Shown: positions 1 through 43,095, numbered from the stretch's first letter. The stretch: 43,095 nucleotides of DNA from Bacteroidota bacterium (GCA_013361065.1 JABWAK010000013.1:1-43095); one strand, 5' to 3'. Translations and numbers: made by a program. The notes: generated by a model from the letters alone, not told the origin.

Positions 1-859
1 TCACCCGGGCATCCGGGAACGCTTGTTTGATGACATCGTAGAAATCCTTCGCGGAGACGGAGAAGGCGCCGATATTATAGACGACCTGCGTCAGATTCGA
101 TGCGGGGGACGCTTCCAGTTTCAGCAGCGCATTGATGGCATCGGGCATCACCATGAACGGCAGCGTGGCGGTCTCGGGCACGAAGCAGTCGTAGACCTTC
201 CCCTGGGCGGCGTAATGCATCATCTCCGGACCGTAATCGCTCGTGCCGCCGGTGGGGAGCGTGATGGCGCTGATGAGTCCGGGGAACCGGATACCGCGGA
301 AATCGACATGCGCCGTGGTCGGCTGCGGATCGATCTGCCGGTAGTACCAGTTGTAATAGCGTCCGAGGTCCTCGCAATACTTCTTGTTGATGCCGTACAT
401 CGTCCGCGCATCGAGCCACTGCGTCTCCTTCACCTTCCCCGCCTTCATCTTCGCCGGCACATCGGGCAGTCCGTACGCAGCGATGGAACTCGGAAAGAGG
501 AACTTCACATTCTCGCCGGTGGCGCGCGCCTGACGCGCCGCCAGCTCCAGCAGTCCGAGCGTACCGTCCACATTCACACGGTGACCGAGCACCGGCTCGC
601 GCTCCGCTTTGGTGGAGAGGATGGCGGCCAGATGATAGATGGTGCCGAAATCATAGAACGCCGCGAGACGGTCGAGCAGCGAGGTATCCATGATATCGCC
701 GACGATCACTTCGTGGCATTTCTCCTGGAGCGTCTTGCTGAGCGGGTGGACGTCGATGGCAACGATGCGGATGTCGGGATGCTTCTCGGTGAGCCGGGCC
801 ACGAGACCGTGGCCGATCTCGCCGTTCGCGCCGGTGATGAGGACTGCTTTGGTGGACAT
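1..859 (-). CDS. L-threonine 3-dehydrogenase-like SDR epimerase (C-terminus outside window)
   Basis: Extended short-chain dehydrogenase/reductase reading from ATG at 859 to the window edge without a stop, so about 286 residues are present and the C-terminus is missing. The N-terminus carries the NAD-binding glycine motif TGANGEIGHG (residues 9-18), and the catalytic Tyr-x3-Lys is in YGINKK in the middle of the protein, followed by a typical substrate-domain arginine stretch (FRGIRFPG). The residues around these motifs look like the epimerase-type threonine dehydrogenases of Bacteroidota, which oxidise L-threonine to 2-amino-3-ketobutyrate in the cytoplasm. A nucleotide-sugar epimerase is the alternative. 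The start is preceded by a GAAAGGAACC ribosome-binding stretch. The family assignment is firm, the substrate assignment moderate. Confidence 0.8.
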   Translation of the reverse strand, partial: MSTKAVLITGANGEIGHGLVARLTEKHPDIRIVAIDVHPLSKTLQEKCHEVIVGDIMDTSLLDRLAAFYDFGTIYHLAAILSTKAEREPVLGHRVNVDGTLGLLELAARQARATGENVKFLFPSSIAAYGLPDVPAKMKAGKVKETQWLDARTMYGINKKYCEDLGRYYNWYYRQIDPQPTTAHVDFRGIRFPGLISAITLPTGGTSDYGPEMMHYAAQGKVYDCFVPETATLPFMVMPDAINALLKLEASPASNLTQVVYNIGAFSVSAKDFYDVIKQAFPDARV

Positions 860-1210
860 ACGGTTCCTTTCGATCTTTCAGCAAATATAAGGATATTTAG
901 CACAGAAATAACCTCTTTCCGCCGGTGCGGTCAAGAGATGTTCCCGGGAACCAGAGCAGTCAGATTCGGTGCACGAGTTGATATTCTGGCGATAATGATA
1001 TATTTTTAGACCACTACTTCCCAAAGGAACACCGCCGCCACACATTGCTACATTTGTCATTTTTCATCAACACGTCCACTTCCCACAGTACATCATCAGC
1101 GCATCCTTGCAATGACCTGCAATGGCCGTCATGCAATTGCGACAAAGGAGCACGACCGACAATATTGATAAATGATCAACCCATCATTGACCAATTTTGA
1201 AGGTGTATCC
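860..1210. other. Divergent intergenic region, no gene seen
   Basis: About 350 bases between the divergent dehydrogenase and lipoprotein genes. The part at 880-1020 is AT-richer (for example gataatgatatatttt near 992) and should hold the promoters for both directions. I could not fix either promoter by motif. No convincing open frame or RNA structure was seen. Confidence 0.4.
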
Positions 1211-1831
1211 ATGAAACCGTATCTCTTGATCTTCATCGCACTGTTCATTGCATCATGCTCTACAGATGATACAAGTATCAATACCGGCGTGGCCGATCCG
1301 ACAACGAAAGAATATTATCCATTAACGGTCGGAAGCTACTGGGTCTACGATGTGTACGAAGCAGACACCTCGTGGACCAAACTGACACTGCTCCAGACAG
1401 ACAGTGTTGTTGTCATTAAAGATACCGTGATCAATGGTTCCACATACGTGCTTGTCCGGCGATCGTTCTTTGGTGATACATTTTACCGGGATTCATCCGG
1501 TATCATCGTTCAGGGCGATGGCATTCCTGTCATGTCCATCACCCCGGGGATCACACTGCTGAATAATTACACGATCCCGCTCGATACAGCATACACCATC
1601 AGTCTCCAAATGGCGATGGGTGATTCATTGATCACTGTTCCCGCCGGACAGTTCCAGGCAAAAGTCGCGATCGGAAGTGTCGACAGTAAAGAGTCCGTCG
1701 CGGGCTGGATGAAACATCGGACGTATTATTCCGCATTTGCGAGAAACGTTGGATGCATTTTCCAACGAGCGCTGTGGTTACGGTCCGGAGGCGGGTTCGA
1801 ATACCGACTCAGACGATATTCCATCAAATAA
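1211..1831 (+). CDS. Putative secreted lipoprotein
   Basis: 206-residue protein that I do not recognise beyond its export signal. The N-terminus MKPYLLIFIALFIASCS is a lipoprotein signal peptide with a lipobox ending in Cys17, so the mature protein should be a membrane-anchored envelope lipoprotein. The mature part contains YYPLTVGSYWVYDVYE, a pattern often seen in small Bacteroidota beta-sandwich lipoproteins, and ends in a basic, aromatic tail. I chose this ATG because GAAGGTG lies just upstream and the signal peptide begins here. An in-frame ATG at 1172 would put 13 extra polar residues before the signal. The gene is AT-richer than its neighbours and stands alone between a divergent promoter region and a strong terminator. 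Confidence 0.7.
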   Translation: MKPYLLIFIALFIASCSTDDTSINTGVADPTTKEYYPLTVGSYWVYDVYEADTSWTKLTLLQTDSVVVIKDTVINGSTYVLVRRSFFGDTFYRDSSGIIVQGDGIPVMSITPGITLLNNYTIPLDTAYTISLQMAMGDSLITVPAGQFQAKVAIGSVDSKESVAGWMKHRTYYSAFARNVGCIFQRALWLRSGGGFEYRLRRYSIK

Positions 1832-1849
1832 ACCTGTTTCAAATCACAG

Positions 1850-1880
1850 CCCCCTATCACATAGGGGGTTTTTATTTTTC
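1850..1880 (+). terminator. Rho-independent terminator after lipoprotein gene
   Basis: Perfect 8-bp stem CCCCCTAT / ATAGGGGG (1850-1857 and 1861-1868) with a 3-base loop, followed at once by a T-rich tract (1869-1880). It starts 18 bases after the lipoprotein stop codon. Confidence 0.92.
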
Positions 1881-1949
1881 CCCTCCATTATTTGAAATGC
1901 AGTTTCAACGACATTTTTATATTTTGCACCACACTATAGCGGAGAGATC

Positions 1950-4856
1950 ATGCGGATTATCATACTTCTTTTGGTTTCAACTTCTCTCGCCACTGCACAA
2001 TCCATCGATACTTTCGTCAACCCGTTCGTCGGCACCGATGCCCACGGCCACACCTTCCCCGGCGCCACCACGCCGTTCGGCATGGTACAGCTGAGTCCGG
2101 ACACCCGCGTGGAAGGCTGGGATGCCTGCGGCGGCTATCATTACTCCGATTCCTCCATCATCGGCTTCAGCCATACCCATCTCAGCGGCACCGGCGTGCC
2201 GGATTACGGCGACATCCTGTTCAAACCGATGTCCCGCCGTCCGTCGCTGCTGCCGGCACGCTATCGCTCCTCGTTCTCCCATGCGGACGAAGCGGCTTCC
2301 GCCGGCTATTACCGCGTCCGCCTGACCGATGATGATATCGAAGCCGAACTCACCGCCACAACGCGGACCGGTATCCACCGCTACCGCTTCCCGCGGCAGG
2401 ATTCATCGTATGTGATCATCGATCTGAAGCACGGACTCGGTCCCGATGTGGTGATCCATTCCTTCCTGCAGCGGAACGGAACAACGGAGATCACCGGGTT
2501 CCGTCGTTCGAACGGATGGGCGCGGGACCAGCATCTCTATTTCGTAGCACACTTCTCCCTGCCGATCCTTGCCGTTGCAGCAGCGCAGAATGATACGATC
2601 GTCTGGGGACGGGACAGCAGCAGCGGCACCAACACGAAAGCGGCGCTGCTGTTCGACACGCGGATGAACAACGAACTCACCGTGAAGGTCGCACTCTCCT
2701 CCGTGAGCATCGACGGCGCACGGAAGGACATGCAGCAGGAAGCTGCGGGGTGGGATTTCGACCGGTTCCGCACACAGGCAGCCGCAGCATGGAACGAAGC
2801 GCTCAGCGCGATCGACATCCGCGGCGGCACCGAGCAACAACGCCGCACTTTCTATACCGCGCTCTATCATACGATGATCGCTCCGAACACCTTCAGCGAT
2901 ACGGACGGCCGGTACCGCGGCATGAACGGTTCGATCCGCACCGCGAAAGGACGTTCGCACTACACGGTCTTCTCCTTGTGGGATACGTTCCGCGCACTGC
3001 ATCCGCTCCTCTCCATCATCGACGAGAAACGGACGGTGGAGTTCGTCAACACCTTCCTTGCACAGTATGACGAAGGAGGACTGCTGCCGGTCTGGGAGCT
3101 CTGTGCGAATGAAACGTACTGTATGATCGGCTACCATTCCGTCTCCGTCATTGCCGATGCGGTGACCAAAGGATTCACCGGCTTCGACCGGAAGAAAGCG
3201 CTCGCGGCGATGGTCGCCAGTGCGGAGAAGGACCATTTCGGACTCTCCTTCTACCGGACGCACGGATATGTGCCGGGAGAGAAGGAATCCGAATCGGTCT
3301 CCAAAACGCTCGAATACGCCTATGATGACTGGTGCATCGCGCGGACGGCAGAAGCGGTCGGCGATCCGAAGACCGCACAGCGGTTCGCCAAACGGTCGCA
3401 GAACTACCGGAATGTCTTCGATCCGTCCGCCGGCTTCATGCGGGGAAAGAGGAACGGCATGTGGAACGCACCGTTCTCCCCTGCGGCGGTCTCGCTCGAT
3501 TTCACCGAAGCGAATTCCTGGCAGTACAGTTTCTTCGTGCCGCATGATATCCCCGGCATGATGCAGCTGTACGGCGGACGGGAAGCATTCGTACGGAAAC
3601 TGGATGAACTCTTCAGCACCTCCAGCGCGCTGGAAGGCCGCCAGCAGTCCGACATCACCGGTCTGATCGGCCAGTATGCGCACGGCAACGAGCCGAGCCA
3701 TCACATGGCATATCTGTACACCTACGCCGGAGCACCGGCGAAGACGCAGCAACGGGTCCGGCAGATACTGGATGAACTCTACTCGGACAGACCGGACGGT
3801 CTCTCCGGGAATGAGGATTGCGGACAGATGTCCGCCTGGTATGTGATGAGCGCGATGGGACTCTATCAGGTCGCTCCCGGTTCGCCGGAGTACACGCTCA
3901 CCACGCCGCTCTTCGATACGGTGATCGTCCGCACCGCCTCCGGACGGCCGTTCACCATCATCACGCAGCGGACGTCCGCCGGCGACCGGTACATCGGTTC
4001 CGCCGCACGGAACGGGAAGGCGATGACAAAACTATTCGTCTCTCACAAGGATATCACTGCCGGTTCCACGGTCGTCATCAACGCTCAGCCGGAACCGGGT
4101 GAACGGTACAACACCGCCGCCATGCCGGTATCCCGTTCAGCGGTCCCGTTCACCGCTGTTCCGTTCTTCTCCGCCCCGTCGCCCTCCTTCCGTGATTCCC
4201 TGCAGGTGGCGATCCACGCAACAGAACCGGGCGTGACGATCCACTATACAACGGACGGACGGACCCCGACCGCTTCGTCACCGAAGTATACCGGTCCCAT
4301 CACGCTCCGCACCTCAGCCACTATACGGGCTGTCGCCCGCAGGAACAACGTCCTCAGTGCTCCGGCGGACGCTTCCTTCATCCGATCCAGCGCCGTCGGC
4401 ACCGTTACGCTTCGCACACCGTTCAACGAACAGTACACCGCCGGCGGAAAGGATGCATTGGTGGATGGCATCACCGGCGTTGAGGATTTCCGTGTGGGAC
4501 ACTGGCAGGGATACTATCAGGATGACCTGGATGCGACGGTCGACCTCGGCAGTGTGCGGCCGATCCAGTCGGTCCGCGCCCGCTTCCTGCAGGACAACAA
4601 CGCGTGGATCTTCTTCCCGACATCCGTGAAGATCGAAGTGTCACAGAATGGCGGCTCGTATCAAACGGTGTTCGAGGGAGAACTGGGGGTCGCTCCGCAG
4701 CAGGAAGGAGCGATGATCAAAGCAGCGGAGGCATCATTCTACGGATACTACCGCTACGTGCGGGTGACGGCGAAGAACATCGGTCTCTGTCCGCCCTGGC
4801 ATAAAGGCGCCGGAGGGAAAGCGTGGCTGTTCATTGATGAGATAGAAGTGAAGTAA
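1950..4856 (+). CDS. Secreted GH92 family alpha-mannosidase with chitobiase-like and F5/8C modules
   Basis: 968 residues. An N-terminal signal peptide (MRIIILLLVSTSLATAQ) is followed directly by the hallmark GH92 opening VNPFVGTDAHGHTFPGATTP. Further GH92 hallmarks are SLWDTFRALHP (about residue 340), PVWELCANETYCMIGYHS (about 380), GNEPSHHMAYLY (about 578) and GNEDCGQMSAWYV (about 620). Family members are calcium-dependent exo-mannosidases, mostly alpha-1,2/1,3/1,4, acting in the periplasm or at the cell surface on N-glycans or mannans. The catalytic region ends near 730. A chitobiase C-terminal-like beta-sandwich (IHYTTDGRTPT, about 765-780) follows, then an F5/8 type C discoidin-like carbohydrate-binding module (about 830-968). 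The GGAGAG before the ATG supports the start. No SusC/SusD pair is adjacent, so this is not a canonical PUL. Confidence 0.95.
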   Translation: MRIIILLLVSTSLATAQSIDTFVNPFVGTDAHGHTFPGATTPFGMVQLSPDTRVEGWDACGGYHYSDSSIIGFSHTHLSGTGVPDYGDILFKPMSRRPSLLPARYRSSFSHADEAASAGYYRVRLTDDDIEAELTATTRTGIHRYRFPRQDSSYVIIDLKHGLGPDVVIHSFLQRNGTTEITGFRRSNGWARDQHLYFVAHFSLPILAVAAAQNDTIVWGRDSSSGTNTKAALLFDTRMNNELTVKVALSSVSIDGARKDMQQEAAGWDFDRFRTQAAAAWNEALSAIDIRGGTEQQRRTFYTALYHTMIAPNTFSDTDGRYRGMNGSIRTAKGRSHYTVFSLWDTFRALHPLLSIIDEKRTVEFVNTFLAQYDEGGLLPVWELCANETYCMIGYHSVSVIADAVTKGFTGFDRKKALAAMVASAEKDHFGLSFYRTHGYVPGEKESESVSKTLEYAYDDWCIARTAEAVGDPKTAQRFAKRSQNYRNVFDPSAGFMRGKRNGMWNAPFSPAAVSLDFTEANSWQYSFFVPHDIPGMMQLYGGREAFVRKLDELFSTSSALEGRQQSDITGLIGQYAHGNEPSHHMAYLYTYAGAPAKTQQRVRQILDELYSDRPDGLSGNEDCGQMSAWYVMSAMGLYQVAPGSPEYTLTTPLFDTVIVRTASGRPFTIITQRTSAGDRYIGSAARNGKAMTKLFVSHKDITAGSTVVINAQPEPGERYNTAAMPVSRSAVPFTAVPFFSAPSPSFRDSLQVAIHATEPGVTIHYTTDGRTPTASSPKYTGPITLRTSATIRAVARRNNVLSAPADASFIRSSAVGTVTLRTPFNEQYTAGGKDALVDGITGVEDFRVGHWQGYYQDDLDATVDLGSVRPIQSVRARFLQDNNAWIFFPTSVKIEVSQNGGSYQTVFEGELGVAPQQEGAMIKAAEASFYGYYRYVRVTAKNIGLCPPWHKGAGGKAWLFIDEIEVK

Positions 4857-4873
4857 AGAACTATAAAGATTAT

Positions 4874-4900
4874 CAGATTACAGATTGCAGATTACAGATT
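4874..4900. repeat. Short tandem repeat, about 4 x 7 bp (CAGATTR)
   Basis: Four consecutive copies of CAGATTA/CAGATTG, the last one cut by one base, in the 61-base gap between the convergent GH92 and DUF4921 genes. It may be simple slippage sequence. No function is implied. Confidence 0.7.
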
Positions 4901-4917
4901 AGTAAGAATATTTCCCA

Positions 4918-6243
4918 TTATTTCAGATAGTACTTCAGGGGATTCGGTACTACGGAGCATTCCTCCGCCAGCGCCATATTGGCGATCTTTCCTTCGTTCC
5001 GCAGCTGATACAGTTTCGGAACGATCTTGTCCCGCAGATCGACCGGCGTCATCGGATTGATGTGGATGCCGGTCCCCCCTTCGAATCCTGCCGGCACATT
5101 CACCCGCAGCCGCAGCAGGATGTGCCACGGCATCTTGTACACCGCATCGAACGGCGTGTAATACCACTCCTCGTTGCACGATAACTGTGCGCCGAGCGCC
5201 GCGTGGCAGGCGTGGACGAGGTTGCTCATGCCGCGCACCTCCTCCTCCGATTGTTCGTGCGGCCGTGCGAAGTACGATTTGGAATAGATCTTCACGGTGG
5301 GATACCGGTGTCCGATCCCCACACAGGCGACGGCACAGTCGTTCTCTGCAAAGACAAGATTGTACTGTGCCGAGAGGTTCACCCCCAGCTCATTGAAGAT
5401 GTTCGGTTCCTCCCGCACCAGCTGGATCTGTCCGCTGATGGAAGCCCCCCACTCGTCCAGTCCGCACACCTGTTTATGCAGATGATCGAACGACGCGCCT
5501 GCCTGTTTCAGCCAGTTCTGGAAGACGGAGATGTAGCGGATATAGCGGTTGTAGCCGAGCATATCCCGCATGGCATCGATGGTGAACCGGAAGTACTGAT
5601 AATGTTCCTCCACGCTGAGCGTGCCGGACGAGCGGAGCTGTGAATCATCCGTCGCCCCTTCCGCAAAATGCGCCCGGGCGATGATCAGCTCGTGGCAGCC
5701 GCCGAAGAACGCATCGAGCATCTTCAGCTTGTCGAACACCTCTTTCTTGTGGATCTCCTCCTCGGTCCGGCCGGACTGGACGAGCTTGTAATGGATGATA
5801 TCGTCGATGTGCTGCTCTCCGCGCGGATCGGCGATGTACCGGTCCCGCCATTCGGTGAGCCGCTGGTTCAGACGGTAGCTGTAATTCTTCTTCCAGTAAT
5901 CGATGGTGACGATCTCGAACAGGTTGCCGGTCCGGCGGAACTCCGCCGTAGTATCATTGTACTGGCCCGGCGGAAGATGGGTGAGCGTCTCGTACCGGCC
6001 GTCCCGCAGCACCAGACGCGCCTTCTCCGGCGGCACTTCGAAGTACCGGGAGCGGCAAAAACTGCAATGGTCCTCAGGATGGTGCGGCTGGATCGGATTG
6101 GGGGGTGTCTGATGATGGTTGACGAGCGGTTTGTTGCCGCGTCCGGGCACTGCCCAGACCTCGGTGTGGGTGAAGGGATTGACCTGCTTCACCGTCCCGT
6201 CCGGCATCACGTTGTAGTACGCGTTGTAATTGCGGGAGAACAT
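4918..6243 (-). CDS. DUF4921 family, GalT/HIT-like nucleotidyltransferase
   Basis: 441 residues from ATG 6243, which has AGGAAGG upstream. The protein resembles the DUF4921 family, distant relatives of galactose-1-phosphate uridylyltransferase in the HIT superfamily. CSFCR (about residue 57) looks like the Cys-x2-Cys half of the GalT zinc site, and GASFDHLHKQV (about 255) corresponds to the HIT-type active-site region, although it is not the canonical HPHxQ triad. The enzymatic product is not known from sequence. It lies 97 bases downstream of the phosphohexomutase on the same strand, which fits a role in sugar-1-phosphate or nucleotide-sugar exchange. A perfect inverted repeat fills part of the gap and may reduce its expression relative to the mutase. 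Confidence 0.75.
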   Translation of the reverse strand: MFSRNYNAYYNVMPDGTVKQVNPFTHTEVWAVPGRGNKPLVNHHQTPPNPIQPHHPEDHCSFCRSRYFEVPPEKARLVLRDGRYETLTHLPPGQYNDTTAEFRRTGNLFEIVTIDYWKKNYSYRLNQRLTEWRDRYIADPRGEQHIDDIIHYKLVQSGRTEEEIHKKEVFDKLKMLDAFFGGCHELIIARAHFAEGATDDSQLRSSGTLSVEEHYQYFRFTIDAMRDMLGYNRYIRYISVFQNWLKQAGASFDHLHKQVCGLDEWGASISGQIQLVREEPNIFNELGVNLSAQYNLVFAENDCAVACVGIGHRYPTVKIYSKSYFARPHEQSEEEVRGMSNLVHACHAALGAQLSCNEEWYYTPFDAVYKMPWHILLRLRVNVPAGFEGGTGIHINPMTPVDLRDKIVPKLYQLRNEGKIANMALAEECSVVPNPLKYYLK

Positions 6244-6300
6244 AGGGTGGTTCCTTCCTGCGGGCGGGGGCGCCGCGCCAGAGCGGAGACCGGGAGGCAT

Positions 6301-6332
6301 GCATGTTCCCCGGTACGGACCGGGGAACATGC
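6301..6332 (-). terminator. Perfect inverted repeat between phosphohexomutase and DUF4921 genes
   Basis: 14-bp perfect arms GCATGTTCCCCGGT (6301-6314) and its complement (6319-6332) around the 4-base loop ACGG. It begins 8 bases past the mutase stop codon on the minus strand. There is no T-tract, so it could be a Rho-assisted attenuator, an mRNA-stabilising hairpin or a protein site rather than a classical terminator. Confidence 0.6.
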
Positions 6333-6340
6333 GGTACCGC

Positions 6341-7741
6341 TCAGAACTTCGTAACGATCTTCAGCATCTGCTGCACCTTCTTCGGCGAGCTCGATTCCGC
6401 ATAGAAGCGGATGATCGGCTCCGTGCCCGATGCACGGATGAGGATCCATCCGTCCTTCGTCATCAGCTTGATCCCGTCCGTCATATCGTACTTCACGATA
6501 TCGAACGGCCCGACCTTCTTCGGTTTGGAGGAGTAGTGCTTCATCACCTTCTCCTTCTGCGCCTCGGTCAGATGGAGGTCGATGCGGCCGAAATGATGCT
6601 CACCGAACTCGTCGAACAGTTCCTTCACCAGCGCGCTCAGCTTCATCCGGCGCACGGCCATCACCTCCGCCAGCAGGAAGCCGATGAAGATGCCGTCGCG
6701 TTCGGGCAGATGTCCCTTCACGGCGATGCCGCCGCTCTCCTCGCCGGCGATGATGATGTCCTTCTCCGTCATCAAACGGCAGAGATGCTTGAACCCGACC
6801 GGCGTCTCATACAGACGCACATTATAATGGTCGCACATCTTCGTGATCAGGTCGGTCACGGAGAGCGACTTGGCCACCGCGCCGCGGTAATGCTTCCGCT
6901 CCATCAGGTACTTGAGCAGGATGGCGAAGATGCGGTGCGAATCGACGAAGTTCCCCTTCTCATCCACCGCACCGACGCGGTCCGCGTCGCCGTCCGTTGC
7001 GAACCCGAAATGGTATTTGCCGGAGCGGACCTCCATGCTGAGTTCCTCGGTGTTCTGCGGCAGCGGTTCGGGATTGGTCGTGCCGAAGGAGGGATTGTAG
7101 TCGCTGCGGATGGTGCCGATCTTCGGCAGCAGCAGTTCGGGGATGCCCATGCCGGCGCCGTGCATGGCATCGTGCATGATCTTGATCTTCACCGATTTGA
7201 TCAGGTCGAACTCGATCTTGGTCTGCAGGTCCGCCACATAGATCTTCGTCAGGTCGATGAACTGCACCATGCGGGCTTTGACGAGGTCCTCGATGCTCTT
7301 CAGTTCCACCGGCAGCACGGTCACGTCCTGCAGCGGCGCCAGTTCCTTCTCCACTTCGGCGATCATCTCGGGATGTGCCGGTCCGCCGAAATCACCCTTG
7401 ATCTTGAATCCGTTGTACTTGGCCGGATTGTGGCTGGCGGTGATGACCACGCCGCCGGCCGCTTTCTTCTTCACCACGCCGAGCGAGACCATCTGGGTCG
7501 GCGAGATCTTGTCCGCCAGCAGCACCTTCACGCCGGCGGAGGCGATCACCTGCGCCGCGCAATGCGCGAACTCCTTCGACAGGAACCGGGCATCGTAACC
7601 GATGACAACGCCGTTCCTTGCAAATTTATGCCGTGAAAAATACCGTGCGGTCGCCAGCGCGACCTTCTGGACGCCGGCAAACGTGAACTCTTCCGCGATC
7701 ACGCCGCGCCAACCATCCGTACCGAACTTTATATGGGCCAT
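6341..7741 (-). CDS. Phosphoglucomutase/phosphomannomutase (alpha-D-phosphohexomutase)
   Basis: 466 residues, full length for the family, which interconverts hexose 6-phosphate and hexose 1-phosphate in the cytoplasm. All four functional loops are visible: the phosphoserine loop TASHNP with Ser103, the Mg-binding loop TDGDADR at 249-255, the sugar-recognition loop GEESGG at 333-338, and the phosphate-binding loop RASGTEP at 436-442. The N-terminal FGTDGWRG (6-13) is also typical. Glucose, mannose or glucosamine specificity cannot be settled from sequence. It is the first gene of a two-gene minus-strand unit with the GalT-like DUF4921 gene, so glucose- or mannose-1-phosphate supply for nucleotide-sugar synthesis is a reasonable inference. 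Confidence 0.95.
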   Translation of the reverse strand: MAHIKFGTDGWRGVIAEEFTFAGVQKVALATARYFSRHKFARNGVVIGYDARFLSKEFAHCAAQVIASAGVKVLLADKISPTQMVSLGVVKKKAAGGVVITASHNPAKYNGFKIKGDFGGPAHPEMIAEVEKELAPLQDVTVLPVELKSIEDLVKARMVQFIDLTKIYVADLQTKIEFDLIKSVKIKIMHDAMHGAGMGIPELLLPKIGTIRSDYNPSFGTTNPEPLPQNTEELSMEVRSGKYHFGFATDGDADRVGAVDEKGNFVDSHRIFAILLKYLMERKHYRGAVAKSLSVTDLITKMCDHYNVRLYETPVGFKHLCRLMTEKDIIIAGEESGGIAVKGHLPERDGIFIGFLLAEVMAVRRMKLSALVKELFDEFGEHHFGRIDLHLTEAQKEKVMKHYSSKPKKVGPFDIVKYDMTDGIKLMTKDGWILIRASGTEPIIRFYAESSSPKKVQQMLKIVTKF

Positions 7742-7800
7742 AGGATAAGGGAAATTGATGGATTGCGGCCGCTGCCGGTGGCGGCAGGACCAGTTTTTTC

Positions 7801-7831
7801 TTTGTTATTGAGCAAAATATACTAAAATTTG
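7801..7831 (+). promoter_or_regulatory. Candidate Bacteroidota-type promoter
   Basis: TTTG at 7801-7804 and AAAATTTG at 7824-7831 are separated by 19 bases. This is close to the Bacteroidota sigma-A pattern TTTG-N19-TAnnTTTG, missing one base of the TA. It lies 23 bases before the ATG at 7855 and just before an AAGGATG ribosome-binding site. It is a motif match only. Confidence 0.4.
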
Positions 7832-7854
7832 AAGCTGTATGAAAGGATGAAAAA

Positions 7855-8949
7855 ATGTCACTCCGAATACCCCTGCTGCTGATACTGCTGCCGGTCCTGG
7901 TCCTGACCCAGGAACAGGAGGGGAAACGCTATTATTTCTACCGCCCCGAGAACCGGGCCTTCGGATCGGAATCGCAGGTGGGACCGGCGACTGTGTTCCT
8001 GAACGGCGCGTATGACATGCTGCGCAACGGCGGACACAGCAAGGACATCCTGCGATGGCCCTACGCCGGAGGCGCGGTACACGTCTGGAAGAATATCCGC
8101 GATCCGTTCGCCACCATCAGCACGTTCGGCTGGAACGAGTTCGTGCATCAGGAGATCTTCAACTTCACCATCGGTGTGAAGAATGCGGAGTTCGTGCCGA
8201 ACATCGCCGGGCACACCATCGGTAACGGGATGATCTACGCGAAGCTGGCGGAGTACTTCGATCACAGCGGATATCCCCTGCCGTACCTCTGGTCCGGTCT
8301 GACCACCACCGCGTATCAGGTGATGAACGAGATCATCGAAGCCGAGTACTACCGCGGCATCAATGTGGACCTGGTGGCGGATATCTACATCTTCAACCTC
8401 GCCGGTATCGGGATCTTCAGCACGGAATGGGGGCAGCAGTTCTTCAGCGAGACGCTGCCGATCGGGGAATGGTCTCCGCAGCCGATGTTCGAGCCGCGGA
8501 CGGGGTTCCTGCAGAATGCCGGACAGCAGAATTATGTCCGCAAGCGGTTCCGTGCACTGGGTCGCTGGTCGCCGTTCCTGTACTACGGTGTCTATAATCT
8601 CTTCGGCGCCAGTTATGCGCTGGATGATGAACATTCCATCACCGTGAGCGCCGGCCGGGTGGTGAACAAACTGAAGGATGGGCGGCTGCGCGGGTTCCGG
8701 AAGATCGACCCGCAGCTGGACGGCTCCGCCGGACTGTTCTGGGACCGGAACGGATCGCTGATGACCTCCCTGCTGCTGACCGGTCCGGGACTCTATAACA
8801 TGCAATTGAACGTCTATCCCGGGGTCTTCGAATTCGGCGGGGTCTCACCCGGCATCTATCTTGCCGTCGGTGAATGGGATGGTTTCATCGCCGGGATCAC
8901 GTTCTCCTCCTACTTCCCGCTCGGCATCGGATACGGCCAACAACGATGA
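7855..8949 (+). CDS. Unrecognised secreted envelope protein
   Basis: 364 residues that I cannot assign to a named family. The first ~18 residues (MSLRIPLLLILLPVLVLT) are a signal peptide, so the protein is exported. The mature part is rich in Trp, Tyr, Phe and Gly. Several segments look membrane-associated (for example VADIYIFNLAGIGIFS), and an Asn-Glu-rich segment lies at NEIIEAEYY. The C-terminal third (LLLTGPGLYNMQLNVYPG onward) has an amphipathic, beta-barrel-like alternation, so an outer-membrane or periplasmic location is likely. AAGGATG before the ATG supports the start. It stands alone, divergent from the phosphohexomutase and convergent with enolase. Confidence 0.65.
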   Translation: MSLRIPLLLILLPVLVLTQEQEGKRYYFYRPENRAFGSESQVGPATVFLNGAYDMLRNGGHSKDILRWPYAGGAVHVWKNIRDPFATISTFGWNEFVHQEIFNFTIGVKNAEFVPNIAGHTIGNGMIYAKLAEYFDHSGYPLPYLWSGLTTTAYQVMNEIIEAEYYRGINVDLVADIYIFNLAGIGIFSTEWGQQFFSETLPIGEWSPQPMFEPRTGFLQNAGQQNYVRKRFRALGRWSPFLYYGVYNLFGASYALDDEHSITVSAGRVVNKLKDGRLRGFRKIDPQLDGSAGLFWDRNGSLMTSLLLTGPGLYNMQLNVYPGVFEFGGVSPGIYLAVGEWDGFIAGITFSSYFPLGIGYGQQR

Positions 8950-8980
8950 TGCCCCGCCGCACAGTGTGCAACGGGGCATC
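8948..8980. terminator. Bidirectional hairpin between convergent genes
   Basis: Perfect 9-bp arms GATGCCCCG (8948-8956) and CGGGGCATC (8972-8980), with a second stem GCACA/TGTGC inside the loop. It overlaps the stop codon of the upstream gene and lies 22 bases from the enolase stop on the other strand. It lacks T-tracts but is well placed to end both transcripts. Confidence 0.65.
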
Positions 8981-9002
8981 AGAGTGAACATCCGAACGGT
9001 GA

Positions 9003-10379
<1,377 letters not shown>

Positions 10380-10446
10380 TTATTCCTTGAAAATGAGTGG
10401 CAGAACAGGTAGTTTCCTGCAACCAAACACACCCGTTGAACCTCCT

Positions 10447-11064
10447 ATGAATGTCCTTCTGCTTGGCGCCACCGGTCTGGTCGGCGGAGAATGCCTCACC
10501 CTGCTGCTGCAGGAACCGTCCGTCACCGGCGTGAAGGTCTATGCACGCTCTCCGTTGTCCGTTCAGCATCCAAAGCTGACGGTGCTGACCGCACCGCTCG
10601 ATGCGATCGGAGTCCATGGATCGTTCTTTGCCGCCGATGCCGTTCTGTGTGCACTCGGCACGACGATCAAGAAAGCAGGATCACAACCGGCATTCCGTGC
10701 GGTGGACCATGATGCTCCGCTGGCTGCTGCGGTGGCGGCACGGTCGCAGGGCTGCAGGCATTATCTGCTGGTGAGCGCACTCGGCGCCGATGCTCGCTCC
10801 TCCGTATTCTATAACAGAGTGAAAGGCGAAACGGAGAACGCGGTCATCGCACTCGGCCTTCCCGCCACGACCATCCTTCGTCCATCCCTGCTGCTCGGCA
10901 ACAGGAAGGAATTCCGTCCGGCTGAACGGATCGGCGCATTGTTCACGCCGTTCATCCCGAAGAAGTATAGGCCTGTGCACGCTTCCGCTGTCGCACGGAG
11001 GATGGTAACGGCGCTGTCACGAACTGACAGCGGAACGCGGATCATCGAATCGGCGGAGATCTGA
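10447..11064 (+). CDS. NAD(P)-binding Rossmann protein (HTATIP2/NmrA-like atypical SDR)
   Basis: 205 residues if begun at ATG 10447. The N-terminus MNVLLLGATGLVGGECL contains the GxxGxxG dinucleotide motif of atypical SDRs, and the body includes ALGTTIKKAGS and HYLLVSALGAD, typical of the oxidoreductase group related to human HTATIP2/TIP30. Length and motifs suggest a single-domain cytoplasmic NAD(P)-binding protein. The substrate is unknown, and many relatives act as redox sensors or modifiers of cofactors rather than classical dehydrogenases. No clear Shine-Dalgarno sequence precedes the ATG, and an in-frame start at 10387 would add 20 residues without homology. It is divergent from enolase. 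Confidence 0.8.
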   Translation: MNVLLLGATGLVGGECLTLLLQEPSVTGVKVYARSPLSVQHPKLTVLTAPLDAIGVHGSFFAADAVLCALGTTIKKAGSQPAFRAVDHDAPLAAAVAARSQGCRHYLLVSALGADARSSVFYNRVKGETENAVIALGLPATTILRPSLLLGNRKEFRPAERIGALFTPFIPKKYRPVHASAVARRMVTALSRTDSGTRIIESAEI

Positions 11065-11180
11065 CGACCGGTCTCCGCAGTTCTGTTCCATGACAATTGT
11101 CTCTTGCTATTGCTGCACCGCAGCAGCATCTTCACGGCGGCATGATGCCGCACTCTTACCCACAATCATCGGAGGTTCGT

Positions 11181-11594
11181 ATGGATGTCAAGGTCAACTA
11201 TGCAGCGGTCGCGGTCGCTGCGGTGGTGATGTTCTTCATCGGGTTCCTGTGGTACTCGGTGCTGTTCCAGGCGCAGTGGATGGCATACACCGGCGTGGCC
11301 ATGGACCAGCAGATGTCCGGCGCCGAGATGGGGATGACCTTCGGCGGCTCGCTCGTTGCCTACCTGATCGTCTTCTATGTGCAGACCCATGTGCATCATG
11401 CGTTCCAGGTGAACGATGTGAAAGGAGCGGTGCAGGCGGCATTCTGGAACTGGCTGGGATTCATCCTGACGGCGATGTTCGTCACCAATGCCTACCAGAT
11501 GAAATCGTTCGGACTGACGCTGGTGGACAGTTCGTACTGGCTGGTCAGCATGATCGCCGGCGGCATCATCCTGCAGAAGATGAAGAAACAGTGA
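11181..11594 (+). CDS. DUF1761 family membrane protein
   Basis: 137-residue protein with four predicted membrane helices (about 7-27, 52-70, 85-105 and 112-130), matching the DUF1761 family of small integral membrane proteins of unknown function. Family-like features are the N-terminal FFIGFLWYSVLFQAQWMAYTG and the third-helix WNWLGFILTAMFVTNAYQ. CGGAGG upstream of ATG 11181 fixes the start; an upstream in-frame ATG at 11097 has no ribosome-binding site. The gene lies 116 bases downstream of the Rossmann-protein gene on the same strand and is closed by a strong hairpin. No specific function can be proposed. Confidence 0.85.
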   Translation: MDVKVNYAAVAVAAVVMFFIGFLWYSVLFQAQWMAYTGVAMDQQMSGAEMGMTFGGSLVAYLIVFYVQTHVHHAFQVNDVKGAVQAAFWNWLGFILTAMFVTNAYQMKSFGLTLVDSSYWLVSMIAGGIILQKMKKQ

Positions 11595-11606
11595 CCTCTC
11601 TTCTCC

Positions 11607-11644
11607 TCCGGCCGGTGAACATCCATACCGGCCGGACTCTTTTC
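11607..11644 (+). terminator. Terminator after DUF1761 gene
   Basis: Perfect 10-bp arms TCCGGCCGGT (11607-11616) and ACCGGCCGGA (11627-11636) around a 10-base loop, followed by a pyrimidine tail containing TTTT. It is 12 bases after the stop codon. Confidence 0.8.
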
Positions 11645-11697
11645 TCCTCCCTCCGTTTCCTGTTTTGAATCCTTTCGATTTGTTCTGATATTACGGC

Positions 11698-12810
11698 ATG
11701 AAATTCCTCGTTGCACCCAACGCCATGAAGGGAGCGGTCTCCGCACAGAAACTGGCGGTGATCATCATCAAAACGCTCCGCCGCCGGTTCCCGGATGCCG
11801 TCTGCATCTCGATGCCTGCGGCGGACGGTGGGAACGGCACGCTCGACTGTCTGATGAACGCCTTCGGCGGCACGGTGTACGAACTGGAAGTGACCGGTCC
11901 GATCCCGTCGATGCGCACCACGGCACGGTACGGCATCACAGCGGACGGTACCGGCATCATCGAATCCGCGGAAGCGGTCGGTCTGCATCTGCTCACCCCT
12001 TCCCCCGCAACGATCGCCCACTCCACCACACGCGGGATCGGTGAACTGGCGCTCGCTGCCGCAGCCCGCGGCTGCACCAGTCTGGTGATCGGTCTCGGCG
12101 GCACGGCTACGAACGACGGCGGCGCCGGGTTCCTTCGTGCACTGGGCTATTCGCTGCTGGATGAGCACGGCGAACCGCTGAAGGAGGGCAGCATCCCGCT
12201 GCTCCAGCTCCACTCCATCCATCCTGCCGCCGCACCGGCCATCAATCGTCCCGTGACCATCCTGAGCGATGTCCGGAATCTGCTGCTCGGTCCGGATGGA
12301 GCAACCGCTGTGTTCGCGCCGCAAAAAGGGGCAGCGGAGGATCAGCGTGCATACCTTGAATCCGCACTGAAGAACTTCGCGGAGATCGCGGCACGGGACC
12401 TCGGTGCCCGCCATGCGGAGCAGCCCGGCACGGGAGCCGCCGGGGGCACGGCATTCGGGATACTCTGCGCGCTGCAGGGTTCGATCGTCCCCGGCATCGA
12501 GTTCATCCTGAACTCCTCACGGTTCGATGACGCGCTCGCCGAATGCGACGCAGTGATCACCACAGAGGGGATGCTCGATGCGCAGACCCTCTCCGGCAAA
12601 GGGATCGCAGGGATCGCGGAACGGACGCGGAAAGCAGGAAAACCGCTCCACGCGTTCGTCGGCCGTGTGAACGGTGATGCAGCGGCGCTGCAGCGTTCGC
12701 TGGGACTCGCCTCCCTTACCGCTGTGTCACCGGACGAACTCTCCACGCAACAGGCGATGCGCGATGCCAGCTGGCTGCTCGCGGACGCGCTCTTCCATCA
12801 CCCGTTTTGA
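11698..12810 (+). CDS. Glycerate kinase (GarK/GlxK type)
   Basis: 370 residues, the usual length for the glycerate kinase type 1 family that phosphorylates D-glycerate to 2- (or 3-) phosphoglycerate. Diagnostic segments are the start MKFLVAPNAMKGAVSA, PAADGGNGTLDCL (about 42), GIGELALAAAARG and the glycine loop GLGGTATNDGGAGF (about 130-143), and EGMLDAQTLSGKG near residue 300. It would feed glycerate into the glycolytic step just before enolase, whose gene is 1.4 kb away. The stop codon lies 20 bases before the start of the secreted debranching enzyme on the same strand, so the two may be co-transcribed although their products act in different compartments. No strong Shine-Dalgarno sequence is seen. 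Confidence 0.93.
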   Translation: MKFLVAPNAMKGAVSAQKLAVIIIKTLRRRFPDAVCISMPAADGGNGTLDCLMNAFGGTVYELEVTGPIPSMRTTARYGITADGTGIIESAEAVGLHLLTPSPATIAHSTTRGIGELALAAAARGCTSLVIGLGGTATNDGGAGFLRALGYSLLDEHGEPLKEGSIPLLQLHSIHPAAAPAINRPVTILSDVRNLLLGPDGATAVFAPQKGAAEDQRAYLESALKNFAEIAARDLGARHAEQPGTGAAGGTAFGILCALQGSIVPGIEFILNSSRFDDALAECDAVITTEGMLDAQTLSGKGIAGIAERTRKAGKPLHAFVGRVNGDAAALQRSLGLASLTAVSPDELSTQQAMRDASWLLADALFHHPF

Positions 12811-12830
12811 TCACAGACAGACACAGGACC

Positions 12831-15776
12831 ATGAAACAGATTCTTCGCCTAGGTATACTTTTAACTTTTTCCTTTTCTCTTTCTTTCTCCCAGTCGCTTG
12901 ACGACCTCGGCATCACCGTCATCGCTTCGGACCGGCAGTACGTGTTCACGAACAAGGAAGCCGGCACATATCACGGAGAAGTGAACGCTCCGAACAGCGG
13001 CGGATGGCAGGGATGGTTCATCAACGCCGAGAAGATCCTGCACGATTATTCCTTGAGCGTCAATGATACGCTGCTGGACCGGACCGCCTCCCGCTCGACG
13101 GTCTATCCGCATCAGCTGCTGCGCCGGTATCCGAACGGCGTACGCGAGACGGTCACCCTGGCAGACAGTGCCGACGTGCTGCTGATCGAAGTGAACGATC
13201 CGACGGCACAGCTCCGGCTGATGCCGACAGAGAACTTTCGGATGGACTCTGCTGCGAAAGGGAACGGACAACGCTGGGTGCGGACCAACACTGCCGCGCC
13301 GTTCGTGCCGACAGAGATCGTCGTGTCGCGCAGTCTGCAGCAGCGCAGGACCGTCTTTGCCATTGCCGCCGGCAGGAAGAGCGATGCCCTGCGCACACTC
13401 GCCCGCACTGCCGCCATCGATCCGGCGCTGTATATCACCAGACGGAAGGAGCGGATGCAAGCACTGCTGGACCTCTCCCCAGTCACTACCGGGAACAAGG
13501 AACTGACCGTCGCCATCGCCTGGGCGAAGATCCAGCTGGATGCGCTCATCATGAACCAATCGACCGGGGGCGCGCGGACCAAAGGGATCTTTGCCGGACT
13601 GCCGTGGTTCAACAATTACTGGGGACGCGATTCATTCATCTCGCTTCCCGGCGCCACGTATGTGATCGGCAACTTCGCCGATGCGCGCGATGTGCTCCGC
13701 TCCTATGCCGCATTCCAGGAACTCGATTCGATGAACAGCAATTATGGACGGATCCCGAATCTCGCCACTCCGCAGTCGGTCATCTATAATACTGCCGATG
13801 GTGCTCCCTGGTTCGTCCGGTCGCTGCTGGAGTACCTGCAGTATTCCGGCGATACTGCGTTCGTTGCCGAGATGTATCCGGTCGTTCACCGTTCGATCGA
13901 AGGAACGCTGAAACATCATTCCGATATCTTCGGCTTCCTGACGCACGCCGATGCGGAGAGTTGGATGGATGCGGTCGGTCCGAACGGTCCGTGGTCCCCG
14001 CGCGGCAACCGCGCGAACGACGTGCAGGCACTCTGGGCGGGACAACTGAAGGCCGGCGCACAGTTCGCACGGATGACCGGCGATACCGTCGCTGCCGCAC
14101 GATGGGAACAGGTCCTGGAACGGCTCCGCTGGAACTTCTCCGAGCGGTTCGTGGACAAGGCCAATGCCCGCTTGTTCGACCATCTGCGGGCGGACGGCAC
14201 GCCGGCGCCGGAGATGCGCCCGAATCAGCTGTTCGCGCTGGAGATGCCGCTGCCGGAAGAGGTCAGGATGAACATCGTGAAGAGCGTCCTGAAGCAGCTG
14301 GTGTTCGAGCATGGCACAGCCACGCTGGCACAGAACGATTCCAATTTCCATCCGCACCACGAGTTCCCGCCGTACTATGTGAAGGATGCTGCATACCACA
14401 ACGGTACGGTGTGGACCTGGCTGAACGGCGCGGCGGTGCGCGGGGCGGTCCGGTACGACCTGCAGGAAACGGTCTTTCCGATGACGATGAACAATGTCCA
14501 TCAGATCCTCCGCCGCGGCACGGTCGGCACGCTCTCCGAACTGCTGGACGCGCACCCGAGACTGAATGACAACGGCACGTACGACGAACCGAAACTCTCC
14601 GGCACATACTCGCAGGCATGGAGCCTTGCGGAGTTCCTCCGCTCCCTGTATCAGGATTATCTCGGCGTCCATGCGGATCTTTCCCGGCGCACCGTCACGC
14701 TCCGTCCGAGGATCCCCTCCGGCATGCATGATGTGAAGCTGGTGCAGCGCATCGGCAGCGGATCGCTCTCCATCTCCTACCGCCGCAGTACCGGCGGAAG
14801 CGTCACGACCACGCTCACAGCGGACAGTGCCGCCGGCCCGCTCACCATCGTGTACGACTGGACCGATCACAGCGGCATCACCATCAGGACGACGGAGCAG
14901 ATGGTACCGGGACGATCGTTGACGCTCCGACACACATCGGCATCGCTCACCGTGACCAACGGGAAGAGCACAACTACCTACAACCGGTCGACATCCCCCG
15001 GAATGTTCGTCAAGCGAACCTACGACAAGTCGTTCTTTGCCGATGTATCCCTGGCTCGTCCGGAAGTGAAACGGAATTTCCCCGTTCTGCGCGGACCATC
15101 GCACCCGTTGCTGTCGCATGCCGAAGCGAAAGCGAAGAATCCGAATGCCGCGCTTCTTGCTGAAGCGACCGATCCGGCCGGTGATGACCGCGGAGAGAAC
15201 GGTACGTTCGTCTATCCCTCCAGCCAGCATTTCAAGAGCGGCATCCTCGATATCACCGGTGCGTCGTTCCGCTATGACAGTCTCAATCTGTACTGCCGGC
15301 TGACCTTCGCGAACCTCTACGACCCGGGCTGGCACCCGGAGTACGGATTCCAGCTGACGCTCGCTGCCATCGCCATCAACACCGGGAGCGGTTCACAGCG
15401 GTCGGTCGGCGTCAATTCCGGCTACCAGCTCGACTCTTCCCGCGCCTTTGACCGGATGCTGCTGGCCGGCGGCGGCGTCCGTCTGCTGGATGCTGCTGGT
15501 TCCGTCTTGTGCGAGTACATTCCGAAACAGAAGGATGTTGCCGACCCGTTGGGACGGATTTCGGACAGGACGATCGAGTTTGCCGTCCCGCTGCGGTTCG
15601 TCGGGAAGCCAGACAGCAGCTGGAAATTCACCATTCTGGCCGGGGCGCAGGATGACCATGGCGGCGCCGGGATCGGCGAATTCCGCACGGTCCAGCAGGA
15701 GGTCTCCGAATGGCTCGGCGGCGGAAGGCGGATGCCGAACGATTCGAACGTCTACGATGTTATGATGATACACTAA
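12831..15776 (+). CDS. Secreted glycogen-debranching-type glycosidase (GH133-like) with glucodextranase C-terminal domain
   Basis: 981 residues from ATG 12831. A signal peptide (MKQILRLGILLTFSFSLSFSQ) shows export. The middle is an (alpha/alpha)6 barrel with the amylo-alpha-1,6-glucosidase signature LPWFNNYWGRDSFISLPG (about residue 255-272), AESWMDAVG and YHNGTVWTWLNG, as in GH133 debranching enzymes and archaeal glucoamylase-like relatives. From about residue 777 (DPAGDDRGENGTFVYPSS) it matches the glucodextranase C-terminal DOMON-like module, which helps anchor or bind polysaccharide. Predicted activity is removal of alpha-1,6 branches or terminal glucose from extracellular alpha-glucans. 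The in-frame ATG at 12807 would place a polar stretch before the signal peptide. It is 20 bases downstream of glycerate kinase and 21 bases before the SPFH gene. Confidence 0.88.
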   Translation: MKQILRLGILLTFSFSLSFSQSLDDLGITVIASDRQYVFTNKEAGTYHGEVNAPNSGGWQGWFINAEKILHDYSLSVNDTLLDRTASRSTVYPHQLLRRYPNGVRETVTLADSADVLLIEVNDPTAQLRLMPTENFRMDSAAKGNGQRWVRTNTAAPFVPTEIVVSRSLQQRRTVFAIAAGRKSDALRTLARTAAIDPALYITRRKERMQALLDLSPVTTGNKELTVAIAWAKIQLDALIMNQSTGGARTKGIFAGLPWFNNYWGRDSFISLPGATYVIGNFADARDVLRSYAAFQELDSMNSNYGRIPNLATPQSVIYNTADGAPWFVRSLLEYLQYSGDTAFVAEMYPVVHRSIEGTLKHHSDIFGFLTHADAESWMDAVGPNGPWSPRGNRANDVQALWAGQLKAGAQFARMTGDTVAAARWEQVLERLRWNFSERFVDKANARLFDHLRADGTPAPEMRPNQLFALEMPLPEEVRMNIVKSVLKQLVFEHGTATLAQNDSNFHPHHEFPPYYVKDAAYHNGTVWTWLNGAAVRGAVRYDLQETVFPMTMNNVHQILRRGTVGTLSELLDAHPRLNDNGTYDEPKLSGTYSQAWSLAEFLRSLYQDYLGVHADLSRRTVTLRPRIPSGMHDVKLVQRIGSGSLSISYRRSTGGSVTTTLTADSAAGPLTIVYDWTDHSGITIRTTEQMVPGRSLTLRHTSASLTVTNGKSTTTYNRSTSPGMFVKRTYDKSFFADVSLARPEVKRNFPVLRGPSHPLLSHAEAKAKNPNAALLAEATDPAGDDRGENGTFVYPSSQHFKSGILDITGASFRYDSLNLYCRLTFANLYDPGWHPEYGFQLTLAAIAINTGSGSQRSVGVNSGYQLDSSRAFDRMLLAGGGVRLLDAAGSVLCEYIPKQKDVADPLGRISDRTIEFAVPLRFVGKPDSSWKFTILAGAQDDHGGAGIGEFRTVQQEVSEWLGGGRRMPNDSNVYDVMMIH

Positions 15777-15797
15777 CCCAACACCCAAGGAGGCACC

Positions 15798-16667
15798 ATG
15801 TTCTTTCTGATCTTCGTCGTCGTCGCAGTCGCGGCATTCGTATCATGGCGCTCCATGCGCATCAATCCCAACACCGCCGGCTCGGCGAACATCTCGCTGA
15901 TGGTGGCGTTCGGCGCCGCCGCAGCGGCACTCTCCAACTGTTTCACCGTCATCCCGGCCGGCAGCGTCGGCGTGGTGGACTTCTTCGGTACCGTGTCCGA
16001 GAACACCCTGAAGTCCGGCATCAACTTCGTGAACCCGCTCGCCCGCATCGTGAAGATGTCGATCAAGACGCAGGAGATCAAGGAAGTGATGGACGTGCCG
16101 TCCAAAGAAGGTCTCACCGTGCAGCTGGAAGTGAGCGTGCTCTATCATCTCAATCCGGAGAAGGCAGCGGATGTGTACAAGACGGTCGGCGAGGAGTATG
16201 AGAGCATCATCCTAGAGCCGCAGTTCCGCTCCGTCACCCGCGGTGTCACGGCCAGCTTCGAAGCAAAGGCGCTCTATACGTCCGAACGCGAACATCTGTC
16301 GCAGCTGCTGCTGAGCGAGATCGTGAAGGCTACGTCGGAGCGCGGCATCACCGTGGAATCCGCACCGCTGCGCCGCGTCACCCTGCCGGCCGGTCTCTCC
16401 AACTCCATCGAGCAGAAGCTCCAGTCCGAACAGGAGAGCCAGCGGATGCAGTTCGTGCTGACCAAGGAGAAACAGGAAGCGGACCGGAAACGGATCGAGG
16501 CGCAGGGTATCTCCGACTTCCAGAAGATCGTCAATCAGGGACTGAACTCGCAGCTGCTGCAGTGGAAAGGGATCGAAGCGACCGAGAAACTTGCCAATTC
16601 CCCCAACACGAAGGTGATCATCGTGGGAGGCAAGGACGGGCTGCCGCTGATCCTGGACACGAAATAA
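15798..16667 (+). CDS. Prohibitin-like SPFH/Band 7 membrane protein
   Basis: 289 residues. Two hydrophobic segments at the N-terminus (1-16 and about 30-48) anchor the protein. The SPFH domain (about 48-220) contains VGVVDFFGTVSENTLKSGINF and LSVLYH-type beta-hairpin sequence (LEVSVLYHLNPEKA), and a charged coiled-coil (SEQESQRMQFVLTKEKQEADRK) follows. This is the layout of bacterial prohibitins, which oligomerise in membrane microdomains and often influence FtsH-type proteolysis. The start is supported by AAGGAGG immediately upstream. It is the last gene of the run glycerate kinase - debranching enzyme - SPFH, ended by a strong terminator. Confidence 0.92.
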   Translation: MFFLIFVVVAVAAFVSWRSMRINPNTAGSANISLMVAFGAAAAALSNCFTVIPAGSVGVVDFFGTVSENTLKSGINFVNPLARIVKMSIKTQEIKEVMDVPSKEGLTVQLEVSVLYHLNPEKAADVYKTVGEEYESIILEPQFRSVTRGVTASFEAKALYTSEREHLSQLLLSEIVKATSERGITVESAPLRRVTLPAGLSNSIEQKLQSEQESQRMQFVLTKEKQEADRKRIEAQGISDFQKIVNQGLNSQLLQWKGIEATEKLANSPNTKVIIVGGKDGLPLILDTK

Positions 16668-16695
16668 GCCGGATCGGCGCTGAAAAAAAGAAAAA

Positions 16696-16725
16696 GCAGG
16701 GGGCTTCCCCTGCTTTTTTCTTTTT
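16696..16725 (+). terminator. Rho-independent terminator after SPFH gene
   Basis: Stem GCAGGGG / CCCCTGC (16696-16702 and 16707-16713) with loop GCTT, followed by TTTTTTCTTTTT. An A-rich tract precedes the stem, so it could act in both directions. It lies 28 bases after the stop codon. Confidence 0.95.
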
Positions 16726-16747
16726 ACAATTATCTCTATACTCCTCC

Positions 16748-19700
16748 ATGGAGCGGAACAAACATACCTCATCCGTTGTCACCGATGTGCTGACCATCGC
16801 GTTCATCACCGTCGGCACCCTCGGCCTCTCCATCCAGTTCCGGCTCTACGAAACGCTCTATGAGATCATCCAGGCCTATCCCGGGTACTACCTGGAGGAG
16901 TTCCTCTTCACCATCACCACTCTCTCTTTCCTGTTCGTCTTCTTCTCGTACCGCCGGTGGCGTGAACTGAAGGATGAGATCGAGGTGCGCATCGCCGCCG
17001 AGGTCTCCCGCTCCCTCTCCGAACAGCGGAACGAGGCGCTGCTCACCAGCATCCCGAACATCACGTACCGGCTGCGGAAGGACGGCACCTATCTCGACTT
17101 CCGCGCCGGCAACACCTCGGACCTGTACGGACCCACCGAGGATGTGATCGGGAAGAACATCATGGACCGCCTGCCGTCCCCGATCGCCTCGCTCGTCCTG
17201 CGGCACACGGAACAGGCGCTCGCCTCGAACACCATCCAGACCTGCGAGTACGACCTGGAGCTGCATCAGCAGAAGCGGCATTTCCAGGCACGCATCATCA
17301 GCTGCGGAACGGACGAGGTGTTCGTCCTGGTGCGGCAGATCGAGGATACGGATATCATCTCCGCGGCGCTCGCACAATCCGAGACGCGGTTCCGCGAGGT
17401 GGTGGAGAGCCTCAGCGAAGGACTCATCATCACCGACCCGAACGATAATGTGGTCTACATGAACCAGCGTCTCTCGGAACTCTCCGGCTGGTCCTTCGAG
17501 GAGATGAAGAGCCGTCCCGGCTACACCTTCCTGCTGCCGCAGGAGCGGTGGCACGAGATCCAGGAGCGGAACACGAACCGGCAGCTCGGGATCGCGGAAC
17601 GCTACGACCTGGAGATGATCCGGAAGGACGGCAAGAAATTCTGGGCGGAGATCTACGGTTCTCCGCTGCGCGATACACAGAAGAACATCATCGGCACGAT
17701 CGGCACCATCACGGACATCACAGAACGGAAATGGAACGAGCGCCTGCAGTCCGCGCTCTACCGCATCACCGATGTGACGCGCGCATCGAAGGATATCATG
17801 GAGCTCTTCCGGAGCGTCCATTCCATCATCGGCGAGCTGATGTACGCCAAGAACTTCTACATCGCCCTCTACGACCCCGTGACGAACACCATCACCTTCC
17901 CGTACTTCGTGGATGAGGTGGACACCCCGCCCGCCCCCCGCAAGTTCTCGCACGGATCGACCGAGTACATCATCGATACCGGCCGGATCCTGCACGCGCC
18001 GGCGCCGGTCTTCGACTCGATGTTCCACAAGGGGGACCTGGACCTGATCGGCGCACCGGCGGTGGACTGGCTCGGCGTCCCGCTCAGTTCCGGCGGCAAG
18101 ACCTTCGGCGTGCTGGTCATCCAGAGCTACGACCCGAAGATCGTCTTCACGGACCGGGAGCAGGAGATCCTGATCTTCGTCTCGCAGCACATCGCCTCCG
18201 CCATCCGGCAGAAGTCGGAGGAGGAACGGTTCCGCGCCGTGTGGGAGCATTCGGCGGACGGGATGCGGGTGACGGATAAAGAAGGGAATATCGTGATGGT
18301 GAACGATGCGTATTGTACGCTCGTGGCCAAACCGAAGGAGGAGCTGATCGGCCGGCCGTTCACCTCGGTCTACGATGAACGGTCCGCGAGCGGTCAGTCG
18401 ATCGAGGAGTACCACCGCCAGTTCCGCAGCGGTGCGGTCCAGCCCCGCTCCGAATCACAGATCCACCTCTGGGACGGCCGTCTGCTCACGGTGGAGATCA
18501 CCTCCTCGTTCATCACGGTGGGCGTGAACGAAACGATGCAGCTGAACACGTTCCGCGACATCACGGACCGGAAGCAGCTCGAGACCCAGCTGCTGCATGC
18601 ACAGAAGATGGATTCCATCGGCGTCCTGGCCGGCGGTATCGCTCACGACTTCAACAACGTCCTCGCCATGATCCTCGGCTCCGCCGAACTGGTGAAGCAG
18701 AAGGCCAAGAACCATCCCGACATCCTGAAATTCGCCCAGATGATCGCCGGTGCAGCCGAGCGCGGCGGCGGTATCGCCAAACAGCTGCTGATGTTCGCCC
18801 GGACCGAGCGCGGTGTGATGAAACCGCTCTCCCTCTCCGCGGTCACCACCGATGTCTGCAAATTGCTCGAACATTCCATCCCGAAGACGGTCGCCATCAC
18901 CACGGACTTCCTGACCGCCAACGATGTGATCATGGGGGATGAGGACCAGCTCCATCAGGTGCTCATCAATCTCGCCGTGAACGCCCGCGATGCCGTCCAG
19001 CAGACCGGCAGACCGGGCGCCGTCTCGTTCACCGTGGGGAATGCCCACGGCGCGGACCTGCAGCGCACCTTCCCCGGTGCAGAGGACCGTCTCTACGTCT
19101 CGCTCAGCGTGGCGGATACCGGTTGCGGTATGGATGAGGCGACCGTGAAACGGATGTACGAACCGTTCTTCACGACGAAGGAACGCGGGAAGGGGACCGG
19201 GCTCGGACTGGCCATCGTGCACGGCATCGTGCGGTCGCACGGAGGTTTCATCGGCGTCACCAGCATCGTCGGCCAGGGGACGGTATTCACCATCTACATC
19301 CCCGCCACCCATGTCATCGAAGAACTCACGGCCCCCGCAGGGCCCGCAGCAGGAAAGGAACACCCCGCAGTGGAACATACAGAACGGACGATCCTGATCG
19401 TGGATGATGAGAAGGACCTGGCAGCCATGCTGAAGGAGATCCTGGAACTGGAAGGGTACCGCGTGCTGACGGCGTATGACGGGCATCAGGCCATCGCGCT
19501 GTTCGAAGAGCACAGCGGGTCGATCGGACTGATCATCTCCGACCTGGGGATGCCGAAGATGGACGGACAGGAATTGATGACGGAGATCCTCAAACGCTCG
19601 AACGATATCCGGTTCATCGTGATGACCGGCTATATCGATCCGGTGGCGAAGGAACAGCTTTTCGGTGCGGGCGCGTGGGATGTGATGCTGAAACCCTTCA

Positions 19701-19762
19701 ACACGGACAATGCGCTGGAGATGATCGCGCGCGCCATGACCTCGCTTCACGCCAAGGACTGA
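16748..19762 (+). CDS. Hybrid sensor histidine kinase (2 TM - PAS - PAS - GAF - PAS - HisKA - HATPase - REC)
   Basis: 1004 residues from ATG 16748. Two membrane helices lie near residues 11-31 and 50-68. PAS domains follow at about 95-200 and 217-330, then a GAF domain (about 345-490), a third PAS (about 500-610), and a HisKA domain with the H-box GGIAHDFNNVLAM (phosphoacceptor His near 635). The ATPase domain has a DTGCGMDE G1 box and GKGTGLGLAI. A C-terminal receiver (about 880-1000) begins ILIVDDEKD, carries the acceptor aspartate in ISDLGMPKMDG and ends in a LKPF lysine motif. The GIAHDFNN H-box places it with kinases that often use a fused receiver. No partner regulator is adjacent. Its last 16 bases overlap the oppositely oriented pnuT gene. 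The signal is unknown. Confidence 0.93.
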   Translation: MERNKHTSSVVTDVLTIAFITVGTLGLSIQFRLYETLYEIIQAYPGYYLEEFLFTITTLSFLFVFFSYRRWRELKDEIEVRIAAEVSRSLSEQRNEALLTSIPNITYRLRKDGTYLDFRAGNTSDLYGPTEDVIGKNIMDRLPSPIASLVLRHTEQALASNTIQTCEYDLELHQQKRHFQARIISCGTDEVFVLVRQIEDTDIISAALAQSETRFREVVESLSEGLIITDPNDNVVYMNQRLSELSGWSFEEMKSRPGYTFLLPQERWHEIQERNTNRQLGIAERYDLEMIRKDGKKFWAEIYGSPLRDTQKNIIGTIGTITDITERKWNERLQSALYRITDVTRASKDIMELFRSVHSIIGELMYAKNFYIALYDPVTNTITFPYFVDEVDTPPAPRKFSHGSTEYIIDTGRILHAPAPVFDSMFHKGDLDLIGAPAVDWLGVPLSSGGKTFGVLVIQSYDPKIVFTDREQEILIFVSQHIASAIRQKSEEERFRAVWEHSADGMRVTDKEGNIVMVNDAYCTLVAKPKEELIGRPFTSVYDERSASGQSIEEYHRQFRSGAVQPRSESQIHLWDGRLLTVEITSSFITVGVNETMQLNTFRDITDRKQLETQLLHAQKMDSIGVLAGGIAHDFNNVLAMILGSAELVKQKAKNHPDILKFAQMIAGAAERGGGIAKQLLMFARTERGVMKPLSLSAVTTDVCKLLEHSIPKTVAITTDFLTANDVIMGDEDQLHQVLINLAVNARDAVQQTGRPGAVSFTVGNAHGADLQRTFPGAEDRLYVSLSVADTGCGMDEATVKRMYEPFFTTKERGKGTGLGLAIVHGIVRSHGGFIGVTSIVGQGTVFTIYIPATHVIEELTAPAGPAAGKEHPAVEHTERTILIVDDEKDLAAMLKEILELEGYRVLTAYDGHQAIALFEEHSGSIGLIISDLGMPKMDGQELMTEILKRSNDIRFIVMTGYIDPVAKEQLFGAGAWDVMLKPFNTDNALEMIARAMTSLHAKD

Positions 19763-20319
19763 CCCAGCGAACGCCGCCACTCCCGGTATCCGTACACCGC
19801 CAGACCGAGATACACCGCATACAGCACCATCGTCACGTACAATCCCTTCACGCCGTACATCCCGATCGAACCGATGTTCACCGCGATCCAGAGCGTCCAG
19901 TTCTCCAGATGCTTCCTCGCCATCATCCACTGCGCCGCCATGCTCAGCACCGCCAGGAACGAGTCCACATACGGCAGCGAGGCATCGGTCAGCTGATGGA
20001 GTGTTGCGCCGAGCGCGGCGGTGCCCGCAACAACGAAGAGAGCGCTCCATAACCAGCCGCTCCGCGGCACCCGCGTCACCTGCAGCTCCGTCCTCCCCGC
20101 CCCGCCGTACAGCCATTCGTACCATCCGTACGCCTGCAGGATGATGAAGAACACCTGCAGCCCCATGTCCGCGTACAGTTTCACCTCATAGAAGATGAAG
20201 ATGTAGAGGAAGACGGAGATGATGCCGAGCGGATAGCACCAGACATTCTCCTTCGTCACCAGATAGACGGAAATGAGTCCCAGGACGACGGCAACGATCT
20301 CAGCGGCGCTTTCCGGCAT
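19747..20319 (-). CDS. pnuT: PnuC-family permease, probably thiamine transporter PnuT
   Basis: 190-residue integral membrane protein with about seven helices, matching the PnuC family. Characteristic segments are VTKENVWCYPLGIISVFLYI, ILQAYGWYEWLYG and WTLWIAVNIGSIGMYGVKGLY. PnuC itself carries nicotinamide riboside; PnuT members carry thiamine by facilitated diffusion followed by metabolic trapping. Its placement 8 bases downstream of thiamine pyrophosphokinase in an operon headed by a TPP riboswitch argues for thiamine. The family is seen in the sequence, the substrate is inferred from context. The 3' end overlaps the convergent kinase gene by 16 bases. Confidence 0.88.
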   Translation of the reverse strand: MPESAAEIVAVVLGLISVYLVTKENVWCYPLGIISVFLYIFIFYEVKLYADMGLQVFFIILQAYGWYEWLYGGAGRTELQVTRVPRSGWLWSALFVVAGTAALGATLHQLTDASLPYVDSFLAVLSMAAQWMMARKHLENWTLWIAVNIGSIGMYGVKGLYVTMVLYAVYLGLAVYGYREWRRSLGQSLA

Positions 20320-20327
20320 GGATTCGA

Positions 20328-20978
20328 TCAGTGGATGATGTGGGAGTGGATGACGAACAGCAGCAGGGCACCGCTCTTCACTGCGACCGATGCCGCCGTT
20401 CCGGTCGCTTCGTTGCTGAGTCCTTCACGGACGCCGGGTTCGAGTGCTTCGTTCCTCAGCGGGTATTTCAGTCCTTTCGTGGTGATCCCGCCGCAGCGTC
20501 CCATCGGCACGAGCGAGATCTGCTGGCCCGGCACCGTGCGGAAACGGACCGAACGGCGGATCACCTCCACCGTACAGCGCTCGTCCAGGAACTGCAGCGC
20601 GATCCGTTTGTGATATTTGAGGAGGATGCTGAAGTTGGACATGGTGTGATCGGACCGTTCGCCGGTGGCGCCGATGACCGTTGCGGATGTGATGCCGAGC
20701 GACAGCAGGTGGTCCAGCGCCTTCTCCAGGTCGGTGTTGTACTGGTCCGGATTATGCACGATCGGCACCGCGGCGAAGTACTGCCGTGTGCGCTGCGTGA
20801 TGGAATCCAGGTCGCCGATGATCACATCGGGAGTGATGCCGTAGGGCCGCGCCCGGTTGGCGCCGCCGTCCGCACAGATGATGAACGGTTTGCGGCGCAG
20901 GAACGGCGTGATGAGCTTCAAGGACGGCATCTCGCCGTTGCAGATGATCAGGGCATTCTTCGGGATTCGTTTCTTCAT
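20328..20978 (-). CDS. Thiamine pyrophosphokinase
   Basis: 216 residues from ATG 20978. It transfers pyrophosphate from ATP to thiamine, making TPP in the cytoplasm. Diagnostic residues are ICADGGANRA, the metal-binding DVIIGDLDSI, DQYNTDLEKAL and IGATGERSDHTMSN, in the usual order. An in-frame ATG at 21017 overlaps the TonB-receptor stop codon by 7 bases (ATGGTAA), which would allow translational coupling but adds 13 basic residues not typical of the family. I therefore prefer 20978, without excluding the longer form. Together with PnuT it traps imported thiamine as TPP. Confidence 0.92.
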   Translation of the reverse strand: MKKRIPKNALIICNGEMPSLKLITPFLRRKPFIICADGGANRARPYGITPDVIIGDLDSITQRTRQYFAAVPIVHNPDQYNTDLEKALDHLLSLGITSATVIGATGERSDHTMSNFSILLKYHKRIALQFLDERCTVEVIRRSVRFRTVPGQQISLVPMGRCGGITTKGLKYPLRNEALEPGVREGLSNEATGTAASVAVKSGALLLFVIHSHIIH

Positions 20979-21010
20979 CGATCGATTCTTTCGTCCGGGC
21001 ATCGGCGCCG

Positions 21011-23305
21011 TTACCATTGCACGGTGATGCCCGCCAGATAGTTCCGCTCCGCCGCCGGGAAGAAGGCATTCCCTTCCCCGGTCTGCATGTAGAGCGTATT
21101 GAGCACGTTCCGCACCTCACCGCGCAGTCCGATCTCCACTCCGTCGATCTCCGTGAACGAAACGACCGATTCGTAGTTCAGCACGGTCCACGCATCGTTA
21201 CGGTTGGCGGTGTTCTGGAAATTGTCCGTGTAGAAGGAGCCGACATGCTTCAGCACGAAGGAGGCGGATGCGGACTCCTCCTGCCACGTCACACGGAGGT
21301 TCGCCGTCACGCCGGGGAACCCGGCGATGGGATTGCCGTCCAGCGCCGTGCGGTAGGTGATCCCGCCGGAGACGCTGTCCACGGTGGAGAACTCCACGAT
21401 GGTGTTCACAGAGAATGATGCATTGCCGCTGATGATAAGGTTATCCCACAGCTGCACAGTTCCGTCGAACTCGGCGCCGAAATGCCGCGTCCGCGGAGCA
21501 TTACCATACACAGGATTTCCGAAAATATCAACCTGTCCGGACTTCACCAGTTCGTCGGTGAACTCCATCCAGTACACGTTCGCATTCAGCTGCAGCGTCC
21601 GCTCCTTATATCCCGCGCCGAGTTCCAGATTGAGCAGCTGCTCCGGTTGAGCGATCGGTTTGGAGAAATCATACCGCGTCACACCGCCGGACGTATCCGC
21701 AGCGAACGCCGGCAGTGCACCGAAGTACGCATCCTCCGCCGCATACAGATTGCGCAGGCGCGGTTCGCGGGAAGTGTAGCCGAACGAGACATAGGTGTTC
21801 CATTCTTCCGTGAGATTATAATTGAGTCCGAGCCGGGGGTTCACGAACAGGTAGGGTACGCTGAAGGAGTGACCGCGGAACTTCTCGTTCCGGATCTGGT
21901 ACTCGTTGTAGGCAAGCTGTACATTCGCCATCAGTGTCATTTCCTCCTGCAGGGCGAAGCGTTCCGTCACATAGACGGACGCCATGTGCTTGATGCCGTC
22001 GTATTGGTAGAACCGTGAATCCGGATCGTATCCGGCCGGCAATCCTTCGGCATACTGCAGTTTTCCCCAGTGCGAGCCCCAATGATGACGGTACTCGGCA
22101 CCGATCGTCAATTCACCGCGATCATGCTGCAGCTCATACCGCGAGAGCCAGCCCCACTGTACCAGGTCTACACCTGCCCGGATGATCTCATTCTCTAAAT
22201 TCCTTCCCGAAAAATAGGGCCCCATTGCAAAAGCAAGTGTATCGCTGTCCACACCAGTGTCAAAATTTTTGCCAACCCAAGTACCGTCAAAATCAAAATA
22301 TCCATGACTGTCATAATAGAAGAGCGTGTTGTGCAGATGTTCCGAGGGCGACACCTTCCATTCGTGGATGATTTCATAGTGCGGCTGATTAAATTCTTCT
22401 TTTTCCTGAGGCCGGCGTAATCCAAGAGTGTATCCGGAAGAATCTTTGTACCAATAGCTTAAATTGAGGAGACGCAGAAGTTTGTCCCCGTTAAATTCTT
22501 TTGGTAGTCCGGTATAAACAAGTTCATCTTTAATTGGACCACCAAAAAGGTGGATCCGAGTCGTCATATTTTTGTCAAATCGCAGTGCTCCAAAATAATA
22601 TGAGCCGGCTTCAAAGGAGGAGTGAGATCTGTATCCATTCGATTGAATCTTTCCCAGTCGTCCATAAAACATATATTTTTCGCCAACAATCCCGGAATTA
22701 AAAGTGGCAGAAAGCTTTTTCATCGACATAGGTAATTGTGTTGTATCAAGTCGGTACGATTGAAAGCCGAACATCGCCTCGAGTTTCATGTATGGCTTGG
22801 GTGTGAAAGGATTGGTGATGATGTTCACCGAACCGCCGATAGCGGGAGGACCGTAGAACGCGCTGCCGGCTCCCCGCTGCACCTGCACATTGGAGGAACT
22901 GGCGAGCAGGTCCGGGAAGTCGATCCAGTACACGTTGTGGTCTTCCGGATCATTCTGCGGGATGCCGTTGACCATGATGGAGAGCCGCCTCTGGTCGAAC
23001 CCGCGCAGGAACACATAATTATATCCCACCCCGTTCCCGCCGTCCGAATAGGAGATCATCGAAGGGAGTTCGGCGAGCATCACCGGCACATCCTGCATGG
23101 AATAGCGCTGCTCGATGGTCCCTTTGTGGAGATTGGTGAAGGTGACGGGAGTTTCGCGTTCCTTCGCTGTTGTGCCGGTCACCAGGACCGGGTCGAACAG
23201 ATATTTCACGCTGTCCTCTTCCTGCTGCGCAAAGAGCGGAACAGTGGTCAGGAGAAGCAGCACACCGGCTGCTGCGGTGAGGGTGGAACGGTAGTGAGCG
23301 GTCAT
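21011..23305 (-). CDS. TonB-dependent outer-membrane receptor, probably for thiamine
   Basis: 764 residues. A signal peptide (residues 1-26) is followed by a plug domain (about 45-165) with the features FLRGFDQRRLSIMVNGIP and VQVQRGAGSAFYGPPAIGGSVNI, then a 22-strand-type barrel ending in the aromatic C-terminus GITVQW. AAAGGA precedes the ATG. The gene is the first of three controlled by the TPP riboswitch, so it should import thiamine or a thiamine derivative across the outer membrane, as described for riboswitch-linked receptors of Bacteroidota. No CarboxypepD-like N-terminal domain and no SusD partner are present. The stretch 22190-22775 (about residues 178-372, the first barrel strands and loops) is clearly AT-richer than the rest, suggesting a mosaic gene. 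Confidence 0.93.
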   Translation of the reverse strand: MTAHYRSTLTAAAGVLLLLTTVPLFAQQEEDSVKYLFDPVLVTGTTAKERETPVTFTNLHKGTIEQRYSMQDVPVMLAELPSMISYSDGGNGVGYNYVFLRGFDQRRLSIMVNGIPQNDPEDHNVYWIDFPDLLASSSNVQVQRGAGSAFYGPPAIGGSVNIITNPFTPKPYMKLEAMFGFQSYRLDTTQLPMSMKKLSATFNSGIVGEKYMFYGRLGKIQSNGYRSHSSFEAGSYYFGALRFDKNMTTRIHLFGGPIKDELVYTGLPKEFNGDKLLRLLNLSYWYKDSSGYTLGLRRPQEKEEFNQPHYEIIHEWKVSPSEHLHNTLFYYDSHGYFDFDGTWVGKNFDTGVDSDTLAFAMGPYFSGRNLENEIIRAGVDLVQWGWLSRYELQHDRGELTIGAEYRHHWGSHWGKLQYAEGLPAGYDPDSRFYQYDGIKHMASVYVTERFALQEEMTLMANVQLAYNEYQIRNEKFRGHSFSVPYLFVNPRLGLNYNLTEEWNTYVSFGYTSREPRLRNLYAAEDAYFGALPAFAADTSGGVTRYDFSKPIAQPEQLLNLELGAGYKERTLQLNANVYWMEFTDELVKSGQVDIFGNPVYGNAPRTRHFGAEFDGTVQLWDNLIISGNASFSVNTIVEFSTVDSVSGGITYRTALDGNPIAGFPGVTANLRVTWQEESASASFVLKHVGSFYTDNFQNTANRNDAWTVLNYESVVSFTEIDGVEIGLRGEVRNVLNTLYMQTGEGNAFFPAAERNYLAGITVQW

Positions 23306-23317
23306 CGTTTTTCCTTT

Positions 23318-23360
23318 AAAATAGAAACGCCGTTACAGACGGTACACGTCGGGAACGGCG
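23318..23360 (-). terminator. Riboswitch expression-platform hairpin
   Basis: On the minus strand, arms CGCCGTT and AACGGCG (23360-23354 and 23334-23328) enclose an inner GACG/CGTC stem. They are followed by the T-rich TTTCTATTTT and then the ribosome-binding site of the receptor gene. It sits between aptamer and start codon, so TPP binding probably favours termination here. Confidence 0.75.
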
Positions 23361-23397
23361 GATAAAAAAACGATGGTGCACTGATTTTTTATTGTCG

Positions 23398-23502
23398 TTT
23401 CCCTACGCTGGTATTATCCAGATCAGGTGGTTCATCGCTCCGGTCGCCCGGGCGAATCAAGGGTGTGAATCTCAGTCCCGCCTGCGCGGAACACCCCTAA
23501 CG
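23398..23502 (-). ncRNA. TPP (thi-box) riboswitch
   Basis: Read on the minus strand, the segment has the full set of conserved THI elements in order: GGGGTG, the CTGAGAT pyrimidine-sensing loop, ACCCTT, then GAACCACCTGATCTGGATAA and TACCAGCGTAGGGAA. A GC-rich variable arm (CGCCCGGGCG) lies between the two sensor arms. It lies about 90 bases upstream of the TonB receptor and controls the receptor - pyrophosphokinase - PnuT operon. TPP binding should switch the operon off. Confidence 0.97.
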
Positions 23503-23575
23503 AAAGATGGTCGTGTTAAAAGAACAATGGTGCTCTGATAATATACACAACGGACCGCAGAAATGAAAGCGCCGG

Positions 23576-23770
23576 TCAGTCGTGATGTTCGGCCGCCTTC
23601 ATCCCTTCCGCGCCCGGCAGCTTTCCTGCCAGCAGTTCAGGTTTATGGATGAGCATCGGCAGATGCTGCGGACAGATGTGATAGGATGTGTTCTGATACG
23701 CGATGGCGATCAGCGGGACCTGCTGCTGCGATTGTCCGCAGACAAGGCAGACCTGATTGGTGGCGGTCAT
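23576..23770 (-). CDS. Small Cys/His mini-protein, putative zinc ribbon
   Basis: 64 residues from ATG 23770, preceded by GAGGAG. The pattern CLVCG (Cys8, Cys11) followed by HICPQH (His31, Cys33, His36) suggests a small zinc-binding fold. It contains no further recognisable domain and I cannot name a family. It is the last gene of the hut-containing minus-strand run, 51 bases downstream of hutI, and is followed by the riboswitch region of the thiamine operon. An in-frame start at 23794 is possible but has a poorer ribosome-binding site. Confidence 0.65.
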   Translation of the reverse strand: MTATNQVCLVCGQSQQQVPLIAIAYQNTSYHICPQHLPMLIHKPELLAGKLPGAEGMKAAEHHD

Positions 23771-23821
23771 GGAAATACTCCTCACAAGGTACATGAATGA
23801 AGCGAATGAATTGAAGCAGAA

Positions 23822-25057
23822 CTAAAAATCCAGCAGCACGCCGTTCTTCACGATCTTCCAGACATGGTTCACACCGTAATGGTACGGGATGGTGCGGTAG
23901 TCGCTCACATCATAGACGACCACGTCGGCCTGTTTGCCCGGTTCGATGCTGCCGACGGCGCCGGACATGCCGAGCGCGGCGGCGGCGTTGAGCGTGGCGG
24001 CGGTGACCGCCTCCTCCGGCGTCATCCGCATCTGTGTGCAGGCGAGCGTGAGCATCATCTGCATGGAATAACACATCTGCGAGCCGGGATTGAAATCGGT
24101 AGCGATAGCGAGCGGGATACCGGCATCGATCACGGCGCGCGCCGGGGCGTAGGGATGGTTCAGGAAGAGTGAACAGCCCGGCAGCACGGTGGCGATGGTC
24201 TCGCTGTTCCGCAGGGCATCGATCCCGGCCGGAGTCATCTGCTCCAGATGGTCCACCGAGATGGCGCCGTGTTTCGCACCGAGCTCTGTCGCCCCCATCG
24301 CAGTGAGCTGGTCCGCATGCAGTTTCGGCACCAATCCGTGCCGCTTCGCCTCCAGGATGATCTGCTCGGTCTGCTTCAGGTCGAAATAGCCGGTCTCGCA
24401 GAACACATCGACGAACGTGGCCAGTTTCCGTTCCGCCACATGCGGCATCATATAGTCGCAGATGCGGTCCACATACCCCTGCCGGTCCCCGGCATATTCG
24501 GGCGGTACCGTGTGGGCGCCGAGGAAGGTGCCGACGATGGTGGAGTAATGGTCGCGGCGGAGTTCTGCGATCACTTCCAGCATTTTCATCTCCGCTTCGG
24601 GCGAGAGTCCGTAGCCGCTCTTGATCTCCACGGTGGTCGTCCCGCCGCGCAGCATCTCATTCAGCCGCCGTTCGGCGCTGCGGTACAGGTCCCGCTTGGT
24701 CGCCTCCCGGACGGCACGCATGGTGGAGAGGATCCCTCCGCCCGCTTCCGCGATCTGCTGATAGCTCTTCCCTTCCGCCCGCATGGCGAACTCGTTCTCA
24801 CGGCTGCCGGCGAAGACCGTATGGGTGTGCGGATCGACGAAGCCGGGCAGCACGGTCCGCCCTGCCGCATCGAGCACTTCCATCTCCTCCGGCGGCGAAT
24901 CATCCGCGGCACCGATGCCGGCGATGAGACCGTCCCGGATGAGCAGCGACGCATTCGTATGGATGTGCAGTTCGCGCATCTGCGCGCCCCGCTTCACCCG
25001 CGTGCCGTTGGCGGCGACCGTGACCAATTGACCGATATTCTTGATGAAAAGATTCAT
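23822..25057 (-). CDS. hutI: Imidazolonepropionase
   Basis: 411 residues, full length. HutI is an amidohydrolase-fold metalloenzyme that opens 4-imidazolone-5-propionate to N-formimino-L-glutamate, the third step of histidine degradation. The metal-binding HxH is in FVDPHTHTVFAGSR (about residue 75-88). Other hallmarks are EIKSGYGLSPEAE, TFLGAHTVPPEY, KLHADQL, SVDHLEQ and ATDFNPG in the correct order. It is the fourth gene of the run hutU - kinase - mini-protein - hutI, 36 bases after the four-cysteine mini-protein. hutH and hutG/hutF are not in the window. Confidence 0.96.
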   Translation of the reverse strand: MNLFIKNIGQLVTVAANGTRVKRGAQMRELHIHTNASLLIRDGLIAGIGAADDSPPEEMEVLDAAGRTVLPGFVDPHTHTVFAGSRENEFAMRAEGKSYQQIAEAGGGILSTMRAVREATKRDLYRSAERRLNEMLRGGTTTVEIKSGYGLSPEAEMKMLEVIAELRRDHYSTIVGTFLGAHTVPPEYAGDRQGYVDRICDYMMPHVAERKLATFVDVFCETGYFDLKQTEQIILEAKRHGLVPKLHADQLTAMGATELGAKHGAISVDHLEQMTPAGIDALRNSETIATVLPGCSLFLNHPYAPARAVIDAGIPLAIATDFNPGSQMCYSMQMMLTLACTQMRMTPEEAVTAATLNAAAALGMSGAVGSIEPGKQADVVVYDVSDYRTIPYHYGVNHVWKIVKNGVLLDF

Positions 25058-25093
25058 ATTCGTTCGGAACTGTCTGAATGGATGGATTGCTGT

Positions 25094-25291
25094 TCAGGTC
25101 TGCCCGCCTGAGGAACCGGAAGGTTCATAGCCCCGGCACTCCGGCACAGGCAGACGGGGATACTTCGGAAAGGTGCGGTCCGTTGCGGAGCGGCCGCAGA
25201 GGATGAACTCGCTGCCCCGTGCACTGCGCACCGTCTCACGATGACGGCACGATGCACAGAGTCCGTACCGCTGCTGTTCCTCCGGCGTCAT
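25094..25291 (-). CDS. Four-cysteine mini-protein coupled to the hybrid kinase gene
   Basis: 65 residues. Cysteines at 12, 15, 32 and 52 occur in LCASCRH, FILCGRS and VPECRGYEP, with the segment TFPKYPRLPVPECRGY between the last two. This spacing is what a small structural zinc or redox site would need, and I recall similar short proteins in several phyla, but there is no assigned function. Its ATG overlaps the stop codon of the hybrid kinase (ATGA, 4-base overlap), so it is probably translated by coupling. It lies directly upstream of hutI. Whether it serves the kinase or the enzymes is unknown. Confidence 0.75.
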   Translation of the reverse strand: MTPEEQQRYGLCASCRHRETVRSARGSEFILCGRSATDRTFPKYPRLPVPECRGYEPSGSSGGQT

Positions 25292-28200
25292 ACGATCCCC
25301 AGGTCGCTGATGACCTGCGCCAGCATCTCGTACGATTCACGCAGCGAGCGGTGGATCTCTCCGAGCCGTTCGTCGGTGATGATCCCGGGATCCTTCTCCG
25401 CATGCTGTTCGACGGTGCGGCAGAGGTCCGCCAGCGTATCGGCACCGAAACTGAGCGCAAGCCCGCGCAGCTTATGCACCACGAACACGATCTCCCCGAT
25501 GCTGCGCGCACGCCATGCGGCATCCAGCTGCTGCATGATCTCCTCCGATTGTGCGGGGTAGGACTGGACGAACGCAGTCATGAACTCCGCATCGGTCTGC
25601 TCCAGGAGTTCCTTCAGCCGCAGGAACATCACCCGCTTCGGTGAACCGTGGTCGTTGGTCCGCTTCGCTTCCAGGATCATCTCGCCGTAATGTTTCAGGA
25701 CATCGCGCAGTCCGTCAAGCCGGACCGGCTTGCTGAGATAATCATCCATACCGGCATCGATACACCGCTCGCGGTCTCCGCTCATCGCATCGGCCGTCAT
25801 GGCGACGATCTTCGGACGGAGCGACGGGTCCACCGTGCGCAGGATGGTGCGGGTGGTCTCGAGACCGTCCAGCAGCGGCATATGCAGGTCCATCAGGATG
25901 ATGTCATAGCGCTTCTCCGCGATGATGGAGAGCACCTCACGGCCGTTCGCCACCACATCGGCGGTATATCCGAGCTGCTGGAGCAGACGGAGCGCCAGTT
26001 TCTGGTTGATCAGATTGTCCTCGGCGATCAGGATCCGCAGCGGCACAGAGTCCGCCAGCGGTTCCACTTTGGCAGGCATGCTCTCGCGCCGCTGTCGGTC
26101 CGCCGTGCCGGTACGGGAGAGGACGTCAACAAGCGTGGTGTACAGATTCATCTGTTTGAGCGGCTTCAGGACGACCGCAGCGAACAGTGCGTTCTCTTCT
26201 TCCGTGAACTCGCTCCGGCCGGAGGAGGAGAACAGAATGATCGGAAGTTCCGCTTCACTCCGATGCGTGCGGATCGCCCGTGCCAGCTCCAGTCCGTCCA
26301 TCTCGGGCATATGGAAATCGATGATCGCCACATCGAACGGATCACCTGCCTTCAGCCACTGCAACGCTTCGTGCTGGGACGATGTCGCGCGGGCATGCAT
26401 CCCCCAGTTGGTGCACTGGATGCTGAGGATGTTCAGGTTCGTTTCATTGTCGTCCACGAGCAGCAGACGTTTCCCTGCCAGCTCCGGCACCTTCCCGCGC
26501 ATGTATTTGCGCGGCTGCGAATCGCCGGCGGTGGAGGTGGGAACGCGGAGGGTGAAGAAGAACTCGGCCCCTTTCCCCTCTTCACTCTGCACCCAAACTG
26601 TGCCGCCGAGCATCTCCACCAGCCGCCGGGTGATGGCGAGGCCAAGGCCTGTGCCGCCGAACTTACGGGTAGTGGAGGCATCGACCTGGGTGAACGGCTG
26701 GAAGAGCTTCTCCGCCTGTTCGCGGGAGATGCCGATGCCCGTGTCCTTCACCGAGAACTGCAGGGTGGTGAGATCGTTCTCGCGCTGCAGTTCCTTCACC
26801 GAGACGAACACCTCCCCTTTCTCCGTGAATTTCACCGCATTGTTCGTCAGATTGAGCAGGATCTGGCGGAGACGGATCGGATCGCCGATGATGTACGGCG
26901 GCGTGCCGGGGTCGACCAGGTACACCAGGTCGATCCGCTTCTCCACTGCACGCCGCGCCACCAGGTCGAAGGTCTCTTCGATGAGCGCCTGAACCTCCAC
27001 CGGTCGCCGTTCCATGTCCAGCTTACCGGACTCGATCTTGGAGAAGTCGAGGATGTCGTTGATGAGCGTCAGGAGCGTCTCGCCGCTCGTGCGGATGATC
27101 TCGGTGTACTCGCGCTGCTCGTCCGTGAGCGTCGTCTGCATGAGCAGATCGGTCATGCCGATCACACCGTTCATCGGTGTCCGGATCTCGTGGCTCATCG
27201 TCGCCAGGAAGAGGGATTTAGCGAGCGTCGCCGATTCCGCTGCTTCCTTCGCCTGTTTCAGTTCCTCCTCGAACCGTTTCCGCGAGGTGATGTCGCGGTA
27301 CGCGCTGAGGAACATCACGGTCTCCTTCACGTGCACAATGCGGGTGGAGATCAGGAGCGTCCGCTCCTCTCCCTGTTTCGTCCGGATGGTCGTCTCCACA
27401 TCATGGATGGACCCTTTGGAGACCACCTCGCCGAGTCGGTCGAGCCCTTTGCGCTGTTCTGCCGGATCGGGATAGAGCAGTTTCGTGAACTCGCCGGTGT
27501 TAGCCTCCTCCTTTGTATAGCCGGTCAGCTCCTCCATCTTCGCATTGAAGATCTCGAATCGGCCGTCCTGGTCGCTCAGGGTGATTCCTTCGTCCACGGT
27601 GGAGACGACCGTATCCAGCTGCTGCTGCCGCCGCTGGATCTCCTCTTCGATCAGTTTCTGTGCGGTGATATTGCGGGCAATGGCCAGGAACCCGACGACA
27701 GTGTTCTTCTCGAACAGAAGTTCCACGCTCTGACCGAGGATGATATGCTCGCCGTTGCTCTTCACGGCGGAGAATTCGTGATAACTGGATTTCGTGCGGG
27801 AGATCATCTGCCGGTAATAGAGACGCGCGATGCGCTGCTGATCGTCCGCATTGACGAACATGGTGAAGTGCATCCCCTTCACATCCGCCATGGTATACCC
27901 GAACATGGTGAGACCGACAGGGTTCACGTAGGTGAACCGTCCATGCTCATCCGTGCGGTAGATGATGTCCGATGCATTCTCGATGATCTGCCGGAACCGT
28001 TCCTCGCTCTCCGCCAGCTGCTGCTGGGCGCGTTTCTGTTCGGCGATATCAACGAAGGCCGCCATGGCGTACTGCAGTGCGCCGTCGCTGTTGTAGATCG
28101 GTGCGCCGGTGATGAACAGCGGCACGACCGCATCCGGTTTCCAGATCTCCACATCGGTCACGGTGCTCCGTTCGCCGCGCAGCGCACGGACGATGGGGAG

Positions 28201-29106
28201 CGCATCGGCCGGGTACGGTGTGTCGGTCCCCTGCACATACGCCCGGTACACCTCCGGCAGGTTCTCCGCCGACGCACCGGGGAGGATGCCGGCGCCGAGG
28301 ATCTTCTTCGCTTCCTCGTTGGCATAGTACGGCGTACCGTCCGCCGTCATGATATAGATGCCGGCCGGGACGGTCTCCAGGAAGCTGATGAACCGTTTCT
28401 CGCTGTCCCGCACCTCCTTCTCCGCCTTGGTACGGTGGCGCACTTCCCGCATCAGGAAGAGAAAGACGATCGCCATGAGCATGATGCTGACGAACCCGCC
28501 GAAGCCGATCAGCAGCAGGGTGCGGTTGGTCTGGTTGGTGGTGTGCAGTTTCCGTTCGGAGAGGAATCGCAGTTCGAGCGACTCCATGACAGCCGCAAGA
28601 CTGTCGATACGGCGCATGATGTCCTGGCTGGTCTTCACCGGATAGCGGCGGTCGGCATTCTCCAGGTCCGTCATCACGACCGCATCGATCTTCTCCTCGT
28701 TGAATTCCGCCCGCACCTCCACCACACGCTGCAGCGCTTTGAAGGTCTGCAGCTGCTCGGGATTGGCGGCGATCAGCTGGCGGACATTATCCAGATGGAC
28801 GCGCACGCTGTCCATCTTCATCCGGTAGATGTGGAGCGAGGAGGAATCCTGGGTCAGATAGAATGTGCGGAGTTCCGTCTGCCCCGCGGCGACATCCGCC
28901 ACCGTCGTGTGCAGTTCGCGGATCACATCGTAGGCCTGGGTGACGGTGTCGTAATCCTCGGAGAGCTGGATGACGGTGCGGAACGCGAAGGTGCCGGCGA
29001 CCAGCAGTGTGAGCAGTGCGGCAATGAATGCCGCGATCAGCCGGCGGGAGAACGCCTTCTTCCGTGCAGGCACCGGTGCCGGGGATATGGAGGGGAACTG
29101 CATCAT
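25288..29106 (-). CDS. Hybrid histidine kinase/phosphorelay protein embedded in the hut operon
   Basis: 1272 residues. The layout is TM1 (about 24-46), a helical CHASE3-like periplasmic sensor (about 48-190), TM2 (about 197-220), three PAS domains (about 238-350, 360-480 and 490-610), and HisKA with the H-box ATMSHEIRTPMNG (His near 640). HATPase follows with DTGIGI and GGTGLGLAI, then a first receiver (LLLVDDNETN, IIDFHMPEMDG), a second receiver (ILIAEDNLINQ, LMDLHMPLLDG, LSKPV) and an HPt domain (VHKLRGLALSFGADTL, His near 1207). All phosphotransfer residues are present, so a complete relay is possible within one chain. It starts 3 bases after the hutU stop codon, overlaps the next gene by 4 bases and has no DNA-binding output. 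The signal is unknown; operon position suggests a link to histidine or urocanate use. Confidence 0.93.
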   Translation of the reverse strand: MMQFPSISPAPVPARKKAFSRRLIAAFIAALLTLLVAGTFAFRTVIQLSEDYDTVTQAYDVIRELHTTVADVAAGQTELRTFYLTQDSSSLHIYRMKMDSVRVHLDNVRQLIAANPEQLQTFKALQRVVEVRAEFNEEKIDAVVMTDLENADRRYPVKTSQDIMRRIDSLAAVMESLELRFLSERKLHTTNQTNRTLLLIGFGGFVSIMLMAIVFLFLMREVRHRTKAEKEVRDSEKRFISFLETVPAGIYIMTADGTPYYANEEAKKILGAGILPGASAENLPEVYRAYVQGTDTPYPADALPIVRALRGERSTVTDVEIWKPDAVVPLFITGAPIYNSDGALQYAMAAFVDIAEQKRAQQQLAESEERFRQIIENASDIIYRTDEHGRFTYVNPVGLTMFGYTMADVKGMHFTMFVNADDQQRIARLYYRQMISRTKSSYHEFSAVKSNGEHIILGQSVELLFEKNTVVGFLAIARNITAQKLIEEEIQRRQQQLDTVVSTVDEGITLSDQDGRFEIFNAKMEELTGYTKEEANTGEFTKLLYPDPAEQRKGLDRLGEVVSKGSIHDVETTIRTKQGEERTLLISTRIVHVKETVMFLSAYRDITSRKRFEEELKQAKEAAESATLAKSLFLATMSHEIRTPMNGVIGMTDLLMQTTLTDEQREYTEIIRTSGETLLTLINDILDFSKIESGKLDMERRPVEVQALIEETFDLVARRAVEKRIDLVYLVDPGTPPYIIGDPIRLRQILLNLTNNAVKFTEKGEVFVSVKELQRENDLTTLQFSVKDTGIGISREQAEKLFQPFTQVDASTTRKFGGTGLGLAITRRLVEMLGGTVWVQSEEGKGAEFFFTLRVPTSTAGDSQPRKYMRGKVPELAGKRLLLVDDNETNLNILSIQCTNWGMHARATSSQHEALQWLKAGDPFDVAIIDFHMPEMDGLELARAIRTHRSEAELPIILFSSSGRSEFTEEENALFAAVVLKPLKQMNLYTTLVDVLSRTGTADRQRRESMPAKVEPLADSVPLRILIAEDNLINQKLALRLLQQLGYTADVVANGREVLSIIAEKRYDIILMDLHMPLLDGLETTRTILRTVDPSLRPKIVAMTADAMSGDRERCIDAGMDDYLSKPVRLDGLRDVLKHYGEMILEAKRTNDHGSPKRVMFLRLKELLEQTDAEFMTAFVQSYPAQSEEIMQQLDAAWRARSIGEIVFVVHKLRGLALSFGADTLADLCRTVEQHAEKDPGIITDERLGEIHRSLRESYEMLAQVISDLGIV

Positions 29107-29109
29107 CCG

Positions 29110-30762
29110 TTATTTCATCGGGATCCGGATATCGAAACGGGCGGCGTTCTTCCGTGCGCGGTCATACCCCGCATCGGCGTGACGGATGATCCCCATGCCG
29201 GGGTCGTAGGTAAGCACACGCTCCAGCCGCGCATCCGCTTCGGCCGTGCCGTCGCAGACGATCACCATGCCGTTGTGGATGGAGTTGCCGATACCGACGC
29301 CGCCGCCGTGGTGGACGCTCACCCAGCTGGCACCGCCGGTGGCATTCAGCATGGCGCCGAGGATCGGCCAGTCGGCGATGGCATCGCTGCCGTCCTTCAT
29401 TTTCTCGGTTTCCCTGTTCGGCGATGCAACGCTGCCGCAGTCCAGATGGTCACGCCCGATGACGATCGGTGCTTTCAGCTCGCCGCGGCGGACAAGGTTG
29501 TTGAAGATCCTTCCCATCTTCGCACGCTCGCCGTATCCCAGCCAGCAGATGCGCGCCGGAAGTCCCTGGAACGCCACCTGCTTCTGCGCTTTCTCGATCC
29601 AGTTCCTCAGCAGTGTGTTCTCCGGGAAGGCTTCCAGGATCGCGCGGTCCGTGCGGTAGATATCCTCCGGATCACCGGAGAGCGCCACCCAGCGGAACGG
29701 ACCTTTGCCGTCACAGAACAGCGGACGGATATACTCAGGGACGAAGCCGGGGATATCGAATGCATTCTTCACGCCGCCCACCTGTGCTTCACCGCGAATG
29801 TTGTTGCCGTAATCGAAAACGATCTTCCCCTTCTTCTTCAGCGCCAGCAGACCTTTCACATGCGCAACGATGGAGGCGCGGGAGAGCTCTACATACTTCT
29901 TCGGATTCTTCTTCCTCAGGTCGAGTGCTTTTTCGTACGTCATGCCGGCGGGGACATATCCGTTCAGCGGATCGTGCGCGGAGGTCTGGTCGGTGACGAT
30001 ATCGGGAAGGAATGTGCCGCGGGCGATCTTCGGGACGATCTCCGCCGCATTGCCGAGGAGTCCGACCGAAAGCGGTTGTTTCTTCTTCTTCGCATCGGCG
30101 ATCATGGCGAGCGCTTCGTTCAGATCCTCGCTCATCACATCCAGATATTTTGTGGCGAGACGTTTTTCGATGCGGGTCCGGTCGACTTCAATGGCGAGGC
30201 ACGCAGCGCCGTTCATCGTTGCGGCGAGCGGCTGAGCACCGCCCATGCCGCCGAGTCCGGCCGTGAGCAGGAACTTCCCGGCGAGCGTTCCTTTAAAGTG
30301 CTGACGCGCCGCTTCGGCGAACGTTTCATACGTTCCCTGCAGGATCCCCTGCGAGCCGATGTAGATCCAGCTTCCGGCGGTCATTTGTCCATACATGGTC
30401 AGACCGAGCGCTTCCAGCCGGCGGAACTCATCCCACGTGGCCCATTTGGGGACGAGCATGGAGTTGCTGATCAGCACGCGGGGGGCGTTGGAGTGGGTGC
30501 GGAAGATGCCGACCGGCTTGCCGGACTGCACGAGGAGGGTCTCGTCATTTTCGAGTCCCTGCAGACAGGAGACGATGGAATCGAAGCTCTTCCAGTTGCG
30601 GGCTGCTTTGCCGGTGCCGCCGTAGACGATCAGTTCCTGCGGCCGTTCGGCGACCTCCGGATCGAGGTTGTTCATCAGCATCCGGAGGGCCGCTTCCTGG
30701 ACCCATCCTTTGGCCGATATGGTGGTTCCGCGGGGTGCGCGGATGGTGCGAGATGCAGACAT
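29110..30762 (-). CDS. hutU: Urocanate hydratase
   Basis: 550 residues from ATG 30762, the usual size. Urocanase adds water to urocanate using tightly bound NAD+, giving 4-imidazolone-5-propionate for HutI. Family signatures visible are [31 protein letters not shown], the NAD-binding [35 protein letters not shown] and [20 protein letters not shown] seven bases upstream supports this start; an in-frame codon at 30789 would add nine non-family residues. It heads the minus-strand run with the hybrid kinase, the mini-proteins and hutI. The upstream region carries an AT-rich inverted repeat and four TGACNGTCA palindromes. Confidence 0.97.
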
Positions 30763-30772
30763 TCCCTTACTC

Positions 30773-30795
30773 CATATATTATGGCTCAATATATG
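30773..30795 (-). promoter_or_regulatory. AT-rich inverted repeat in the hutU leader
   Basis: Perfect 8-bp arms CATATATT (30773-30780) and AATATATG (30788-30795) around ATGGCTC. It lies 11 bases upstream of the hutU start codon and abuts its ribosome-binding site. It could be a -10 region/operator or an RNA hairpin that affects translation. No experiment or family match supports either. Confidence 0.4.
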
Positions 30796-30841
30796 ACAAA
30801 AATGGGGAAACTGCTCGGAGCAAATTCATCGAAACACCGGC

Positions 30842-30938
30842 GATGACGGTCATCTGCGACGTTGACCGTCACCTATAAAAAGGGTTTCGCAGTGGTGACG
30901 GTCAACGAACGTAGTGGCTATTAGGGGTGACTGTCATC
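30842..30938. promoter_or_regulatory. Array of four TGACNGTCA palindromes (candidate operators)
   Basis: Exact TGACNGTCA occurs at 30844-30852, 30863-30871, 30896-30904 and 30928-30936. Centre spacings are 19, 33 and 32 bases, close to two and three helical turns. Every copy is flanked by G at the 5' side and C at the 3' side (GnTGACNGTCAnC). Copies two and three also form a 13-bp inverted repeat with each other. The array starts 80 bases upstream of the hutU start codon. It looks like a multi-site operator, but the binding protein is unknown and the site does not resemble the HutC operator I know. Confidence 0.5.
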
Positions 30939-31257
30939 TGAGAACTGTAGCCGGGAAGGTTCAACCCGGCATACTTATATAAAGCGAAGGCTGAAGGCGT
31001 TGCTTAATGAAATTACTAATTGTCCTCAAATAAATATATCCATGGACCTATATCAGTAAAATGACATCGGGAAAAATAACTTAGCCCCTTGAATCAGGGA
31101 TTTCAGCAGTCAAAAGAATATTGGACGCAACTTCACTTGCGTCTATACTCATATTTGGGTAGAATAAACGCAATAATGCGTAAATTCTGGAGTTAACACC
31201 TATTTTAAGAAAGCCGACTTCAACATGAATTGATAAATTAAAAATGTATAGATTTCA
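30939..31257. other. Intergenic region upstream of AT-rich lipoprotein gene
   Basis: No open frame with coding character. There is a short GC stem GCCGGG/CCCGGC at 30950-30970. From about 31000 the sequence becomes AT-rich, marking the left flank of an insertion-like block. No clear promoter could be fixed. Confidence 0.4.
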
Positions 31258-31830
31258 ATGAAAACAAACCTGATTAAGACATTTCTTCTGCTGATACTGT
31301 CAATTATTTTGACTAATTGTGCTACTCAAAGAACGAGCACACTTGTTGGCGGAAATTATAATGAAACCAAAAACGAGACTGATTATTTTGTTTTGCCATA
31401 TGGTTCTGTGATACTTCCAGGAAAATGGGACAAGAATGATTATAATTCAATAAGCAGACAACAGTTCTTTAGAAATCAAGATTCTGTTATTATTGCTATT
31501 GCATTTGGGCGATTTGATAAATATGAATTTAATATGGACGGTGCACAGACAGGATATAATTTTGTAAAAGCATTTTATGAATGGGATTCAAAATATTTTG
31601 TTGACTCACATGGATTGAAAAGACAAGTTATTGAAAGCGATAGTTCGAATCATTTAATGGTTTACAGGATTTTTGGACAGATAGAAAAAGGAGAATTTGA
31701 TACGTACTTTTTGATTGGTGAGAAAAATGGAAATATCAGTAATTTTTCAATTTCAGACACGGATAAATGGACAGAAAGTGAAAAGACAATTTTTTTAAAG
31801 AATATATTTTTGACCGAGAAGATAAAATAA
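31258..31830 (+). CDS. AT-rich putative lipoprotein (foreign base composition)
   Basis: 190 residues with a lipoprotein signal, MKTNLIKTFLLLILSIILTNC, lipobox Cys at residue 21. No domain is recognised. The mature part is rich in Asn, Phe, Tyr and Lys and contains a basic C-terminal tail. Base composition is far more AT-rich than nearly all neighbours, and codon use follows (frequent aaa, aat, att), so recent transfer from an AT-rich Bacteroidota relative is likely. The ribosome-binding site is weak. Immediately downstream is a long imperfect palindrome, and beyond that a decayed gene, so gene plus palindrome may form a cassette. Confidence 0.7.
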   Translation: MKTNLIKTFLLLILSIILTNCATQRTSTLVGGNYNETKNETDYFVLPYGSVILPGKWDKNDYNSISRQQFFRNQDSVIIAIAFGRFDKYEFNMDGAQTGYNFVKAFYEWDSKYFVDSHGLKRQVIESDSSNHLMVYRIFGQIEKGEFDTYFLIGEKNGNISNFSISDTDKWTESEKTIFLKNIFLTEKIK

Positions 31831-31837
31831 AAAACAG

Positions 31838-31970
31838 GTGCTAACACGCGGTATAAAAAATTGCCGGGACAGTAGATTATTCAAGGGTTGTAGCCCGCTT
31901 CAACCTTTGTTTAGCTTGATAGGAAATCGCCCGCAATCGGCAACTTTTCATACCGCCGTCCGTTAACGGC
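31838..31970 (+). repeat. Long imperfect palindrome, attC-like candidate
   Basis: The left arm (31841-31867: CGGTAT, A-run, TTGCCG) is complementary to the right arm (31938-31964: CGGCAA, CTTTTC, ATACCG) with a few bulged bases. The outer ends CTAAC (31841-31845) and GTTA (31962-31965) also face each other. An inner hairpin AAGGGTTG/CAACCTTT occupies 31883-31908. The layout of bulged arms around a variable terminal structure right after a foreign gene resembles integron attC sites, but the outer core boxes do not match the RYYYAAC/GTTRRRY consensus exactly and no integrase is nearby. Confidence 0.45.
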
Positions 31971-31992
31971 AATCAAAGAAAATATTAGCCTG

Positions 31993-32250
31993 ATGCACAT
32001 GAAAATGAGATCTCTTCTCATCTTCGCGCTCGTATTTTCCAGCCTCCTGTTTGCTCAAAGCGATTCATACAGCCTAGTATTGAATCATGTAGCGCTCTCC
32101 GTGAACAATCTGGATCGTTCCGCTGATTTCTACAAGAATGCCGTCCACCATAAAGAAATAGAAATCAGAGCAGAAGAAGTGTGGCAGTATATCACAGCGG
32201 TTTTACAACAGGCAGGGTGTTCTCGTTGAAGCGGAAAAGACTCTGCGATC
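31993..32250 (+). pseudogene. Remnant of a secreted VOC (glyoxalase/bleomycin-resistance fold) protein
   Basis: The first ~53 codons encode a signal peptide (MHMKMRSLLIFALVFSSLLFAQ) and the first VOC strand-helix unit LNHVALSVNNLDRSADFYKN. The frame then runs into EEVWQYITAVLQQAGC and stops at 32229, only 78 residues in all. In the adjacent frame just before that stop, FYNRQGVLVEAE resembles the last VOC strand (typically FxDPDGxxIEV). This indicates a large internal deletion of about 60-70 codons plus a frameshift. Most metal and substrate positions are lost, so the product is not expected to work. It lies between the palindrome and the thioredoxin-fold gene. Confidence 0.65.
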
Positions 32251-32260
32251 AAGGAGCGTC

Positions 32261-32803
32261 ATGACACTTTCTAAAATAGTTCTGATCATCACACTTTGTG
32301 CATTATTCCCTTCAGCATTCGCCTCTGCCCAAAACAACCCCCTCCCCGACTTCACCCTCCCCTCCGCAACGGACACTTCGCACTTCACCCTGAGCCGGGA
32401 ACGGGGCTCGTATATTGCGCTCCACTTCCTGCTGAAGACCGAATGTCCGTACTGCATCCGGCATGCGCGGGAGTATATCAAAAAGGCGCCGACCCTTCCC
32501 GGCGTGCAGCAGATCTTCATCAAACCGGATACGGAGGAGGAGATCCGCGCGTGGGCCGTGAAGCTCTCGCCGGACGATCCGTTCCCGTTCCCCGTCTATC
32601 AGGACAAGGATGCGGCGCTGGCGGAACGGCTCGGCATCCCCGGCGGGTACCATTTCCACGGACAGGTCGTCCGCTATCCGGCCCTCATCCTGCTCGATCC
32701 GAAAGGACGCGAAGTGTTCCGCTATGTCGGCACCGGCAATGCGGACCGGCTGCCGTTCGAGAAGTTCGCGGAGAAAGTGCGCGAGCTGCAGCGAACGAAA
32801 TAG
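32261..32803 (+). CDS. Exported thioredoxin-fold/peroxiredoxin-like protein
   Basis: 180 residues with a signal peptide (MTLSKIVLIITLCALFPSAFASAQ). The mature part begins LPDFTLPSATDTSHFTLS, the usual opening of AhpC/TSA-type proteins, and carries the redox motif CPYC at about residue 66-69 in LLKTECPYCIRHAREYI. GYHFHGQVVRYPALILLDPKGREVFRYVG gives the cis-proline region and C-terminal strands. The protein may act as a periplasmic thiol oxidoreductase or peroxidase; CPYC resembles glutaredoxin-like sites more than classical peroxiredoxins. AAGGAG before the ATG supports the start. A strong hairpin follows the gene. Confidence 0.82.
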   Translation: MTLSKIVLIITLCALFPSAFASAQNNPLPDFTLPSATDTSHFTLSRERGSYIALHFLLKTECPYCIRHAREYIKKAPTLPGVQQIFIKPDTEEEIRAWAVKLSPDDPFPFPVYQDKDAALAERLGIPGGYHFHGQVVRYPALILLDPKGREVFRYVGTGNADRLPFEKFAEKVRELQRTK

Positions 32804-32829
32804 GCTTCCTCTGTACTACGGTGAATACG

Positions 32830-32882
32830 AAACCTTGCGAAGGGTGCAACGCTTAACCCGTTCAACCTTCGCAAGGTTTTCA
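32830..32882. terminator. Strong hairpin after the thioredoxin-fold gene
   Basis: Perfect 14-bp arms AAACCTTGCGAAGG (32830-32843) and CCTTCGCAAGGTTT (32866-32879) with a 22-base spacer, ending in TTTTC. It is 26 bases past the stop codon. It could act as a terminator in both directions. Confidence 0.75.
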
Positions 32883-33084
32883 TATTAATAATAGCCCCTG
32901 AATCATCGACAAGCAAGAAACGCAGGACGATGTTCAAGGGGAATGAGTCGGCAGGGGGAAGAATAGCGCGGTTCCATTGGCGCATGAACATTCTATTCAC
33001 TACTTTTCACGACATCAACGGATCGACCGCCGTTCTTCCCTTCCGCGAACGGCAACAGACCATACCATCACTACGCTCCGGCAT

Positions 33085-33795
33085 ATGAATTGTACATACT
33101 GTAACGCTATTGTTTCTTCATCCTACTGTCCCGACTGCGGCCGGCCGGCGCAGCTTCCCCGCATCGACGGACGATACATCCTTCGGGAGATCGAACATGT
33201 GCTGGAGTTCGAGCGCGGCATTTTCTTCACGATCCGTGAACTGGTGACAAACCCGGGACGGAACATCCAGAGATATCTGGCCGAGGACAGAAGCAGACTC
33301 GTGAAGCCGGTCGTGTTCATCATCATCACCTCATTGATCTACACATTCTGCAATCATCTGTTCCATTTCGAGGACGGGTATATCAAATACGGCGATGCGA
33401 AGCGAACGGCCACTACGGATATCTTTGCGTGGGTCCAGGCGAATTATGGTTATGCGAACATCATCATGGGGATCTTCATCGCACTATGGACACTGCTTCT
33501 GTTCCGTCGATACCGGTATAACTTCTTTGAGATCCTCATCCTGCTCTGTTTCGTGATCGGGATGAACATGCTCATCTATGCCCTGTCCGGAGTTATCCAG
33601 GGAATCACGCACATCGGCATGATGCGAGGAGCCGGTATCATCGGCATCATCTATACGACATGGGCGGTCGGACAATTTTTCGATCGATCGAAACCGGCGA
33701 ACTACGTGAAAGCCTTGCTGGCGTATCTGGCAGGAATGCTGACATTTACGCTGGCTGCGATGTTGTTGGGTGCGGTCATCGAGTTGTTGCCGTAA
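33085..33795 (+). CDS. DUF3667 family membrane protein with zinc ribbon
   Basis: 236 residues from ATG 33085. The N-terminal zinc ribbon CTYCNAIVSSSYCPDCG (Cys-x2-Cys ... Cys-x2-Cys, residues 3-19) is followed by FERGIFFTIRELVTNPGRNIQRYLAEDRS, a signature of DUF3667 proteins of Bacteroidota. About five membrane helices follow. Function is unknown. The open frame extends upstream to 32977, but those residues precede the zinc ribbon and do not look conserved. No strong Shine-Dalgarno sequence is visible. It is preceded by 200 bases of noncoding sequence and followed by a degraded stretch. Confidence 0.85.
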   Translation: MNCTYCNAIVSSSYCPDCGRPAQLPRIDGRYILREIEHVLEFERGIFFTIRELVTNPGRNIQRYLAEDRSRLVKPVVFIIITSLIYTFCNHLFHFEDGYIKYGDAKRTATTDIFAWVQANYGYANIIMGIFIALWTLLLFRRYRYNFFEILILLCFVIGMNMLIYALSGVIQGITHIGMMRGAGIIGIIYTTWAVGQFFDRSKPANYVKALLAYLAGMLTFTLAAMLLGAVIELLP

Positions 33796-34171
33796 TGAGG
33801 ATCGGTCCGCTGTGCTGACGATAGTCTCTCGACAATGAGGCCGGGCTGGCCTTGTGCATCAGCATGCAATTCCATCGCAACGGGTGCTTCGCAAATCGGA
33901 TAACGAATCATCCACCAATTCACTGTCTTATCAGCTCTGGTGATCATTGCAAAAACCACGCATTCGCACCATGTGCCGACCCATTCACAAACAACAGACC
34001 CGATGACCGATATGACGACAGACGAACGAACAATACCGACCTGGATCCTCATCATTTCTGCCCTTCTTGCGCTCATGGAGATCGGCGTGAGTCCTACATG
34101 AGAAAATCTCGTGAGCTAATCCACATTTCCAGCCCTTTAATGCGATCAACAACCATCGAGTGCTCCGCATC
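33796..34171. other. Degraded/noncoding stretch between DUF3667 and beta-lactamase genes
   Basis: About 375 bases with no intact gene of convincing coding character. It contains the short membrane-protein remnant at 34003. On the minus strand, 33800-34076 has a readable frame with protein-like text (WWMIRYPICEAPVAMEL) but no recognisable family, so a decayed minus-strand gene is possible. Confidence 0.35.
34003..34101 (+). pseudogene. Probable N-terminal remnant of a small membrane protein
   Basis: A 32-residue frame, MTDMTTDERTIPTW followed by ILIISALLALMEIGVS, then a stop. I recall similar openings at the start of four-helix membrane proteins of unknown function, in which the first helix is followed by more helices. 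Here everything after the first helix is missing. There is no good ribosome-binding site. It could also be a genuine short membrane peptide. Confidence 0.3.
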
Positions 34172-35083
34172 ATGATAAGACTCCTTCAACGCCTCATTCT
34201 CATCTGTATCGTATCATTCAGTCAGGCACAAGACACCGGCACCGCCCCTCTGCGCACCGCCATCGAACGGATCGTTGCCGGCAAAGACGTAGTGGTCGGC
34301 GTGTCGGTCTTGTCCGGGGATGGTCGGGACACACTCTCGCTCAACGGCAGCCGACGCTTCCCGCTGCAGAGCGTCTTCAAATTCCACATCGCTGCCGCAG
34401 TGTTACAGCAGATCGACCAGCGCCGCTTCGCACTGACCGACAGCATTGAGGTCCGCGGACCGCAGCTCCTCCCCGGTCTCTGGAGTCCGCTCCGCGAGGA
34501 GCATCCCAACGGCGGCTGGTTCACCATCGCTGCGTTGATCCGCTACAGCGTCTCTCAGAGCGATAATGCCGCGTGCGATGCCCTGCTCCGGCTGGCGGGC
34601 GGTCCCGCTGCGGTGGAACGGTTCTTCCATTCCAACGGCATCACGGATATCGCCATTGTGCTGAACGAGGAGACCATGCAGAAGGATTGGGAACAGATGT
34701 TCCTGAACTGGAGCACTCCGCTCGCCGCGACCGAGGCAGTACGGCTGCTGTACGTGAACAGGAACGGACTCCTCTCCACGCAGAGTCACCGCTTCCTCTG
34801 GACCGTGATGCGGGAGACGGAGACAGGGCTGAAGAGGTTGAAGGGGAATCTGCCGCCGGGAACGGCTGTTCTTCATAAGACAGGTTCCTCCGGCACCAAC
34901 AGTACAGGGATCACCGAAGCGGTCAACGATATCGGCATCATCGTGCTCCCGGACGGTCGGCATATCTATATCAGTGTGTTCGTTTCCCGTTCCCGGGAGA
35001 ACAGCGAAACGAATGAGCGGATCATTGCCGAGATCGCTAAGGCAGCGTATGACCATTTTACAGGACGACCGAAAAAGAATTGA
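34172..35083 (+). CDS. Class A (subclass A2-like) beta-lactamase
   Basis: 303 residues. A signal peptide (about 1-20, ending SFSQAQ) exports the enzyme to the periplasm. The serine beta-lactamase motifs are all present: Ser67-x-x-Lys70 in QSVFKFH, SDN at 130-132, the omega-loop glutamate region NEETM (about 165-169) and KTG at 236-238. NWSTPLAATEAVRLL is typical of the A2 subgroup (CepA/CfxA/PER-like) common in Bacteroidota. Predicted reaction is hydrolysis of beta-lactams; the spectrum cannot be read from sequence. A GTG at 34160 is an alternative start with four more residues. It is a single gene with no regulator or mobile element attached, so probably a resident enzyme. Confidence 0.93.
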   Translation: MIRLLQRLILICIVSFSQAQDTGTAPLRTAIERIVAGKDVVVGVSVLSGDGRDTLSLNGSRRFPLQSVFKFHIAAAVLQQIDQRRFALTDSIEVRGPQLLPGLWSPLREEHPNGGWFTIAALIRYSVSQSDNAACDALLRLAGGPAAVERFFHSNGITDIAIVLNEETMQKDWEQMFLNWSTPLAATEAVRLLYVNRNGLLSTQSHRFLWTVMRETETGLKRLKGNLPPGTAVLHKTGSSGTNSTGITEAVNDIGIIVLPDGRHIYISVFVSRSRENSETNERIIAEIAKAAYDHFTGRPKKN

Positions 35084-35141
35084 CCGTCCCGCAGCCGATT
35101 ACCGCTGCAAGGATGGATCAGGACCATATCCATGAATCCCA

Positions 35142-35897
35142 ATGACTGAGATCGAATTACTCGTCGACCTCCATCTCGAATCCGAACGTCAGGGACCGGG
35201 AAGCATCCGGGAAACGCTGAAGGCCCTCGACTGTATGGATCTTCCCCGTGACCGCATGCTCTCGATCGCGGACATCGGTTGCGGCTCCGGCGGACAGACG
35301 ATGACGCTCGCGCAGCATGTGAATGGGCATATCACCGCGGTCGACATCTTCCCGGAATTCCTGGATGGCCTGAATGAGAAATCCCGCACAGCAGGATTGT
35401 CGGATACCATCCTGACGCTCAAGAGATCGATGGACGATCTGCGATTCAGCGATGAACAATTCGACATCATTTGGTCGGAGGGTGCGATATACAATATCGG
35501 ATTCGAGCGGGGGATCCGCGAATGGAGACCGTTCCTGAAGGCCGGCGGCTATGCGGCGATCAGCGAGATCACATGGATCACCCAGACCCGTCCGCCGGAG
35601 ATCGAGGACTACTGGAAGAAGGAATATCCGGAGATCGACACCGCTCCGGCCAAGATCGCACTGCTGGAGAAATACGGGTATTCTCTCACCGGATATTTCC
35701 ATCTGACCCAGGAGAGTTGGATGGAGAACTTTTACCGTCCCTTGGAAGCGAGATTCGAGGCCTTCCTCGAACGGCACCGACGATCACCGGCTGCCACAAA
35801 GGTCGTTGATGACCATCGAACGGAGATCGATCTTTACCGTCGGTACAAGGAGTATTATAGTTATGGGTTCTACATTGCCCGCAAGGATCGAACGTAA
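35142..35897 (+). CDS. Class I SAM-dependent methyltransferase
   Basis: 251 residues. Motif I IADIGCGSGGQTMTLA (about residue 42-57) binds S-adenosylmethionine, motif II is the acidic strand end ITAVDIFPEFLDGL, and FDIIWSEGAIYNIGFERG gives motif III/IV of small-molecule methyltransferases (Methyltransf_11/25-like). The substrate is unknown. Start by position only: the ATG follows 58 bases after the beta-lactamase stop codon with no clear Shine-Dalgarno sequence. A copy of the palindromic repeat begins two bases past the stop. Confidence 0.88.
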   Translation: MTEIELLVDLHLESERQGPGSIRETLKALDCMDLPRDRMLSIADIGCGSGGQTMTLAQHVNGHITAVDIFPEFLDGLNEKSRTAGLSDTILTLKRSMDDLRFSDEQFDIIWSEGAIYNIGFERGIREWRPFLKAGGYAAISEITWITQTRPPEIEDYWKKEYPEIDTAPAKIALLEKYGYSLTGYFHLTQESWMENFYRPLEARFEAFLERHRRSPAATKVVDDHRTEIDLYRRYKEYYSYGFYIARKDRT

Positions 35898-35898
35898 G

Positions 35899-35966
35899 AG
35901 TCATGGCATCACTTAAGTCATGGCATGAGTCTTTCAACCGAAGTGGACAACCGATTCCGCCAACCT
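35899..35966 (+). repeat. Palindromic repeat, copy 1
   Basis: Core ATGGCATCACTTAAGTCATG followed by CATGAGTCTTTCAACCG and a degenerate right flank (GACAACCGATTCCGCCAA). It is the most diverged of four copies, with changes in the right arm. It lies right after the methyltransferase stop codon. Confidence 0.85.
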
Positions 35967-35984
35967 CACCAATAGAACTGCACA

Positions 35985-37052
35985 ATGAATATCAAGCGAT
36001 GCCAGCAATTTCGCAACAGGAACAGTCCGAATCGGTTCCTTCTCATCGCTGTATGCTCTATAGTATTCTGCATACAGCGGACACACACACAACCTCTTTT
36101 CGGCATCCTCTCCGGTCCGGGCACGGTCGTGTCTTCTGTGGAGAACAACATCCACGCGATCTATCAGGACTCACAGGGGAACCATTGGTTCGGCAGTGCA
36201 ACCAATGGAGCGTACCGATTTGACGGCGCCTCGCTGCTGCGGTTCACCGTCAGCGATGGACTGGTGAGCGACCGGATCGGGGGCATTCAGGAGGATGCAT
36301 TGGGCAACCTCTACTTCGACACTCCCTCCGGTGTGAGCGTCTTCAACGGGAAAAGGTTCACGACCCTCGTCCCGGTCCGCTCACCGGCGAACCAGTGGAA
36401 GAAACGATCCGGTGATCTCTGGTTCAAAGGGGCAGCGGGGACGAATGCCGTTTTCCGCTACGACGGGACCACACTGTACCGGCTGGAATTCTCCGACCTC
36501 CGTCCCGGCACCTATACGAACGCCCACGCCGTCTACTGCATCTTCAAGGATCCGAAAGGAAACATCTGGTTCGGTACAGAGAGCGGCGGGGTGTTCTGCT
36601 ACAACGGGACCGCCCTGCATCGTATCGTTGAAGAGGAGCTGGGACAGCTGAAGGACGGCCGTGTACCGGGGATCCGTTCCATCCTGACAGACAATGATGG
36701 ATATCTCTGGTTCAGTAACATTCAGTACCAGTATCGAATCACAAAGAATGACAAGACATCACTGGAGTATGCAAGGGTGCAACGGGTGCCAACCTCGGAA
36801 CGGCAGCAGACGACCCTGCCATATTACACCTCCGCAATAACGGTCAGCAACACTCTCTGGATGACCGCCTATAACGAAGGTGTGTGGCGCTTTGACGGCA
36901 GAACATTGACCGTTCAACCCATCTCAAAGAACGGCAGGAAGATACAGCCGATGAGCATTTACCGGGACAGGAGCGGTGTTCTGTGGCTGGGGACGGATAA
37001 TGACGGAGTGTATGTGATGAAAGGAAAATCCTTTGTGAAGTTCAACCCATAA
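35985..37052 (+). CDS. Secreted Reg_prop beta-propeller protein without kinase domain
   Basis: 355 residues. A signal peptide or N-terminal anchor (about residues 17-35, FLLIAVCSIVFCIQ) exports the protein. The body consists of five to six two-component-regulator-propeller blades, each ending like NHWFGSATNGAYRFDG, GNIWFGTESGGVFCYNG or GVLWLGTDNDGVYVMKG. In Bacteroidota such blades form the periplasmic sensor of one-protein two-component systems. Here the protein ends after the propeller, with no Y_Y_Y domain, membrane helix or kinase, so it may be a stand-alone ligand-binding or adaptor protein. Palindromic repeats lie on both sides (copy 2 touches the stop codon). The start lacks a clear Shine-Dalgarno sequence. 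Confidence 0.85.
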   Translation: MNIKRCQQFRNRNSPNRFLLIAVCSIVFCIQRTHTQPLFGILSGPGTVVSSVENNIHAIYQDSQGNHWFGSATNGAYRFDGASLLRFTVSDGLVSDRIGGIQEDALGNLYFDTPSGVSVFNGKRFTTLVPVRSPANQWKKRSGDLWFKGAAGTNAVFRYDGTTLYRLEFSDLRPGTYTNAHAVYCIFKDPKGNIWFGTESGGVFCYNGTALHRIVEEELGQLKDGRVPGIRSILTDNDGYLWFSNIQYQYRITKNDKTSLEYARVQRVPTSERQQTTLPYYTSAITVSNTLWMTAYNEGVWRFDGRTLTVQPISKNGRKIQPMSIYRDRSGVLWLGTDNDGVYVMKGKSFVKFNP

Positions 37053-37117
37053 GCAGTCATGGCATCACTTAAGTCATGCCATGACTCGTTCAACCGGTTC
37101 GGGCAACCGTACCAGTC
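37052..37117 (+). repeat. Palindromic repeat, copy 2
   Basis: AGCAGTCATGGCATCACTT followed by AAGTCATGCCATGACT and the flank TTCAACCGGTTCGGGCAACC. One C-C mismatch in an otherwise perfect palindrome. It overlaps the last base of the propeller gene stop codon. Confidence 0.9.
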
Positions 37118-37146
37118 AATTCTTTCTCCTGTCGACAAAGGCATCG

Positions 37147-37962
37147 ATGGAATACCGGACATATGAACCGTGCGATGACCTCTCTGCGTTGATCAAATGC
37201 TATTGGTCGCTGGAAGGTCCTGCAGCGGAGCGGCCCGAACGACAGACCATCGTTCCGGACGGATGTATGGAGATGATCTTCCATTACGGTGATGCATACC
37301 GCCAGCACATGGATACGGGCGACAGCATCATCCAGCCGCTCTGTTTCGTTATCGGTCAGCTGACCCGGCCGCTGGAGATCGAACCGACAGGGCGCACCGG
37401 GATCTTCTCGGTCCGCTTCTTACCCCACGGCTTCTTCCCCTTCACCTCTGTTCCGCTCAGAACGATGGAGAACACAGCGATCCCGCTGGAAGAGCTCTTC
37501 GGCCCTTCCGGACGGGAGTTCGGTCAGCGGGTCATTGCTGCCGGAAGCACGATGGAACGGATCCGGATGACCGAACAATTCCTCCTGCAGCAGCTGACGG
37601 ACCAGGTGACCATCGACCGTATCGTTGCCTCTACGGTCGGAACGATCATGACCGTCAACGGCACCATGTCGGTCGCAGAACTCTCCGACCGGTCGAAGGT
37701 CAGCCGCAGGCAGTTGGAACGGCGTTTCGCATCGGTCATTGGACTCAGTCCGAAACAACTTTCCAAGACCGTCCGGCTGCAGGCAGCTCTCACCATGGTG
37801 CTGAGCGGGACCAGCCCGAATCTCACGGCCGTGGCGCATGAGAGCGAATACTTCGACCAGGCACATTTCGCCAAGGATTTCAAAGAGCTGACAGGAGTAA
37901 CACCGAAGGAATTCTACGGGAACAATGTACAGCTCTCCTCCCTGTTCTATGGTCCGGAATGA
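37147..37962 (+). CDS. AraC-family transcriptional regulator (DUF6597-type N-terminus)
   Basis: 271 residues from ATG 37147. The N-terminal half (MEYRTYEPCDDLSALIKCYW ... VPDGCMEMIFHYGD ... GQLTRPLEI) is the DUF6597 sensor-like domain often attached to AraC regulators of Bacteroidota. The C-terminal 100 residues hold the two helix-turn-helix motifs: MSVAELSDRSKVSRRQLERRF and the family signature AHESEYFDQAHFAKDFKELTGVTPKEF. Ligand and targets are unknown. The in-frame ATG at 37081 lies inside repeat copy 2 and would add unrelated residues, so I use the later start. It may regulate the adjacent DUF6265 gene, 95 bases downstream. Confidence 0.92.
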   Translation: MEYRTYEPCDDLSALIKCYWSLEGPAAERPERQTIVPDGCMEMIFHYGDAYRQHMDTGDSIIQPLCFVIGQLTRPLEIEPTGRTGIFSVRFLPHGFFPFTSVPLRTMENTAIPLEELFGPSGREFGQRVIAAGSTMERIRMTEQFLLQQLTDQVTIDRIVASTVGTIMTVNGTMSVAELSDRSKVSRRQLERRFASVIGLSPKQLSKTVRLQAALTMVLSGTSPNLTAVAHESEYFDQAHFAKDFKELTGVTPKEFYGNNVQLSSLFYGPE

Positions 37963-38057
37963 CCATGTCGCATTTTTACAAGGTTTGGCCGGCCCTGCTT
38001 CGTATCATCCATGCATCATCCGTTGAACAATGCTGCTCACTTTAACCATCGGCCACC

Positions 38058-38534
38058 ATGCGCTCAATGTCTCTATGCACACTCACAATCCTTGGACTGT
38101 TGTACTCACCTCTCTCTGCACAATCATCGGACGGTTTGCAGAACGCCGCGTGGCTGATCGGCACGTGGAAGAACACAACGGCGAAAGGGAGTATCTATGA
38201 AACCTGGGACCGAACCGGGGTAACGGAGTTCTCGGGGAAGAGTTATATGCTCAAGGAGCGAGATACGATCGTATTCGAGTCGATCCGGTTGGTGCAGGAA
38301 GAAAACGGGGTCTTCTATATCCCGGTGGTGAAGGATCAGAACAATGGCGCTCCGGTCCGGTTCACCGCCGGCATTGTCACCGGGCAACAAATGGTCTTTG
38401 AGAATCCGCAGCATGATTTTCCGCAGGTTATCTCCTACACTCGACTCAGCGCCGATTCCCTGGTCGCGGAGATCTCGGGCATGCGGAACGGAAAGATGCG
38501 GAAACAGCGGTTCCCGATGGTGCGTGTCCGCTGA
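38058..38534 (+). CDS. Exported DUF6265 family protein
   Basis: 158 residues with a signal peptide (MRSMSLCTLTILGLLYSPLSAQ). The mature part opens LQNAAWLIGTWKNTTAKGSIYETWDR and ends FENPQHDFPQVISYTRLSADSLVAEISG, the two hallmark blocks of the DUF6265 family, small lipocalin-like beta-barrel proteins of unknown function. It lies downstream of the AraC-type gene on the same strand and is followed within six bases by repeat copy 3 and then a terminator. Confidence 0.85.
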   Translation: MRSMSLCTLTILGLLYSPLSAQSSDGLQNAAWLIGTWKNTTAKGSIYETWDRTGVTEFSGKSYMLKERDTIVFESIRLVQEENGVFYIPVVKDQNNGAPVRFTAGIVTGQQMVFENPQHDFPQVISYTRLSADSLVAEISGMRNGKMRKQRFPMVRVR

Positions 38535-38539
38535 TATTC

Positions 38540-38604
38540 GTCATGGCATCACTTAAGTCATGCCATGACTCTTTCAACCGGTTCCGGCAACCACTCCCGC
38601 CAAT
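38540..38604 (+). repeat. Palindromic repeat, copy 3
   Basis: GTCATGGCATCACTTAAGTC then ATGCCATGACTC and TTCAACCGGTTCCGGCAACC, ending ACTCCCGCCAAT. It is five bases after the DUF6265 stop. The right flank is identical to copy 4 over ACTCCCGCCAAT. Confidence 0.9.
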
Positions 38605-38628
38605 CTTCACTGCAGCGCGTACAACAAA

Positions 38629-38662
38629 AAGCCATCGGAGGAATTCTTCTCCCTGATGGCTT
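38629..38662. terminator. Hairpin downstream of DUF6265 gene
   Basis: Arms AAGCCATC (38629-38636) and GATGGCTT (38655-38662), with an inner GGAG/CTCC stem and an A-run before the left arm. It sits between the convergent DUF6265 and S9 peptidase genes. The following 140 bases contain no gene. Confidence 0.65.
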
Positions 38663-38805
38663 CATTGTTCTTGAATCTGATCGCCGCGGCCTATCACAGC
38701 TGCGACCGTTACAGCTGTTCTATTCTCGTTTCTGCTGAAGGATTATTCTAGTGGTGCGATTTCGAGACATTGTCCATTTTCAATTGTTCATTGTCCTTCC
38801 GCACA

Positions 38806-40716
38806 CTATTTCAGCAGATATTCCTCCCAGAACAACGTCATCGCGTTGTTGAAGTGATCGCGGTTCACCTTCTTCTGGAACCCGTGGCCCTCATCCAGCG
38901 CCAGGAAGTACCAGACAGGGTTCATGTTCTTCCGGACCGTGGCAACGATCTGTTCCGCTTCGGTGAACGGCACACGCGGATCGTTCTTCCCCTGCGCCAC
39001 GAAGAGCGGCTTGGTGATCTTGTGGGCATTGGTGGTGGGCGAGATGGCGTTCAGATGCTTCCGCATCAGTGAATCACGCTCGTCGCCATATTCGACTCGG
39101 CGAAGGTCCCGGCGGTACTCCTGCGTGCTCTCCAGGAAGGTGACGAAATTGCTGATACCGACCACATCCACACCGCACTTCAGCCGGTCATTGTAATGGA
39201 ACATGGAGGCGAGCACCATATATCCGCCGTACGAACCGCCGTAGACCGCCACGCGTCCCTTGTCCAGCTCCGGCCGCGTTGCGATCCAGTCCAGCAGCGC
39301 CCCGATATCCTTCACCGAGTTCTCCCGCAGATACCCGTTGTCCAGCGACACGTACGTCTTCCCGTACCCGGTAGAACCGCGCACGTTCGGCACCAGCACA
39401 GCGATACCGAGTTCGTTGGCCCAGTACTGATAAACGGAGGAGAAGGTTGGCATTGACTGTCCTTCCGGTCCGCCGTGGATGCTGATGACGGAGGCAGCCG
39501 GTTTCGTTCCATTCTTCGGCGCATAATAGAACGCCGGGATCTTCTTCCCGTCGAAGGAGGTGTATTCGATCAGCGTCGGCAGGACGAAGTTGTCGGTGTT
39601 GAGTCCGCCGACCTCACTGTACGTCCAGCGCGTGAACTTCTTCGTTTTTAGGTCGAGCACATACACATCTCCGGGGGTCTGCGACGTATTGACGGTGAGC
39701 GCCAGTTTCGCATCGTCCTTGGTGAAGCCCCACCCGCCGAAGACGCCGACCGGCGGCTTCTCGGTGATGATCTCCTTCCGGGACTTTGCATCAAGCAGAT
39801 ACATCGTGCTCACCCCTCCTTCATTCATTTCGTAGACGATATACTTGCCGGTGGATGAGACATCGAAGTCCGACACGTCCCACGAAGCATTCTTCGAGAT
39901 GACCGTCTTCGTGTTGGTCTTCACATCGAGATGGATCAGCTGTTGGTACTCGCCGAACTCATCGGACGTATAATAGATCCCTTTCCCTCCGGGTGCGAAC
40001 TTCGCTCCGCCGTAGGCGATCTTCTGTCCCGGATTGATCTGCGTCTTCGCACCGGTCGCCGCATCGACGATGTACAGGTACGATTCGGTGACGGAGATGT
40101 AATTGCCCACCAGCATCTTCGCGTCGTCTTCGGACCAGTCCTGAACTCCCCACGATCCGCTCACTTCCATCAGCAACTGTGCGTTCTTCGGGTCCGAAGC
40201 GGAGGCGCGATAGATGTCGTTGTCCCGGCCGTTCCGTTTGGTGCTGGTGAAAACGAAATGGGATCCGGCGTTATTCCAGAGTCCGCCGCCGTTGCGGCTC
40301 TTCCCGTCGGTCAGCATCTCATAGGCGCCGGTCGCCATATCGAAGGAGTAGACCTGGAAGAACTCTCCGCCGCCGACATCCTTTGTGAAGAGGAAGGAGG
40401 TCCCTCCTTTCACCGGACGGAACATGCCGTTGCTGACCGACTCGCGGAAGAAGGTGATCTGCTTGCGGGCGCCGCCGGGCGATTCCACATAGTGGAACTG
40501 GTTGGTCTCGCCGAACCGGGTGACGATGAGCATTCCCTTGCCGTCCGGCGACCAGTCCGCGAACGATGCACTGCGGACATTCTGATACTGGTTCATCTTC
40601 TCCGCGATCCGGTCCGGGATCGGCGGAACATCCTCGGTGATGACATTGCCGGTCTGGGTCCGCACCTGTGCAAACAGGGCAAGCGGCAGCAGAAGCAGGA
40701 ATAGGGCGCGTTTCAT
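38806..40716 (-). CDS. S9 family prolyl oligopeptidase-type serine peptidase
   Basis: 636 residues from ATG 40716. A signal peptide (MKRALFLLLLPLALFAQ) sends it to the periplasm. The N-terminal ~370 residues form a WD40/TolB-like propeller (RSASFADWSPDGKGMLIVT, KFAPGGKGIYYTSDEFGEYQQL). The C-terminal alpha/beta hydrolase has the nucleophile in YGGSYGGYMVLAS (about 496), Asp in GKNDPRVPF (about 583) and His in DEGHGF (about 607). Such enzymes (dipeptidyl peptidase or acylaminoacyl peptidase types) cleave short peptides. GGAG eight bases before the ATG supports the start over the in-frame 40767. It is convergent with the DUF6265 gene. Confidence 0.95.
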   Translation of the reverse strand: MKRALFLLLLPLALFAQVRTQTGNVITEDVPPIPDRIAEKMNQYQNVRSASFADWSPDGKGMLIVTRFGETNQFHYVESPGGARKQITFFRESVSNGMFRPVKGGTSFLFTKDVGGGEFFQVYSFDMATGAYEMLTDGKSRNGGGLWNNAGSHFVFTSTKRNGRDNDIYRASASDPKNAQLLMEVSGSWGVQDWSEDDAKMLVGNYISVTESYLYIVDAATGAKTQINPGQKIAYGGAKFAPGGKGIYYTSDEFGEYQQLIHLDVKTNTKTVISKNASWDVSDFDVSSTGKYIVYEMNEGGVSTMYLLDAKSRKEIITEKPPVGVFGGWGFTKDDAKLALTVNTSQTPGDVYVLDLKTKKFTRWTYSEVGGLNTDNFVLPTLIEYTSFDGKKIPAFYYAPKNGTKPAASVISIHGGPEGQSMPTFSSVYQYWANELGIAVLVPNVRGSTGYGKTYVSLDNGYLRENSVKDIGALLDWIATRPELDKGRVAVYGGSYGGYMVLASMFHYNDRLKCGVDVVGISNFVTFLESTQEYRRDLRRVEYGDERDSLMRKHLNAISPTTNAHKITKPLFVAQGKNDPRVPFTEAEQIVATVRKNMNPVWYFLALDEGHGFQKKVNRDHFNNAMTLFWEEYLLK

Positions 40717-40799
40717 GGATTCTCCGTTCTTTTGATGTTTGGGGAAAACGAATGGGTCAAAATACACAAGCGGAGGCGGTTACACAACTGTCAATTGTA

Positions 40800-40869
40800 A
40801 AGCAGTCATGGCATGACTTAAGTCATGCCATGACTGCTTCAACCGGTTCAGGCAACCACTCCCGCCAAT
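40800..40869 (+). repeat. Palindromic repeat, copy 4 (40-bp perfect palindrome)
   Basis: AAGCAGTCATGGCATGACTT (40800-40819) is followed by its exact reverse complement (40820-40839). The flank TTCAACCGGTTCAGGCAACC and ACTCCCGCCAAT follows. Copies 1-3 differ at one base of the left arm (C for G). It lies upstream of the S9 peptidase gene, so a role as terminator is unlikely for this copy. Confidence 0.92.
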
Positions 40870-40912
40870 GTTTCGACCGAACTGTCACCTGATCCGTTGT
40901 ATAAAATGACGA

Positions 40913-40930
40913 AAGGGGCTCCCGCCCCTT
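40913..40930 (-). terminator. Terminator hairpin for the signalling cluster
   Basis: Stem AAGGGGC/GCCCCTT (7 bp, loop 4) about 50 bases after the last gene of the minus-strand cluster. On that strand it is followed by a T-containing stretch (TTTCGTCATTTTAT). A moderate Rho-independent terminator. Confidence 0.6.
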
Positions 40931-40980
40931 CCGCTTCCATACTATCGTTGTCTCTTCCCTCCGCAGTCCCGCGCGGTGAA

Positions 40981-41823
40981 TCATTTCAGATACTTCTTCA
41001 CCACTGCGATCAGTTCATCCGGCTCCGTCGGCTTGGTGATGTACTCGGTCACGCCGATCCGTTTGGCGTGTTCCATGAACTCTTTCTGGATGAAAGCGGA
41101 GACGAGGATGAACGGCATCATGAATTTCTTCGTCCGTGTATTGGTAAACACATCCATCCCTGTCGGACGGCCGATGCCGAAGTTAATGTCACACAGCACC
41201 AGCGCCGGCTGCTTTTCCGCAATGATCCGCACGGCGGATTCCGGGGTGTCCGCCGTGACGCACTGGTACCCGGATTCCTCGAGCGTTTTCCGCGTCAGGA
41301 ACAATTGCGTCTCATTATCATCCGCAATCAGGATCAGCGGACCGGCCGCTGGGGACGGAGGCGGAGCGGCGGCGGCCTTCTTCTTCGCCGGAGCCGGTGC
41401 AGCTGCCGAAACCTCCTCTGCCGGCATCCCGGGCGCATGGTTCTTCAATTGCTCGGACCGTGCCAGCACGTCACTGGCCGGTGCCGTTCGCGCTGCCGGC
41501 GGGACAGGCGCAGTACTCTTGGTCGTTTTTTGCGGTGCTGCCGAAGCAGCTCTGTCGAATCGCTCCTGGATGCGAAGACGGTCATCCTCGGTGATCTTGT
41601 ACTGCTTCCGAAGGTCCCCCATGAAGGTGACCCCCTTCCGCTCACGCTCCTTCACCTTCCGGATGTACGTATCGATACGGACATCATCCTCCAGCTGCCG
41701 GTACTCCTCCTCCGTCATCTTCAGGCCTCTCCGCATGGTATCGATCTGGGACTGCACCGAGGAGGTGATGAAGCCTGCTTCGAACGCTTCATTCAATAAA
41801 GAGATAAGATCTTCGCGTTTCAT
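40981..41823 (-). CDS. Response-regulator receiver protein with helical N-terminal extension
   Basis: 280 residues from ATG 41823. The first ~100 residues are charged and helical (MKREDLISLLNEAFEAGFIT, MTEEEYRQLEDDVR, KITEDDRLRIQERFD). An Ala/Pro-rich linker (about 105-150, PAPAKKKAAAAPPPSPAAG) follows, then a receiver domain (about 155-280) with the acidic pair in LILIADDNET, the phosphoacceptor in VLCDINFGIGRPTGMDV and the lysine in TEYITKPTEPDEL. There is no DNA-binding or enzymatic output. The loop after the acceptor aspartate is atypical (INFGIGR instead of xMMPxM) and is shared with the neighbour upstream, so the two are probably duplicates. The larger open frame to 41970 overlaps that neighbour and adds basic non-conserved residues. 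Confidence 0.85.
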   Translation of the reverse strand: MKREDLISLLNEAFEAGFITSSVQSQIDTMRRGLKMTEEEYRQLEDDVRIDTYIRKVKERERKGVTFMGDLRKQYKITEDDRLRIQERFDRAASAAPQKTTKSTAPVPPAARTAPASDVLARSEQLKNHAPGMPAEEVSAAAPAPAKKKAAAAPPPSPAAGPLILIADDNETQLFLTRKTLEESGYQCVTADTPESAVRIIAEKQPALVLCDINFGIGRPTGMDVFTNTRTKKFMMPFILVSAFIQKEFMEHAKRIGVTEYITKPTEPDELIAVVKKYLK

Positions 41824-41869
41824 AGGTCGGGGGGACCGTCCGTACCGGCACGGGATGCCGGTACCTCGG

Positions 41870-42352
41870 TCATTGAAGGTTCGTGGTACGGGAGATGAGC
41901 GGGCGGAGCGTCGCCATGAGAACGGACGATTCCACCGGTTTGACGAGATAATGCGTGATACCGGCATCATGGGCCCGCTGTTTCATCTCCTGCTGCATGA
42001 AGGCAGAGATGATGATGAACGGCACAGCGGCATCCTGTCGGCGGATCTCGGTGTAGACATCGATGCCGTTGGAACGGCCGATACCGAAATTGATATCGCA
42101 CAGCACTGCCGCCGGACGTTTCTCCGCAGCGATGCGGACCGCTGCCGTCGGTGACGTGGTGGTAACACATTCGAATCCTTTGGACTCCAGCAGTCTCTTG
42201 ATATAGAGAAGATGGGTCTCGTTGTCATCCGCTGCGAGGATGAGCGGAACGGACGGCGGAGCGTACTGCGGTTGTTGATCCGCTGTCACCGCGGCCGAGC
42301 GTTCAAGAGAGAGCGAGAGGAAATCCTGGTTCATACTGCTGCTTTCATTCAT
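41870..42352 (-). CDS. Single-domain response regulator
   Basis: 160 residues: a ~35-residue polar N-terminus, then a receiver domain with LILAADDNETHLL, phosphoacceptor region VLCDINFGIGRSNGIDVYT, and lysine motif THYLVKPVESS. No output domain. The sequence closely parallels the receiver of the next gene, including the odd INFGIGR loop. ATG 42352 lies 8 bases after the roadblock-protein stop; ATG 42334 (MNQDFLS) is an alternative with a better upstream GAAAG. It most likely carries phosphate between a kinase and another partner in the cluster. Confidence 0.85.
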   Translation of the reverse strand: MNESSSMNQDFLSLSLERSAAVTADQQPQYAPPSVPLILAADDNETHLLYIKRLLESKGFECVTTTSPTAAVRIAAEKRPAAVLCDINFGIGRSNGIDVYTEIRRQDAAVPFIIISAFMQQEMKQRAHDAGITHYLVKPVESSVLMATLRPLISRTTNLQ

Positions 42353-42360
42353 GCCGGAGG

Positions 42361-42735
42361 TCAGATCCCTTTGGCGTATTTCCGTACGACGGAACGCATG
42401 ATGCTCAGATTCGCACCGGCCGATTCCGCTACTACATAAAAGAGCGCTTTGCCGGACTTGGCCATCGTCAGCAGATGCACCTGTGTGTCCATCGTGACGA
42501 ACATATCCTTCAGCCCGTCGTTCATCCGGAGCGCTTTGATCGTCCGCTGCTGTGCCCGCACGACTTCCATCATATTCGCACTCGCCACATCGGGATCGAA
42601 CTCCGGCCGGGCACTGAACGTATCCATGGAGAGTTCATCCGTGATCTCCACCACTCCGACAGCGATCGTCCCGTCCAGTTCGGACAGGATCCCGTCGATG
42701 AAATCGCCTGCGAGCGTCCCCTTGGTGTATGCCAT
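42361..42735 (-). CDS. Roadblock/LC7 domain protein
   Basis: 124 residues forming one roadblock/LC7-type domain. GILSELDGTIAVGVVEI is the N-terminal helix-strand and RTIKALRMNDGLKDMFVTMDTQVHLLTM the central strands, followed by FYVVAESAGANLSIMRSVVRKYA. Such proteins (MglB-like) often regulate small GTPases or act as dimeric scaffolds. No Ras-like GTPase lies in the window. It sits between the phosphatase and two receiver genes, spaced by eight bases from the next gene, so co-expression is likely. Confidence 0.82.
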   Translation of the reverse strand: MAYTKGTLAGDFIDGILSELDGTIAVGVVEITDELSMDTFSARPEFDPDVASANMMEVVRAQQRTIKALRMNDGLKDMFVTMDTQVHLLTMAKSGKALFYVVAESAGANLSIMRSVVRKYAKGI

Positions 42736-42838
42736 CGTTCCGTGCTTTCGTTGGTTCCGGTGATGAAGTATTCATCAGCAATGTACGGGAAATTTCACCA
42801 AGAACCACGGTGTCTAAGAAGATTATAATGAACCGTTC

Positions 42839-43095
42839 TCAGAGGATGCGCACGACAAGGGCCGTGACATCGTCCTGCAGCGGAGCACCCAAGGTGTGCG
42901 CGGTGGCAGCGGTGACCAGCCGGGAGGTGCAGTCAGCAGCCGGCATAGCGGGAAGGGACCGAAGTTCGGCAGCCACCCGCTCTATTGAGCGCTGCGGAAT
43001 ATAGTGACAACCGGCGGGGCGGCTGCTAGCTTCTTTGGGCATGGCAGCACGACGTGATTTCAAAGCGATGGAACAGCGCCGGTTTCGGGCGCTGA
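42839..43095 (-). CDS. C-terminal part of a probable PP2C/SpoIIE-type phosphatase
   Basis: Open frame from the window edge to the stop at 42839-42841, ending SRLVTAATAHTLGAPLQDDVTALVVRIL. The DDVTxLVxR ending is characteristic of SpoIIE/RsbU-type PP2C serine phosphatases, whose Asp residues bind manganese. The preceding ~40 residues (ALKSRRAAMPKEASSRPAG) do not show the usual EARN/DGLTE block, so the rest of the gene, or a frameshift, lies outside the window. It heads the cluster with a roadblock protein and two receivers. Confidence 0.55.
   Translation of the reverse strand, partial: SARNRRCSIALKSRRAAMPKEASSRPAGCHYIPQRSIERVAAELRSLPAMPAADCTSRLVTAATAHTLGAPLQDDVTALVVRIL

Follow-up and report, generated by a model that had tools for sequence, protein, structure and literature searches.

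REP elements of the GTAG superfamily have been described together with RAYT transposases (PMC2817692, PMC3733652), and Bacteroidetes are absent from the phyla listed for GTAG repeats (PMC3733652). The CGTC-tagged REPs, whose reported phyla include Chlorobi and Bacteroidetes and which come without a dedicated transposase, are defined by an unpaired CGTC, TGTC or CCTC end, a stem of 8-9 bp and a loop of 4-5 nt (PMC3733652). The TIR repeats of TIRYT/TIRtron elements have been described as well (PMC3733652).

We analysed a window of 43,095 nucleotides from a Bacteroidota bacterium (GCA_013361065.1 JABWAK010000013.1:1-43095), which carries four copies of a palindrome that recurs in its own genome (20 copies, 32-40 bp). 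Like GTAG REPs, it is a palindrome within the 20-40 bp range, extragenic, located 3' of genes in tandem or convergent spacers and patchy among related species, and several such families are present per genome. Unlike GTAG REPs, it presents neither an unpaired GTAG head nor a RAYT gene flanked by it, has only about 20 copies and a long stem with a minimal loop, and does not form alternating BIME arrays. With the CGTC-tagged REPs it shares the palindromic form, the lack of a dedicated transposase and the phylum, but its AGTC is paired with GACT instead of standing as an unpaired CGTC, and its stem measures 14-20 bp compared to 8-9 bp; membership of that class is ruled out by tag and stem. As in the TIR repeats of TIRYT/TIRtron elements, the repeat is long, self-complementary, devoid of a GTAG tag and of moderate copy number, whereas no tyrosine transposase flanked by the repeat was found.

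The best reading of the window palindromes is thus an untagged, transposase-orphan, REP-like family, which extends the REP-like elements by a family of this kind, from a Bacteroidota lineage that has received little study. Several REP-associated transposases accompanied by their own palindromes are encoded in the same genome. Two further candidates were dropped: a DNA uptake signal, for which the copy number is too low, and a regulon operator, as no sites lie between divergent genes.

Anatomy of the palindrome and its four copies in the window

The core, AGTCATGGCATSACTTAAGTCATGSCATGACT, is 32 bp long and consists of two 15-mers joined by TA. The 15-bp half-site, AGTCATGSCATGACT, is near-palindromic, and the two nearly symmetric halves together form a long inverted repeat centred on CTTAAG, capable of folding into a single long hairpin, with a stem of 14-20 bp, a minimal loop and a TTAA centre. 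The initial annotation had placed four copies of a near-perfect palindrome with this centre in the window; all of them are present within a few bases of the positions it gave, with cores at 35899-35930, 37055-37086, 38539-38570 and 40804-40835.

The first copy (P1, 35899-35930, plus strand, AGTCATGGCATCACTTAAGTCATGGCATGAGT) lies 1 nt past the stop codon of a methyltransferase gene (35142-35897, plus strand, PF13649), which itself follows a gene for a beta-lactamase family protein (34160-35083, plus strand, PF13354). The second (P2, 37055-37086, plus strand) is found 2 nt past the stop codon of a two-component regulator propeller protein (35985-37052, plus strand, PF07494), and the third (P3, 38539-38570, plus strand) 4 nt past that of a DUF6265 protein (38058-38534, plus strand, PF19780). 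Two genes therefore separate copies 2 and 3, the DUF6265 gene and that of an AraC-type regulator (DUF6597 + HTH_18, 37147-37962, plus strand, start set by the G006 alignment; G006 is introduced below), and the copies do not alternate with single genes throughout, as had been proposed. The fourth copy (P4, 40800-40839) is located 5' of an S9 peptidase gene (38806-40716, minus strand, PF00326); it is indeed the perfect 40-bp palindrome that had been reported, and no strand can be assigned to it. Likewise, the single C/G change reported for copies 1-3 corresponds to a C in place of G at core position 12 in all three.

In 29 copies, the ATG, CAT, A and T positions in each half are invariant, and variation is concentrated at G/C positions such as 2, 4, 8 and 12. 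The commonest form, in 19 of the 29, has a C-C mismatch at pair 12, hence a perfect hairpin is not strictly maintained, and half-dyad pairing over the 29 copies is not above the expectation from column composition. Considering 21 non-orthologous copies, a modest Watson-Crick excess was obtained for the variable core pairs (permutation p about 0.01) and for the two adjacent pairs beyond the core (p about 0.02), values that are not strict probabilities because the copies are related. In one orthologous palindrome pair of the window's genome (G000) and its congener G006, CTTAAG is symmetrically replaced by CGTACG; such a change may come from either hairpin selection or template switching within the hairpin.

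RNA folding against shuffled sequences gave far more stable hairpins for P2 (z -5.6) and P4 (z -7.3), and weaker ones for P1 (z -2.3) and P3 (z -2.9). No Rfam family was found in the window.

The 3' flank TTCAACCGGTTC, presented in the initial annotation as conserved, is restricted to the window cluster and is not a feature of the whole family. The flank sequence TTCAACCGGTTCNGGCAACC is exact beside copies 2-4 (flanks at 37089-37120, TTCAACCGGTTCGGGCAACC..., 38573-38604 and 40838-40869, all on the plus strand) and degenerate beside copy 1 (35932-35966, plus strand). Exact matches to TTCAACCGGTTCNGGCAACC occur at only these three places genome-wide, and a chance origin is rejected, with 0.01 matches expected in the window. 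Judged by the flank and by the C at position 12, the copies share one orientation, as had been stated; copy 4 itself is symmetric, and orientations are mixed elsewhere.

Genome-wide distribution and placement

The window's own genome, a 3.8-Mb draft in 288 contigs, contains 20 copies including the four of the window, and the congener G006 (MAG GS21, a draft in about 510 contigs) contains about 11; since both are drafts, copies may be missed. The family thus exceeds the four members first described. The remaining copies of G000 are located at C68:17344; C71:1209 and 1358; C106:18510 and 20153; C115:17778; C162:60761, at a contig end; C223:35584, 36006 and 36498; C231:23292; C267:7565, 9374, 12722 and 17146; and C180:10016. 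Reversed-pattern controls gave zero matches in every genome searched, and a chance origin of the pattern was rejected.

Among 59 relatives searched, only G006 carries the family, and none was found in the other 58. A scan of 84,980 species, which may omit records closely related to the window's own genome, gave a family match only in Bacteroidota MAG GS21. No match was obtained in phage and plasmid collections, and a viral origin was rejected, the single IMG/VR match having 10 mismatches to the 32-mer and being taken as chance. As far as the searched collections go, the family is confined to two sister species.

Each copy is either intergenic or extends into the first or final codons of a gene; most stand 1-21 nt 3' of a stop codon, and the one at C223:36498 itself contains the codon that ends one gene as well as the codon that starts its neighbour. 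According to open reading frames and mechanical gene calls, the 19 assignable copies fall into about 13 tandem, 6 convergent and 0 divergent spacers. An intrinsic terminator adjoins some copies (C71, C115, C223). Within clusters, copies are separated by 0.15-3.3 kb and mostly share an orientation, while outside the window their orientation relative to genes is mixed. The suggestion of BIME-type elements fails on this order, as there is neither short regular spacing nor alternating orientation. The REP-type suggestion fares better: REPs are the closest class by location, size, hairpin and patchy distribution. However, no conserved GTAG/GTGG-like unpaired head stands beside the stem on either side in the 29 copies, no GTAG or CGTC tag is present, and no cognate RAYT flanked by the same palindrome was found in G000 or G006. 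Because tag and cognate RAYT are lacking, the family was not filed as REP.

Y1 transposases and the companion palindrome

Looking for a RAYT-type transposase, as the initial annotation had proposed, revealed nine Y1_Tnp genes in G000 and twelve in G006, none of which lies beside a copy of the family. Seven of the nine in G000 have the NCBIfam REP-associated tyrosine transposase as best match, and for three of these the match exceeds the cut-off of the model; the other two belong to the IS200 type. The earlier statement that no transposase is near holds for the copies themselves, while the REP-associated type is present elsewhere in the genome.

Several of these genes are accompanied by palindromes of their own, GGTGACTGTCACC at C185, AACGACTCTGGAGAGTCGTT at C230 and GCCCATAGATTAATCTATGGGC, on both sides of the gene, at C217; the C99 gene is associated with GTAGC-type repeats in tandem. 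At this last place (G000:C99:7900-9100), a RAYT gene is situated within a GTAG-type REP array (GATGTAGCCGGGATGGTCCATCCCGGC...).

A companion palindrome, TTGTCAAGGTTAACCTTGACAA, has 6 copies each in G000 and G006 and is limited to both among the genomes searched. It starts at the stop codon of the C166 transposase, of the REP-associated type, and of its G006 counterpart (G000:C166:3571-3592; G006:C26:1918-1939), and represents a TIR-repeat case with the transposase flanked on one side. Other G000 copies are found at C267:15078 and 17086 and C180:9954; in C267 and C180 the companion lies 32-40 nt from copies of the palindrome family.

Comparison of loci with the congener

Nine loci have G006 counterparts: P1 (G006:C153:756, directly 3' of the beta-lactamase gene), P2 (G006:C153:1922), C223:36006, C223:36498, C231, C115, C71, C106:18510 and C180. 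At C71, two copies in G000 correspond to one in G006, and the C180 copy is degraded in G006. A 17-bp deletion leaves one half of P3 in G006, and C223:35584 is likewise reduced to one half. P4, C106:20153 and C267:17146 are without counterpart although the locus is present; at P4, sequence identity stops at the left edge of the palindrome. Instead of only four copies, each fixed at orthologous loci, which had been named as grounds against a mobile role, there are 20, several of them absent or halved in G006. Between the species the palindrome is nearly identical, and the intergenic flanks are often badly diverged. From the comparison of G000 and G006, no clean empty site delimiting an insertion emerged.

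About 6 of the 12 comparable copies show a difference in gene content whose junction coincides with the palindrome edge or lies close to it. At P1, G006 lacks the methyltransferase gene that G000 carries between the beta-lactamase gene and the palindrome, and the beta-lactamase ends in AAYDHFK in G006, its C-terminus running into the palindrome edge that supplies the stop codon, compared to AAYDHFTGRPKKN in G000. At C231, a gene for a 441-aa protein, transporter-like by sequence, stands between the palindrome and the next gene in G006 only, and the C-terminus of that next gene reads KELV in G000 and KELETKG in G006. A 193-aa gene occurs in G000 only at C106:18510, and the neighbouring gene differs between the species at C115. 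G006 presents other sequence at P4 (about 1.2 kb) and at C106:20153 (about 2.8 kb). One-species genes with a stop codon 1-17 nt from the palindrome are found at P1, C106, C231/g141 and C115.

Elsewhere in the roughly 43 kb of aligned G000/G006 sequence, two or three further large differences occur. For gene differences at palindromes, p was 0.005 in a Fisher test that used an estimated number of control spacers (35). Alignments tend to stop at the conserved palindrome and permissive spacers may collect palindromes and gene differences alike, and the association of gene differences with palindrome edges is suggestive only. As C-termini are rewritten, deletions with one end at a palindrome edge can be argued, and we infer that the differences are deletions rather than insertions. 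The coincidence of palindrome edges with single-gene gain or loss at orthologous loci could link REP-like elements to gene turnover.

Proposed origin and alternative explanations

We consider it probable that these are low-copy, lineage-specific REP-like palindromes that were spread by a Y1 transposase in an ancestor, are now vertically inherited and act as deletion end points. The family would have spread in the common ancestor of the two species through a Y1 (HUH, RAYT/TIRYT-type) transposase with the hairpin in single-stranded form as its substrate, and this transposase would since have been lost or no longer lie beside the family. Copies would now mostly be inherited vertically and would retain passive or semi-passive effects: once transcribed, they would fold into hairpins at the 3' end of the mRNA, and they may serve as deletion end points. 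A deletion inside the palindrome would take out one 17-bp half (P3 in G006), and outer-edge deletions would remove the neighbouring gene and rewrite the C-terminus of the next one (P1 in G006, C231 in G000).

It is doubtful that the palindrome is instead a binding site for a nucleoid or regulatory protein, kept by selection in the host and not spread by a transposase. Its near-identity between species while the flanks diverge, the many positions invariant in 29 copies and the near-symmetry of each half by itself would fit such a site. However, no copy lies between divergent genes and many lie between convergent ones, where a promoter would not be anticipated; within the genus, the palindrome occurs in just two species, copies are absent or halved at orthologous loci, and half-dyad pairing is no better than column composition predicts.

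The edge differences might also be read as the work of an active processing site, at which a Y1 transposase of the host, perhaps that linked to the companion palindrome, cuts the edge and produces precise one-ended deletions with loss or exchange of single genes. We regard this as unlikely; if true, palindromes would drive the loss and exchange of single genes at 3' ends.

Selection for hairpins at mRNA 3' ends, as stabiliser or attenuator and whatever their origin, would account for the many copies 1-21 nt past stop codons and for the strong predicted folding, and an intrinsic terminator adjoins the copies at C71, C115 and C223. Since these terminators are separate, the palindromes are not needed for termination at such copies; moreover, no T-run follows the hairpin 3' and most copies carry the C-C mismatch, which makes this explanation quite unlikely.

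The initial annotation had further suggested target sites of a recombinase that moves single genes, of integron-like or other type. Single genes do lie between same-orientation copies in C240 and C223, and single genes differ at the edges, the stop codon of a one-species gene lying 1-17 nt from the palindrome in four places. Nevertheless, the integron integrase model TIGR02249 stays below cut-off in G000 and G006, the palindrome ends have no RYYYAAC/GTTRRRY boxes, and some neighbours look core, such as a gene at C223 that is BipA/TypA-like GTPase by sequence. The differences are also one-sided: nowhere in the G000/G006 comparison is the variable gene bounded by a second palindrome at its other end, a pattern that speaks against a cassette mechanism. 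Such a recombinase is therefore very improbable. The congener G003 presents a full-length integron integrase match (G003:C5:8075-9019, 453 bits) with one internal stop codon.

A MITE whose terminal inverted repeats match those of an insertion sequence, also suggested earlier and in keeping with a short, dispersed, few-copy inverted repeat, is hardly credible: no IS partner was found, half-sites (allowing up to 1 mismatch) match only inside full palindromes in G000 and G006, so that no larger element with palindrome ends appears there, no target-site duplication is visible by eye and the phage and plasmid collections gave no match.

Minor observations

TTCAA follows the C240 copies and stands beside the C267 copies; one ancestral flank was considered and is too weak to claim. 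The shared flank at C267 is partly coding, and the proteins encoded there seem to have a common C-terminal end (translation, by eye), so this cluster may have grown by gene-end duplication.

A motif like CGCTATCACGT or its complement occurs some tens of nucleotides away from the palindrome at G000:C68:17376-17415, G000:C106:18542-18620 and G006:C275:5626-5700. Another palindrome, GTGTCAAGGTTTTAAACCTTGACAC, lies 3' of the same gene in both species (G000:C106:17740-17776 and 20309-20343; G006:C275:5738-5768), and a different one, CCTTCCAGGTTTTTAAAAACCTGGAAGG, is found 3' of the orthologous gene in the congener G005 (G005:C43:7304-7337). In the sequence of about 1.2 kb at the place of P4 in G006 (G006:C153:5943-7303), a small reading frame looks GIY-YIG-like by eye, and the palindrome TCGCCACGAAGTGGCCACTTCGTGGAAA occurs three times.
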